A DNA stretch of 53,469 bases, from the NCBI GenBank assembly GCA_903879705.1, contig CAIRMO010000113.1, positions 1 to 53,469 of the forward strand. The letters are read 5' to 3'. Of this stretch, positions 1 through 53,469 are shown piece after piece; within the stretch, counting starts at the first letter, position 1; every line of letters begins with the position of its first letter. Origin of the DNA: an uncultured Candidatus Competibacteraceae bacterium (GTDB taxonomy: Bacteria; Pseudomonadota; Gammaproteobacteria; Competibacterales; Competibacteraceae). The notes under the pieces are model-generated. The model did not search any database, had not been told where the DNA came from, and worked only from the letters and a program-made list of their open reading frames with translations. A program made the translations under genes and the position numbers.

Positions 1-504
1 CCTTATCCAAGGAGGGGATAAAACCAGCACGGTACATCGCTTTTTCCCCTCCTTGAGTAAGGAGGGGTGGCCCCGTCAGGGGCCGGGGTGGTTCGCTCCT
101 CAGCGAGGGGAAATTCCACAACTCCAACCGGATGGCTATACGAACCTGGGGCGGACAAGCGCAATTAGCATCTTTATACCGTTCCGCTCTGTACATGACA
201 AAATCACGCGGTGGACTGTATCGGGCTGAAGCGACTGGTGTGGTAATTCAATTCGGTATTCGCTAGACCCGATCAGGCATCACACGCTCCGCTTGAGTGG
301 ATGCGCGATGAGGATCGCGCCCGCTTTGAACGGCTTGCTGATTACGGATTCTGACAGAATTTCGCCCGGCATCTGCACGACAACTATTTGATTTATTTGG
401 GAGTTTACCGCAAAGCCAGAAAGGTCTACACTGTTGCCGGACAAGCACCGTCTAACGGAGACGCCGCCTGGCGTCCTCCGCGTCATCCCCCCACGAGCGC
501 GACA
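1..504. other. Intergenic region with palindromic repeats, upstream of sthA
   Basis: No convincing gene lies in the first 504 bases. Positions 46-67 form a 22-bp palindrome built on CCCCTCC/GGAGGGG, followed at 69-84 by a second hairpin (GGCCCC/GGGGCC). Together they look like one dispersed intergenic repeat unit. Positions 187-203 (CTCTGTACATGACAAAA) match the terminal inverted repeat of the element at 37327-37445. A short open frame at 247-354 ends in a peptide rich in Asp, Arg and Glu that I do not recognise; it may be gene debris. The sthA promoter should lie in the last 150 bases but no clear -35/-10 pair stands out. Confidence 0.5.
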
Positions 505-1908
505 ATGAACGACCAAAAATACGATGTCATCGTGATTGGCACCGGCCCAGGAGGAGAAGGGGCTGCCATGAAAGCCGCCAAGGAAGGAAAAACCGTGGCG
601 GTGATCGAGAAACACCATCTGGTTGGCGGCGGCTGCACCCACTGGGGCACCATTCCCTCTAAAGCCCTGCGCCATTCCATCAACCGGATGCTGGAATTCA
701 ATACCAGCCCGGCATTCCGCAACGCGCTCGGTCACGCCCTGAAGCTGTCCTATCCCGAACTGCTGCGCTCCGCCGAATCGGTGATCGCCCGTCAGACCGC
801 CATGCGTCGGGATTTCTACGAGCGCAACCGGGTCCGGCTTTATCACGGCCACGCCAAATTCCTCGATGTCCATACCCTTGAAGTCCGCACCGGCACCAGT
901 ATCGAACTGTCCACGCTGACCGCCGACGCTTTCGTTATCGCTTCGGGCTCGCACCCCTTTCGGCCCCACGACCTTGATTTCAACCACCCGTGCATTTTCG
1001 ATAGCGACACCATCCTCAGCATGACCGCTACCCCGCGCTCAATTCTGATCTATGGCGCGGGCGTGATCGGCTGTGAATATGCCAGCATCTTCCGCAACAT
1101 GGGTTGCAAGGTGGATCTGGTCGACACCCGCTCCCAGTTACTATCTTTCCTCGACGACGAGATCGCCCACGCGCTGAGCTATCACCTGCGCGATCAGGGG
1201 GTGATGATCCGCCACAATGAGGACTATCAGGGGGTTGAAGGTCTGCCCGATGGCATGGCGATGTCGTTCAAGTCCGGCAAGCGGATCAAGGCCGATGTGC
1301 TGCTGTGGGCCAATGGCCGCACCGGCAATACCGCCAACATGGGGCTGGAGGAACTGGGCATCACCCCGAACAATCGCGGTCAGCTCAAAGTGGATGAGAA
1401 CTACTGCACCGCCCTGCCGCATATCTACGCCGTAGGCGATGTGATCGGCTATCCCAGTCTGGCCAGCGCCGCTTATGATCAAGGCCGGTTCGCCGCCACC
1501 CATCTGATTCACGGCAGTTGCGACCATCACCTGATCGATTACATCCCGACCGGCATCTACACCTCCCCGGAGATCAGTTCAGTCGGACGCACCGAGCGCG
1601 AATTGACCGAGGCGCGGGTGCCTTATGAGGTCGGCCACGCCTATTTCAAGAGCCTGGCCCGCGCCCAGATCACGGGCCGCACCGTGGGAATTCTCAAACT
1701 GCTGTTCCATCGCGACACCCTGGAAATTCTGGGCATCCACTGCTTTGGCGACCAGGCGGCGGAAATCGTCCACATCGGCCAGGCGATCATGGCCCAGCGG
1801 GGCGAAGCCAATACCATTCAATACTTCGTTAATACCACCTTCAATTATCCGACCATGGCCGAAGCGTACCGGGTTGCGGCCCTTAACGGTCTGAACCGGC
1901 TGGCCTGA
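505..1908 (+). CDS. sthA: Si-specific NAD(P)+ transhydrogenase (soluble pyridine nucleotide transhydrogenase)
   Basis: A cytoplasmic FAD flavoprotein that moves hydride between NADPH and NAD+, balancing the two pools without a proton gradient. The 467-residue product matches the usual 466-residue length. The N-terminus has the FAD-binding [10 protein letters not shown] motif. [18 protein letters not shown] stretch follows at about residues 45-61; it keeps the single cysteine typical of SthA rather than the CxxxxC disulfide of most relatives. A second GxGxxG ([11 protein letters not shown]) marks the NAD(P) domain, and the dimerisation domain ends in a [18 protein letters not shown] tail. The frame is open for 39 codons upstream, but the ATG at 505 gives the conserved [12 protein letters not shown] start. 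pilU follows after 14 bases and may be co-transcribed. Confidence 0.95.
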
Positions 1909-1922
1909 AAAGGAAAAAGTGC

Positions 1923-3074
1923 ATGGACATTACCCCCTATCTCAAACTGATGGTCGACAAGAACGCCTCTGACCTGTTCTTTCATGTCGGTGCCCCGGTC
2001 AATATCAAAATCGGCGGCGTAGTGCGCCCCATCGGCAACAAGGTGCTGGGGCCGGGACAGGTGCGTGAGATCGCCTACTCGGTGATGAAAGATGATCAAG
2101 TCAAGGAATTTGAAAGCGAATGGGAACTAAACTTCGCCATTCCCCTGCATGGCGTGGGCCGGTTCCGCTCTAACGTCTTCAGGCAGCGCGGCGAAGTGTC
2201 GATGGTGATCCGCTATATCAAGGGCGATATTCCCCAAGTGGAGGAACTGGGCCTGCCACCCTTGCTGCGGCAGATCATCATGGAAAAACGCGGACTGATC
2301 CTGCTGGTGGGCGCGACCGGTTCCGGCAAATCCACCACTCTGGCGGCGATGATCGACCATCGCAACTCCAGTTCGCCCGGCCACATCATCACCATCGAGG
2401 ACCCGATTGAATTCACCCATCAACACAAAAAATCGGTGATCGCCCAGCGCGAGATCGGCATTGACACCCACGGCTACGAAAACGCTTTGCGGAGCGCGAT
2501 GCGCGAGGCTCCGGACGTGATTCTGGTCGGTGAAGTCCGTGCCCGCGAAGTGATGCGATTTGTGCTGACCTTCGCTGAAACCGGCCATTTAGTGCTGTCC
2601 ACCTTGCATGCCAACAATGCCAACGGCGCTCTGGAACGGGTGGTCAATTTCTTCCCCGAAGACGCCCGGCCGCAATTGCTGATGGATTTGGCGCTGAACC
2701 TGCGGGCGATTATTTCGCAACGGCTGATTCGTTCACTGGACGGCGGGCTGACCCCGGCGGTAGAAGTGCTGCTGAACACCCCCTATATCGCCGACCTGAT
2801 CCAGAAGGGCAAGATCGACTATGTCAAGGATGCGATGGAACAGGCCACCGAGTCCGGGACCATTACCTTCGATCAATCGCTGTTCAAGCTGTACAAGGAA
2901 GGCAAGATTTCCAAGGACGAGGCGATCAAAAACGCGGATTCCAAGAACAATGTCGGTCTGAAAATCCGCCTGTCCGAAGGTTCGGAATCCGGCAGCGCCA
3001 AATCTGCCGGGATGGCTGATCTGGCGATCCACGACGAGGAACAGGACAACCGGGGGCGGATGTTCGGGATGTAG
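1923..3074 (+). CDS. pilU: Type IV pilus retraction ATPase, PilT/PilU family
   Basis: A hexameric secretion-type ATPase at the inner-membrane base of type IV pili that powers or assists pilus retraction. The 383-residue length and the MDITPYLKLMVDKNASDLF start fit PilU (about 382 residues) better than PilT (about 345). The PAS-like N-terminal domain covers residues 1-100, the Walker A GATGSGKSTT lies at 130-139, and the Walker B/Asp-box region reads APDVILVGEVRARE. The AIRSRE-type PilT signature is not present. The C-terminus is a long charged tail from about residue 335. No pilT or other pilus gene is adjacent; the neighbour is sthA, so the location says little about its job. PilU is the best call, PilT-like the alternative. 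Confidence 0.87.
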   Translation: MDITPYLKLMVDKNASDLFFHVGAPVNIKIGGVVRPIGNKVLGPGQVREIAYSVMKDDQVKEFESEWELNFAIPLHGVGRFRSNVFRQRGEVSMVIRYIKGDIPQVEELGLPPLLRQIIMEKRGLILLVGATGSGKSTTLAAMIDHRNSSSPGHIITIEDPIEFTHQHKKSVIAQREIGIDTHGYENALRSAMREAPDVILVGEVRAREVMRFVLTFAETGHLVLSTLHANNANGALERVVNFFPEDARPQLLMDLALNLRAIISQRLIRSLDGGLTPAVEVLLNTPYIADLIQKGKIDYVKDAMEQATESGTITFDQSLFKLYKEGKISKDEAIKNADSKNNVGLKIRLSEGSESGSAKSAGMADLAIHDEEQDNRGRMFGM

Positions 3075-3121
3075 CCCACCTGGGTGAAATGGGCCAACAC
3101 GCTGATAACAGAAGCCTTTCC

Positions 3122-4342
3122 TTATCCCCGGCACTCGATCTTTAACACAAAATCGCAGGCTTCGGCGGCAATGTCCGTAGCGGCACGAGTGTTTCCCGGC
3201 AAGCGGCTCTGGTATTCGATGCCCACCGCTTCCAGAAAGCCCCGCGCCAGCATTCCCTTGATGGCAAAGTTGACGTTCTGTGGTACATCGCCGGTCATCT
3301 CATGCACCCGGACCGCGTTGAGCTTGGAACTGACCACGCCCACCACCGCGCCATCGCCGTCCAGCAACGGCCCGCCGCTGTTGCCGGCCTGAGTCGGAGC
3401 GGTAAATTGCAGGGCGCGAGTGTCATCGCCGGGGCCAATGAGCGAACTCACATTGCCGGTCGTCACTTGCGGCCCGGAACCGAGCAGCCCGCCCAGCGGA
3501 TAGCCCACCACGATCACCGTCTCGCCCAGCCGCGCCTGTGGTCCGTCGCGGAAGCGGGCCATGCCGGGCGGCGGCGGATCGGCCCGCAACAGCGCCAAAT
3601 CGTTGGTGGGATCAGCGAACACCGGTTCCAATCGGCAACGATGGCGGGGCGACCGGGCCAGAATTTCATTGGCACCGTCAATGACATGATGGTTGGTCAG
3701 AATGTAGCCGTCGGGATGAACGCAGAATCCGGTACCGCTGAATGAACCCTTGCCGGCGGATCGATCCGCCTCGCGCCGCCCGTTCGGTCCAGTCAGCGCC
3801 GGAGTTTTTGGGAGCGGTTCTGGCAGGTGTAGCCCAAAATGGGCAGCCAGCGCCGGCAGTCCGGCGGAGAAGCCTTGACCTACTGCCCGGAATTTCCATT
3901 GCCCCTGATGGCGGTACAGTTCGGCCATGATCAGGGCGGTTTCCCCCCGACTGGCCGGCGGCAACGAAAACAGCAATGGCAATTTGCCGGACGGATCGGC
4001 CAGCCAGGCCCGAACTGCGCTGAACACGCCAAAGGTCGTAGCCGGCGCGAAACCCGGCTTGACGGTCAGCACCACCGCAATACGGGCGATCACCTCCGGA
4101 ACAGCGTCCAGGTCGATCCGCAACTCGCCGGGAAACCCGGTAAAAGTGACTGAACCATCGCGGGAGCGCGGCTGCTCGGCGCTGATCAGATCGTCAGCGT
4201 CCCGAACCCGCCCGGCGCTATTCAGCAAGGCAGCGCCGAGTTGGGTTTTAGCGGCGAATTCATCGCTCGGTTCGCCACTGACGCCCACCGCGATCCGCCC
4301 GCCGCCTAGCGGGTGATTCTGTCCCGGCTGGAGTTCTTGCAT
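3122..4342 (-). CDS. TerD-like domain fused to trypsin-like (HtrA-type) serine protease
   Basis: The 406-residue protein has two halves. Residues 1-175 form a TerD-like domain; the diagnostic end reads ETALIMAELYRHQGQWKFRA followed by VGQGFSAGLPALAAHFGLHL, close to the TerD domains at 30.7-34.4 kb. After a Pro/Arg-rich linker (175-200), residues 203-370 are a chymotrypsin-fold protease with a full triad: His219 in LTNHHV, Asp248 in TNDLALL and Ser322 in AGNSGGP. There is no signal peptide, membrane segment or PDZ domain, so it is probably cytoplasmic. Its opening LQPGQN matches the start of the TerA-type protein at 32539. It sits just downstream of bioD on the same strand, 38 bases away. TerD domains bind calcium in known members; a regulated intracellular protease is inferred. 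The substrate is unknown. Confidence 0.85.
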   Translation of the reverse strand: MQELQPGQNHPLGGGRIAVGVSGEPSDEFAAKTQLGAALLNSAGRVRDADDLISAEQPRSRDGSVTFTGFPGELRIDLDAVPEVIARIAVVLTVKPGFAPATTFGVFSAVRAWLADPSGKLPLLFSLPPASRGETALIMAELYRHQGQWKFRAVGQGFSAGLPALAAHFGLHLPEPLPKTPALTGPNGRREADRSAGKGSFSGTGFCVHPDGYILTNHHVIDGANEILARSPRHRCRLEPVFADPTNDLALLRADPPPPGMARFRDGPQARLGETVIVVGYPLGGLLGSGPQVTTGNVSSLIGPGDDTRALQFTAPTQAGNSGGPLLDGDGAVVGVVSSKLNAVRVHEMTGDVPQNVNFAIKGMLARGFLEAVGIEYQSRLPGNTRAATDIAAEACDFVLKIECRG

Positions 4343-4380
4343 GACCGCTTTACCCCGCTATCATCATTGCACCGACGCTT

Positions 4381-5070
4381 TCAAGCATAGGCCGGGCCGG
4401 GGCTAAAATCCGCCAACCGGGACAAATCCAGCGCTACCGCAGCATCCTCAGGATTTAAGTCATAAGGCGTCACGCCCAGCAAGGGCGCATTCAGCCGGCG
4501 TTGCAAAGTCGCCAAATTCGCCTCGAACCGGGCCATCGCCGGATCAATTTGATTGGCGACCCAACCGGCCAGATACAATCCGCGCCGTTCAATGGCCTCA
4601 GCAGTCAGCAAGGCATGATTCAGGCAGCCCAACCGCATTCCAACCACCAACACCACCGGCAACGCTAAAGCCACTGCCAAATCTGCCGTGTCCTGCTGAT
4701 CATCGAGTGGAACCCGGAATCCACCGACCCCCTCTACCCACACTACGTCCGCCAAGGTTTGCAATTGCGCCAACGCCTGCTGAATCAGTGCAATTACAAT
4801 CGGTCGTCCGGCTTCAGCCGCAGCCAGATGCGGGGCAATCGGCGAGTCATAAAGATAGGGATTCACCAGGGCGACCGGCGGTTGAATGGAACTGGCTGCC
4901 AATAATCGCGTGACGTCCTCATTACCACCATCGGCTTCAATCCCTGCCGCAATCGGCTTCATTCCAACCGCACTCAAACCCAATTGCCGGGTGGCATACA
5001 GCAAAGCGCAGGCCACCTGGGTTTTACCCACCCCGGTATCCGTGCCGACAATAAAAAAGGTGCGGTTCAT
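4381..5070 (-). CDS. bioD: ATP-dependent dethiobiotin synthetase
   Basis: Closes the ureido ring of dethiobiotin from 7,8-diaminopelargonate, CO2 and ATP, the next-to-last step of biotin synthesis. The 229-residue protein carries the BioD P-loop FIVGTDTGVGKTQVACALL at residues 6-24, the GMKPIAAG segment that binds substrate, and the EGVGGFRVPL motif near residue 115. It is the last gene of the biotin operon; its ATG overlaps the bioC stop by 4 bases, implying translational coupling. Length is normal for the family (about 225). Confidence 0.96.
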   Translation of the reverse strand: MNRTFFIVGTDTGVGKTQVACALLYATRQLGLSAVGMKPIAAGIEADGGNEDVTRLLAASSIQPPVALVNPYLYDSPIAPHLAAAEAGRPIVIALIQQALAQLQTLADVVWVEGVGGFRVPLDDQQDTADLAVALALPVVLVVGMRLGCLNHALLTAEAIERRGLYLAGWVANQIDPAMARFEANLATLQRRLNAPLLGVTPYDLNPEDAAVALDLSRLADFSPGPAYA

Positions 5071-5906
5071 GGCCGAATCGCGATCAGCCAGACTGCGTCA
5101 TAGGTGAGGGGCAAACCGGCGGGTTCCCGCAATGTCTCATAACGAGCGGTCAATGCGTGCCAAGTGGAACGGCTAAAAGGTGTGGGCCGGCGCTGTTCCA
5201 CTTCGCGGGCACCGACCGCTTTCACACTGCGAAGCAAAGTTCGCAGGTCAGGAAAATAGCGCCGCACTGGTTGCCGGTCCCAGCGCCACACCTCACAGTC
5301 GCTGGCCTGGCACGCGGTCAACAGGTGTTCCGGGGCAGGAATAGTCAGCACATGGCGGTAATCGTCCAAGGTGGCGAAGGCGTGGCGCAATTCAGGAAAG
5401 TTGTTCGCGCCCAAGGTTGCTACTGCCAGCGCTCCGCCAGGTTTTAGCACCCGCCGCGCCTCAGCCAGACAGCGGTGCGGGTCGTTCCATTGCCAGGCCA
5501 GACTCGACCAGTACAGTTCGAAGCACTGATCGGCTACCGGCAAATGCTCAATGTCGGCACAAATCAGCAAGGCCGCGTCCAATTGCGCGCGGGCGGCGAT
5601 CAACATCCGGGGCGCAAAATCAATCATGGTCATTTCAGCGTCCGGCCATTGGAGTTGAAGCTGCTGAGCGCCATAACCGGTGCCACCGCCGGCATCAAGA
5701 ATCGCCTTAGGATTGAGATTGCCGCTGATTTGAATCAGGTGGGCGGCCAGTCGGTCGGACACTTCGCGCTGGACTTCAGCAGCCGTGTCATAAGTGGTCG
5801 CTACCTGATTGAAGGCTTGGCGAATCCGCTGTTTAGCGGGCAGGATGGGGGGAGAATTAAGTATTGGCTGCAAACAGGATGCCTCATTTTTTGAGATAGA
5901 TTTCAA
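5067..5906 (-). CDS. bioC: Malonyl-ACP O-methyltransferase
   Basis: An SAM-dependent methyltransferase that masks malonyl-ACP as its methyl ester so that fatty-acid enzymes can build the pimeloyl chain. Motif I reads ILDAGGGTGYGAQQL near residue 68, preceded by the BioC-type RQAFNQVATTYDTAAEVQ opening. The only start giving the whole frame is a TTG at 5906, three bases after the stop of the methyltransferase gene upstream. This adds about 24 residues before the usual BioC start; an internal TTG at 5873 would remove 11 of them. The odd start suggests that the original translation signal was lost when the R-M cassette entered. The 3' end overlaps bioD by 4 bases. Confidence 0.93.
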   Translation of the reverse strand: MKSISKNEASCLQPILNSPPILPAKQRIRQAFNQVATTYDTAAEVQREVSDRLAAHLIQISGNLNPKAILDAGGGTGYGAQQLQLQWPDAEMTMIDFAPRMLIAARAQLDAALLICADIEHLPVADQCFELYWSSLAWQWNDPHRCLAEARRVLKPGGALAVATLGANNFPELRHAFATLDDYRHVLTIPAPEHLLTACQASDCEVWRWDRQPVRRYFPDLRTLLRSVKAVGAREVEQRRPTPFSRSTWHALTARYETLREPAGLPLTYDAVWLIAIRP

Positions 5907-5909
5907 CCA

Positions 5910-7145
5910 TTACCATTGAGCAACAACATCAAACTCAAGCAAATTTTTATTTGAATTACGCTTGCGAATTGCCCGACACTCTATGTTATGAAATCCTAAT
6001 TCCATCAGCATTTCCGCATACAACTGCTCTGTCGAAATCAGAGTCCCATAAAAAGCAGAATTCCCGACGATATAATGTATTTCTGCGCCACTAGCAAGTA
6101 CTGGGGTCAGGCATTGAAAGTGATTCCATATGTCATCAAAATATTTTGCTATATAATTAGCCAGAATAACGCCATTCTTGTTATCCGTATGGACAATTTT
6201 ATCAAGGGCACGAGCCAGTTGATGGCTCTTAAAATAATTTTCCGGGCGTTCCCACCCTATTAAACGACTGGTCGCAATGCCCCAAGTGCCGCCGATAGCT
6301 GTCCAATCCAACTCGCCTGCATCTCGGCCATTTAGCAAAAATCCAAGCCAATACATGTAAGGACGAAGTTCGCGAATATAGGACATCCGGTTCACATAAG
6401 GTGGGGAAGTAATAACCAGATCAAATGGTCCTTCAACTACTTTTGCTGGATTCCTTGCATCGCCAAGGATTACATCGCTTTGCCCTGCTGGATTTTCGCT
6501 AGCGCTATTCAACACAAAACGGACGTTTTCAGAAAAAACACCCGCTCTATCGGTATTAAAATTGATAGCAATCTGGTCATCATTTTTGAACGACATCGAT
6601 TGATGATTAAAAGCAGCATTCGATAACTCAATCAAAGATCGGCAAAATGCAATTAGCAGCAAGGTATGTGCTGTGGAGCATTCTCTGGTCACTTCTGAAA
6701 TGGCAGGAAAAAGCAACTGAAGGAAATGCAGAGATTCTGGATTCCACCATCGTTCTATGTTATGAATCAGCGGAGCGGGCATGGGGTGGATACGCTGGCG
6801 CTTTACTAAATCGAGTGCCGAAGCAGAAGCATGATGCGCTGCAACGATCTCCCCCGGAGAGTAGTGTGCAATTTTTGCCTGTGTTAGCCACACGAGAAAA
6901 GGATTGATTTCTGTTGTGATACCTTCATGCCTGTGATAAGCAGCGATCAGCGCGGTCGTTCCAGTGCCGCAAAATGGATCAAAAATGCGCCGGGTCTGGC
7001 TGTAATCGGCGATCAATTCTTCCACGATCTTGATCGAGTAGGCAGGAGTGAGACGTAACCAGCCGTGTCGCCCGGTTCTTGCGTTGAACTTATAGGTGTA
7101 ATCCGACCGCTGGCGGAGTTGTTCACGCACGGAAACAACTGCCAT
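5910..7145 (-). CDS. Type II DNA methyltransferase (SPPY class)
   Basis: Modification half of a type II restriction-modification pair. The 411-residue protein has the SAM-binding motif DPFCGTGTT at residues 56-64 and the catalytic motif TSPPY at 246-250. SPPY is usual in N4-cytosine enzymes, but N6-adenine cannot be excluded. About 90 residues between 140 and 230 are variable and could hold target recognition. The start at 7145 overlaps the endonuclease stop by one base, and the stop at 5910 lies three bases before bioC. The DNA is visibly poorer in GC than bioC and bioF on either side, a sign of transfer. Target sequence cannot be read from the gene. Confidence 0.88.
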   Translation of the reverse strand: MAVVSVREQLRQRSDYTYKFNARTGRHGWLRLTPAYSIKIVEELIADYSQTRRIFDPFCGTGTTALIAAYHRHEGITTEINPFLVWLTQAKIAHYSPGEIVAAHHASASALDLVKRQRIHPMPAPLIHNIERWWNPESLHFLQLLFPAISEVTRECSTAHTLLLIAFCRSLIELSNAAFNHQSMSFKNDDQIAINFNTDRAGVFSENVRFVLNSASENPAGQSDVILGDARNPAKVVEGPFDLVITSPPYVNRMSYIRELRPYMYWLGFLLNGRDAGELDWTAIGGTWGIATSRLIGWERPENYFKSHQLARALDKIVHTDNKNGVILANYIAKYFDDIWNHFQCLTPVLASGAEIHYIVGNSAFYGTLISTEQLYAEMLMELGFHNIECRAIRKRNSNKNLLEFDVVAQW

Positions 7146-7960
7146 TACTTTGACTCCGGTGTTAGTAATGCTTCAAGTACATTAGCTATTTCTATCCGAA
7201 GGGTTTTACGGTTTCGATTAAAAAATGCAGCAAGGTCATATCCAATAACCTCACGCATAAAATCATAGGTAGAAATCAGTGGATCATTTGCGCCCTCAAT
7301 GCCGGTAATGACCGCCCATTTTTCAGTCCGGTAGCGCAGCAAAACATCGCTATCGATCTGGGCAGACAAGATGGTAGCGCAAGGGAAATAAGCTTTGGTG
7401 TACGCTGTTGCCGCATTGGCAATATCAGCATTCTGACGCTTCGAATCCTTACTCTTATAACCTTGTCGAACTTCAAAGATGGTGCCGTTTAGCATTGAAA
7501 ATACACGCGGGTCTACACCGATAGATTCGGCAGAATCTTTCATCCATGCGTGGAAACGGATACGTTTTACCTCATCGGCAATCTTATCAAGTGGAACACG
7601 GCCATCGAGATACAGAGTCCGTGTTTTTCCGGTTGAGAGTGGAATGGTGTAAGACCACGTTACATCAGCTTCGGACAAGCCAAGAGCGTCTTTGATAACG
7701 GTTCGGAAGAGCTTTTCGCAGCCAATACCAATCTGTCTATAAATGCTGGTCATTCCACCTGCCGCCTTATGGGCAGCGTACATCATCGGATGGTCGAGGC
7801 CAAACCAGTTATAGAATGGGTCACTTTGATAAAGCGTTTGGAATTGGGCTAGAGTTAATCCATCACCCTTTGAGCCTTGACCAAATTTTGGTTTGTATTT
7901 GGCGCAGACCCTGATCGGTTCCAAGACGAGATCAAGGTATGCAGCGTCGTTTGGATTCAA
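7145..7960 (-). CDS. Type II restriction endonuclease, partner of adjacent methyltransferase
   Basis: The 271-residue protein is read as the endonuclease because of its place directly before the methyltransferase and its central motif. Residues 159-180 contain GTIFEVRQGYKSKDSKRQNA; Glu163 and Lys169, with Asp119 or Asp150 as possible partners, could form a PD-(D/E)xK-like site. The family looks like the TdeIII (GGNCC) group from memory, but this is uncertain. The start is a TTG at 7960 whose TG forms part of the bioF stop (TTGA overlap); the first internal ATG is 58 codons in and would cut the conserved N-terminus. Composition is AT-rich compared with bioF, matching the methyltransferase and indicating one transferred cassette. 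Confidence 0.77.
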   Translation of the reverse strand: MNPNDAAYLDLVLEPIRVCAKYKPKFGQGSKGDGLTLAQFQTLYQSDPFYNWFGLDHPMMYAAHKAAGGMTSIYRQIGIGCEKLFRTVIKDALGLSEADVTWSYTIPLSTGKTRTLYLDGRVPLDKIADEVKRIRFHAWMKDSAESIGVDPRVFSMLNGTIFEVRQGYKSKDSKRQNADIANAATAYTKAYFPCATILSAQIDSDVLLRYRTEKWAVITGIEGANDPLISTYDFMREVIGYDLAAFFNRNRKTLRIEIANVLEALLTPESK

Positions 7961-9153
7961 TGGAAAGACTCCGATGGATTAGCGAGTGATGCAGTGGAAT
8001 CAGCACATTCTCTGAGCGCCTGAATCAGTCTGTCAACCTGCGCCTCGCTATGCGCCGCCGACAGCGAAATCCGCAACCGGGCGCTCCCCATCGGCACGGT
8101 CGGCGGACGAATGGCTGGAACCCACAATCCGCGCTCAAACAATTGTCCGGCCAAGTGTACCGCGGCGTCATTCCCGCCAATCAGCAACGGTTGAATGGCG
8201 GTAGGCGAAGCTAATAATCGCTGTGGCAAGTCGCTTAATCCAGCTTGTAATCGGGCAATCAAACGGTATAAATGCGCCCGCCGTTCATCGCCATTAGCGA
8301 TCAGCTCCAGACTGGCGATCAAGGCTGCGGCAATGATGGGACTGGAGGCGGTAGTAAAAATGTAGGACCGCGCTCGCTGCATCAGCCATTCTATTACCCG
8401 CCGATCACCGGCGACAAACGCCCCGGATACGCCCGCCGCCTTGCCCAAAGTACCCATCAGAATCAGGCGTGGCGATGGTGGGAGGCCAAAATGCGCCAGA
8501 CTGCCGCGCCCGCCCGGACCGAGGACGCCGAAGCCGTGGGCGTCATCCACCACCAGCCAGGTGTCGTAGCGTTCCGCCAGCTCAAACAGTTCCGGCAGCG
8601 GCGCTAGATTGCCGTCCATGCTGAATACCGCATCAGTGAGAATCAGCTTGCGCTTGGCGGAACTCTGCGCCAGCCGGCGGGCGAGCGTTTCCACATCGCC
8701 ATGCGGATAGCGGATATGTTCGGCGCGAGCCAGTTGCGCGGCGTCAATCAATGAGGCGTGATTGAGTTTGTCGGCGAAAATGGCGTCATTGCGCTCCACC
8801 AGAGTGGGAGCAATCGCCAGATTCGCCATGTAGCCGGTGGTGAAATACAGCGCTCGCTCTCGGCCAAGGAACGATGCCAGCCGCTCCTCCAGTTCAGCAT
8901 GAGGCCGTAAATGGCCGCTGACCATATGCGATGCGCCACTACCGATGCCCCATTGTTCCGCTGCGTCCCGCGCTGCGGCAATCAGGGCCGGATGATTGGC
9001 TAGGCCGAGATAGTCGTTGCTGCAAAAGGCAATGAGCCGCTGACCATCGATTACCGCTTCCGGGCCACAGGGCGCGTCCAACGTCCGACGCCGACGCAAT
9101 AAACCGTCATTCGCTAATTGGGCCAGGCCGGTTTCCAACTCATCCCAAATCAT
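7957..9153 (-). CDS. bioF: 8-amino-7-oxononanoate synthase
   Basis: A PLP enzyme that condenses pimeloyl-ACP with alanine to give KAPA. The 398-residue protein has the SNDYLG motif near residue 45, the GSGASHMVSGH loop, the VDDAHGFGVLG motif and the PLP lysine in GTLGKAAG near residue 240. It is about 14 residues longer than E. coli BioF (384); the extra Ser-rich tail lies where the endonuclease gene joins, so the original stop may have been altered by the insertion. It is preceded by 82 bases of non-coding DNA after mod and has no strong ribosome site, so it may depend on coupling or a local promoter. Confidence 0.96.
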   Translation of the reverse strand: MIWDELETGLAQLANDGLLRRRRTLDAPCGPEAVIDGQRLIAFCSNDYLGLANHPALIAAARDAAEQWGIGSGASHMVSGHLRPHAELEERLASFLGRERALYFTTGYMANLAIAPTLVERNDAIFADKLNHASLIDAAQLARAEHIRYPHGDVETLARRLAQSSAKRKLILTDAVFSMDGNLAPLPELFELAERYDTWLVVDDAHGFGVLGPGGRGSLAHFGLPPSPRLILMGTLGKAAGVSGAFVAGDRRVIEWLMQRARSYIFTTASSPIIAAALIASLELIANGDERRAHLYRLIARLQAGLSDLPQRLLASPTAIQPLLIGGNDAAVHLAGQLFERGLWVPAIRPPTVPMGSARLRISLSAAHSEAQVDRLIQALRECADSTASLANPSESFH

Positions 9154-9235
9154 TTTTTTGAGGCCAGTAGTTAAAGTAAAGGTTAAAACAGGCCGGTTAT
9201 TATCAGCCCGTTATTTCACAGTCTCACCGCAATTT

Positions 9236-12046
9236 TCAAGGCATCACCCGAAACACTTTCATCACTTCATCGCCGAGATGATTGATGACTTTGACGGCAA
9301 TCCGCCCGGACACCGGTTTAATGAAAGGGCGGGACGTATCGCTATTCAGGGTGGCCCAAGCCTCTTCGTTGATTTCGGCTTTGAGCGTAGTTTTCAGGGC
9401 TTGATAAGGATTATTAGCGCCGAGAAAGTAGGCGTGGCGGACAAAGAAACTTTCTTCGTTATAGTCGGTGTCGATGAACCAGCAGGCAATGCCGTCGGGG
9501 CCGTCACTGCGAATTTCGCCAGTTTGCGGATGGAACACATCAATGCCGTTAATTTTGACTTGAAGGTGGCCGTCGGCAGCATTGATGATGGTGATGTCGG
9601 GTTCGCCGAAGATGACAAACAGATTGCCCTTGCCGGTATTTTTAAGGTCGTCGGCCATGTGTAAATCGGCGTTCATCCGGGCTTTGAGAACCGGAATGCG
9701 GCCCAGTTTGGCAAAATCGGTGGAGCGGGCGTCGTAGTTGAAGGCACAGGCAATGAGGACATCGAAATCGGCATCACCGGCTTCACGCGCAGCAGCGACT
9801 AAATCAGGGCGGGAGACGGTGCCAAATTCCGGGCCGATAAAAATGGCAGCGCGTTTTTCAATCGGGACTCCCTCGCTCTTTTCGGGAGAGGGATTTTCTA
9901 AATACCGTCCTTCAGCGCAAATCAATTCACCCGGCCAGGCTATTAATGCGGTAAAAGTAATCCGGTCTTCCTTGTGTGCCTGTTGGACGCCTGCCATTTT
10001 CAGATTATCCAGAATCATCTGGGCAAAATCCGGCTTTTCGTGATAGCCGTCGCGGGATTCTGCAATGCGGTCTACTAACTCATCGTTTTCATCGACGCCT
10101 AATACTCGATGCGGTGAAAGGCTTTCCACGGTAAACGGCCCGGCCACTCGCACCGTCTTTTTGTTTTCATAAGGTTTATCGTAGAGATATTCGTAGTCAG
10201 CCTTAGCGGCAATCGAGGCGTCAATCTCATGTTGTCGGGCGATGCGCTGTTGCCACCATTGCGCGTGTAATTTTTTAGCGGCATCCGGCCAGTGTGGATC
10301 AGCTTCATGCGGGATTTGCCATTCTTCAAATGATTTGCTTAACAACGAGTTAATTTGCTGGCGCAACGGCTCCATTATTTTCTGAAACTTCTCCCAAATT
10401 ACGTCGATTTCAGCGTTATTGGCAATGGATTTTAGAGTGATATGCGGGACGCGCTCATAAACAAAGCCTTGGCGAATGTCGTTACGGGTGGGCTGACTGG
10501 ATGGCCCGGTACGAGTGATTTCGGCTTCCTTGAGTTGACCGGCGCGGCTATCAGCCAGCAGGTAATAGGGATAGCGAGCGCCCATAATCCGGGCACGGGC
10601 CAAGGCTAATGCCACGCGGGAGGTGTCAATCGTGATCCAGCGCCGGCCCCATTGTTCGGCGACATAAGCCGTGGTGCCAGAACCACAAGTGGGATCGAGA
10701 ACCAGATCGCCGGGGTCGGTGGACATGAGGATGCAGCGTTCGACAGATCGGGCGACAGTCTGTACTACATATGACCGTTCTTCAGTTTGGGAACCACTAC
10801 CCGTATCAGCCCAAATATTCGTCAACGGAGATACCGGCGTATCATTAAAAACTCGCTTATAACGGATCGTTCCGTTGACATCACAAAGGCGATTTCCTCT
10901 CCCTAAACGCCGTAAACCATCAAGTGAAGTAGACCAATATCGTTTTTTTGGATCAAATTTTGCCCCATGCAATTCAAATGGCTCACGAGTATATTCATGC
11001 GATGATGTAAGATCACCAAGTCCAAATAGAATGCCTATTTTTTCAGATTCTTTTGGATATTCTTTTTCGATTTTAGTCAATCGACGCCATTCAAAAAAGT
11101 TCGTTTCGATACAGCCATAAGAATCCTCAGAAACATCTAAATACTCTTTTGATTTAAAAGGTCTCCGAAATTTACACATCGATTTATTTTTGGCATAAAC
11201 TATAATTGTATCGAATATGGATGGCAAAAAATCAGCCGTTCGATTGCTCGTTGTTCTAAATTTAATTTCAATGACTTGATTAACATCCCCAAACACCTCA
11301 TCCATCACCGCCCGAACCCGATGCACATTTTCATCGCCAATCTGGACAAAAATCGACCCAGAATCCGTCAATAACTCCTGCGCCACGGTCAACCGATCCC
11401 GCAAATAAGTCAGATAAGAATGAATCCCGTCCCGCCAGGTATCCCGAAAGGCTTTAACCTGTTCCGGCTCGCGGGTAATATGATCAACATTGCCGTCCTT
11501 GACATCGCGGCTGGTGGTTGACCATTGAAAATTGGAGTTAAATTTAATTCCATAAGGCGGATCGAGGTAAATACATTGCACCTTGCCGCGCAATCCTTCG
11601 CGCTCGGCCAATGACGCCATAACGTGCAGACTGTCGCCCAAAATCATCCGGTTTTGCCACTTGCCGTCATGTTGATAAAATTCGGTTTTATCCACGCCTT
11701 CGGGAATGCCGTTAAAATCCGCAAACAGATCAATCTGCTCATCATTAGCCTTGGTGTCTGCCGCACTTTGCCGCAACAGATCATCAATCAACACCTTGGG
11801 ATGAATCTTCTCCTGGATATACGGCGGCGGTGCATGAACCACCAAATCCGACCAATCCTGCAAATCCTTCCCGCGCCAAACCAGTTGCGGATCGAGATCA
11901 CGATTACGGCGCTCATACGCCACCTGCACCGGATTCTGTTCCTCTTTCCGCATCACTGACTGATATTCCGCCGTCGGGATATTCTTGCGGGTGGCATCTT
12001 CGTGAGTCAGGGTTTCAATGGTTTTGGTCGTGGGTTTCTTGGGCAT
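9236..12046 (-). CDS. mod: Type III-like DNA methyltransferase (Mod), site-specific m6A class
   Basis: Modification and specificity subunit working with the helicase-nuclease encoded upstream. The 936-residue protein has the catalytic DPPY motif at residues 162-165 (YLDPPYGIKFNSNFQW) and the SAM motif DPTCGSGTT at 451-459. That order, IV before I, is the beta class typical of N6-adenine Mod subunits. Residues from about 255 to 410 form the variable target-recognition region. A C-terminal extension of about 450 residues is longer than in classical Mod proteins (about 650 total) and fits the subgroup that pairs with about 1000-residue Res proteins. The DNA of the recognition region (about 10850-11290) is AT-rich against GC-rich flanks. 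Confidence 0.9.
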   Translation of the reverse strand: MPKKPTTKTIETLTHEDATRKNIPTAEYQSVMRKEEQNPVQVAYERRNRDLDPQLVWRGKDLQDWSDLVVHAPPPYIQEKIHPKVLIDDLLRQSAADTKANDEQIDLFADFNGIPEGVDKTEFYQHDGKWQNRMILGDSLHVMASLAEREGLRGKVQCIYLDPPYGIKFNSNFQWSTTSRDVKDGNVDHITREPEQVKAFRDTWRDGIHSYLTYLRDRLTVAQELLTDSGSIFVQIGDENVHRVRAVMDEVFGDVNQVIEIKFRTTSNRTADFLPSIFDTIIVYAKNKSMCKFRRPFKSKEYLDVSEDSYGCIETNFFEWRRLTKIEKEYPKESEKIGILFGLGDLTSSHEYTREPFELHGAKFDPKKRYWSTSLDGLRRLGRGNRLCDVNGTIRYKRVFNDTPVSPLTNIWADTGSGSQTEERSYVVQTVARSVERCILMSTDPGDLVLDPTCGSGTTAYVAEQWGRRWITIDTSRVALALARARIMGARYPYYLLADSRAGQLKEAEITRTGPSSQPTRNDIRQGFVYERVPHITLKSIANNAEIDVIWEKFQKIMEPLRQQINSLLSKSFEEWQIPHEADPHWPDAAKKLHAQWWQQRIARQHEIDASIAAKADYEYLYDKPYENKKTVRVAGPFTVESLSPHRVLGVDENDELVDRIAESRDGYHEKPDFAQMILDNLKMAGVQQAHKEDRITFTALIAWPGELICAEGRYLENPSPEKSEGVPIEKRAAIFIGPEFGTVSRPDLVAAAREAGDADFDVLIACAFNYDARSTDFAKLGRIPVLKARMNADLHMADDLKNTGKGNLFVIFGEPDITIINAADGHLQVKINGIDVFHPQTGEIRSDGPDGIACWFIDTDYNEESFFVRHAYFLGANNPYQALKTTLKAEINEEAWATLNSDTSRPFIKPVSGRIAVKVINHLGDEVMKVFRVMP

Positions 12047-12106
12047 GTTAATTCCGATTGCGTAGCAGGTGGTTTATTCTTTGAATGGATTAACGATTAA
12101 CAATGG

Positions 12107-12328
12107 TTAGCGTTCATTCATTTCATCCCGTGTCGGTTTATGCCCAATGATGACCTTGCCCGGTAATTTTTCGATGGTATTATCATAATTTTTCATCCTT
12201 TCATTACGCCCCACATAATCAGCAAGCCACCGACAAAATAGCTCATTGAGCGTCGTATTTTCAGCCCTCGCTATTTCCTCGGCAGCTTCAATCAGTTCTT
12301 CATCAAGATAAAGAGTAATGCTTTTCAT
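12107..12328 (-). CDS. Ribbon-helix-helix antitoxin-like protein
   Basis: A 73-residue protein opening MKSITLYLDEELIEAAEEIA, the beta strand plus first helix expected of a ribbon-helix-helix DNA-binding fold, continuing ENTTLNELFCRWLADYVGR. Proteins of this type usually act as antitoxins or small repressors. An AAGGAG ribosome site lies eight bases before the ATG at 12328, which decides the start over a longer frame beginning at 12385. No toxin gene follows before mod, so it is either an orphan antitoxin or a local regulator of the R-M genes. It lies between hicA and mod. Confidence 0.7.
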   Translation of the reverse strand: MKSITLYLDEELIEAAEEIARAENTTLNELFCRWLADYVGRNERMKNYDNTIEKLPGKVIIGHKPTRDEMNER

Positions 12329-12403
12329 GGTAAAGGCTCCTTGATTGTGGATTATCAACCAGTCATGCGTCGTCATTCTTTGCATAGCTAATTGATAAAT
12401 TTG

Positions 12404-12616
12404 CTATGCAAAGCGGATGCCTGCCTGTTTTTCAATAGCTTTTAATGTACCCATAGGAATTACATCATTGCTGTGAATTGGAACAATTGCAGTGCGTCTA
12501 ATCTGTGGATTAAATAGCTTGAGATGAGAACCAGTTTGACTGGCTTCCAGAAAACCAGCCATTTTGAGTTGCTGAATCACTTCCTTTGCTGTCAAACGCG
12601 GCGTTTTAGGAGGCAT
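12404..12616 (-). CDS. hicA: HicA-family mRNA interferase toxin
   Basis: A 70-residue toxin of the dsRNA-binding-like fold. HicA proteins cleave mRNA and are neutralised by HicB. The sequence shows the family pattern: LTAKEVIQQLKMAGF, then GSHLKLF with the catalytic histidine, then IPIHSND-like residues (VPIHSNDVIPMGTLKAIEKQAG). It lies 14 bases after the hicB stop and has an AAGGA ribosome site. The pair would help stabilise the island that carries it, which is inference. Confidence 0.85.
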   Translation of the reverse strand: MPPKTPRLTAKEVIQQLKMAGFLEASQTGSHLKLFNPQIRRTAIVPIHSNDVIPMGTLKAIEKQAGIRFA

Positions 12617-12630
12617 GGATAATTCCTTTT

Positions 12631-12840
12631 TTACAAGGCCATTTCAACCACTTCTCTCGAATCAGCCAGTTCCAACAGGTAATCTGGAATAGGTTCCAGC
12701 ATTAACGTAATCGCGTCTTTCAAATTCTCAATCGCTACCTCCCGACTTTCGCCAAAAGAAGACACGAAATTCAGTTCTGGGCAGGTTGCCGAGTAGGCAT
12801 TGACTTCATCATCCCACTCTAAAATAGCTCTGATTAACAT
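12631..12840 (-). CDS. hicB: HicB-family antitoxin (short form)
   Basis: A 69-residue partial RNase H-like HicB domain: it starts with a beta strand (LIRAILEWDDEVNAYSATCP), then the typical FGESREVAIENLKDAI helix. It ends in a charged tail with no separate DNA-binding domain, so autoregulation would need help, perhaps from the ribbon-helix-helix protein downstream. hicB comes before hicA here, the less common order. GGAGA precedes the ATG. It follows res by 16 bases. Confidence 0.82.
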   Translation of the reverse strand: MLIRAILEWDDEVNAYSATCPELNFVSSFGESREVAIENLKDAITLMLEPIPDYLLELADSREVVEMAL

Positions 12841-12856
12841 GATTGATCTCCTCTTT

Positions 12857-15800
12857 TCACTTCTGACACTGATCGATTAACTGCTCGATACACCGATTAA
12901 AATCCACCTCAATCTCATACACCGCCGTAAATTCCGCAAACGCCCAGCGGCCATAATTCCCCAGGTTATTGACGCCCGGCACCCAATAGGTCTCCATCGT
13001 CGCCTTTTTCTCTTTGGCATCCTCACGCCGATAACCCTTGATTTCCACGATTAAATGCAGCAATCCACCCGCTCCATCATTGACCACGACGATAAAATCC
13101 GGGCGATAATGCCGTAATTGCGAACCATAACGATAAGGCACCTCCAGCCCCAAATTATGATTCTTCACATAAGCCTGAACCCGGGGATGCGCTTCAACCA
13201 CCCGGCAAAATTCCGCCTCCCAATCGCTATCCAGAATCACCCAGTTCAAATGACAACGCCGGGAATCGGTCTGCCAGCGACTGGTTTTAGTGGTGTTAAA
13301 ATTGACATGGGCCGTGGAACCGGTCGGATTATAAGCATCCAGCATGACCTTAATGGGCCGCTCACCGACCAGTGAACGGGTAATGGCGGCGGTAATCCGT
13401 TCACTCGCCATATCCGCCAATTCCTGATAAAGCAACTGCGCCGGATAGGTCCCGCCCTTGCATACCAGACAGCGATCCAGCCATTGCCCGGCGATCTGTT
13501 TCAACTGGCCGAACAAATGCAATTTCGGCTCTTCACCCGGATCGCGCCAGTGGGTATACAACAAGCGGCGGGTCAAGTGAAACAGCAGCGTTGACCGTCG
13601 CACTTCAGCCAGATGATCCAGCTTCAAATCCACGCTTTCGCCAATAATCCCGGCATTTTGGGTAATCGACGGCCCCACCAGTTCCGGGGTCAACTCTAAT
13701 ATCGAGTCCGCATTAAACTCAGCGGTTAAGCGCTCCTCCGGCAATTCCACCCGATAACCGGCCACTCGCGGAAAGCGGATTGCCAGCGGATCGCGTTCCG
13801 GGCGCATGGCTTTAACCTGAATCACGGCTTGCGGCGGTTGCGGCGGGGCAATCACCGGCTTGGCGGTAAAATCAAACGGAATGCCCAGCACATCAGCATA
13901 TTTCACATTAAATAGACCCACCTCATTTAGATCATAAGACTGGCGGCGCAAGGATCGACCGATGACTTGTTCACAGAGTAATTGTGTGCCAAACGCCCGC
14001 ACCCCCAGAACATGAGTGACGGTATTTACATCCCAACCCTCGGTCAGCATCGACACCGACACCACGCAACGAATCGAATCGCCCAATCGGCCCGGCTTAC
14101 CCACCGTATTCATCACTTCCCGCAACAAATCCTGATCACTGAGGTTTTCCGCCTGTCGCCGGTCGCCGGTGCGCTGAATGATTTCCCGGCGAAACCGGTC
14201 AATCTCATCCATCGCCACTTGCCGAAACTGCTCATCCAGCGCCTCGCCGGATTCCAGTTGCTCGCTGTCAATCAGCAAAGTGCGCGGGCGACCCAGCGGA
14301 TTACTGGATTCATCGAAATTGCGAAACAGCGGCAACCGGCCATTTTCCAGCGTGGTTGAACCGTCTTCATGTTCCCGGCGAAACCCGGCAATAAAGTCAT
14401 AGACCAGTTTCGAGGTCGAGGTGTTATTGCACACCACGATAAAACAGGGCGGGGCAGGCATTCCCTGGTCTTGCCATAACCGGTAAGTCTTTTCATAATG
14501 CCCATACAAGGCTTCCAGCGCAGTTTGCAATTCCACCGGCAAACTGAGCGGATCGAGGGTCTTGGCTTTACCCCGGCCTTTTTTTGGCATCCGACTGCGA
14601 ATGTGTTCCCACAAATTGCGGAATTTCGGCATTTCGCCGCCGGGGATATTATCGGCGACCGGCACTCGCGGCAGCTTGACAATTCCGCATTCAATCGCAT
14701 CCATCAATGAAAAATCGCTCATTGTCCACGGAAATAGCGTGCCTTCGGCATAACCCGATCCGCGCAGAAAAAAGGGTGTCGCTGACAAGTCAAGCACCCG
14801 ACTGACGCCCATGTTGCGCTTCACCGCTTCCAGCCCGGCAATCCACAACCGAGCTGCCTCATTGTTCTTTTCCGCTTCCCGGCGTTCATCGCTCGCCAAC
14901 TCCCGTTCATTCTCGGCATCGGGTTTTTCCCGATAGCAATGATGGGCCTCATCATTCAACACCAGAATCTGTTTCAGCCCCATCAACTCGGGCATCACCC
15001 GCTGTAGCATTTGCCCTTCGCTTTCCAGCGTCTTTAGTGCCGGGCCGCGTCCTTGCAATAACGAACGCCCGCCTTTGGACAATTCCAGCCGATCCCGGCG
15101 TTTAAACGCATGGTAATTAGTAATCACGATCTTGGCCCGTTCCAGATCACGCAACCAATCACCGGGAACCAGCTCCCGGCTGGCGTAATAACTGTCCGGG
15201 TCATTGGGTTGCAGCACCCGCAACCGATCCCGAATGGTCAAACCGGGCGCAACCACCAGAAAACCCCGGCTAAACCGCGTACCTTGCGGGTGGCGCACCG
15301 CGTTAATCGTCTGCCAGGCAATCAGCATCGCCATGACCGTCGTTTTACCGGCTCCGGTCGCCAGTTTTAACGCCAGCCGCAGTAATTCCGGGTTGGCCGC
15401 CTGATTAGAGTCAGTGAGATGTTGCAAAAAACCCTGACCCGCTTTTCCGGCGTGAGGTGCCACTTCGGTCAGCCAGATCACTGTTTCCACCGCCTCGACC
15501 TGACAGAAAAAGGGCCGAATGCTATTAAACGAATGCTGTCGCCAATGCTGCAATAATCGGGCGGTTTCTGGCGTGACCTGCCATTGCGCCGGATTGGGTA
15601 ATTGCCGCCATTGATCCACCCGCTGGCGTACTGCGTTAATGATCGCGGTATGGTCATATTGCTGTTGCTGGCTGGACAGTCCCAGTCCTTCATTAAAGAT
15701 CAGCGCATCCTGCTCCGCACCCTGGCGCTGGCGGGGTTTGGGAATCGGAGTAATGAATTCAGCCCGGCGGCGGTTTTCAATAATCCGTTGAGTAGGCTGA

Positions 15801-15883
15801 CCACTGGCATCCAGTTCCCAGTGCCGGATCGGACGTTCATAAGGCGAGTTGAGAATCGGGCGTTCAAAGAAAGGCTGATTCAT
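12857..15883 (-). CDS. res: Type III-like restriction enzyme Res subunit (DEAH helicase-nuclease)
   Basis: The 1008-residue protein combines a superfamily-2 motor with a nuclease. Walker A reads LATGAGKTTVMAML near residue 190, the Walker B box is LNDEAHH (DEAH type), and helicase motif VI is QVIGRSLRR. At the C-terminus the nuclease motif is RPDF at 927-930 with EIKG at 947-950, a PD-(D/E)xK pattern. Length and layout match the roughly 1000-residue Res family that pairs with long Mod proteins. It is encoded first, with hicBA and a small RHH gene between it and mod. It begins 90 bases after bioA on the same strand. All key motifs are intact, so the system may be active. Confidence 0.92.
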   Translation of the reverse strand: MNQPFFERPILNSPYERPIRHWELDASGQPTQRIIENRRRAEFITPIPKPRQRQGAEQDALIFNEGLGLSSQQQQYDHTAIINAVRQRVDQWRQLPNPAQWQVTPETARLLQHWRQHSFNSIRPFFCQVEAVETVIWLTEVAPHAGKAGQGFLQHLTDSNQAANPELLRLALKLATGAGKTTVMAMLIAWQTINAVRHPQGTRFSRGFLVVAPGLTIRDRLRVLQPNDPDSYYASRELVPGDWLRDLERAKIVITNYHAFKRRDRLELSKGGRSLLQGRGPALKTLESEGQMLQRVMPELMGLKQILVLNDEAHHCYREKPDAENERELASDERREAEKNNEAARLWIAGLEAVKRNMGVSRVLDLSATPFFLRGSGYAEGTLFPWTMSDFSLMDAIECGIVKLPRVPVADNIPGGEMPKFRNLWEHIRSRMPKKGRGKAKTLDPLSLPVELQTALEALYGHYEKTYRLWQDQGMPAPPCFIVVCNNTSTSKLVYDFIAGFRREHEDGSTTLENGRLPLFRNFDESSNPLGRPRTLLIDSEQLESGEALDEQFRQVAMDEIDRFRREIIQRTGDRRQAENLSDQDLLREVMNTVGKPGRLGDSIRCVVSVSMLTEGWDVNTVTHVLGVRAFGTQLLCEQVIGRSLRRQSYDLNEVGLFNVKYADVLGIPFDFTAKPVIAPPQPPQAVIQVKAMRPERDPLAIRFPRVAGYRVELPEERLTAEFNADSILELTPELVGPSITQNAGIIGESVDLKLDHLAEVRRSTLLFHLTRRLLYTHWRDPGEEPKLHLFGQLKQIAGQWLDRCLVCKGGTYPAQLLYQELADMASERITAAITRSLVGERPIKVMLDAYNPTGSTAHVNFNTTKTSRWQTDSRRCHLNWVILDSDWEAEFCRVVEAHPRVQAYVKNHNLGLEVPYRYGSQLRHYRPDFIVVVNDGAGGLLHLIVEIKGYRREDAKEKKATMETYWVPGVNNLGNYGRWAFAEFTAVYEIEVDFNRCIEQLIDQCQK

Positions 15884-15973
15884 GGTCGCCAGGTTCCTGC
15901 GGGTTGAAGAATTATTTTTCCAGGAAAGATACGGAACACACGGAAAAAATCAAGAACTGGAAAAAAAAATGGC

Positions 15974-17356
15974 TCAGGCCAGTGCCGCCTTTAATGCCTC
16001 GACCGCTCGTTCCGCCAATAGCGCCGCCTCGTCGTCATTAAGAATGTAGGGCGGCATAAAATAAATCGTGGTTCCCAAGGGCCGCAACAGCACTTCCCGT
16101 TGCAGCGCCTCACGGTAGAACCGCAGCCGGAAATCGGGATCAGCGGTTCCAATGTCCACCGCCCAGATCATCCCGGTGTGGCGGAAATGCCGGGCCTGCG
16201 GATGATTCGCCAAGGGTTCCAGCAATGCAGTGAACCGTTCGGCAAACGGCCGGTTGCGCTCCAGCACTGCGTCCTCGGCGAAAATATCGAGAGTCGCCAG
16301 CGCTGCCCGACAGGCCAGCGGATTGCCGGTGTAGGAATGGGAATGGAGAAAACCGCGCATCACGGCGTCATCGTAAAAGGTGGCGTACACCGAATCAGTG
16401 GTCAGCACCACCGATAACGGCAGGTAACCGCCGGTCAGTCCCTTGGACAAACAGAGGAAATCGGGCCGGATCGCCGCCTGCTCATGGGCGAACAAGGTCC
16501 CGGTGCGGCCAAACCCGACCATAATTTCATCGCAAATCAGGTGAATGCCGTAGCGGTCGCAGAGTAGCCGAGCCCGCCGCAGATACTCCGGGTCGTACAT
16601 CACCATCCCGCCCGCGCCCTGCACCAGCGGTTCCACGATCAAGGCAGCGATGGACTCGTGATGTTCAGCCAGATGGCTTTCCAATCCGGCAGCGGCGCGA
16701 CGGGCCACATCGGCGGCGGTTTCACCCGGTTGCGCCTGACGGGCATCGGGCGAAGGCACGGTCTTGGCCGGGCGCAACAGCGGCGCATAGGCGTCCTTGT
16801 ACAGCGCCACGTCGCCGACGCTCAACGTCCCCAGAGTTTCGCCGTGGTAACTGTCGGCCAGGCACAGGAAGCGGTTTTTGTCCGGCTGGCCCTGATTGCG
16901 CCAAGTATGAAACGACATTTTCAGGGCGATTTCGACCGCCGACGACCCGTCCGAGGCGTAGAAACAATGGCCGAGCGTATTCCCGGTCAGCGCCGCCAGC
17001 CGTTCTGATAATTCCACCACCGGCGCATGAGTGAAGCCGGCCAGAATGACGTGTTCCAGCCGATCCAGTTGATCCTTGATGGCGGCATTAATGCGCCGGT
17101 TGGCGTGACCAAACAGGTTGACCCACCACGAACTGATCGCGTCCAGATAGCGCCGCCCGGCAAAGTCATACAGCCACGCGCCCTGTCCGCGAGCAATAGC
17201 AATCAGCGGCAAGTCGCCGACATCGTGCTGCTTCATCTGGGTGCAGGGATGCCAGACCGCAGCCCGACTGCGGTGAGTCCAGTCGGGATTAGTCACGAAG
17301 GCTGGAATCGACTCCCCCTTTGGCAAAGGGGGCAGGGGGGATTTTGCCGGTTCCAC
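15974..17356 (-). CDS. bioA: Adenosylmethionine-8-amino-7-oxononanoate aminotransferase
   Basis: A PLP aminotransferase that converts KAPA to 7,8-diaminopelargonate with SAM as amino donor. The body carries AVWHPCTQMK (substrate and SAM region), the ISSWWVNLFGHANRRI segment, the DEIMVGFGRTGTLFAHE motif and the PLP lysine in LSKGLTGG. The frame starts with a GTG at 17356 touching the bioB stop. The first 26 residues are unusual: MEPAKSPLPPLPKGES is the translation of a GC-rich hairpin repeat at 17311-17345, ahead of the conserved TNPDWTHRSRAAVWHP. Without this the protein is near the normal 430 residues. No better start codon is visible downstream before the conserved region. Confidence 0.95.
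   Translation of the reverse strand: MEPAKSPLPPLPKGESIPAFVTNPDWTHRSRAAVWHPCTQMKQHDVGDLPLIAIARGQGAWLYDFAGRRYLDAISSWWVNLFGHANRRINAAIKDQLDRLEHVILAGFTHAPVVELSERLAALTGNTLGHCFYASDGSSAVEIALKMSFHTWRNQGQPDKNRFLCLADSYHGETLGTLSVGDVALYKDAYAPLLRPAKTVPSPDARQAQPGETAADVARRAAAGLESHLAEHHESIAALIVEPLVQGAGGMVMYDPEYLRRARLLCDRYGIHLICDEIMVGFGRTGTLFAHEQAAIRPDFLCLSKGLTGGYLPLSVVLTTDSVYATFYDDAVMRGFLHSHSYTGNPLACRAALATLDIFAEDAVLERNRPFAERFTALLEPLANHPQARHFRHTGMIWAVDIGTADPDFRLRFYREALQREVLLRPLGTTIYFMPPYILNDDEAALLAERAVEALKAALA
17311..17345. repeat. GC-rich hairpin repeat inside the 5' end of bioA
   Basis: A CCCCCTTTGGCAAAGGGGG hairpin followed by CAGGGGGG, the kind of small intergenic repeat common in some bacterial genomes. 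Here it lies inside the bioA reading frame and codes for the Pro-rich KSPLPPLPKGES peptide. It resembles in style, not in exact sequence, the CCCCTCC/GGAGGGG hairpin at 46-67. Confidence 0.75.
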
Positions 17357-18349
17357 TCAAACCCCATGCAGACCGAGATTGGTAAACAGCGCGTTATCCC
17401 GCTCCCTCTGCGGATTACTGGTGGTCAGCAAGTGGTCGCCGTAAAAGATCGAGTTAGCCCCGGCCAAAAAGCACAGCGTCTGTTCAGCCTCATTCATTTG
17501 CTCACGGCCCGCCGACAGCCGGACATAACTGCGCGGCATGGTGATGCGGGCGGCGGCAATGGTGCGGGCAAACTCGAAAATATCGACGGCTTCGCTGCTG
17601 GCCAGCGGGGTACCGGGAATCGGTACCAGATTGTTAATCGGCACTGATTCTGGCGGCGGATCGAGATTCGCCAGTTTGGCAATCAGACTGGCGCGATGAC
17701 GGCGGGTTTCGCCCATGCCGACAATGCCGCCGCTACAGACCTTCAATCCCGCCGTCCGCACCTTTTTCAAGGTGTCCAGCCGATCCTGATAGGTGTGGGT
17801 CGTGACCACATCGCCGTAAAACTCCGGGGCGGTATCGAGATTGTGGTTGTAGTAATCCAGTCCGGCGGCTTTCAACTGTTCGGCCTGACCGTCCTTGAGA
17901 ATGCCGAGAGTGACGCAGGTCTCCAGCCCCAGTGCCTTGACCTCCTGCACCATCGCCACCACTGCCGGCAAATCCTTTTCCCGTGGGCCACGCCAGGCGG
18001 CACCCATGCAGAACCGGCCTGCGCCCTGATCCTTGGCCGCCTGCGCCGCCGCCAGCACCTGTTCGGTGGACAACAGGCTTTGAATCTCCAGCCCAGTCTG
18101 ATAGCGCTTGGACTGGGAGCAGTAGCCGCAATCCTCGGAACAGTTGCCGGTCTTGATCGACAGCAGTGTGGAACGCTGGATCGCGGTAGGATCGAAATGC
18201 GCTCGCAGGGTTTGTTGCGCCCGAAACAGCAGATCGGCAAAAGGCAAGTCATACAGCGCCAGCACCGTGTCCACGTTCCAGGTCAGCACGGGACGGAGCG
18301 ACGGCTTGACGGACGGGGCGGGCTGCGAAGCAAGAGCGGCGTTAGTCAT
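17357..18349 (-). CDS. bioB: Biotin synthase (radical SAM)
   Basis: Inserts sulfur into dethiobiotin using a radical-SAM 4Fe-4S cluster and a sacrificial 2Fe-2S cluster. The cluster motif [11 protein letters not shown] places the cysteines at 70, 74 and 77. The family hallmarks [19 protein letters not shown] and [11 protein letters not shown] are present. At 330 residues it is near the usual 346. It is the first gene of the biotin operon, with an ATG at 18349; the bioA start follows immediately after its stop. The promoter should lie in 18350-18600; I found no BirA-type TTGTAAACC dyad there. Confidence 0.97.
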
Positions 18350-18619
18350 GGAATCAGGTACTCAGAAGCAAAAGGTTGAACAAGAGTCGGGGACGGTCAT
18401 CGGGGCAATCGGTGGGCCAGACAGGATGATATTGAGCCACAGGTAACCGTCGGTCGGTCCCCCGTCCCTTAATTCTAAGGTGAGGTTAAGATAGCATTCC
18501 CGGCTTGAAAAACTACCTCTGTCGAATTTTGCGGATTTCCACCTTTTTTTTGGGTGATGAGGACGCAGCAACCCCATGATTAAAAACGTATAGCCACTTC
18601 AGGTTGAACGTCAGGCACA

Positions 18620-18916
18620 CTAACCGCCATGCGGAGAGGGAGCCTGCCCCGGCCGAGCGCCTGGCAACTGATTAGGGCGTGCCACCCGCCCTTGAGGGGA
18701 GTCTTCACAGGTGGCGGCAACTTTGCCTTCCCGCGTTGTGTGCTGAACCGTATCGCCCGCTTTCTTGTCCTTGCAATCTTCATAGGCTTGCGGCGGTGGC
18801 CCGTGATCACCCCGTAACTCCGGGCGGGATTGCGGTGATTGAGTTTGATCCTGTGCTATCGCGTTCCATGGATACCCGCTTAAAAGTAACGACAGGATCG
18901 CTATTTCAGCTTTCAT
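18620..18916 (-). CDS. Small exported protein of unknown function
   Basis: A 98-residue product. Residues 1-21 (MKAEIAILSLLLSGYPWNAIA) look like a Sec signal peptide with an AIA-Q cleavage site, leaving a hydrophilic mature chain. The mature part has two cysteines in AYEDCKDKKAGDTVQ and KVAATCEDS, spaced so they could form a disulfide, and a Pro/Arg/Gly-rich tail. The xxCxxKxAGDxVxxxxxxGxxxxxxC pattern recurs in small secreted proteins of proteobacteria as far as I recall, but no function is known to me. It follows the 450-residue exported protein on the same strand after 67 bases. Confidence 0.6.
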   Translation of the reverse strand: MKAEIAILSLLLSGYPWNAIAQDQTQSPQSRPELRGDHGPPPQAYEDCKDKKAGDTVQHTTREGKVAATCEDSPQGRVARPNQLPGARPGQAPSPHGG

Positions 18917-18983
18917 TATTTTTCTCCCATTTCAATGTCGGATGATAGCTAATCATCGCCACTCGCGATGATTAGCGTTGGCA

Positions 18984-20336
18984 TCAAGGCGCGAAAAACA
19001 GATAGTCCGTGTTGTCGGTATAGGGCGCGATCAGGTCCAAGCCTATCAGTTGAGAATAGAGGAAATAGGTGGTCGCGACCGTATAGTCGAAGGGAGTTCC
19101 ATCCGCGTATTTGCCGGACAGAATGGATTGCCGAAGCGTGGCGAGCTTGGTCTTTTGCGCAATGGTCAAGGTCTTGTAGACCTGAGTAAAGACGGTCGCG
19201 TAGTTGTAATTATTTGCGCCGTCCAAGTCGCCATAGAGGCTCGACAGGGTGAGTACCTGGGTCTTGATGGCGGCAGGCGAGACGCTTGAAGTCAGAAGAC
19301 TACGCAGCAACGTGGCGATTTGCGTCCGGGTCTTGACGATATTGGCGGTGGCCGACTTATAGAGATTATTTCTTTGCATCTCCACCAGACTCGACATCAA
19401 GGCCGCCTGAACAGGCGTGACGTAGCCCTTGGTGCTATCGCTAAGGGCGGCTCCCGCAGTAGCCGTGAGCTGCTCGTTGATGCCATAGCCTTCGTGGCCA
19501 ATGGCCGGCGCATCCTTAATATAGAACGAACCGAAGTAAGTGCCGTGGCGCTCCGGGCAGAAATAGACATCCGCCTCTATCGAACCGGCATACCAACTGA
19601 ACAGGTCGCTGGCATAAGTCATCACGGCCACGGCGGTTCCCTGCGGCAATCCTTGCATCCTGCTCCTGATCTGATCATTGGTGATATTAGGCCAGGAATT
19701 CCAGCCCTTGCCTTTCATGGCCGCCAGATACGCCTTTTGGTTGGAATCCAAGGATTTGATGATGGTGGCATAGAGCAGGGCGCGGTCAAAGCTGATCTGG
19801 CCGTCTAGCAGGTACAGCTCCCGCGACGCTTTCTTCACGGCGTTGAGATTCAGGCCGGTAGAACCCACCGGAATCTGGCTATCCAGTGTGCGACGAAACG
19901 CCTTCATCAAAGGGTAGCGTTTGTAGCCGTACTGATTGATCTGGGTGAGCTGGGCGGTCGCCAGCGTTTTCAACTGGGCGAACTGGTTGTCATTCAGAAG
20001 GTAAATGACATTGTTGGCGACCCGGGTCAGGAAGCTGGTGTTGTGGCCCATGTGGTCGGGATCATTGTCGCGCAGGTACTGGAAACCGGTGTAATCCGCC
20101 ACCTTGCCCGGCGGGAAGAAGGACTGCGCTTTCAGATTGCCCGTGATCAGGGCGAGACCCGCAAAGGCTATGGTCGTGCGCTGAGCGCCATCAGAAAGGG
20201 TCTGCGCCATGTTAAAGATGGGCGACGGGGGCGGGGGTGGGGGCGGGGGCGGGGGCGGGGCGGTAACTCCCCAGACCTGAAAGGCGAAGGTTCCCAACAG
20301 GGCGAATAACAGTAACGCTAATTTTTTACTGGACAT
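18984..20336 (-). CDS. Exported hypothetical protein with polyproline tract
   Basis: A 450-residue protein not matched to a named family. Residues 1-26 form a signal peptide (hydrophobic LALLLFALLGTFAFQVWG, then VTA). Eleven consecutive prolines follow at about 27-37, acting as a stiff spacer after cleavage. The remaining 410 residues are mostly alpha-helical and repeat a pattern LxxxQxxxLxxL: LNDNQFAQLKTL, LDSNQKAYLAAM and LTIAQKTKLATL. This recalls the LTxxQ motifs of Spy/CpxP periplasmic chaperones, though spacing and length differ. Only one clear cysteine (VYFCPERHG) is present. An ATG at 20336 is preceded by GAGGAGAAC. Periplasmic or outer-membrane location is inferred. A small exported protein is encoded just downstream. 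Confidence 0.8.
   Translation of the reverse strand: MSSKKLALLLFALLGTFAFQVWGVTAPPPPPPPPPPPSPIFNMAQTLSDGAQRTTIAFAGLALITGNLKAQSFFPPGKVADYTGFQYLRDNDPDHMGHNTSFLTRVANNVIYLLNDNQFAQLKTLATAQLTQINQYGYKRYPLMKAFRRTLDSQIPVGSTGLNLNAVKKASRELYLLDGQISFDRALLYATIIKSLDSNQKAYLAAMKGKGWNSWPNITNDQIRSRMQGLPQGTAVAVMTYASDLFSWYAGSIEADVYFCPERHGTYFGSFYIKDAPAIGHEGYGINEQLTATAGAALSDSTKGYVTPVQAALMSSLVEMQRNNLYKSATANIVKTRTQIATLLRSLLTSSVSPAAIKTQVLTLSSLYGDLDGANNYNYATVFTQVYKTLTIAQKTKLATLRQSILSGKYADGTPFDYTVATTYFLYSQLIGLDLIAPYTDNTDYLFFAP
20227..20262. repeat. GGGGGC/T hexamer tract (polyproline codons)
   Basis: Six runs of four to five G separated by single C or T on the plus strand, encoding the polyproline segment of the exported protein on the minus strand. 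The tract can change length by slipped replication in steps of two prolines and has the run spacing of a G-quadruplex on the template strand. Confidence 0.85.
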
Positions 20337-20451
20337 GACGGTTCTCCTCAGAAGAATTTTTCAGACGATCGGCGGATTGGAATTCAGCAAAGCACCTGTC
20401 CCACTACCGCACGGACAGAGTATCGCCCGTCATGATGACCGCAAACGTGGT

Positions 20452-21474
20452 TCATGGATTACAGATTTGTAATCTAGCCGGCAACCACACCAAAAACCGC
20501 GCTGCGCCTTCTCCAGCCTCGACCAGTCGCAAATCTCCACCGTGCGCCCGCGCAATCTCGCGCGACAAGCTGAGTCCCAAGCCGACCCCGTCAATTTGGC
20601 GGTTCCGGGCCGAGTCGGCGCGGTAGAAGCGTTCAAAGATGCGGTCACGGTCGGTGGCTAAAATGCCCGGCGACGAGTTGGCGATGGATACTTCGATAAA
20701 ACCGCCCTGACGGACGGCGGCAATGCGAATCCAGCCATTAGGCGAGTTGTACTTGATGGCATTGCTCAACAGGTTATGCAGGACTTGACGGAGCAATTCG
20801 GCGTCGGCGTTGACTCTCAGACCGGGGGTAATCGCACCGCTCACGTCCAGAACCGGAGCCAGCATTTGCGCATCTTCGAGTAATTCTTCCAACACCTGAG
20901 AGAGATCAAGACCGGTGAGGTGCAAGCGCAGTCGCCCGGCGTCGGCTAGCGACAGCAACAGCAACTTGCGCGCGATCGTACTCAACCGCTGGATTTCATC
21001 GAGGATGCCGGTCAGGCAAACCTGGGCTGGCGAGCTGGCTTCGCTTTGAGCGATAGCCCGCTCGATTTGCCCTTGCAGGATAGCGAGCGGGGTTTTCAAC
21101 TCATGGGCGGCGTCGGCGGAAAAGCGCGAGGCTTGCAGAAAACTGCGCTCCAGCCGCGCCAACATGCCATTGAAGACCTGGATCAGTTGGCGGAACTCCT
21201 GATCTTCCTGGCCTAAGGCGATGCGCTGATCCAACGCCTTGGCGGTGACGCTCGCCATGGCGGCGGTGAGACGCCTGATTGGCGACAGGGCGCGACCGGA
21301 GAGGAACCAGGCACTCAGACCGATGAAGCCTAAAGCCAGGGGCGTGGCGAGCAGAAAGGCGTGGCGTAGATCGGTCATGCCCGCATCGACCACCGCCAAA
21401 TCGATGCCGATGCCTAATTTTTCATCCGGGGTGGTGGCCAATCCGAACCGCCAATGACGACCCTCAATATCGGG
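20452..21474 (-). pseudogene. Sensor histidine kinase, N-terminus lost
   Basis: The frame reads from the middle of a periplasmic domain (DIEGRHWRFGLATTPDEKLGIGIDL, crossing the first ATG at 21441) through a membrane segment (FLLATPLALGFIGLSAWFLSG), HAMP, the phospho-acceptor helix SADAAHELKTPLAIL, the N box NLLSNAIKYNSP and the G boxes VGLGLSL. This is the CusS/QseC type of kinase, which normally has about 450-480 residues, so about 130 residues including the first membrane segment are missing. The break is exactly at the inverted-repeat element 21475-21677. The catalytic part is intact, and a shortened protein could still be made from the ATG at 21441. Confidence 0.8.
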
Positions 21475-21677
21475 ACTGGTTCAGTCTGATTCTATATAAT
21501 CTATCGAAAAATCATCACAGTACAGAATTTATCCGCGCATTTTACTTGCTAAAAAATGGGGACGACCCCCGCATAACCAGCATAGCGGCTGGATTCCATA
21601 GCAAATGAAGGCGCACGCAATTTATCTTTAACGCAATGATAAATAGAAATATTTATGCATAATCAGACTGAACCAGT
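21475..21677. mobile_element. 203-bp MITE-like element with 17-bp perfect terminal inverted repeats
   Basis: The ends ACTGGTTCAGTCTGATT (21475-21491) and its exact reverse complement (21661-21677) flank an AT-rich core with no coding capacity. The flanking bases GGG/GGC extend the match with one mismatch. No target-site duplication is apparent, and the genes on either side are both incomplete, so the insertion was joined with, or followed by, a deletion. The parent transposase family cannot be told from the ends alone. Confidence 0.75.
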
Positions 21678-22259
21678 GCCCACGTTGGTGCTGGGGTCGA
21701 AGTCGTAGCCCCAGACATGCTCCAGAATCTGGGTGCGGGTAAACACTCGCCCCGGCGAACGCATCAGGTATTCGATCAGGCTGAATTCCCGCCCGGTCAG
21801 ATCGACCGACTGGCCGCGCCAATGAACTTCGCGGCTAATCCGGTCCAGACGCAAATCGCCGACGGCCAGAATATTCTGACGATCCCCGGACACGCGCCGT
21901 TGCAGGGCATGAACGCGGGCCACCAGTTCCTCAACAAAAAACGGCTTGGCCAGGTAGTCGTCTGCGCCCAGATTCAGCCCTTCCACCCGATCATCCAGCT
22001 CATTGCGAGCGGTGAGCAGCAGCACCGGCGTGGTTTTGCCGACTTTGCGCAACGCCTTGAGGATGGACAGGCCATCCCGACCCGGCAACATGATATCCAG
22101 CACGATCACGTCGTACTCATGCGCGGTTGCCTTGGCAAAACCGTCGTTGCCATCGGCGCAATGCTCGACGGTAAAGCCTTGTTCATGAAATCCGCGGCAG
22201 ATGAAATCGACGATCTTTTTTTCATCCTCAACCAGCAAGATGTTCACCTGCTCAACCAC
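21663..22259 (-). pseudogene. OmpR-family response regulator, C-terminus cut
   Basis: The product has a full receiver domain (VEDEKKIVDF, the phospho-acceptor in DVIVLDIMLPGRDG, and LLTARNELDD) and most of a winged-helix domain ending in RTQILEHVWGYDFDPSTNV. At that point it runs into the inverted-repeat element and ends in GTGSV. The final wing and helix (normally about VDVHIRRLRxK...GVGYxL) are missing, roughly 30 residues. DNA binding is therefore probably lost. The GTG start at 22259 overlaps the end of ubiT by 8 bases. It is the partner of the broken kinase downstream. Confidence 0.8.
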
Positions 22260-22755
22260 TCAATCGCTCATAAGCCGCCATTAAGCCACCCGCCGCCCGC
22301 AGCAAGGGCGGCAATGGCCCGCCGAGCGCTTCCCAGTCCATCCCGTCCAGCAGATTCTTCAATTCCAGCCCTAAAGCCGTATCGCCTTCCATCACTACCC
22401 GGCGGTTGAAAAACAGCGTGTCGGAATCCTCACGGCGAGTCGCCAGCGCCAGAAAATCGTAAATCGCACCGCTGATCGCCAAGTCTGGCCGCTGCGGGGA
22501 TCGGGAAGGCACAAAACCGGCTGGACCGGCCAAGCGAAACCGGTATTCCACTTGGGCATCCCGCACCTGAATTGCCAGCACCCGATCGCGTAAAAACTCG
22601 AATTCGCCATCACGAATCCGGGCGGCAAACAGCACATTCAGCGCAGTGGTCAAGACGGTTGAATGCACCGGACCGGGAATCAGTTTGAACGGCAAGGCCA
22701 GTGGCGCAGGCAAGGCGGGACGTGGCGGAAATTTAAAAAAATCGGCAGGGGTCAT
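22252..22755 (-). CDS. ubiT: SCP2-domain ubiquinone accessory factor UbiT-like protein
   Basis: In E. coli UbiT (YhbT) is a lipid-binding SCP2 protein needed for oxygen-independent ubiquinone synthesis together with UbiU and UbiV. This 167-residue product fits the SCP2 fold: LTTALNVLFAARIRDGEFEFL, then a beta-rich stretch (LAIQVRDAQVEYRFRL), the AISGAIYDFLALATRREDSDTLFF segment and the ending RRVVMEGDTALGLELKNLLDGMDW that is characteristic of the family. An ATG at 22755 is preferred; a TTG five codons upstream is also in frame. It lies 51 bases after rho, and no ubiU or ubiV is nearby. Confidence 0.82.
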   Translation of the reverse strand: MTPADFFKFPPRPALPAPLALPFKLIPGPVHSTVLTTALNVLFAARIRDGEFEFLRDRVLAIQVRDAQVEYRFRLAGPAGFVPSRSPQRPDLAISGAIYDFLALATRREDSDTLFFNRRVVMEGDTALGLELKNLLDGMDWEALGGPLPPLLRAAGGLMAAYERLSG

Positions 22756-22806
22756 GGCGTAGCCAGGCAATCAATCGGGGCGGAATAGCGGGCAATCAGC
22801 GGACCC

Positions 22807-24063
22807 TCAGCGTTTCATCGATTCAAAAAACTCCCGATTGGTCCGGGTACTCTTGAGTCGCTCCAGCATAAATTCCATCGCCTGCAATTCATCCATCGGG
22901 TGCAATAATTTCCGCAGAATCCACATCCGCTGCAAATCGTCCTGGTCGGTCAGCAATTCCTCGCGGCGAGTCCCGGAACGATTAATATCAATGGCCGGAA
23001 ACACCCGCTTTTCAGAAATCCGCCGGTCCAGATGAATCTCCATATTGCCGGTACCCTTGAATTCCTCGTAAATCACATCGTCCATTCGCGATCCGGTGTC
23101 AATCAGGGTGGTGGCGATGATGGTCAAGGAACCCCCCTCTTCAATATTGCGGGCCGCGCCAAAAAACCGCTTGGGCTTTTGCAGCGCGTTGGCATCGACG
23201 CCACCGGTCAACACCTTGCCGGAAGACGGCACCACCGTGTTGTAGGCCCGCGCCAATCGGGTAATCGAATCCAGCAGAATTACCACATCGCGCTTGTGTT
23301 CCACCAGGCGCTTGGCCTTGTCGTTGACCATTTCGGCAACCTGGACATGGCGAGTCGCCGGCTCGTCGAAGGTGCTGGCGATGACTTCGCCGCGCACCGA
23401 GCGCTGCATTTCGGTCACTTCTTCCGGTCGCTCGTCGATCAGCAGCACGATCAGATAACACTCAGGATGATTGGACGCGATGCTTTGCGCGATGTTCTGC
23501 AACATCATGGTCTTGCCGGCTTTTGGCGGTGACACGATCAAACCGCGCTGGCCCTTGCCAATTGGCGCAATCAGGTCGATCACCCGCGCCGTGATGTCCT
23601 CGGTGCTGCCGTTGCCGCGCTCCAGGGTCATCCGGTCATCGGCGTGCAGTGGCGTCAGGTTTTCAAACAACACCTTGTTTTTCGAGGCTTCGGGCGGCTC
23701 GAAATTAATATCGCCCACTTTGAGCAGGGCGAAATAGCGTTCGCCTTCCTTGGGCGGGCGAATCTTGCCGCTGACCGTGTCGCCGGTGCGCAGGTTGAAC
23801 CGGCGAATCTGGCTGGGCGAAACGTAGATATCGTCAGGGCCGGCCAGATAGGAACTGTCAGCGGAGCGCAGAAAGCCGAAGCCATCCTGCAAAATCTCCA
23901 GGACGCCATCGCCGGAAATATCTTCGCCGCTTTTAGCCCGCGCCTTGAGAATGGCGAAAATCACATCCTGTTTGCGGGATCGGGCCATGCCTTCCAGTTT
24001 CAGTTCCTGGGCGATGGCGATGAGTTCGGCGGGGGCTTTTTTCTTGAGTTCGGTCAGATTCAT
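22807..24063 (-). CDS. rho: Transcription termination factor Rho
   Basis: Hexameric RNA helicase that ends transcription at Rho-dependent sites. The 418-residue product equals the usual length (419). It opens [19 protein letters not shown], has the RNA-binding cold-shock-like domain with GFGFLR near residue 60-65, Walker [15 protein letters not shown], and the [16 protein letters not shown] and [20 protein letters not shown] (Q loop, R loop) segments. The frame stays open for 71 codons upstream of the ATG at 24063, but that stretch is low-complexity and not conserved, so it is left out. The 184-base leader between trxA and rho could carry autoregulatory sequence as in other gammaproteobacteria. 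Confidence 0.97.
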
Positions 24064-24247
24064 GGAAGCTGGATGCTCAGGGCGGGGGACGCGGGCATGA
24101 CGCGCTCGCGGGGCGTGAAGAGGGCGGTCATGGGTCGAGGGAGGAGCCGGGGAATGGCCAGACATGGCAGGGATGGCGATGCAGCATAGTGGTGATGAGG
24201 TGGAAAAAGCTGGAGTGAACCGCCCAGCGACGGCGGGGTTGGGCGAA

Positions 24248-24577
24248 TTAGCCCAGGCTATCGTCGAGAAAGGCAATCAGTTGCGATTTGGATCCGGCAC
24301 CGACCTTGGTGGCGTCTACCTTGCCGTTGCGAAAGAGCATCAGGGTGGGAATATTGCGAATGCCGTATTTGGGCGGGGTATTCTGGTTGTCCTCGACATT
24401 CAGCTTGCACACCTTGACCCGTCCGGCATATTCCGCCGCGATTTCCTCCAGGATCGGCCCGATCATGCGGCAGGGTCCGCACCATTCGGCCCAGTAATCC
24501 ACCAGCACCGGCTGCTCGGCTTGCAGTACCTCGGCCTCGAAAGTGTCATCAGTGATATGGGTGATTCGCTCGCTCAC
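24248..24577 (-). CDS. trxA: Thioredoxin 1
   Basis: Cytoplasmic disulfide reductase. The 109-residue product matches the E. coli length and has the active site WCGPC inside [15 protein letters not shown], plus the conserved cis-proline in RNIPTLMLF. The start is a GTG at 24577, chosen because GGAGA lies nine bases before it and because [13 protein letters not shown] aligns with the start of the family; the frame is open 32 codons further. rho follows on the same strand and rhlB is divergent, a standard gammaproteobacterial arrangement. Confidence 0.96.
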
Positions 24578-24878
24578 AGGGAAATTCTCCGCTGAAGGAT
24601 TAGGGAATAAGGTGGCGGGGGAGCCGGAAACGCCGATAGCCGGCGCGGTCAAACGGGTTTTTGATACAGGCAAGGGTGCCGCTACTGAGGACGTGGCCGC
24701 AAAAATCGGCGGCGGGCGGCATTCAACCGGTGATATTGTGGCAAAATAACCAGCCGGGACACAAATGCTTTATGCGCTTCTGCGTTATGCACTTCATGCT
24801 TCACCCGCTCATTTCAGCCCAAACGGCGCGCTCGCGCAAGTCCCCAAAACCCTGTTCACCCGGGATCATCGCCCACTC
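24578..24878. promoter_or_regulatory. Divergent trxA/rhlB intergenic region
   Basis: 301 bases separate the GTG of trxA from the ATG of rhlB. Both promoters should be here. No clear protein-coding signal is seen; the open frames that extend each gene upstream are unconserved. I cannot place -35/-10 boxes with confidence. Confidence 0.55.
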
Positions 24879-26156
24879 ATGCAAAAAGATCATCTGACTC
24901 CCGTCCCGTTTGCGGCGCTCGGCCTGCACGAGGCGCTGCTGGAAAGCGTCGAGGACGCCGGCTTTACCTATTGCACACCGATTCAGGCGGCGACCCTGCC
25001 GCCAGCGCTCAAGGGCCAGGATATCGCCGGTCAAGCCCAGACCGGCACCGGCAAAACCGCCGCGTTTCTGCTGGCGATCCTGCATCGCCTGATGGAAACC
25101 CCGGTCGCCGAGGGCGCCACCGGTCCTTGGGCGATCGTCATTGCGCCTACGCGGGAACTGGCGGTGCAGATTCATCGCGACGCCGAACTGCTGGGTCGTT
25201 ATACCGGCCTGCGCTTCGCCGTAGTGTTCGGTGGCACCGGCTACGACAGTCAGCGCCGGCAACTCGAACACGGGGTGGACGTGTTGATCGGCACCCCCGG
25301 CCGCCTGATTGACTACTTCAAGCAGGGCATCTACCCCCTTCACCACATCGAGGTGGTAGTGCTGGATGAAGCCGACCGAATGTTCGAGCTGGGCTTTATC
25401 ACCGACATCCGCTATCTGTTGCGGAAAATGCCGCCGCCCGGCCAGCGGATCAACATGCTGTTTTCGGCCACCCTGAGCAATCGGGTGATGGAGCTGGCCT
25501 ATGAACACATGAATAATCCGCAGGTTATCCGGATCGAAACCGAGTATATCACCGCCGATAACGTGCGCCAGGCGCTGTACCATGTGTCCGCCCGCGACAA
25601 AATCCCGCTGTTGCTGGGGCTGCTGCGCAAGCATGATCCCAAGCGCACCATGATCTTTGTCAACACCAAGCGGGCGGCGGATCGCGTCACCGGCTATCTG
25701 CTCGGTAACGGTTACCAGGCTGAGGTGCTGTCGGGCGATATTCCGCAAAACAAGCGGCTTAAGCTGCTGGAGTCGTTCCAGCGCGGCGAATTGCCGATTC
25801 TGGTGGCCACCGACGTAGCGGCGCGGGGGCTGCACATTCCCGATGTCACCCATGTCATCAATTTCGATCTGCCCCAGGATCGCGAAGATTATGTCCACCG
25901 GATCGGTCGCACCGCCCGGATTGGCGCCAGCGGCGACGCGATCAGCTTTGCCTGCGAGGAATACGTCTACTCGCTGCCGGAGATTGAGGAGTTCATCGGC
26001 CAGAAGATTCCGGTGCAACCCATGACCGAGGAACTGTTGCCGGAATTCAAGCCGCCCAGACGGTTGGAGCGGCGGCCGTCAACGCTGTCCGGCGGCGATC
26101 ATCGCGGCCGGGATCGCGGCGCGCCGCAGCGGCGACCGCCAGCCCATCGCGGCTGA
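24879..26156 (+). CDS. rhlB: ATP-dependent RNA helicase RhlB
   Basis: A DEAD-box helicase; in E. coli it is part of the RNA degradosome with RNase E. The 425-residue product has the Q motif [11 protein letters not shown], Walker [13 protein letters not shown], the PTRELAVQ motif, [13 protein letters not shown], the SAT motif (LFSATLS) and [10 protein letters not shown]. The ATG at 24879 gives [17 protein letters not shown], aligning with the E. coli start; an upstream extension of 38 codons is not conserved. The tail is short and Arg/Pro-rich. The divergent trxA-rho context is typical and supports RhlB over other DEAD-box paralogues. Confidence 0.94.
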
Positions 26157-26218
26157 ACCGAGCCTGCGCTCGGACTCTCCCGTGGAATACGCCTCATCCG
26201 GCCAGTCCAGCGCTGCTG

Positions 26219-26392
26219 GCGATCATCCGCAAACCATCGCCGGCGTCTGCCATTCTTTGCGCCGGCGGCAATGCGTTTGATGTGGTCGTCGCTGCCGGTT
26301 TCGCCGCGGTTATGGCTGATCCGGCGCTGTTTCAGCCCAATGGCCGCTACCTGAGCGAAGGCTTTTCGTCATTCCCACCTCCGCGGGAATGA
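26219..26392 (+). pseudogene. Gamma-glutamyltranspeptidase N-terminal fragment
   Basis: The plus strand encodes ILCAGGNAFDVVVAAGFAAV followed by MADPAL, closely matching the conserved N-terminal motif of gamma-glutamyltranspeptidase (ILxAGGNAxDAAVAAxFxLxVxEPxL). The frame has no family start and ends in the hairpin repeat at 26367-26394, so only some 45 recognisable residues remain. It is debris from a lost ggt gene between rhlB and the CHASE kinase. Confidence 0.6.
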
Positions 26393-26394
26393 CG
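26367..26394. repeat. CGTCATTCCC/GGGAATGACG palindromic repeat
   Basis: Two perfect 10-base arms around an 8-base loop. A related, less perfect copy lies at about 34573-34598. This is a well-known type of dispersed palindrome in proteobacteria. It sits between convergent rhlB and the CHASE kinase and may act as a transcript-end hairpin, although no T-run follows. Confidence 0.75.
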
Positions 26395-26473
26395 GAAAAC
26401 AAAGTTTGGGCGTTATGGGTCAAGCATCGCTCCCTTAACTTAATGGCAGTGCTTTAGGGCGGCGGGAAGGATG

Positions 26474-28609
26474 TCAGTGGGTTTCACTCGAGTCAGGCAG
26501 GTCGACCAGCACCGCAGTGCCGCCCTGCGGTGAAGTTTCAATCCAGATTCTACCTTCACGGCTTTCCGCGATGCGACGGACAATCGCCAGGCCGATACCG
26601 GTACCGGGTCCGAGGTCAACGGCCAGCCGCTCGAATAGTTCCAGTACCCGCTGCCGGTACACAGGAGGAATGCCGGGGCCGTTGTCGTCCACCCGCAGAC
26701 GGGTTCCCCCCGCATAGCGCTCGCCGCTCATCCAGATGCAGGGGGCAACGCCCGGTGAGCAATGGGTCAGCGCATTGTCGAGCAACACTTCCAGAATATC
26801 GGTCAGGCGAGGCAGGTCAAGATACGCCGGTGGCAGATCATCGACGTTGATAGCTGCATTGCTGGCCGCCAACCGAGCAACGAAGCGCTGTTTGATCGTG
26901 GCGATGATCGGAGCCAAATCGTGCATGACCAGCGGCGCCCGTGGATGATCCGCCGCCAGATACCGCTCGATATCGCGCACCAAATTACGCAGCCGGGTGG
27001 CGCTCTGCTCGATGTAGGTCAGGGACAGATGCATGTCCTCGTCATCCTGGCGATCCCTGATCTGGCTGGATAGCCGCTGGGCATAGACCAACAGTCGCCG
27101 CGACGGCTCCATCAGGTGATGCGCGGTAACCACGGAAAGCCGGCCCAGATCGGCATTGGTGCGCCTGAGTTCCGCCTCGGCTTTTTTTTGTTTGGTGATA
27201 TCTCGTGCGGCAGCAAACACGCCTAATACCTCGCCTTGGGCGTTACGGTACACACTGGCGTTGTAGAGTACGGCGGTGATTTTGCCCAAGACATGGCGAA
27301 TGGACAGCGGGTAATCGGTCATAAAGCCTTGCGAGATCACCTGTTCGCACCCTTCGCGGGCCTTTCCAGGGTTGGTGAAATAGGCGGCAAACTCGCTACC
27401 GATCAGGCTGGCTCTGTCCAAGCCGGTCACTTTTTCAGTGGCTGCATTGACGTCGGTGATCTTGCCCTGTGGGCAGATCGCTACCAGAGAGTCCAGACTG
27501 GCCTCGATCAGACTACGGGCGTATTGAAAATCTGCCTGGGTAATTTTTTCACGACGCCTCACCTGTTCAGTCAGTTCTTCGGCGATGCGCGCGGTGTTGA
27601 TGATCGAAAGCATCAAGCTAAACAGCAGGCCACTCAAGGCCAGACCACCACACAGGGCTGACCAGGCGGCGGCATACCTGATGTTGGGGGCGGTGGCGAT
27701 GTGTTCAAACACCAGCAACCACGGATGACCATTAAAGTCGATGGTCTGCTGCCGCCGAAAAAGCAAGTGTACATCGGGCTTCAGGACCACTTGGTTGTCG
27801 AACAGCAGGGCGTCGGGCGTGGCTTGCGGGCCATCGTAGATGTGCAGATTGATGGCCTTGCCATCTTCGTATTCCCAGTCCCGAAGAATGTCGCTCATCA
27901 GATCACCCATCCGGTAAGGGCTGTAGACCCAGCCCAACAGGGCCTCCCGTTTCTGCTCCAGCGTGTCCACCGCTGCGCCATTGCGATAGACGGGGAGATA
28001 CATCAGCGTTCCGGTCTGGACTTCCCTGTCAGTCTCCTGCACCAGTTCAACCTTTCCGGACAGCACCGCCGTACCGGTGTCGCGCGCCTGCTCCATGGCG
28101 GCGCGGCGAACCGGCTCGGAGAACATGTCGAAACCGAAGGCGCGCAGATTGCGATCACGGAGGGGTTCCAGGTAAACGATGGCGGTGGTGATGGCGCGTC
28201 GACCGGGGGGCCGCACCGTGTAGTCGGGGAATCCCTCCTGGCGAATGTTGACGATGTGGGTGGTGAGCTGACCCGGTGGAATGATCTGCGCAAACCCGAT
28301 CCCCTGTACACCAGGGATCGTTTTCTCTGGCTGAAGTTTCTCGACATAAGCGCGCCACCCTGAGCGGGTGACCGTGTCCGATGCGGCGAAAAGCCCGGCA
28401 GCACCGCGCAGGATCAGCGCATAGGCATTCAGGCGCTCCTGAATTTTGAGGGTAGCCTGACCGTAGGAAAAAACCATTTGGGCCTCCGCATTGGCATCGG
28501 TGCGGTGCTTGACCTGGAGGCTGACGAAAACCGTGATCAGCAGTCCGGCGCCGAGCATCATCCAGGCGGGCCAAGAATACGTTTTGCCGGATATGGAGAA
28601 TTTATTCAA
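26474..28609 (-). CDS. CHASE-domain, PAS-containing sensor histidine kinase
   Basis: A 711-residue membrane sensor. Transmembrane segments lie at about 15-33 and 311-337, enclosing a periplasmic CHASE domain (about 60-290, with GVQGIGFAQIIPP and the FGFDMFSEPVRRAAMEQARDTG signature). A PAS domain follows at about 360-475 (SLVAICPQGKITDVNAATEKVTG), then a dimerisation helix with a candidate phospho-acceptor histidine at 497 or 498 (TAHHLMEPSRRLL) and an ATPase domain with DDNGPGIPP and TGIGLAIVRRI. CHASE domains bind small extracellular ligands; the ligand here is unknown. The start is TTG at 28609 preceded by GGAAG, with no ATG until codon 17. No response regulator is adjacent. Confidence 0.88.
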   Translation of the reverse strand: MNKFSISGKTYSWPAWMMLGAGLLITVFVSLQVKHRTDANAEAQMVFSYGQATLKIQERLNAYALILRGAAGLFAASDTVTRSGWRAYVEKLQPEKTIPGVQGIGFAQIIPPGQLTTHIVNIRQEGFPDYTVRPPGRRAITTAIVYLEPLRDRNLRAFGFDMFSEPVRRAAMEQARDTGTAVLSGKVELVQETDREVQTGTLMYLPVYRNGAAVDTLEQKREALLGWVYSPYRMGDLMSDILRDWEYEDGKAINLHIYDGPQATPDALLFDNQVVLKPDVHLLFRRQQTIDFNGHPWLLVFEHIATAPNIRYAAAWSALCGGLALSGLLFSLMLSIINTARIAEELTEQVRRREKITQADFQYARSLIEASLDSLVAICPQGKITDVNAATEKVTGLDRASLIGSEFAAYFTNPGKAREGCEQVISQGFMTDYPLSIRHVLGKITAVLYNASVYRNAQGEVLGVFAAARDITKQKKAEAELRRTNADLGRLSVVTAHHLMEPSRRLLVYAQRLSSQIRDRQDDEDMHLSLTYIEQSATRLRNLVRDIERYLAADHPRAPLVMHDLAPIIATIKQRFVARLAASNAAINVDDLPPAYLDLPRLTDILEVLLDNALTHCSPGVAPCIWMSGERYAGGTRLRVDDNGPGIPPVYRQRVLELFERLAVDLGPGTGIGLAIVRRIAESREGRIWIETSPQGGTAVLVDLPDSSETH

Positions 28610-28737
28610 AGAATTTCTTCCTCTGGATTTTCCTTCAGGTTATACGCCACAAACCATTGTTATCACAGGAAAATTTAGAAGCGGGTTTGTTTCAGCACCT
28701 TGTTTGATGGTGTTCGGGCAGACGCACGACGTAACAA

Positions 28738-28761
28738 AAAACCCGCCAGAACGCGGGTTTA
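28738..28761 (-). terminator. Intrinsic terminator
   Basis: On the minus strand AAACCCGC-GTTCTG-GCGGGTTT is followed by a run of T. The orientation fits the end of a minus-strand transcript coming from about 29000, that is, of the small candidate gene there, and would insulate the CHASE kinase. Confidence 0.8.
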
Positions 28762-28854
28762 GAGACGGGTTGAATCCGGTTGAATGCTTAAGGAGCGCCC
28801 CGAACAGGCACCACTCCAGCCGGCGAAGCTGGATCCTCCGCTGGTGCTTGGCGG

Positions 28855-29001
28855 TCAGGGTGACGCCGGTTCCGCTGGGGTCGTTTTCCGTGCCAGTCGC
28901 TGCCCCATGCCATCCCGGTTCCGCTGACCCATTTCGGCCAGCGGTCCCGCTGCGCCGTCAGCCGTTGCGTCTTTTTGGGCTTCTGTGGATGTTTCTTGCA
29001 T
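28855..29001 (-). CDS. Candidate small protein (48 residues), unknown function
   Basis: An ATG at 29001, preceded by a GAGGCAGG stretch, opens a 48-codon frame starting MQETSTEAQKDATADGAAG and ending with ARKTTPAEPASP. It is hydrophilic, rich in Ala, Thr, Gln and Arg, probably disordered, and has no membrane segment. An intrinsic terminator lies 94 bases after the stop. No family is recognised. The case for a gene rests on a start, a possible ribosome site and the terminator only. Confidence 0.35.
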   Translation of the reverse strand: MQETSTEAQKDATADGAAGPLAEMGQRNRDGMGQRLARKTTPAEPASP

Positions 29002-29263
29002 ACCCTGCCTCACCAAAGGGGTCGGTTCATTAAAATCATAAGTTAGGAACCTATTATTTTATCCAGTAACTGACAAACATCGAGATACTATTTTGTCTAC
29101 TCAATAAGTGTGCCGAACAGTATTGGGATCAGTATTACGAAGGCTATAAAGTGCCACATCGGGGTTGGGACATAAATAATCACGGCCAAACGATGCAATC
29201 GCGGGCGTATGGGTATTGTTTGATGCGGGAGGGAACAGCGGGGAGCAGAATTGCGGCCAGCGA

Positions 29264-29734
29264 TCAGGCTTTAGCGATAGTACCGCCGCGCCGACCGCCG
29301 CTAAATACCTTGCGGCTGCCTTGATCGTAGAGGACATCCAGCGAGTCGCGTCCGCGCAAAATCGCCAGCGACTGCTCAACATGATTACGGCTGGCGGCGA
29401 TCACCGCACCGTTAATCTGATTTTGGGCGCGCAACCGTTCCGCCACCGGTTCCAGTTCAACCCACAGCCTGCTCGCAACGACCTGCTCCGCTGGCGGCAA
29501 GCTCTTCATCCAGGTCGCCATGCCTTGCGCATCGGCGGTGCAGCCCAGCGTGTGCAGCTCATCCAGTCGACTGGCGATCTGGCTTTGCAAACGGTCGGCG
29601 CACGCCTGCTTTTCAACAACAAGTTGTTGCAGGCCGGGCAGATCGCGGGCTTTCAGAATCTCGTATTCATGTTGCAGCAGCCGCAGCAACGTATCGGCGG
29701 TCGCCAGCTCTTCCTGCAGTCGCATGGTCAGCAT
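29264..29734 (-). CDS. flgN: Flagellar export chaperone FlgN
   Basis: A 156-residue helical chaperone that protects the hook-filament junction proteins FlgK and FlgL before export. Early residues (LQEELATADTLLRLLQHEYEIL) and the ending NQINGAVIAASRNHVEQSLAILRG are typical of FlgN. It follows flgM after 11 bases on the same strand, the standard flgMN pair. No other flagellar genes are in the window. Confidence 0.85.
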   Translation of the reverse strand: MLTMRLQEELATADTLLRLLQHEYEILKARDLPGLQQLVVEKQACADRLQSQIASRLDELHTLGCTADAQGMATWMKSLPPAEQVVASRLWVELEPVAERLRAQNQINGAVIAASRNHVEQSLAILRGRDSLDVLYDQGSRKVFSGGRRGGTIAKA

Positions 29735-29745
29735 GATCGGGCGGC

Positions 29746-30045
29746 TTATGCAGAGAAGGCGGTTTCAAAGCAGAACATTTTTTCCGCAACCCGTCGTGAG
29801 TCGACCCGGTAATCGCCGTTGGCGATGGCGCTACGCAAAGCCGCGACCTTAGCCTCATCAACCGGTGGTTCCCGGTCGGCTTCCATTTGGCGCAAGGTCT
29901 GAGAACCCGGCGTCAACTGAACCGCGTCGCCGACCGGTTTGCCCGACACGCCGCCTAGCGCAGATTCCGATTTGACTGAAGCAGGCCGATCGACACTGCG
30001 CACGGGCGAAGGCTGATTTCCGATTCCGCTAACATTCATGGCCAT
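29746..30045 (-). CDS. flgM: Anti-sigma-28 factor FlgM
   Basis: Holds the flagellar sigma factor FliA inactive until the hook is complete and FlgM is exported. The 99-residue product is mostly disordered at the N-terminus and ends with the family signature VDEAKVAALRSAIANGDYRV then DSRRVAEKMF. The ATG at 30045 is used because GGGGA lies before it; the frame extends nine codons upstream. Confidence 0.88.
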   Translation of the reverse strand: MAMNVSGIGNQPSPVRSVDRPASVKSESALGGVSGKPVGDAVQLTPGSQTLRQMEADREPPVDEAKVAALRSAIANGDYRVDSRRVAEKMFCFETAFSA

Positions 30046-30108
30046 GGTGGCAATCCCCGTGAGTTCATCCAATATACGTCAAACCTATCGGCCAAAGTTA
30101 AGCAGACT

Positions 30109-30593
30109 TTAGCGGATAGAACTTTCGTTGAGAATGCTCAGATAGCCGTCGTAGACGAAGACCCGGTTACGTCGATGACCGGTGAGTTCGCGGGCGATGC
30201 CCAGCTTGACCAGCGTCAACATAGAGCAAGGGCTGAGCGAGCGCATCGCTGTCGTACAGCAATAGCGCAATGAGCAACCGCCCCAAGCGACCGTTACCGT
30301 CCAGAAACGGATGAATAGTCTCGAACTGGACATGTGTCAGCGCCGCTTTGAGCAGGACGGGCAGATCGCCGGTTTCGCCCTGAATAAAGCGTTCCAAGGC
30401 CGCCATGCCCGGACGTAGGCATAGAGGAAAAGCTGCAGATTGGGCAATAAACAGGCCGATGCTGTCGAGACGCCCCAGCGCCCGCTTGCCGGAGGCCGTC
30501 GAGTTCAAGCGGCGGCATGGGGGGCAACGGGTCGGGAACAAAAGCCCGATCGGTCTCGCCCCCAGCAAGGCTAACGATAAAGTGACCAGTAGG
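30109..30593 (-). pseudogene. Fic-family protein, frameshifted and deleted
   Basis: Fragments of one Fic (AMPylation-type) protein lie in three frames. The N-terminal part GHFIVSLAGGETDRAFVPDP with PPMPPLELDGL starts near 30593. A second frame gives ALGRLDSIGLF, then AALERFIQGE and the active-site motif HPFLDGNGRLGR. A third gives the C-terminal ARELTGHRRNRVFVYDGYLS. About 100 residues normally found between LDSI and AALERF, and most of the region before the C-terminus, are missing. The HPFxDGNGR box is intact but no full protein can be made. Confidence 0.82.
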
Positions 30594-30694
30594 CGTCACG
30601 GCGCATCGGCAACGACAACCTTTTAATAAGAATTCGCGGTATTCAACAAAACGGGTCTTTATCTTTAATACAGCAATCCTAAGTCGGTGATGAT

Positions 30695-30746
30695 GTAGCA
30701 CGGGCATCCTGCCCGTGTTTAACTCACGGGCAGGATGCCCTGCTAC
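30695..30746. repeat. Long inverted repeat with CACGGGCAGGATGCCC arms
   Basis: Left arm 30695-30717 and right arm 30725-30746 pair almost perfectly (one base gap) around a 7-base loop. A shorter member of the family (CACGGGCAGGATGCCCGTG) is at 48294-48312 and a diverged one at about 51458-51500. It lies just downstream of the ter operon and may end that transcript. Confidence 0.8.
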
Positions 30747-30751
30747 GTCGA

Positions 30752-31330
30752 TCAACCGAGACTAACGCCAAAATCGCGAGCAACCGCCGTCAGTCCGCCC
30801 GCGTAGCCCTGCCCCATCGCCTTGAACTTCCATTCATCGTTATTGCGATAGAGTTCGCCGAAGATCATCGCGGTTTCGGTCGAGGCCTCCTCGGACAGGT
30901 CGTAGCGGGCAATTTCCTGATCGCCGTCGGCGTTCAACGCCCGGATGTAAGCGTTCTGCACCTGACCGAAGTTCTGTTTGCGGGCCTCGGCATCGTGGAT
31001 CGTCACGACAAAGGACACCCTAGCGGCGTTCGGGGTCATCCGTCCGAGTTCAATCTCAATCGCCTCATCGTCGCCCACACCTTCGCCGGTGCGGTTGTCG
31101 CCTTGGTGCCGAACCGCGCCCGACGGGTCCTGGGCATTGTTGTAGAACACGAAATGCTGATCGCTCAGCACTTTGCCGCCAGCATCCAGCACAAACGCCG
31201 AGGCATCCAAATCAAAGGTGCTGCCATCGGTCTTGCGCAAGTCCCAGCCCAAGCCGAACCGCGCTTTTTTGATTCCCGGCGCCTGCTTGCTCAGCGAGAC
31301 GTTTTGCCCTTTCTGCAAAGAAACCGCCAT
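30752..31330 (-). CDS. terD: TerD-family protein
   Basis: A 192-residue, single-domain TerD protein, the exact family length. It shows [21 protein letters not shown], the acidic calcium-binding region ([12 protein letters not shown]) and [20 protein letters not shown] followed by MGQGYAGGL. TerD proteins bind calcium and are cytoplasmic. The ATG at 31330 follows AGGAGG at a good distance; a longer frame to 31438 is not conserved. Last gene of the ter operon; whether it is TerD or TerE by orthology cannot be settled here. Confidence 0.93.
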
Positions 31331-31359
31331 AGTGAATCCTCCTCTTGAAAAGGAATGGG

Positions 31360-31935
31360 TTAGAGATTCATCCCGTATTGCCGGCACATGGCTGCCAGTC
31401 CACCGGCGTAGCCCTGCCCGACCGCGGTAAAGCGCCATTCGCCGCTGTGCCGGTAAAGTTCGCCGAAGATCATCGCGGTTTCGGTCGAGGCGTCCTCGAC
31501 CAGATCGTAGCGGGCCACTGCTACATTGGTTTCGGCATTGACCAGCCGGATGTAGGCGTTGTTGACCTGACCGAAATTTTGCTTGCGGGTCTCGGCGTCA
31601 TGGATGGTGACGATGAAGGCAATCTTCTGCACGTCCGCCGGCACCCGATCCAGATCGATCATGATCGTTTCGTCATCGCCTTCGCCGGCCCCGGTCAAGT
31701 TGTCGCCGGTGTGCTGCACCGAGCCGCAGACTGATTTCAACTGGTTATAAAAGATGAAGTCAGCTTCCGAGCGTACCTTGCCGTCAGCATTCAGCATGAA
31801 GGCCGAAGCGTCCAGATCAAAATCCACGCCATCGGTCGCACGGGCGTCCCAGCCCAGTCCAATCAGAACTTTCTTGAGGCCGGGCGCTTCCTTGTCCAGC
31901 GACAGCCGGCCACCTTTGTTGAGAGAAATAGCCAA
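31360..31935 (-). CDS. terD: TerD-family protein (second copy)
   Basis: A 191-residue TerD protein, about two-thirds identical by eye to its neighbour: [59 protein letters not shown] at 31935 is chosen as start because it gives the family opening (M)[18 protein letters not shown] and GCGAGGA lies before it; an in-frame TTG at 31959 would add eight unconserved residues. The two neighbouring copies probably arose by duplication and correspond to terD and terE of plasmid operons. Confidence 0.91.
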
Positions 31936-32041
31936 GAGGTTGGTCCTCGCTTGGTTCAATGCGGGTTTAGGGAATTACAGTCTGATACGGGTTGAAAATG
32001 TCCCTCCCGCAATAGCGAGAGGGGTTTGACGATGCCGCCGC

Positions 32042-32497
32042 TCAGACCAGATCGAATTCTTTAGGATTCAGCCCTAGTTCCGCGCAGATCTTGCGGACAA
32101 TGGCCTTCTCCTGATCGTCGAAATTGCCATCGGCGGCCCCAATCGCGCAACAAACCCGCACCATCAGCTTTGCCTCGGCCTCATCGCCCTTGATCTTGGC
32201 AACCGCCTGCAAGGCGCTCGCCTGGCCGATCTGGTGATCAAACTCGAATTGCCGGGCGTACTTGTCAAAAATGGTGATCACCTCTTCGGTACTGAACACC
32301 GACAGCACCTCGGAATTTCGCAGAAAGCCCATCATTTTCTGCTTCTCCTCCGGTTTGGCCACGCCGTCGGCATGAGCGACCAGCACGCAGCCAGCCACTA
32401 CCGACTCCAGAAAACCTTTGTTGCGAATCTTGGTGACTTCGCCCTTCAGGCTGGTGGAGACTTCGTCAAACCGCTGTTTTAACCATTCGAGAGCCAT
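32042..32497 (-). CDS. terB: Tellurite resistance protein TerB
   Basis: A 151-residue all-helical protein of the TerB/TerB-like fold. It contains KGFLESVVAGCVLVAHADGV, an acidic metal-binding helix pair, and repeats the pattern near the end as CCAIGAADGNFDDQEKAIVR. TerB is thought to work at the inner face of the membrane with TerC in classic ter systems. ATG at 32497 is preceded by AGGAG eight bases upstream. It lies between terA and the two terD copies. Confidence 0.93.
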   Translation of the reverse strand: MALEWLKQRFDEVSTSLKGEVTKIRNKGFLESVVAGCVLVAHADGVAKPEEKQKMMGFLRNSEVLSVFSTEEVITIFDKYARQFEFDHQIGQASALQAVAKIKGDEAEAKLMVRVCCAIGAADGNFDDQEKAIVRKICAELGLNPKEFDLV

Positions 32498-32538
32498 GTT
32501 ATTCACTCCTGATTTAGGGACGGGGAAAGGAAACGGGA

Positions 32539-33807
32539 CTAATCCTTGGAACCGGCTACCCAGCGCAAGCCAAATCCATAAGCCTGATCGAGGAAGCGGT
32601 GATCCAGGAAATATTCGACCAGTTTGGTAACTTTAATGTTGCCGCCCTGATTCTCCAACATCGCCAGGGCGCACATCCGCTGGTCGTTACGGTGGCTGTC
32701 GATCCGGATTTCCAGGATCGGCTGGCCGGGGGTCTGGATGGTCACTACGGCGTCGGTTTCGGCCCAATTGGGCGCTCCTTCGTAAATCAGCGCGAATACC
32801 ACGAGGCGATCCACCTGATCCCACTGGTGACCATTGATCCGCATGAATTCGCCGGCGGCGCTGGCCCCGGAGCGGTCATCGCCCATGAGCTGAATATAGG
32901 GTGGTTGTTGCAGACTGCCAAAATTGTTGCCCAGCGCCTGCACCGCACCGACCTGGCCATCCCGCAGCTTGAACAGACAACCCAGGTCAAGATCAACCTT
33001 GCGGCTGGTCAGCCGGCCAAAGAAACCTTTGCCGCCGCCGCCCTGGTTCCAGTTCAGATTGATCAGCAGTTCCTCGAAACCCTGACCTTTTTTCTCCAGC
33101 GAAATGCTGCTGCCTTTCTTGTCCAGCGTCACTTTTTCCAACCGAATCGGCTTGGGCGACGCGAACGGGGGAACGGCAGACGGAGTAGCCGGAGTAGCCG
33201 GAGTAGCGGGCCGGGGTAGGGCGGGTGGAGATATTGAAGCCGGTGGCGCAACCGGGGCAGCATCGGGATCTTCATCCACGTCTACGCCGTACTGCCGGGC
33301 CAAGGGTGCCAGCCCACCGACAAAGCCTTGCCCCAGGGCGCGGAACTTCCATTCCCCGTTGCGCCGGTACAGCTCACCGACGATCAGCGCGGTTTCCGCC
33401 ATCATTTTGGTCGCCAGCGGGAATACCGCCAGGCTGGCCTTGCTCTGGGCATCGCTGATTTCGGCCCGTACCTGGCTCAATTGCCCAAAGGACTGGCCGC
33501 GCCGTCGGCCCTGATCAAGGGTCAGGGCAATAGCGATTTTTTCGATCACCGCCGGCAAGCGGGCGAAGTGAACAGTGAACCGGCGACCGTCGCTCGCTCG
33601 CTCAAGGCCGCCGCCGGCCAGGGTGAGCTGGTTGTAAAAGATAAAATCGCCATCGCTGCGCACCTTGCCCTCCGCCGTCAGCGCAAAGGCATTGGCGTCA
33701 ATGATCAACGGGGTGCTGGCCGGCTCCCAGCTCAGCGCGAGGTCAACCGCCGCCGGGGCCGGACTGTGTTTGGAAATCGAGAAATTCTGGCCGGGTTGCA
33801 GATCCAT
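32539..33807 (-). CDS. terA: TerA-type protein with N-terminal TerD domain
   Basis: A 422-residue protein. Residues 1-175 form a TerD-like domain (LIIDANAFALTAEGKVRSDGDF, then ETALIVGELYRRNGEWKFRA and LGQGFVGGLAPLARQYGV). Residues 185-230 are a Pro/Ala/Thr linker (PATPATPATPSAVPP). Residues 235-422 form the second, TerA-type domain (KGSSISLEKKGQGFEELLIN, RKVDLDLGCLF, IQLMGDDRSG, and the ending KLVEYFLDHRFLDQAYGFGL). The DNA for the linker contains short direct repeats (GGAGTAGCC). ATG at 33807 follows GAGGAA. It lies between terZ and terB. Its LQPGQNFS start resembles that of the TerD-protease at 4342. Confidence 0.9.
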   Translation of the reverse strand: MDLQPGQNFSISKHSPAPAAVDLALSWEPASTPLIIDANAFALTAEGKVRSDGDFIFYNQLTLAGGGLERASDGRRFTVHFARLPAVIEKIAIALTLDQGRRRGQSFGQLSQVRAEISDAQSKASLAVFPLATKMMAETALIVGELYRRNGEWKFRALGQGFVGGLAPLARQYGVDVDEDPDAAPVAPPASISPPALPRPATPATPATPSAVPPFASPKPIRLEKVTLDKKGSSISLEKKGQGFEELLINLNWNQGGGGKGFFGRLTSRKVDLDLGCLFKLRDGQVGAVQALGNNFGSLQQPPYIQLMGDDRSGASAAGEFMRINGHQWDQVDRLVVFALIYEGAPNWAETDAVVTIQTPGQPILEIRIDSHRNDQRMCALAMLENQGGNIKVTKLVEYFLDHRFLDQAYGFGLRWVAGSKD

Positions 33808-33823
33808 GACCGCTTCCTCGCGG

Positions 33824-34423
33824 CTACAGATAGGGCTTGAGCGCCGGGAGCAGATCGTGGAAAGTGCGGCCCGCGGCGTGTTCACCGATCGCCTGCATCT
33901 TCCATTCATTATCGTGGCGGTACAGCTTGCTCATGATCAGCCCGGTGTAGTCGCCGCCTTCCAGCGAAAGATCGAACCGGGCGATTTCACCGCCGGCCTC
34001 GTCCACCAACCGGCAGAAGGCGTTGGGAATCCCGGTAAAACTTTCGCCAGAGAAACTGTTGACGGTGAAAATCAGGGTTTTCGCCACTGCGGGAATCCGA
34101 CCCAGTTCAAGGCTGATCCGCTCATTTTCCGCCCCGCTTTCGCCGCCGCCGGACCGGTCATCGCCGCTATGCTGAATGGAACCGCAGTGGCTGGCCAGTT
34201 GCCGGAACCAGACGGTATCGATCAAGGCGCCGGCGGCGTCGAACAGCAGACAGGAGGCGTCCAGATCGACGGCTTTCTGCCGGGAACCAGCCCCAATGCC
34301 GAGAAATCCCTTGGATTGCACCTGTTTCATGCCCCAGCCCAACCCCATGACGACCCGGTTCAGGCCGCGCCCCGCTTCTTTCTCCAGGCTGATGCGCTGT
34401 CCTTTTTGTAGATTGATGGCCAT
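33824..34423 (-). CDS. terZ: TerD-family protein, TerZ-like
   Basis: First gene of the ter operon. The 199-residue product is a TerD fold with the Ter-Z features: GMKQVQSKGFLGIGAGSRQKAVDLDASCLLF, where an insertion before the DLDAS box differs from TerD/E, a GENERISLELG stretch, and a longer C-terminus (FHDLLPALKPYL). An ATG at 34423 follows AGGAAA. The operon promoter must lie in 34424-34690, facing away from the Sel1 gene. Confidence 0.88.
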   Translation of the reverse strand: MAINLQKGQRISLEKEAGRGLNRVVMGLGWGMKQVQSKGFLGIGAGSRQKAVDLDASCLLFDAAGALIDTVWFRQLASHCGSIQHSGDDRSGGGESGAENERISLELGRIPAVAKTLIFTVNSFSGESFTGIPNAFCRLVDEAGGEIARFDLSLEGGDYTGLIMSKLYRHDNEWKMQAIGEHAAGRTFHDLLPALKPYL

Positions 34424-34696
34424 GCGGATTTCCTCATGATTGATGGTGAAGACCGGATAATAATGGTGAACGAATCGTTCCGGCCAAAATTTTTCTACAG
34501 TTTAGACGGTCATCATGGCAAAACACTCGCTCGGTGGCAACGATGACTGAATGGACTAGGATTTTCGCTTATCGTCCCTGCATACGCGGGAATGACGACT
34601 TTTAAGGATTGCCGGCGAAAATTCTGTGGACCTGAAATTGGGATTGATCGCGAAAATTCAAGGGGAAAAACCAGAATTCCCCGAATGGAGGCAGTG

Positions 34697-36784
34697 ATGC
34701 GCAAGAGAGCGTGGTGGTTGGCGACGTTTGTCGTGGCGAGTACCGCGCTGGCGGTCCCAGCCCCTGACTCGAATGTCAAGAAATGGCAGGATGAACAAGG
34801 GGTCTGGCATTACGGCGATGCTCGGCCAGCCGCACCGGACAGCGCCACCAATACGGCCGCTGATGCCTACCGGCGCGGGGATTATGTAGTGGCATTCCAG
34901 GAATACCTGGTCTGGGCGAAGCAGGGCGATCCCAAAGCGCAGACCATGATTGGACAAATGTACTTGCGCGGCGAGGGGATTGGACCGAGTCAGAGTAGCG
35001 CCATCGAGTGGTTCCGGCGGGCGGCGCTACAGGACAACATCGAGGCGCAGTTGCAATTGGCGATGTTATACGCCGCCAACCCCGGCCTGGCCCCTAGCGA
35101 GAAGGAAGCCCTGCTGTGGCTGCGCAAGGCGGCCGGGCGTGGCAACGCCGAGGCGCAATATCTGCTGGCGGGTCGCTATGCAGCGGGTCAAGGCGTCACA
35201 CCGGATGATCGGGAGGCTGCCAACGGCTATCAGCAGGCCGCGCAACAGGGCCATCCCGGTGCCCAGTTTGCACTGGCGAATCTCTACGCCAGCGGGCGTG
35301 GGGTGTCGCGCAATGACAAAGAAGCTACGCAGTGGTACCGCAAGGCCGCCGACCAAGGCCACCCCGGCGCCCAGTACAGCCTGGGAGCGATGTACGCCGC
35401 CGGGCGTGGCGTCACCGCCAGCGATCCGGATGCGACCCAGTGGTACCGCAAGGCGGCGGAACAGGGCCATGCGGAAGCCCAGTACAACCTGGCGCTGCGC
35501 TATCTGAGCGGGCGAGGGGTCGCGGTCAACGTCCAGGAGGCGTTCCGCTGGTTCCATAAGGCCGCCGAGCAGGGGCTGGAACTGGCTCAAATGAATGTGG
35601 GGCGGATGTACGCCGACGGCCAGGGTACGGCCCGCAACGATGTCGAAGCAGTGCAGTGGCAACGTCGCGCTGCTGAACGCAACCTGCCGTTGGCCCAGTA
35701 TTATCTGGGGCTGCTGTATGCCGGGGGGCGCGGCATCGCCCGCGACGATCGGCAGGCGTTGCAATGGTTCCGCCGGGCCGCCGAGCAGAATCTGCCGCTG
35801 GCGCAACTGGAACTGGCCAACCGCTACCTGGAGGGGCGAGGGGTGATGCTGGACGAAGCCAAGGGGACACAATTGCTGGAGCAGGCGGCCCAGGGCGGTC
35901 ATCCCGAGGCGCAGATGGGGCTAGCGGAACACTATTTCGCGGGACAAGGCGTTTCCCGCGATCTTCGGATCGGCCTGGACTGGCTGCGCAAAGCGGCGGA
36001 ACAGAACAACGTCGAGGCGTGCTACCGGCTGGCGACCGCTTACGTCAGAGGTGAACGGGTCGGGCGCGATGATGTCCAGGCCGCCCAGTGGTATCGCAAG
36101 GCCGCCGAGTTGGGTTTACCCCCTGCGCAACTGGCGCTGGCGATCCTGTACACCACCGGCGCTGGCGTGTCGCAAGACGACCGGCAAGCCCTGCAATGGT
36201 TTCGCGAAGCCGCAAAAGCCGGCATTGCCGAAGCGGAATTTAACCTCGGCGCGCTGTACGCCACTGGCCGGGGGATCCCTCGCGACCTGGTTCAGGCGGC
36301 GGGCTGGTATCGTAAGGCGGCGGATCGGGGCTTGCCAGCAGCGCAATTAAATCTGGGTCTGCTCTATGCCGAAGGCCGGGGCGGGTTGCCCAAGGACGAC
36401 GCGAAGGCGCTGGAGTGGTATCGGAAGGCCGCCGATCAGGGGTGGCCGCTGGCGCAGGTGCTGTTGGGAGTGTGGTACGCCACCGGGCGCGGCATACCCC
36501 GTGATGACCGACAGGCGTTCATCTGGTTCGAGAAAGCTGCCGACCACGGTTTGCCGCTGGCGCAATACGGACTGGGGATGTTGTACAGCAACGGTCAGGG
36601 CGTCATCCCGGACGGGGTCAGGGCGCATCAATGGCTGGATCTGGCAACATCGAGCGGCTATGCGGGGGCAACGCAGCCGCTGGCGGCCATCGCCAGCCAA
36701 CTGAGCGAATCCGAACAGGCTCAGGCCCGGCAACTGGCTGGTCAGTGGCGATCAGCCCATCCTCAAAGCACCAAGCCTAACTGA
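34697..36784 (+). CDS. Exported Sel1-repeat protein with DUF4124 domain
   Basis: A 695-residue product. Residues 1-20 form a signal peptide (RKRAWWLATFVVASTALA), followed by a DUF4124-like domain (VKKWQDEQGVWHYGDARP). From about residue 55 to 685 there are 16-17 tandem Sel1 repeats of 36 residues, of the pattern AxxWYRKAAxQGxxxAQxxLGxxYxxGxGVxxD. Sel1 repeats form a helical superhelix that binds proteins, often at the cell envelope. The ATG at 34697 has GGAGGCAGTG directly before it; an upstream ATG at 34592 is dismissed. The divergent neighbour is terZ. Function unknown; a periplasmic scaffold is inferred. Confidence 0.9.
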   Translation: MRKRAWWLATFVVASTALAVPAPDSNVKKWQDEQGVWHYGDARPAAPDSATNTAADAYRRGDYVVAFQEYLVWAKQGDPKAQTMIGQMYLRGEGIGPSQSSAIEWFRRAALQDNIEAQLQLAMLYAANPGLAPSEKEALLWLRKAAGRGNAEAQYLLAGRYAAGQGVTPDDREAANGYQQAAQQGHPGAQFALANLYASGRGVSRNDKEATQWYRKAADQGHPGAQYSLGAMYAAGRGVTASDPDATQWYRKAAEQGHAEAQYNLALRYLSGRGVAVNVQEAFRWFHKAAEQGLELAQMNVGRMYADGQGTARNDVEAVQWQRRAAERNLPLAQYYLGLLYAGGRGIARDDRQALQWFRRAAEQNLPLAQLELANRYLEGRGVMLDEAKGTQLLEQAAQGGHPEAQMGLAEHYFAGQGVSRDLRIGLDWLRKAAEQNNVEACYRLATAYVRGERVGRDDVQAAQWYRKAAELGLPPAQLALAILYTTGAGVSQDDRQALQWFREAAKAGIAEAEFNLGALYATGRGIPRDLVQAAGWYRKAADRGLPAAQLNLGLLYAEGRGGLPKDDAKALEWYRKAADQGWPLAQVLLGVWYATGRGIPRDDRQAFIWFEKAADHGLPLAQYGLGMLYSNGQGVIPDGVRAHQWLDLATSSGYAGATQPLAAIASQLSESEQAQARQLAGQWRSAHPQSTKPN

Positions 36785-36819
36785 CTGGAATCCGCCACAC
36801 CTGACGACTGTTGCCTGAA

Positions 36820-37224
36820 TCAGTGGCTCTTGCGGTTGGGGTCGAGCAGGTGCTGACCCAATTCGCCGACAAAGTTTTCCAGCCGCACCGATTCACTCTG
36901 CAAGCGTTCGTTCATCTGGCGCAGGGCGGTGGCGAGTCGGTAGGTGCGGAACAGCAGATTCTCCAGGTCGTCGGTTTGCCAGAGATTTTCCGGATTGATC
37001 TCCGGCCCGCTGTCGCTCAGTACCACGGCACACCATTCGGGAATCCGGTACATCAGCACCGATTCGCGGTCGTTGGCCAGGCAGAGGGTGATGCCAATAT
37101 CGTACTTGCGCAGCACGCCTACGACTTCATCGAGGCAGCGCTGCATTTCCGGGCTGGGCTGTTCGCTGGTGGGCAGAATCTCGTTTTCGCCCGGAAGCGC
37201 CAGTTCTTCGTCTAATCGGCTCAT
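36820..37224 (-). CDS. Conserved-looking hypothetical protein
   Basis: A 134-residue, acidic, probably cytoplasmic protein with no membrane segment. It begins MSRLDEELALPGENEILPTS. A central block, VLRKYDIGITLCLANDRESVL then MYRIPEWCAVVLSDSGPEIN, looks like a beta-rich core, and a C-terminal helix (LFRTYRLATALRQMNERLQ) could form a coiled coil. ATG at 37224 follows GGAGACC. I do not recognise the family. It converges on the Sel1 gene, with a 35-base gap. Confidence 0.65.
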   Translation of the reverse strand: MSRLDEELALPGENEILPTSEQPSPEMQRCLDEVVGVLRKYDIGITLCLANDRESVLMYRIPEWCAVVLSDSGPEINPENLWQTDDLENLLFRTYRLATALRQMNERLQSESVRLENFVGELGQHLLDPNRKSH

Positions 37225-37326
37225 GGCGGTGGTCTCCTGTGGTCCGGGTCGATGGCGGGGTGAGATAAAACACAAACCGGTTCAAAAGCATACGGCAATC
37301 ACCCGCTGTTCGCTAGTCAAGGTTGG

Positions 37327-37445
37327 CTCTGTACATGACAAAAAATGTAACTCATTGATTTTAAGTTAATCTGTTGGTTTTGCAGCCATTGAAAATCAAT
37401 AAGTTACAAAATGTTTGTTGTTTGGATTTTTTGTCGTGTACAGAG
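37327..37445. mobile_element. 119-bp MITE-like element with 20-bp terminal inverted repeats
   Basis: The left end CTCTGTACATGACAAAAAAT (37327-37346) and the right end (37426-37445) pair with one mismatch. An inner inverted repeat (GTAACTCATTGATTTT / AAAATCAATAAGTTAC) lies next to the left end and 18 bases inside the right end. There is no coding capacity. The left 17 bases of the terminal repeat also occur at 187-203, so this family has at least one other trace in the window. The parent transposon is not identified. Confidence 0.75.
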
Positions 37446-37460
37446 AGCAATATCATCGTG

Positions 37461-38204
37461 TCACAGATCAAATGAGCTGCCCGCAATCACCCGCAGTCCT
37501 ATGAACAGCAAATCCGGCTCCAGCCGATAGCCCTTTTTCAAATGCGGCAAAACAGCACTGCCGCCTCCGCCAGTCAACAGCCGTAACCCCGGTCCCTGAC
37601 TTGTAATCATTCGTTCGGTAATCCCATCAATCGCCGCCGCAACCGCATACTCCGTTCCGCCCCAGACACCATCGCGGGTACTTTGACCGAATAATCGTGC
37701 CACTCCAGTTTCTGGTGGAATCTGCCGGGTTTCCCGATATAACGCCTCGCGCATTAGCCGCGTTCCCGGCAGGATCACGCCACCCAGATGTTGGCCATCT
37801 GCCGCCAGCGCGTCAATCGTGACCGCAGTGCCGCAATCCACCACATAACAAAGCTGCCCGGTCAAGGTCCGCGCCGCAATCATCGCCACCCAGCGATCCG
37901 CCCCCATTCGCTCCGGTTCGGCGTAGGCATTGCGGATGCCGAAAGCCGTCGCCGTTGAAACCGCGAATTCAGCGTTAATCGCCCAGGTTTGTTGAATCCA
38001 TTGCGTCAGCGCCGCTTGGACTGCGGGGCCAGCCACGCTGACAATCAAAACCCGTTGCGGGCGCGGTAATGCCTGCCAGAGACGGGTCGCTAATTCAGCC
38101 CAGCCTTCTTTGCCATACCGGGCTTGGCCGCGTTGCTGGAACGCACCCTGTTCACAACAAATCCACTTAATCCTGCTATTGCCAACATCCGCTAATAGAA
38201 TCAC
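37461..38204 (-). CDS. coaX: Type III pantothenate kinase
   Basis: Phosphorylates pantothenate, the first step of coenzyme A synthesis. The 247-residue protein has the ASKHA-fold motifs DVGNSRIKW at the N-terminus, RMGADRWVAMIAA in the middle and YVVDCGTAVTIDAL, GTRLMREALY and LTGGGGSAVL. It overlaps the birA stop by 4 bases, the common birA-coaX arrangement. Confidence 0.95.
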   Translation of the reverse strand: MILLADVGNSRIKWICCEQGAFQQRGQARYGKEGWAELATRLWQALPRPQRVLIVSVAGPAVQAALTQWIQQTWAINAEFAVSTATAFGIRNAYAEPERMGADRWVAMIAARTLTGQLCYVVDCGTAVTIDALAADGQHLGGVILPGTRLMREALYRETRQIPPETGVARLFGQSTRDGVWGGTEYAVAAAIDGITERMITSQGPGLRLLTGGGGSAVLPHLKKGYRLEPDLLFIGLRVIAGSSFDL

Positions 38205-39013
38205 GATTGGACTCTCAAGCTGATTTCGCCACCGATATACGGCTTGATTTCGCCGGACTCAGTTTCCAGCAATAATGCGCCAGTGATATTAACGCCTCGA
38301 GCGATGCCCGTGATTGTCCTGTTCAGCATTTGCAACTGTACTCGCTGTCCAGTAATGACATCGAATCTGGCCCATTCTCCCGCTAGATCAGCAAATCCGC
38401 CTTGCTCAAACCCGATAAAAGTTTCTATCAGTTCATTGATCAGATTTGCCGCCAGCCGGTTGCGGGAAATAACAGGCGTCGCCAGAATTTCCTGTAAATC
38501 TACCCATGGCTGATCAATCAGTTCACCCGTGTGGGACGGCAGATTCACATTCAGGCCAATACCGGCCACGACGTGAAAGACGCCTGCATCGCTACCCGAG
38601 TCCAACAAAATGCCGCCCAGTTTTCGCTTCCGCCACCACACATCATTCGGCCACTTCAAACCGACGTTGCTAACGCCAAACGCCTGTAAAGTCCGGGCTA
38701 CCGCGATTCCGGTCGCCAGACTCAAGCCGCTTAATTTTTCTGGCGGCAGGTTGAACCGCCACAACAGCGACAACGCCAGACTGGCCCCAAATGGCGTCAG
38801 CCAGGAACGCCCCAGCCGGCCCCGGCCCGCGCTCTGCTGTTCCGCCAGACAGACCGCGCCACTCGGCCAATGATCCCGCGCTCCCGCCTGTAAATAGGCA
38901 TTGGTGGAGTCCAGCGTCGGAAACAGTTCCAGACGGCTTAATACCGATTGTGCCGTAGCGGTTAATCCGGCCAGAATACATTCCCGATCCAGCAATTCCA
39001 GTGCGCTGCTCAT
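38201..39013 (-). CDS. birA: Biotin-[acetyl-CoA-carboxylase] ligase, no DNA-binding domain
   Basis: Attaches biotin to the carboxylase carrier protein. The 270-residue protein has STNAYL, the biotinyl-AMP loop QQSAGRGRLGRSW, KWPNDVWW and the KLGGILL strand. E. coli BirA has 321 residues with an N-terminal winged helix; here the chain begins directly at the linker, so the DNA-binding domain is absent (group I ligase). ATG at 39013 is used; a TTG one codon upstream is also open. coaX overlaps its end by 4 bases. It could not be the repressor of the bio operon at 4.4-18.3 kb. Confidence 0.93.
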   Translation of the reverse strand: MSSALELLDRECILAGLTATAQSVLSRLELFPTLDSTNAYLQAGARDHWPSGAVCLAEQQSAGRGRLGRSWLTPFGASLALSLLWRFNLPPEKLSGLSLATGIAVARTLQAFGVSNVGLKWPNDVWWRKRKLGGILLDSGSDAGVFHVVAGIGLNVNLPSHTGELIDQPWVDLQEILATPVISRNRLAANLINELIETFIGFEQGGFADLAGEWARFDVITGQRVQLQMLNRTITGIARGVNITGALLLETESGEIKPYIGGEISLRVQS

Positions 39014-39043
39014 CAATTTAATTCCGCTTAAGCATCAATAAAA

Positions 39044-39073
39044 ACCGCTTTCCCCCTTGCAGAGGAAAGCGGT
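39044..39073 (-). terminator. Intrinsic terminator downstream of the ccoS microprotein
   Basis: Arms ACCGCTTTCC (39044-39053) and GGAAAGCGGT (39064-39073) pair perfectly around 10 bases; on the minus strand the hairpin is followed by TTTTTATTG. It should end the ccoI-ccoS-microprotein transcript just before birA. Confidence 0.88.
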
Positions 39074-39112
39074 ACAGATTCCCGGGTCTCACTCAGATCC
39101 ATGGATTGAGCG

Positions 39113-39214
39113 TCAGAATAAATTGTTCCAGGGAACCACTGAGAGAAAACTCAGCCAAGAGACAACAATCATGATAAAAATAATAACCAGCGGGAAATTT
39201 TCAAAGGTAAACAT
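39113..39214 (-). CDS. 33-residue single-pass membrane microprotein next to ccoS
   Basis: An ATG at 39214 preceded by TTGGAGAAAAG opens a 33-codon frame reading MFTFENFPLVIIFIMIVV, then SWLSFLSVVPWNNLF. The hydrophobic stretch from about residue 8 to 27 is long enough to cross the membrane. It begins 49 bases after ccoS and ends 40 bases before an intrinsic terminator, so it sits within the ccoI-ccoS transcript. Small single-pass subunits are known for terminal oxidases (CydX for bd, CcoM for cbb3); I see no sequence match to these, so any link to cbb3 oxidase is inference from position. Confidence 0.55.
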   Translation of the reverse strand: MFTFENFPLVIIFIMIVVSWLSFLSVVPWNNLF

Positions 39215-39262
39215 GGGTGCTTTTCTCCAAGCAGGTTTTGGTGAAAATGCCAAAGGATTGGC

Positions 39263-39460
39263 TTATCCATCCAGGAAATGATCATCTTTCTGGCGCTGAC
39301 TGGAATGAGGAATACGCGGGTCATCATCGTCCATTAAAATCCGGTGCGCCGGGCCGTCCAGATCATCAAACTGACCGGTGCGCACCGCCCACAAAAAAGC
39401 CCATAACGCGATCCCCATGACTCCCAGCGCCATTGGAATCAACAGATACAGAATCCGCAT
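39263..39460 (-). CDS. ccoS: cbb3-type cytochrome oxidase assembly protein CcoS
   Basis: A 65-residue membrane protein: one N-terminal membrane segment (ILYLLIPMALGVMGIALWAFLWAV), then TGQFDDLDGPAHRILMDDD, the CcoS signature. Required for cofactor insertion into cbb3 oxidase. ATG at 39460 is preferred; the frame extends 20 codons upstream. It follows ccoI by 31 bases. Confidence 0.93.
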   Translation of the reverse strand: MRILYLLIPMALGVMGIALWAFLWAVRTGQFDDLDGPAHRILMDDDDPRIPHSSQRQKDDHFLDG

Positions 39461-39491
39461 CAGGCGACTCCTCTCATTGCAAGACTGCCAT

Positions 39492-41987
39492 TCAATCAGA
39501 CTGCCGGAGCCGCAACGCATTCACCACGACCAGCAGTGAACTGAACGACATTCCGAGCGCCGACATCCACGGGGTCAGCCAGCCTCCGGCGGCCAGCGGC
39601 ACCGCCAGCAAATTGTATCCGATAGCCCAAGCGAAATTCTCGCGCATGATCAATAAGGTTTGCCGGGCCTTGTCCACCCCGGACACCAGATGCTCCAACC
39701 GTTCAGTCAGCAGAATCATGTCAGCGGTAGCATGGGCCAGTTGGGTGCCGCTGCCCATCGCCAGCGAAACATTGGCTGCCGCCAGCACCGGTGCGTCATT
39801 GACCCCATCACCGACCATCGCCACCACCACGCCTTGCCGCTGCCACTCGCGCAACCGTTCCAGCTTGTCCTGCGGGGACAGGCCCCCGGTGGCTTTGGCA
39901 ATTCCGACTTCGTGGGCGACATGAGCCACCACGTGCGGCCGGTCGCCACTCAGCAACTCCACGGTCAAACCCCGCGCCCGCAACGCCGCCACCGCCGCTG
40001 CCGCGTCGGGTCGCACGGCATCGGTCAAGCGAAACCAGGCCAGCAGCCCACGTTCATTGCCGAGTGCCGCCCAAATTCCGGCACCGTCGGCACCGTCGGG
40101 GTCAACCCCTTCAATCGCTGCGGTTCCACTCAACTCCGCCACAAATTCCGGTCGGCCAATCCGGTAACGATGCCCGTCAATCTCGCCCTCGATGCCGCTG
40201 CCGGGGGTGTTGCGCAACGCGGTCGCGGTCAACATCGTCGGCCCGGCGGCTTCCGCCAAGGCCCGCCCGACCGGATGTTCGGAGCCACGCTCCAGAGCCG
40301 CCGCCAGGGCCAGACACGATTGCACTTGCAGATCAGCCACCGGTTTGACTGCTGTGACGTGTGGACGGCCATAGGTCAGGGTGCCGGTCTTGTCGAAAAT
40401 GAGGTGAGTCGCCCGGGCCAGCGTTTCCAGGGCATGGCCGCGCGTGGTCAACATGCCCAGCCGGGTTAACGCGCCGGTAGCGGCGACAATGGCGGTCGGG
40501 GTCGCCAACGACAAGGCGCACGGGCAACTCACCACCAGCACCGCCAAGGTGATGCGGAACGCCGTATCGAAATCGCTGAGGGTCCACCAGACCGTAAATA
40601 CGACCGCCGCAACCACCAATAACACGGTGACAAAGTAGCCGGCGATCCGGTCGGCCAGCAGGGCCAGCCGTGGTTTTTCACTCTGGGCGCGATCCAGCAG
40701 CCGCACAATGGCCGACAGCACGGTATCCGCGCCGACGTGTTCAATCTGCATGACCAGCGGACTTTCAACATTGACCGATCCACCGATCAATTTTTCACCC
40801 ACCTGTTTCGGCAACGGCAGGCTTTCACCGGTCAGCAGCGATTCATCGACGCTACTCACTCCTTCCAGCACCCGGCCATCGGCGGGAACCGTTGCACCGG
40901 GCCGCAGCAACACCCGATCGCCGGTGACGAGTTCGGCAATCGGCACGACGGTCTCGCTGCCTGCCTCATTCAGTCGAGTCGCGGTGGCCGGCAGCATCCG
41001 CACCAGCGCCTCGGAAATCTGGCCAGCCCGATGCCGGGCGGCCATTTCCAGAAAGCGCCCGGTCAGCAGAAAAAATACAAACATGGTCACCGAGTCGTAA
41101 TAAACCGCGCCACCGCCTTTTATGGTGTACCAGACGCTGGCGGTAAACGCAGCGCTCATCGCTAATGCCACCGGCACATCCATCCCTAATTGCCGGTTCC
41201 GTAGATCGCGCCAGGCGGCTATGAAAAAGGGTTGTGCGGAATAGCCGATCACCGGCATGGTTAAAATCAGGCACATCCAGCGCATAAAATGCTGAATCGA
41301 AGAGTCCATGCCGTAATAATCGCCGGCATAGAGTCCAACTGCCAGCATCATCACCTGCATTGATCCGAGTCCAGCAATCGCCAAACGGCGTAATGCGACC
41401 GTGCGTTCCCGTTTCTGCACCGCTTCCTGGCGATTGGGATCAAAAGGATGGGCGATATAGCCAATCGCGGCCATTGCAGCCAGAATCGCGCTGAGTTTGA
41501 TTTGCTGCTCGTCCCAGCGTACCTGGGCGCGATGCGTGGAATAATTGACCCGGAATTCCAGAACGCCCGGCAACGCATTGATATGGCGTTCAGTGAGCCA
41601 GACACAGGCGGCGCAGACGATTCCTTCCAGCATTAACGCGGCTTCGCGGATCTGCTCGCTTTCGATGTGGACAAAGCTCTGTTGTAAATCTGCCCGGTCA
41701 TAAAGTTCCAATCCGCGCAGTTGCTCCGGGATTAAATCCTCTGGCCGCTTGGAGTGGGCAGTGCGATGCTGGTAAAAATCGGTGAGTCCGGCGGCGATAA
41801 TCGCTTCGGCAACGGCTTGGCAACCGTGGCAGCACATGGGTTGGGGCTGGCGATTAATGACCGCAGTAAAATGGATATTGGGCGGAATCGGCAGGCCACA
41901 GTGGAAACATTCCAGTTCGGAATGAGTGGAAGATAATTCACGCCAGCGGGAATCGGGACCAATTGGCGTGATCAGCGGATCGATCAT
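39492..41987 (-). CDS. ccoI: Copper-exporting type P1B ATPase for cbb3 oxidase assembly
   Basis: Pumps copper for CcoN assembly. The 831-residue protein has the FixI/CcoI N-terminal cysteine cluster (CFHCGLPIP and CCHGCQAVAEA), a metal-binding domain with GIVCAACVWLTE, eight predicted membrane segments including the metal-gate motif SCPCALSLATP, phosphorylation site DKTGTLTYGRP, TGES (LLTGESLPLPK) and hinge GDGVNDAPVLAAA. ATG at 41987 is chosen; a TTG at 42005 is six codons upstream, with no clear ribosome site. The structural ccoNOQP genes are not in the window. Confidence 0.94.
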   Translation of the reverse strand: MIDPLITPIGPDSRWRELSSTHSELECFHCGLPIPPNIHFTAVINRQPQPMCCHGCQAVAEAIIAAGLTDFYQHRTAHSKRPEDLIPEQLRGLELYDRADLQQSFVHIESEQIREAALMLEGIVCAACVWLTERHINALPGVLEFRVNYSTHRAQVRWDEQQIKLSAILAAMAAIGYIAHPFDPNRQEAVQKRERTVALRRLAIAGLGSMQVMMLAVGLYAGDYYGMDSSIQHFMRWMCLILTMPVIGYSAQPFFIAAWRDLRNRQLGMDVPVALAMSAAFTASVWYTIKGGGAVYYDSVTMFVFFLLTGRFLEMAARHRAGQISEALVRMLPATATRLNEAGSETVVPIAELVTGDRVLLRPGATVPADGRVLEGVSSVDESLLTGESLPLPKQVGEKLIGGSVNVESPLVMQIEHVGADTVLSAIVRLLDRAQSEKPRLALLADRIAGYFVTVLLVVAAVVFTVWWTLSDFDTAFRITLAVLVVSCPCALSLATPTAIVAATGALTRLGMLTTRGHALETLARATHLIFDKTGTLTYGRPHVTAVKPVADLQVQSCLALAAALERGSEHPVGRALAEAAGPTMLTATALRNTPGSGIEGEIDGHRYRIGRPEFVAELSGTAAIEGVDPDGADGAGIWAALGNERGLLAWFRLTDAVRPDAAAAVAALRARGLTVELLSGDRPHVVAHVAHEVGIAKATGGLSPQDKLERLREWQRQGVVVAMVGDGVNDAPVLAAANVSLAMGSGTQLAHATADMILLTERLEHLVSGVDKARQTLLIMRENFAWAIGYNLLAVPLAAGGWLTPWMSALGMSFSSLLVVVNALRLRQSD

Positions 41988-42022
41988 CAGAATTCCATCA
42001 CTCAAAGTGCATCGGTCAATTC

Positions 42023-42056
42023 TATAGGCATCCTAAACCGGTTTAGGATGCCTATA
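42023..42056. repeat. Perfect 34-bp palindrome
   Basis: TATAGGCATCCTAAACC followed directly by its reverse complement, no loop. It lies between ccoI and the diguanylate cyclase gene, whose stop codon (42052-42054) is inside it. A partial copy (AACCGGTTCAGGATGCCTAT) is at about 48323-48342, beside another palindrome of the AGGATGCC family. Confidence 0.9.
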
Positions 42057-43566
42057 TCCCCGGCGGCTGCCAGATCGCCACCTGATTCTTGCCGGCCCGT
42101 TTAGCGGCAACCATCGCTGCCTCTGCGGATTGCGCCAGCGCCTCGGCATCTTCGCTATGCCGTGGATACAGCGCTAGACCGATGCTGGCGGACACCGAGA
42201 TGACGCCGCCGGTCAGCAAGAACGGTTCGGCGAGTCGGGCGATCAGGGCCTCGGCAACCCGGGTTGCCGAGGCCCATTCCGTCACCGCCGGCAGAATCGC
42301 CGCAAATTCGTCGCCACCCATCCGGGCTACCGTGTCGCTTTCGCGCAGCCGGTTCCGCAAGCGCAACGCCACCTGTTGCAGTAATTCATCACCAGCGGCA
42401 TGACCCAAGCGGTCGTTGATCGCTTTAAAGGCGTCCAGATCGATCCACAGCAGCGCCACATTCTGGCGTTCCCGTTTGGCCCGACGCAGGCTTTGCTCCA
42501 GCCGTTCCCGGAACAGGACCCGGTTCGGCAAGTTAGTCAGGGAGTCGTAGTGGGCCTGGAGACGAAGCTGCTGATCTTTACGCCGCGTTTCAGTGACGTC
42601 GATGAAAATGAGGACCGAACCGGATACTGGCTGTTGAACCGCCTCGAACAGGTGGGCCCAATAGGCAGATACCCAAAGACCGCTGCCCCGCAAGCGGAAT
42701 TCGATCCAGTGGACTTGGCTGGAGGCGCGATTGATATCCCAGGCGAATTTGACATAGTCGCGGCTGTCAAGGTGGACAAAATCGAAGAAGTGGCGTCCCC
42801 ACGCCGCCTGTTCGGGACAGTCCGTCAAGACGCAGCCGACCGGGTTCATGTAACGGCAATGACCTTCGATGTCGAGTTCGGCAATACCCACCGGCGCGGT
42901 GTTAACCAGGATGCGCAGGTGGCGTTCCCGGTCGGCCAGTTCCTGGTTAGCCAGGCGCAATTCGCGGCTGGCGGCAACCACTTCCCGCTCCAGGCGTGTC
43001 GCATGGGTGCGCAACGCCTCATGGGCCTGCCAATGCGGGGTGATGTCGAGCGCCGTACCCCGATAGCCACGCAGCTTGCCGGATTCATCCAGCAGCGGAA
43101 TACCGTTGATGCGTACCCAGTGCGAAGGCTGGCGGGCGGAAAGCTGGAGGGACAGTTCGAGATTGCGAAACGGGCGGCAGGCGGTAATCGCGGCCTTGAG
43201 TACCGCCAGGTCCGGGGCTACCAGAAATAGCGTTCGCCAACGCTGCCCGACCCGGAGCTTGAAAATTTGCGCCAGGATGCCGTTCAGATCGGTAAAGTGG
43301 CCCCGATCGTCAGTTTCCCACAGCAGGTCGTTCGAGATCCTGGCGAAGTCGCGGTAGCGCTGAAGCGTCGCGGTGCGGGCCGCCAGTTCACCGCCCAGCA
43401 GCAGCCCCAGCGTGATCAGGGTCAGCGCCAGCCACGGCGACTCAAGGAGGTAATTACCATAACCGAACAATCCCAGCAGCACGGTCAGGTTCAGGATCAC
43501 GACGCGGCGAGTTTTGCCCGATGCCGCAGAGGTCGCCGGGGTCGCCGGGCGGTTCGTTGGGATCAT
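42052..43566 (-). CDS. PAS-GGDEF diguanylate cyclase
   Basis: Makes cyclic di-GMP. The 504-residue protein has two N-terminal membrane segments (about 22-40 and 45-62), a PAS domain (75-180), a second PAS domain (215-330, VNTAPVGIAELDIEGHCRYM) with a helical linker between them, and a GGDEF domain (340-500). The active site MGGDEF lies at 416-421 and a feedback inhibition I-site RESD at 408-411, five residues before it. There is no EAL domain. The stop codon is inside the 34-bp palindrome at 42023-42056. Start ATG at 43566. Sensed signal unknown. Confidence 0.92.
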   Translation of the reverse strand: MIPTNRPATPATSAASGKTRRVVILNLTVLLGLFGYGNYLLESPWLALTLITLGLLLGGELAARTATLQRYRDFARISNDLLWETDDRGHFTDLNGILAQIFKLRVGQRWRTLFLVAPDLAVLKAAITACRPFRNLELSLQLSARQPSHWVRINGIPLLDESGKLRGYRGTALDITPHWQAHEALRTHATRLEREVVAASRELRLANQELADRERHLRILVNTAPVGIAELDIEGHCRYMNPVGCVLTDCPEQAAWGRHFFDFVHLDSRDYVKFAWDINRASSQVHWIEFRLRGSGLWVSAYWAHLFEAVQQPVSGSVLIFIDVTETRRKDQQLRLQAHYDSLTNLPNRVLFRERLEQSLRRAKRERQNVALLWIDLDAFKAINDRLGHAAGDELLQQVALRLRNRLRESDTVARMGGDEFAAILPAVTEWASATRVAEALIARLAEPFLLTGGVISVSASIGLALYPRHSEDAEALAQSAEAAMVAAKRAGKNQVAIWQPPGI

Positions 43567-43595
43567 GTCCTGACCGGAAGATGCAACATCGCTGA

Positions 43596-44840
43596 TTATC
43601 GGGCTTCGCCGTGATCAGCCAGCCATTGCCGGATCTGCTGATAGACCCGTGGCTCGTTCAGCAACGCCATGTGGTGCAGCCCGCCCAGTCGCACGGTCGC
43701 GACATCGCCGGACAATTTGGGCGCTGTGGCGCTGTGGAGAGTGACCAGTCCGTCGCCGAGCAGATGACCCAGCGGATGATCGGGGTCTTTAGCCAGATTA
43801 GCGCCGATGAAGCGCAAGGCCACACCGGGCACGGCCGGCGAATCATGGCCGGGCCGGGCGATGCGGTGCAGGCCGTAACGCAGATTCTTGATTCCGGCGC
43901 TGCGGGCGGCGGCGATTTTGCCTAGCGGCGCGGTGAGCGGAGAGCGATGCAAAGTCTTGGTGATCTGGTGGCCGATCTTTTCCAGCGGTGCGCCCCGGTG
44001 CGGCGAGCCAAGGCAGATGATCATCCGGGTCAGATTCAACCACGACAGCCCTTGATCCGCTGCGTGTTGACCGGCGCTGCGGGCGACCAGCCCACCCATG
44101 CTATGGCCGATCATCACCAGTTCGCGCAGCGGTTGGGGGTAGACGGCCAGCAGATTTTCAATTTGTTGCGCCAGGTGCTGACCGTTGTCGGCGATCAACA
44201 AGCCTGTGTTGTAGCGCAGGTAGAGCGGGGTATAGCCCAACTCGGCTTGTAAGCACTGGCCGTAATCCTGACCGGGCGCGTCGCCATCGGTTACGGCGTC
44301 GCGCTGCCAACTGTGTTCATCACAGCCCAGCCCGTGAATCAACAGGCACAAGCGGTCGCTGAGTTCTGGCAGATGGGCGGTCAGGCCCGCTGCCGTCAAT
44401 GGAATCAAGTGACCGCTGGCGTAGAAACCCATCGTGATGGCCAGTGGGTTGGCGCTGTGGTGTAAATGATCGCCGACTACCGCATTCAGGGCGCTCCGTA
44501 GCCCGACGGCTAATCGACTAGGTGGCTCGGTCGGTGCCGAGGTTTTTATGGCCGCGACGACATGCGGTTCCAGCAAATCCGCGACGGTAAGCGCTCCACC
44601 GACGCCTTGGCGGATCGTGGCGTAAATGCCCCCGGCAATCACGTCATGTGCGTCTTGAGCCCGTCGCATGGGCTTGTCCAGTCCGGGAATCCAGCCCAGC
44701 ATCTGGAAAGACCATCCGGTAATCGCCTGGTGGATTTCCTGCACCCGGGTGGTCGCTTCCTGAAAGCCGGTTTTTAGCGCCGGGTAATAACCGCTGCGGT
44801 TTTCCCGCAGTTTTACTTCACGAATAGCATCGAATGGCAT
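43596..44840 (-). CDS. Alpha/beta hydrolase, lipase-like
   Basis: A 414-residue protein. Residues 1-155 are helical and of unknown role (VQEIHQAITGWSFQMLGWIPG near residues 33-53). The catalytic domain from about 160 has LCLLIHGLGCDEHSW (oxyanion loop) and the nucleophile elbow GHSMGG with Ser247, a PGHDS segment later, and a C-terminal GGLHHMALL that would supply the catalytic histidine. No signal peptide. The N-terminal half resembles poly(hydroxyalkanoate) or triglyceride lipases only loosely. Substrate unknown. ATG at 44840. Confidence 0.85.
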   Translation of the reverse strand: MPFDAIREVKLRENRSGYYPALKTGFQEATTRVQEIHQAITGWSFQMLGWIPGLDKPMRRAQDAHDVIAGGIYATIRQGVGGALTVADLLEPHVVAAIKTSAPTEPPSRLAVGLRSALNAVVGDHLHHSANPLAITMGFYASGHLIPLTAAGLTAHLPELSDRLCLLIHGLGCDEHSWQRDAVTDGDAPGQDYGQCLQAELGYTPLYLRYNTGLLIADNGQHLAQQIENLLAVYPQPLRELVMIGHSMGGLVARSAGQHAADQGLSWLNLTRMIICLGSPHRGAPLEKIGHQITKTLHRSPLTAPLGKIAAARSAGIKNLRYGLHRIARPGHDSPAVPGVALRFIGANLAKDPDHPLGHLLGDGLVTLHSATAPKLSGDVATVRLGGLHHMALLNEPRVYQQIRQWLADHGEAR

Positions 44841-44895
44841 TGTTATGTTCCATAGCTGCTCAGTTCAAGGGGATCAATATCTGGAGTCGTTGCAC

Positions 44896-45545
44896 TCAGT
44901 TTTTTCGTGATTTTCCTATGGTCGGCTTTGACTTTGAATCGGCCTTCAAAAAAATGGATCGCCCCATCGGGCGTAATTGCGTCGCCGCCCTTTGATAATT
45001 CGATTCATGATTAAACAGCCATAAAATCCGGGTTTGCCGATTTTTAGGACGCGGCGGAATCGGTGCCTCACCATCGGTAAAAATAATCAGCCCATCGTAA
45101 TCACGATGCTGGTCAATGTAATCAATTACGGGGGTGAAATCAGTGCCGCCCCGCCCGGTAACCTGGATCTGATATCGCCGAATACATCCTGGGCGTTGGG
45201 AAAGGGCAGGCTGCTCTGCAAATACTCCTGCAAGGTAATATTACTGGCGAGGTAGCTGCGTTCGCTGTTTTCCTTGCGCCGGGAATAAGGATGCCTTAAT
45301 AAGATCCGGGTCGCCTCAAACTGCATGGCTTGTTCCAGTTCATGCGGGTTGAGTGAATCAATAAAGCGTGGATTATATTCAATTTGCCCGTGGTTGACCC
45401 GGATCGTTTGCAGATGTGATGATGCGAGCAATTGATGGGTCATCCAGACGCCAAACAGCAACGGCTCACGCAAAAACCAGATTTCGGCAATACGGCGAAG
45501 GCGTTCGCGAGCGGTCAGTTTTTGGGCCATGAGTTTTTGCGGCAT
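44896..45545 (-). pseudogene. VWA-like (DUF2201-type) protein, internally deleted and frameshifted
   Basis: The N-terminal frame (45126-45545) encodes the helical metallopeptidase-like domain start, including RFIDSLNPHELEQAMQFEATRIL and ending in unrelated residues. At about 45185 the homologous reading continues in another frame as TGRGGTDFTPVIDYI, DGLIIFTDGEAPIPP and ILWLFN, the C-terminal VWA domain, down to a stop at 44896. Comparing to the family (about 400 residues) around 180 residues between the two parts are gone. It lies beside the remnant of a MoxR-type ATPase, the usual partner. Confidence 0.7.
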
Positions 45546-45546
45546 G

Positions 45547-46059
45547 TTAGACCTGAATGCCTTCGATATAATCCGTCATAAAAGTGATCAATTCCATCGA
45601 TACCGCAATAAAACCCATTGCTTGAGAAAATTTTTGACTCTGTATCATGCCGGCCAGATGGGCAATCGCTTCATTCTGTTTTGTTTTTTGCAAAAATTTC
45701 AGATAGGCCAGAAGATTTTGGCGAATGAGATCGGCCTGTTCCAGTTTATACTTTTTGCTGTTCAGCCAGAACACTATTTGCTCATTCAACAACGTAAACT
45801 TGGCCAAGGATAGCGTTTTCAACTTGTTCTGGTGCTGATTAAACCGCAATAAAATCTGCTCCGGGGTAACTTTCGCTACGGCATGAAGGCTCTGCTTGAA
45901 CGCTGCCGCTGCCGTTGGGCCAACGATGCCTGCAATGATTTTCAGGTGAATCTCTTCGAGAGCGGGATGATGTTCAATAAACCGGGCGACTTTGACCCAA
46001 GCTCGCCGATCCGGGGTTTTTATCAGCCCGACAGGATAAAGGGCTGCGCTTAAACTCAT
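45547..46059 (-). pseudogene. C-terminal remnant of a MoxR-type AAA+ ATPase
   Basis: A 170-residue product with RAWVKVARFIEHHPALEEIH then AGIVGPTAAAAFK, which resembles the C-terminal helical region of MoxR-type ATPases found with VWA proteins, where RAWxxVSRxL...GLVGEAAAxEF is typical. Nothing of the AAA+ core (Walker A, B) remains upstream before 46268. ATG at 46059 looks fortuitous: the protein begins where the ATPase lid should. It could also be a free-standing small protein; a remnant is favoured because the partner downstream is also damaged. Confidence 0.55.
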
Positions 46060-46276
46060 GATTTCTCCTTTTCAGAGGCACTTTTCCGATTACCGCACCG
46101 TTGTCGTCGGCAACCGGGTTAGGCATCGATTCTAGCTTATTCCTGATCCGGTTCGCTCCTCAATCCTGGCTATAGGCGCGTCCGTATCGGCCCTTTTGAT
46201 CAGGCGGCTAGACGGTTTCCCGTCCTTCCGTTAGCGTGATACCCCTTTTCGCCCGACTGCCGCCTCATTGCTCAAT

Positions 46277-48169
46277 ATGAATGCTACCGCTACCTATGAT
46301 GCCGCCGCGATTGAAGTCCTCAGCGGCCTGGACCCGGTTCGCAAACGACCGGGGATGTACACCGATACTAGCCGGCCCAACCATCTGGCGCAGGAAGTCA
46401 TTGATAACAGTGTGGATGAAGCCATTGCCGGTCACGCTTCCACCGTCACCGTCATTTTGTACGCCGATGGTTCGCTGTCGGTCGAGGACGATGGGCGCGG
46501 GATGCCGGTGGACCTTCACCCCGATGAGGGCATTCCCGGCGTCGAACTGATCCTGACCCGCCTCCATGCTGGCGGCAAGTTTTCTGACCGTAATTACCAG
46601 TTTGCCGGCGGGTTGCATGGGGTCGGGGTGTCGGTAGTGAATGCGCTGTCGAGCCGGCTTGAAGTCTGGGTGCGGCGCAATGGCAAGGAATATCAGATGA
46701 TCTTTGCCGGCGGCGACAAGATTTCGGAACTGGCGGTGGTGGGAAACGCCCCGCGCCGCGTCACCGGAACGACGGTGCGGTTCTGGCCGGACCCGCGCTA
46801 TTTCGATTCGCCGAAATACTCGGTGCCGCGCCTCAAACACGTTCTGCGGGCCAAGGCGGTACTGTGTCCGGGGCTGAAAGTCGCGTTTACCGATGAAGCG
46901 ACCGGCGAACAACTGCTTTGGCATTACCAGGACGGCTTGACCGACTACTTGCGCGAGGCGCTGGGTCAGGCCGCGCTGCTGCCCGATCCGCCGTTCGTCG
47001 GGCAGGTCAGCGGCAAGCGAGAGGCGGTGGACTGGGCGCTGGTCTGGTTGCCGGAGGGCGGCGAGCCGGTGGCGGAGAGCTACGTTAATTTAATTCCGAC
47101 CCCGCAGGGCGGCACGCATGTGAATGGCCTGCGGGGCGGGCTGACCGATGCGGTGCGCGAGTTTTGCGAGTTCCGCAATTTGGTGCCGCGTGGGCTGCGG
47201 ATCGCCCCGGAAGATGTCTGGGACGGTTGCTGCTATGTGCTGTCGGTCAAGCTGGCTGACCCGCAGTTTTCCGGCCAGACCAAGGAGCGGCTCTCGTCGC
47301 GGGAATGTGCGGTGTTCGTCGCCGGGGTGATCAAGGATGCGCTGAGTCTGTGGCTAAACCAGCATCCCGAAACGGGCGAGCGGATCGCACAACTGGCGCT
47401 GGCCAATGCCCATAAACGGCTGCGGGCCAGTCGCAAGGTGATCCGCAAGCAGGTCACCAGCGGCCCGGCCTTGCCCGGCAAACTAACCGATTGCACCGCC
47501 CAGGATTTGGCCCGCACCGAGCTGTTTCTGGTCGAAGGCGACTCCGCCGGTGGTTCGGCCAAACAGGCTCGCAACCGCGAGTTTCAGGCGGTGATGCCAT
47601 TGCGCGGCAAGATTCTCAATACCTGGGAGGTGGATTCGTCCGAAGTGATGGCCTCGCAGGAAGTGCATGACATCGCGGTGGCGCTGGGGGTCGATCCCGG
47701 TTCCCCGGATTTAACCGGACTGCGCTACGGCAAAGTCTGCATTCTGGCCGACGCCGATTCCGACGGGCTGCACATTGCGACGCTGCTTTGTGCGCTGTTT
47801 ATGAAGCATTTTTGCCCGCTGGTAGAAGCCGGTCATGTCCATGTTGCCATGCCGCCGCTGTTCCGGGTCGATGTCGGCAAGGAGATTTTTTACGCGCTCG
47901 ATGAGGCGGAGAAGCAGGGCATTCTCGACCGCATCAATGCCGAGAAAAGGAAGGGCAAAGTCAACGTCACCCGGTTCAAGGGGCTGGGCGAGATGAATCC
48001 GCTGCAATTACGCGAGACCACGATGGATCCGGCCACCCGCCGGCTGGTGCAATTGATGCTCGAAACCGGCGATGACACGGTGACGCTGATGGATATGCTG
48101 CTGGCAAAAAAGCGGGCCGGGGATCGTAAAATCTGGCTGGAGAAGAACGGCAATCTGGCTGAGGTGTAA
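46277..48169 (+). CDS. parE: DNA topoisomerase IV subunit B
   Basis: ATPase subunit that drives decatenation of sister chromosomes. The 630-residue product matches E. coli ParE in length. It shows RKRPGMYTDT, the ATP-binding EVIDNSVDEAIAGHAS, VEDDGRGMPVDLH, GGLHGVGVSVVNALS, and the TOPRIM motif VEGDSAGGSAKQARNRE, ending in the RFKGLGEMNPLQL region. ATG at 46277 is preferred over a TTG three codons earlier. parC is not in the window. Confidence 0.96.
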   Translation: MNATATYDAAAIEVLSGLDPVRKRPGMYTDTSRPNHLAQEVIDNSVDEAIAGHASTVTVILYADGSLSVEDDGRGMPVDLHPDEGIPGVELILTRLHAGGKFSDRNYQFAGGLHGVGVSVVNALSSRLEVWVRRNGKEYQMIFAGGDKISELAVVGNAPRRVTGTTVRFWPDPRYFDSPKYSVPRLKHVLRAKAVLCPGLKVAFTDEATGEQLLWHYQDGLTDYLREALGQAALLPDPPFVGQVSGKREAVDWALVWLPEGGEPVAESYVNLIPTPQGGTHVNGLRGGLTDAVREFCEFRNLVPRGLRIAPEDVWDGCCYVLSVKLADPQFSGQTKERLSSRECAVFVAGVIKDALSLWLNQHPETGERIAQLALANAHKRLRASRKVIRKQVTSGPALPGKLTDCTAQDLARTELFLVEGDSAGGSAKQARNREFQAVMPLRGKILNTWEVDSSEVMASQEVHDIAVALGVDPGSPDLTGLRYGKVCILADADSDGLHIATLLCALFMKHFCPLVEAGHVHVAMPPLFRVDVGKEIFYALDEAEKQGILDRINAEKRKGKVNVTRFKGLGEMNPLQLRETTMDPATRRLVQLMLETGDDTVTLMDMLLAKKRAGDRKIWLEKNGNLAEV

Positions 48170-48293
48170 TGGTGCCTATCGCCTTGAACAAATGATCGGT
48201 CTCAGCTTGGCTGGGGTACCGCCTGAAAATATATATGATTATCTATCGGTTTCCTAAATGAGCTGTGGTCGCGTCTAACCGAAAAATTCCCTC

Positions 48294-48312
48294 CACGGGC
48301 AGGATGCCCGTG
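48294..48312. repeat. CACGGGCAGGATGCCCGTG palindrome
   Basis: A near-palindromic 19-mer, the same motif found in both arms of the inverted repeat at 30695-30746. It lies between parE and lptM in a 279-base gap that also holds the partial copy of the 42023 palindrome. Confidence 0.8.
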
Positions 48313-48448
48313 TTACCTCTACAACCGGTTCAGGATGCCTATGTATCCATTTCAACCACTGCAAACCCCGCAGTCAAGCCGCCCCCACGGGCTAAAGGCG
48401 GGTTATACTGGCGACCGCTCTCCGCTTTCCGCCCCGAGGAATCGCCCC

Positions 48449-48595
48449 ATGTGCTTGTTTTGTCCCGGATCGCTGCTGACCGGATTACTGCTGGCGGCAC
48501 TGCTGGCGGGTTGCGGCCAGAAAGGGCCGTTGTATCTGCCCAAACTGCAGGCCCAACCGCCAGCGGACGCATCTTCCTCCCCCGCAACACCCTGA
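48449..48595 (+). CDS. lptM: LPS translocon maturation chaperone LptM (lipoprotein)
   Basis: A 48-residue lipoprotein (formerly YifL) that helps LptD mature. It has a signal peptide LLTGLLLAALLAG-C with the lipobox LAGC, followed by GQKGPLYLP, the family hallmark, and a Pro/Ala tail. ATG at 48449 is preceded by GAGGAA, which decides the start over a much longer frame from 48335. A TATACT hexamer at 48404-48409 may be the -10 element. lysA begins three bases after its stop, the standard order. Confidence 0.9.
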   Translation: MCLFCPGSLLTGLLLAALLAGCGQKGPLYLPKLQAQPPADASSSPATP

Positions 48596-48598
48596 ATT

Positions 48599-49861
48599 AT
48601 GGATTACTTCAAGCACCGCAACGGCCAACTCTACGCCGAGGAGGTTCCCGTTGCCGAGATCGTGGCGACGGTCGGCACTCCTTGTTATATCTATTCTCGC
48701 GCCACGCTGGAACGGCACTGGCGGGCCTTTGATCGCGCTTTCAGTGATCATCCCCACCGGGTCTGCTACGCCGTCAAGGCCAATAGCAATCTGGCGGTGC
48801 TGAATGTGCTGGCCCGGCTCGGATCGGGCTTTGATATTGTGTCGGTCGGGGAACTGGAACGGGTGCTGGCAGCGGGTGGCGATCCGGCCAGGATCGTGTT
48901 CTCCGGGGTCGGCAAACGTCGTGATGAGCTGGAACGCGCCCTGGCGGTCGGCATTCGCTGCTTCAATGTTGAGTCCGAACCGGAATTGGTGCTGCTGGAG
49001 CAGGTCGCGATCGCACGGGGCAAAAAAGCGCCCGTGTCGCTGCGGATCAATCCCGACGTAGACGCCAACACCCATCCTTACATTTCCACCGGCCTGAAGC
49101 AGAACAAGTTCGGCATTGACCCGGAACGGGCACTGAAAATTTATGCCCGGGCTGCCGCCTCGCCGCATCTCAAGGTTATCGGCATCGACTGCCATATTGG
49201 ATCGCAACTGACCGAGGTTGCGCCGTTCGTGGCGGCGCTGGAGCGGGTGTTGGCCCTGGTCAAGCGGCTGGAGCGGCAGGGCGTCCAAATCCAGCACCTC
49301 GATCTCGGCGGCGGGCTGGGTATCCGCTACCGCGACGAAGAACCGCCGTCGCCTGCCGAATACGCCGCCGCCTTGCTGGATTCGTTGCGCGGTCAGCCCT
49401 ATGAAATCCTGATCGAGCCGGGCCGTGCAATTATCGGCAACGCCGGCATTCTGGCGACCCGGATTGAATGGTTGAAACAGGGCGCGGATCGAGATTTTGC
49501 GGTGGTAGACGCGGCGATGAACGATTTGATTCGCCCGGCGCTCTATTCGGCCTGGCAGGCGATCATTCCGGTGAAACCGCGCACCCTCGGCCAGTCTGGT
49601 CGTTATGACGTGGTGGGGCCGATTTGCGAAACCGGTGATTTTCTCGGCAAGGATCGGGAATTGAACATTCAGCCCGGTGATTTATTGGCGGTGCGCTCTA
49701 CCGGCGCTTATGGTTTTACCATGAGTTCCAATTACAACTCCCGACCCCGCGCCGCTGAAGTGATGGTCGACGGCAGCCGGTTTCAAATCGTCCGCCGCCG
49801 CGAAACGGTCGCGGAACTGTACGCGGGCGAGACGCTATTGACCGACATAATTGACCCATGA
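48599..49861 (+). CDS. lysA: Diaminopimelate decarboxylase
   Basis: PLP enzyme that makes lysine from meso-diaminopimelate. The 420-residue protein has the PLP lysine at residue 60 (VCYAVKANSNLAVL), the HIGSQ motif, GGGLGIRY, the EPGRAI motif and the C-terminal CETGD segment with the catalytic cysteine and a GAYGF tail. It starts three bases after lptM and its TGA overlaps the ATG of the next gene (ATGA). Confidence 0.97.
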   Translation: MDYFKHRNGQLYAEEVPVAEIVATVGTPCYIYSRATLERHWRAFDRAFSDHPHRVCYAVKANSNLAVLNVLARLGSGFDIVSVGELERVLAAGGDPARIVFSGVGKRRDELERALAVGIRCFNVESEPELVLLEQVAIARGKKAPVSLRINPDVDANTHPYISTGLKQNKFGIDPERALKIYARAAASPHLKVIGIDCHIGSQLTEVAPFVAALERVLALVKRLERQGVQIQHLDLGGGLGIRYRDEEPPSPAEYAAALLDSLRGQPYEILIEPGRAIIGNAGILATRIEWLKQGADRDFAVVDAAMNDLIRPALYSAWQAIIPVKPRTLGQSGRYDVVGPICETGDFLGKDRELNIQPGDLLAVRSTGAYGFTMSSNYNSRPRAAEVMVDGSRFQIVRRRETVAELYAGETLLTDIIDP

Positions 49862-51408
49862 TGATTGAAAAAACCCTCGAACACCCGGGTAAGCACCGGT
49901 TAAAGCTGCGGAACCTGCGGTTGGCTGATTACGAGGACGTGCAGGAAATCATGGAGCTGGTTTATCCGAACATGGACGGGGCCTGGACCCGTGAGCAGTT
50001 CGCCTCGCAAATTGCCCGCTTCCCGGAAGGGCAAATCTGCATCGAAGACAACGGCAAGGTGGTTGCCTCGGCGCTCGGTCTGATTGTCGAATACAGCCAT
50101 TACGGCGACCGCCACACCTATTGGCAAATCATCGGCAATGGCTACCTCACCACTCACGATCCCAACGGCGACACTCTGTATGGGGTGGACGTGTTCGTCG
50201 ATCCCAAATACCGGGACATGCGGCTGGGCCGACGGCTGTATGACGCCCGTAAGGAGCTGTGCGAAAAACTCAATCTCCGCGCCATCGTGGTCGGCGGGCG
50301 GATTCCCGGCTACGGCCAGCACGCCCAAGCCATGACCCCGCAGCAATATGTGGAACTGGTGCGCGCCAAGGAACTGCTGGATCCCATCCTGACCTTCCAG
50401 TTGGCCAATGACTTTCACGTCCGCAAGATTATTACTGGCTATCTGCCCGACGACGAGGAATCCAGAGCCTATGCGGTGTTGCTGGAATGGCTGAACATCT
50501 ATTACGAAGACAAGGAAGTGCTGATCGGCGGGCGCAAAGCGGTGGTGCGGGTCGGGGCGGTGCAATGGAAAATGCGCCAGACCGCGTCACTGGAGGAAAT
50601 GTTGCAGCAGGTCGAGTACTTCGTGGATGCGGTGGCCGGCTATAAGACCGACATCGTGCTGTTCCCGGAATTCTTTAACGGCCCGCTGATGGCCCATTTC
50701 AATCAACGCAACACCGCCGAGGCCGTGCGGCAACTGGCCGAGTACACCGAACCATTGCGCGAGGCGATTTTGCAACTGGCAGTCGCCTACAATGTCAATA
50801 TTATTGCCGGCAGCATGCCCGAATATCGCGGCGGAGCGCTGTACAACGCCGCCTATCTGTGCCGGCGCGACGGCACCTGGGACAAACAGTCCAAGCTGCA
50901 TATCACCCCGGACGAGTATTCCTACTGGGGCCTGAAAGGTGGCGATGAACTCAAGGTATTCGAGCTGGACATCGGCAAGATCGGCATCCTGATCTGCTAC
51001 GACGTGGAGTTCCCGGAACTGCCGCGGCTGCTGGCCGATCAGGGAATGCAAATCCTGTTTGTGCCATTCTGGACCGACACCAAGAACGCTTATCTGCGGG
51101 TGCGGCGCTGTGCCCAGGCCCGGGCGATTGAAAACGAGTGCTATGTGGTAATTTCCGGCAGCGTCGGCAACCTGCCGAAGGTCGAAAACATGGACATGCA
51201 GTACTCCCAGGCGGCGGTATTCACCCCGTCCGATTTTGCCTTTCCGCATGATGCCATTGCTGCCGAAGCCACCCCGAATACCGAAATGACCCTGATTGTC
51301 GACCTCGATTTGGATAATCTGAAAGAGATGCGGGTGCATGGCAGCGTCCGCAATTTCCGCGACCGGCGGCTGGATTTGTACAAGGTCGCCTGGACCGGGC
51401 GGAGTTGA
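49858..51408 (+). CDS. GNAT acetyltransferase fused to carbon-nitrogen hydrolase (nitrilase family)
   Basis: A 516-residue two-domain protein. Residues 15-210 form a GNAT-like domain (RLADYEDVQEIMELVYP, VDVFVDPKYRDMRLGRRLYDAR, GGRIPGYG). Residues 228-510 form a nitrilase-type amidase with the complete triad: Glu271 in LFPEFF, Lys346 in KQSKLHITP and Cys380 in ILICYDVEFPE. This fusion family is known in bacteria; substrates are mostly unproven. It overlaps lysA by 4 bases and is followed by a 152-base gap to dapF, so it is inserted into what is usually lysA-dapF. A role with an N-acylated or amide-bearing amino acid of the lysine/DAP route is suggested by location only. Confidence 0.92.
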   Translation: MMIEKTLEHPGKHRLKLRNLRLADYEDVQEIMELVYPNMDGAWTREQFASQIARFPEGQICIEDNGKVVASALGLIVEYSHYGDRHTYWQIIGNGYLTTHDPNGDTLYGVDVFVDPKYRDMRLGRRLYDARKELCEKLNLRAIVVGGRIPGYGQHAQAMTPQQYVELVRAKELLDPILTFQLANDFHVRKIITGYLPDDEESRAYAVLLEWLNIYYEDKEVLIGGRKAVVRVGAVQWKMRQTASLEEMLQQVEYFVDAVAGYKTDIVLFPEFFNGPLMAHFNQRNTAEAVRQLAEYTEPLREAILQLAVAYNVNIIAGSMPEYRGGALYNAAYLCRRDGTWDKQSKLHITPDEYSYWGLKGGDELKVFELDIGKIGILICYDVEFPELPRLLADQGMQILFVPFWTDTKNAYLRVRRCAQARAIENECYVVISGSVGNLPKVENMDMQYSQAAVFTPSDFAFPHDAIAAEATPNTEMTLIVDLDLDNLKEMRVHGSVRNFRDRRLDLYKVAWTGRS

Positions 51409-51560
51409 AACTTCAGGTGAACGATTGAAGGCTGGATGATCTGAAAACCGGGCGCAGCACAGGCTTCCCGCCCGTGTTAAAACGGGCAAGACACCCGTTA
51501 TCACAGCAAGCAAAAGTCCTGAAAAATTAAAGGCTGAATACTCAAAAACAGGTTGCTGCG
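51409..51560. repeat. Gap with diverged GGGC-type inverted repeat
   Basis: Between the GNAT-nitrilase stop and dapF. Positions about 51458-51500 contain TTCCCGCCCGTGTT and AACGGGCAAGACACCCGTT, a diverged member of the palindromic family at 30695 and 48294. It could end the upstream transcript. The rest is AT-rich and may hold the dapF promoter. Confidence 0.5.
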
Positions 51561-52391
51561 ATGAAACTGTATTTCACCAAGATGCACGGTCTCGGCAACG
51601 ATTTTGTGGTGATCGATGCAGTTAATCAGGTTGTGACGCTGAGTCCGGTGCAGATTCGCCGATTGGCTGACCGTCATTTCGGCATCGGCTGCGATCAGGT
51701 GCTGCTGGTCGAGCCGTCCGATCAGGCTGGGGTCGATTTTCGCTACCGCATCTTCAACGCTGATGGCGGCGAGGTGGAGCAGTGCGGCAACGGCGCTCGC
51801 TGTTTCGCCCGCTTTGTCCGCGACCACAGCCTGACCGACCAGGACCAGGTGCAGGTGTTGACCGCGTCTGGTTTACTGCACCTGCAACTTCAGCCGGATG
51901 GGCAAGTAACGGTGGATATGGGTCAACCCCGGCTGGAGCCCGTTGACATCCCCTTTCTTGCCACCGAGCGTGCGGCCTGCTATGCCATCACCGCTGACGG
52001 CACCGAACGGACCATCGGGGTAGTATCGATGGGTAATCCCCACGCCGTGCTGACCGTGGCCGATGTCGATCAGGCTCCAGTTGCGCATCTGGGGCCATTG
52101 CTGGAGCGGCATGGCCGCTTTCCCAACCGCGCCAATGTTGGCTTCATGCAGATCATCGCTCCCGATCAGATTCGCCTGCGAGTCTTTGAGCGGGGCGCCG
52201 GCGAAACCCTGGCCTGCGGCAGCGGAGCCTGTGCCGCAGTGGTGGTGGGGCGGCTCTGGGGGTTGCTCTGGCCGAATGTCCAGGTAGAACTGCCCGGCGG
52301 CGAATTAACCATTCACTGGGCTGGCGAAGGCGAATCGGTCACGATGACCGGCCCCGCTACGACCGTGTTTGAAGGGTGGATCACATCGTGA
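51561..52391 (+). CDS. dapF: Diaminopimelate epimerase
   Basis: Converts LL- to meso-diaminopimelate for lysine and peptidoglycan. The 276-residue protein has both catalytic cysteines: Cys75 in [14 protein letters not shown] and the second in [13 protein letters not shown] near residue 218. It opens with [18 protein letters not shown]. The stop overlaps the DUF484 start by 4 bases. Confidence 0.97.
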
Positions 52392-53119
52392 GTGAAGACT
52401 TCGAGATCGCCGAAACCGAGCTGGAAATAGCCGCTTGGCTGCAAGAACACCCGGATTTTTTTACCCGTCATCCTGATTTGGCGGAAGGTCTGCATGTTCC
52501 GCATCCCTGTCAACCGGCGGTGTCGTTGCTGGTTTACCAGAACCGCCTGTTGCGGGAACGCGGTCAACGTCTGCACGACAAGTTGCTGGAATTCGTTAGC
52601 ATCGCCCGGGATAACGACCGGCTGGCGGAACGGGTGCAACGACTGGCGCTGGGTCTGCTGAACGGGCGCAGTGGCATGAAAGGATTCCTGGGCGGCATCG
52701 AAGCCATTTTGCAGGAAGAGTTCCACGCCGACGACGTATCCTTGCGCCTGGAGGCGGCCCCAGCCTTTCGTTCGAAAATTGCGGCGGAGTTCCTGTGTCC
52801 CGAAGTGGTTGCCCGATTTGGCGGTCTGTTCTGGACCGGGCAGCCACATTGCGGCCGATTACGTCCTGAACAAGCCGCCCTCTTGTTCGGCGATGGCGCC
52901 ACCCGAGTCGCTTCAGCCGCGCTGATTCCCATCGGCGGACGGGAATGGCGTGGCCTCCTGGCTGTGGGCAGCAGCGACGCTGAGCGATTTCATCCCGGGG
53001 TGGGCACTCTGTTTCTGGAGCGAATCGGCGAACTGGTGAGTCAGGCGCTACAGGCGCGGTTGCCGGATCAGAGGCGGTTACGTGTGGTGCGCGATTCACC
53101 GTCAGCGCGGAATCTTTAG
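52388..53119 (+). CDS. DUF484 family protein
   Basis: A 243-residue GAF-like protein often encoded between dapF and xerC. The start is a GTG at 52388 whose TGA overlaps the dapF stop (GTGA). The opening is [20 protein letters not shown], then [19 protein letters not shown], typical of DUF484, and the second half is a GAF-type fold with [20 protein letters not shown]. Function is not established. xerC would be expected next but is not seen in the next 350 bases. Confidence 0.9.
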
Positions 53120-53160
53120 CCGCTAACCGCTAGCAGCTTTATCACGCCTATGCCGCCGCG

Positions 53161-53469
53161 GTGCGCGAACCGGCCCGGCTGGCCCACGCCCAACCCACCC
53201 TGACGGAACGGCTGCTGGCTGGCTTACACCATCTGACGCAATCACTGGGACTGAGCCTGACTGCCGCGCCTGCTCTGGTCATGGGCGAGGCGACCGCTGA
53301 AATCCACCGGCTCGGCGACTGGCTGGAACTGGAGCTGCACGAAAGCCCGGATGAGGGCGGCATCCTCACCCTGCGGATTCGTAACCTCCAAGCAACAGCC
53401 TGCCGAGTTCAGATCGTGCGTCAGGGCGAGGTACGCCGCGAGTCAATTCTGGAAGCGCACCAGGACGCC
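53161..53469 (+). CDS. Partial gene at the window edge, unknown
   Basis: An open frame of 103 codons runs off the right edge. The first usable start is a GTG at 53161; the frame is open from 53134, after a TAG. The product begins VREPARLAHAQPTLTERLLA and contains LGDWLELELHESPDEGGI and LTLRIRNLQATACRVQIVRQ. Codon use looks coding. I do not recognise the family; it does not read as XerC. Truncation at the 5' end by a past deletion is possible. Confidence 0.4.
   Translation, partial: MREPARLAHAQPTLTERLLAGLHHLTQSLGLSLTAAPALVMGEATAEIHRLGDWLELELHESPDEGGILTLRIRNLQATACRVQIVRQGEVRRESILEAHQDA

Follow-up and report, generated by a model that had tools for sequence, protein, structure and literature searches.

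The locus analysed here raises the question of what a TerD domain does when it is joined to a serine protease in one protein. The window, by which we mean the whole stretch of Candidatus Competibacteraceae DNA under analysis (53,469 nucleotides, from genome G000), carries such a fusion gene at 3122-4342, just where the preliminary description had placed it. It is read from the minus strand (4342..3122), starts at an ATG at 4342 and encodes 406 amino acids. The open frame itself counts 411 residues, with about 5 codons ahead of this ATG, and the plus-strand frame over the same coordinates is interrupted by stops. To our knowledge, the true role of the Ter system has long been unclear; the fusion probably belongs to the working parts of this stress system, largely unnoticed so far, and is not a calcium switch. 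The features referred to below are as follows:

3122..4342, minus strand: TerD-protease fusion gene, 406 amino acids, ATG at 4342, stop at 3122-3124
3827..4342, minus strand: TerD domain, residues 1-172, without the acidic DLDAS and GDNxTGxGxGDDE of canonical TerD
3746..3826, minus strand: linker, residues 173-199, fast evolving, model confidence low at 177-198
3125..3745, minus strand: S1/HtrA-type protease domain, residues 200-406, no PDZ
3686..3688, minus strand: codon of catalytic His219, an invariant alignment column
3599..3601, minus strand: codon of catalytic Asp248, an invariant alignment column
3377..3379, minus strand: codon of catalytic Ser322 (GNSGGP), an invariant alignment column
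4381..5906, minus strand: bioD and bioC (presumed names), directly upstream of the fusion and on the same strand
30752..34423, minus strand: ter cluster of the window genome, 26 kb away from the fusion
33824-34423, minus strand: ter cluster gene, TerD-like
32539-33909, minus strand: ter cluster gene, TerA
32042-32506, minus strand: ter cluster gene, TerB, 51% identical to TerB of the alphaproteobacterial locus L032
31360-31959, minus strand: ter cluster gene, TerD
30752-31438, minus strand: ter cluster gene, second TerD

Both halves of the protein are matched by Pfam above the respective cut-offs, so the earlier statement that a TerD domain and a trypsin/HtrA-type protease share one 406-residue protein holds. 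TerD (PF02342) was found at residues 3-169 with 92.4 bits (cut-off 25.3, E 3e-26), and Trypsin_2 (PF13365) at residues 203-336 with 104.6 bits (cut-off 27.6, E 1e-29), the entire profile being spanned. Pfam detected no PDZ domain in the window protein, whose end is formed by the S1 domain. In NCBIfam no specific family scored above its cut-off, and the HtrA/DegP models matched far under their curated cut-offs. The AlphaFold model obtained from a 66-row alignment (pLDDT 84.4, pTM 0.60) consists of two confident domains and a low-confidence linker at residues 177-198; an earlier model from 19 similar rows had reached a pLDDT of 51.6. When folds were compared, the TerD half gave Z 24.5 to 9a6r_B and Z 20.1 to 3ibz, and the protease half resembled DegS without its PDZ domain (Z 22). 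Among solved structures, the protease half is closest in sequence and fold to MucD, DegP and DegS; the VIA-align fold list holds mostly protease-domain matches, and absence from this list excludes no family.

The protease triad that had been reported as intact lies at exactly the residues given, His219, Asp248 and Ser322, in invariant columns, and it is kept in 30/30 aligned fusions from four lineages. Triad loss in homologues, named in the preliminary description as an observation that would count against its reading, was thus not seen. In one of these fusions (L124, on G111:C42 in the gammaproteobacterial family f74) the reading frame is broken soon after the Ser motif. We also assessed selection on the codons of seven Ca. 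Competibacteraceae orthologues. The dN/dS values were 0.07-0.19 for the TerD half, 0.03-0.10 for the protease half and 0.12-0.76 for the linker; both domains are maintained by purifying selection, and the linker is drifting.

A hydrophobic N-terminal stretch was present in 0/30 fusion proteins according to a crude scan that used no signal-peptide predictor, in agreement with the earlier claim that no export signal exists. In this first scan many start codons were allowed for the protease-only proteins discussed below and one for the fusions. A second crude scan extended the same kind of start-codon rule to 23 fusion loci, and a hydrophobic stretch was found at any upstream start in 0/23. Judged from its sequence, the fusion protein is probably cytoplasmic.

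How widely the fusion occurs was assessed in several collections. In the GTDB contig scan the best 80 of 301 relatives were analysed, and both halves were matched in 24 loci. Twenty-two of them (L009-L030), all full-length and with 69-93% identity, are titled Ca. Competibacteraceae, Competibacter, Contendobacter or only Proteobacteria. Since there are 22 such full-length orthologous loci, and since dN/dS in the domains is 0.03-0.19, the fusion is far beyond chance. The others are an alphaproteobacterial fusion (L032, 41-43% identity) and a broken copy (L031) in the low-coverage 'Synechococcaceae' bin SM1_2_3. In L031, bioA-bioF-bioC-bioD adjoin the broken fusion, and this contig looks like Ca. 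Competibacteraceae DNA placed in the wrong bin.

Among Ca. Competibacteraceae genomes the fusion was found in 25/39, intact in 24 and split over two frames in G016. In the window genome the fusion (3.1-4.3 kb) lies outside the ter cluster (30.8-34.4 kb). The upstream genes at 4381..5906 we take to be bioD and bioC, following their Pfam class and the gene order. Of the loci examined, those of same-genus relatives have this neighbourhood too, as does L031, which is probably misbinned. The immediate neighbours vary between Ca. Competibacteraceae genera, so no partner can be read from these neighbourhoods, and the attempt to derive the function from them was abandoned. Two insertions interrupt the window's biotin operon: at 5910-7960, separating bioC from bioF, lie a DNA methylase gene and one of unknown kind, and at 9236-15883, separating bioF from bioA, lie restriction-like genes, presumably mod-like and res-like. 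Loci L009-L011 have mod and res as well.

In broad genome samples the fusion is rare. With the best few candidates per genome scored, full-length fusions were detected in 5/369 gammaproteobacterial genomes; with the best few candidates scored in the same manner, the fusion occurred in 1/289 genomes of the class of G404, this being G404 itself, and in 1/398 genomes of the phylum sample, this being the window genome. The 369-genome gammaproteobacterial sample includes G340, which encodes a divergent fusion of 380 residues, and the divergent fusion was found in 13/63 genomes of family f74. G340 (C42, C57; L134, L112, L125) holds an identical second copy on C42, followed by a truncated PRTase, and C42 also carries genes that, by eye, are sugar-modification-like. 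The N-terminal half of divergent fusions scored above the Pfam TerD cut-off in 6/9 proteins (five plasmid ones and that of L157, an IMG/VR contig), three f74 proteins being just under it (21.4-24.8 vs 25.3 bits), and it matched the canonical TerD/TerA profile with a probability of 99.4% (E 2.4e-21) over 162 columns.

The plasmid search with the divergent fusion matched 293 records, 127 of them over at least 80% of the query length, and the commonest genus was Pseudomonas (136/293). The window protein matched 2686 plasmid records, including 1066 from Klebsiella and 439 from Escherichia. At 80% cover only three records, from Burkholderia and Pseudomonas, were left; this criterion is a weak one, as true fusions on P. 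aeruginosa plasmids covered only 69%. Enterobacterial plasmid ter loci may be devoid of the fusion. A mobile or phage gene was considered and rejected: 50,697 phage records gave no match, and among 64 IMG/VR relatives only L157 is full-length, its fusion sitting in a ter operon. This 65 kb contig has ATP-grasp, PRTase, HAD, StiP, HpcH, HAD, TerZ and TerA genes around the fusion; though filed as viral, it may represent a plasmid or an integrative element instead.

The other 56 of the best 80 relatives were matched mainly in the protease half, and a home-made profile found a TerD domain in 0/56 of them. A hydrophobic N-terminal stretch was seen in 44/56 of these protease-only relatives vs none of the 30 fusions by the crude scan, and many of them appeared, by eye, to be fused to Sel1, peptidoglycan-binding or lipoprotein-like N-termini. 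Since the protease-only relatives are mostly exported, this pattern suggests that the protease domain may have been recruited into the cytoplasm from an exported enzyme. In the careful tree of the protease domain (69 rows), 23 fusions all lie on one side of one branch, supported at 99/98, and in the quick tree (85 rows) the fusion branch received an SH-aLRT of 85. Both trees were built without 7 fusions (the broken L124 and 6 rows that were near-identical or belonged to the same group), without L108 and without 8 protease-only rows; another 16 protease-only rows, long ones or duplicates, were dropped from the careful tree. The grouping fits a single origin of the fusion, as far as unrooted trees can tell, and it depends partly on sampling, both trees warning of long branches meeting.

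The preliminary description had proposed a calcium-gated cytoplasmic protease, in which TerD would bind Ca2+ and thereby switch the protease. Such gating is made conceivable by the TerD fold itself, by the title of structure entry 2kxt, which names calcium-binding properties of TerD, and by the f74 proteins, which retain an acidic 'DL' at the first site. The two canonical TerD proteins of the window carry the acidic segments FDLDASAF and GDNxTGxGxGDDE, which we take to be the holders of the calcium ligands. However, in 24/24 aligned fusions (L031 was left out of this alignment for its broken frame and low-coverage bin) the first segment is replaced, with two acids lost, and the second is deleted; the alignment of 2kxt to the fusion likewise has a gap at the loop. 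The acidic-loop pattern was found in 0/30 fusions, as against 6/6 canonical TerD proteins, and in 0/3 TerA and 1/2 TerD-like (TerZ-type) proteins. The letters DLDA or DLDS do occur in 6/30 fusions, which in the 24-fusion alignment represent a later IDLDAVP strand and not the first site. In the divergent branch the calcium motif is not intact either. The TerD half had also been said to resemble TerA of the window, and this is true by score, TerA being the best match with 80 bits compared to 69 bits for one window TerD, but not by identity (35% for TerA and 36% for that TerD). As the window TerA has the same loop deletion as the fusions, its likeness speaks against calcium gating. With the acidic motif intact in 0/30 fusions, the proposal of a calcium gate is given up here as highly improbable, though Ca2+ might still be bound through acidic residues elsewhere, for instance near 22-29 and 47-53.

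Outside Ca. Competibacteraceae the fusion is encoded either within ter operons or adjacent to them. On plasmid pTTS12 of P. putida S12 (L149), the fusion is RPPX_RS26415, annotated only as 'trypsin-like peptidase domain-containing protein', and the gene order, all on one strand, is ATP-grasp, fusion, PRTase, HAD-type phosphatase, StiP, HpcH aldolase, HAD, TerD-like, TerA, TerB, TerC, TerD and TerD. This order is identical on three further Pseudomonas plasmids, where the gene bears the same annotation. On a replicon of Burkholderia stagnalis, PRTase, HAD, StiP, HpcH, TerZ, TerA, TerB and two TerD genes come after the fusion, while ATP-grasp, the second HAD and TerC were unmatched within 21 kb. 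In f74, a PRTase_2 gene lies at most 1.5 kb from the fusion in 13/13 genomes (split over two frames in G740), and a ter cluster is no more than about 3.2 kb away in 12/13, the exception being G340. Four f74 genomes have a TerD gene of 447-462 residues between the fusion and PRTase_2, and the one tested with Pfam is of the TerF type (TerD-vWA). In the alphaproteobacterium (L032), PRTase_2/TRSP, HAD-like and StiP/PELOTA genes are divergent from the fusion, a DUF1523 membrane protein and TerB, the HAD-like gene having been called by resemblance with no Pfam match. Since the same partner genes recur in such far-apart settings, the link to Ter is firm.

In f74, PRTase_2 (E<1e-30) was present in 13/13 fusion genomes vs 3/50 fusion-free ones, and canonical TerD in 13/13 vs 8/50. 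In Ca. Competibacteraceae the fusion might have been re-used outside Ter, e.g. as the regulator of another pathway, with the Ter link ancestral only. In favour of this, the gene is away from the ter genes and has variable neighbours; PRTase_2 was not found in the window genome (148 contigs) or in G029, though both are rated 100% complete, nor in fusion genome G009; and two genomes (G002 and G028) lack canonical TerD, their TerD matches being weaker ones in long frames (best E about 1e-39), although they do have PRTase_2. Against it, PRTase_2 (E<1e-50) occurs in 22/25 fusion genomes of this family vs 4/14 others, and stand-alone TerD or TerA genes in 23/25 vs 6/14, the latter count omitting a single weak match in G001. 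The four fusion-free genomes with PRTase_2 (G003, G010, G021, G035) are only 58-82% complete, and the Pfam cut-off raises their number to 5/14 by adding G020 at E 5e-19. Fisher tests of fusion against PRTase_2, which ignore phylogeny and genome incompleteness, gave 5e-11 for f74 and 3e-4 for Ca. Competibacteraceae. We thus regard re-use outside Ter as quite unlikely: in this family the fusion is located away from the ter genes, yet it is retained in genomes that mostly keep them.

As for the suggested tie to Ter systems, it stands on the f74 genomes (canonical TerD in 13/13 vs 8/50) and on the ter operons, and it is less strict in Ca. Competibacteraceae, where a canonical TerD match is absent in 4/25 fusion genomes; two of the four (G034 and G038) have TerA and TerD-like genes. 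Scattering of the fusion in genomes without ter genes, which had been named as speaking against the proposal, was not seen, all 13 f74 fusion genomes having canonical TerD. The absence of the fusion from genomes that have no TerD match was dropped as an argument, being circular: the fusion itself contains TerD.

With slightly better than even confidence, we lean towards the view that the fusion serves the Ter system as a soluble serine protease of the cytoplasm, like DegS without its PDZ domain, which would be aimed or switched by a TerD domain free of the calcium motif. Here, the S1 domain would be of the DegS/HtrA type, and the TerA-like TerD would stand in for the PDZ sensor. TerD would recognise a Ter partner or product, either TerA/TerD assemblies or the nucleoside-like compound that has been proposed as the product of the PRTase_2/TRSP-HAD-StiP-lyase-ATP-grasp genes, and this recognition would bring or switch the protease onto a cytosolic target. 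The catalytic activity, the sensing or targeting role of TerD, the ligand and the cut target are all parts that we infer.

The nearest solved relatives of the protease half (MucD, DegP and DegS) and the operon shared with TerA-TerD would also suit a plain quality-control protease. During tellurite stress it would degrade Ter and cytosolic proteins that have become damaged or oxidised, with TerD as an anchor to Ter complexes and no signal switch. However, the fusion has neither a PDZ domain nor a cage-forming part, and we consider this explanation rather unlikely. A DegS-like domain that lacks PDZ would point to regulated cleavage instead of bulk degradation.

The killing arm of a Ter-based response that the preliminary description had also suggested was weighed as well, in the form of cell killing or abortive infection directed against phages. 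Ter loci are tied to phage inhibition by the titles of Whelan 1995 and 1997 and by a proposal in the accessible part of PMC7824862, and the S1 domain is weakly like RT-Protease_XI. PADLOC, however, returned only generic S1 likeness and weak matches, and no defence family. Moreover, the gene is widespread and slowly evolving in Ca. Competibacteraceae, and most abortive systems are not known to be so. No analysis that we ran lent support to the killing arm, and we hold it to be very unlikely.

Within the regulated Ter protease that we prefer, a more specific version may be put forward, though as an improbable one: a nucleoside-like stress signal, made by the PRTase_2/TRSP, HAD, StiP, lyase and ATP-grasp genes, would bind TerD and switch on the DegS-like protease, leading to a specific cytosolic cut. 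A nucleoside-like product was proposed for genes neighbouring ter in the part of PMC7824862 available, and an excerpt of PMC7159879 lists TerD among domains possibly recognising nucleotide derivatives. If this second-messenger reading were true, the fusion would play, within Ter, the part that ligand-gated protease effectors have in other immune signalling systems of bacteria. A conserved protease in the operon offers, moreover, an assayable catalytic output, and knowing its substrate and trigger would make the Ter pathway testable.

Compared with known systems, the fusion shares the fold, the triad and the GNSGGP motif with DegS/HtrA (PF13365, S1), but it has no PDZ domain and, by the crude scan, no signal peptide or anchor, and carries an N-terminal TerD instead. 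Its closest protease-domain relatives among the best 80 of 301 are the exported Sel1-, peptidoglycan-binding- and lipoprotein-type proteases of Pseudomonadota (39-51% identity), which differ from it in lacking TerD (none of 56) and in mostly having the hydrophobic N-terminal stretch. A 2008 paper, which we take to be that of Tripathi and Sowdhamini, had already listed the architecture. Its accessible part (PMC2605481) gives one TerD-Tryp protein, YP_273108.1 of P. syringae, as 'not functionally characterised', so the TerD-trypsin architecture itself is not new. In that protein TerD is N-terminal to the trypsin domain, the same order as in the fusion; it is a single case, and the excerpt mentions no operon context, calcium-motif loss or wider spread. 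The VMAP ternary conflict systems also draw on trypsin-like protease modules and, more rarely, on TerD modules, according to the part of PMC7159879 at hand, but Pfam found no vWA or MoxR ATPase in the fusion and the seven nearest genes of the window. Other TerD fusions exist in the window genome (C126, C148, C38; L005, L006, L008), namely TerD-Virul_Fac (PF10139) and TerD-FGE-sulfatase (PF03781), and the same set holds a TerD protein with a hydrophobic C-terminal stretch, seen by eye, near DUF4384 and caspase-like Peptidase_C14 genes.

Our literature search, as far as it paired ter operons with trypsin-like proteins, returned no paper (the founding survey of Ter, Anantharaman 2012, lay outside it and may mention the protease), and it returned none linking StiP, PRTase, tellurite and ATP-grasp. 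The terZABCDE genes of Pseudomonas plasmids are described in the available portions of PMC8779313 and PMC9537497, the words 'protease' and 'peptidase' being absent from both main texts; an excerpt of PMC9537497 also reports measurements of the tellurite resistance borne by pTTS12 in P. putida S12, a soil strain in laboratory use, and one of PMC8849076 lists terZABCDE and TerD proteins for pPAG5. Ter operons with PRTase_2/TRSP, HAD, StiP/PELOTA, C-C bond lyase and ATP-grasp genes enclose the fusion on Pseudomonas plasmids and in f74, and in the alphaproteobacterium it stands beside part of the PRTase_2-StiP gene set; the window differs from these in that its fusion is located outside the cluster.
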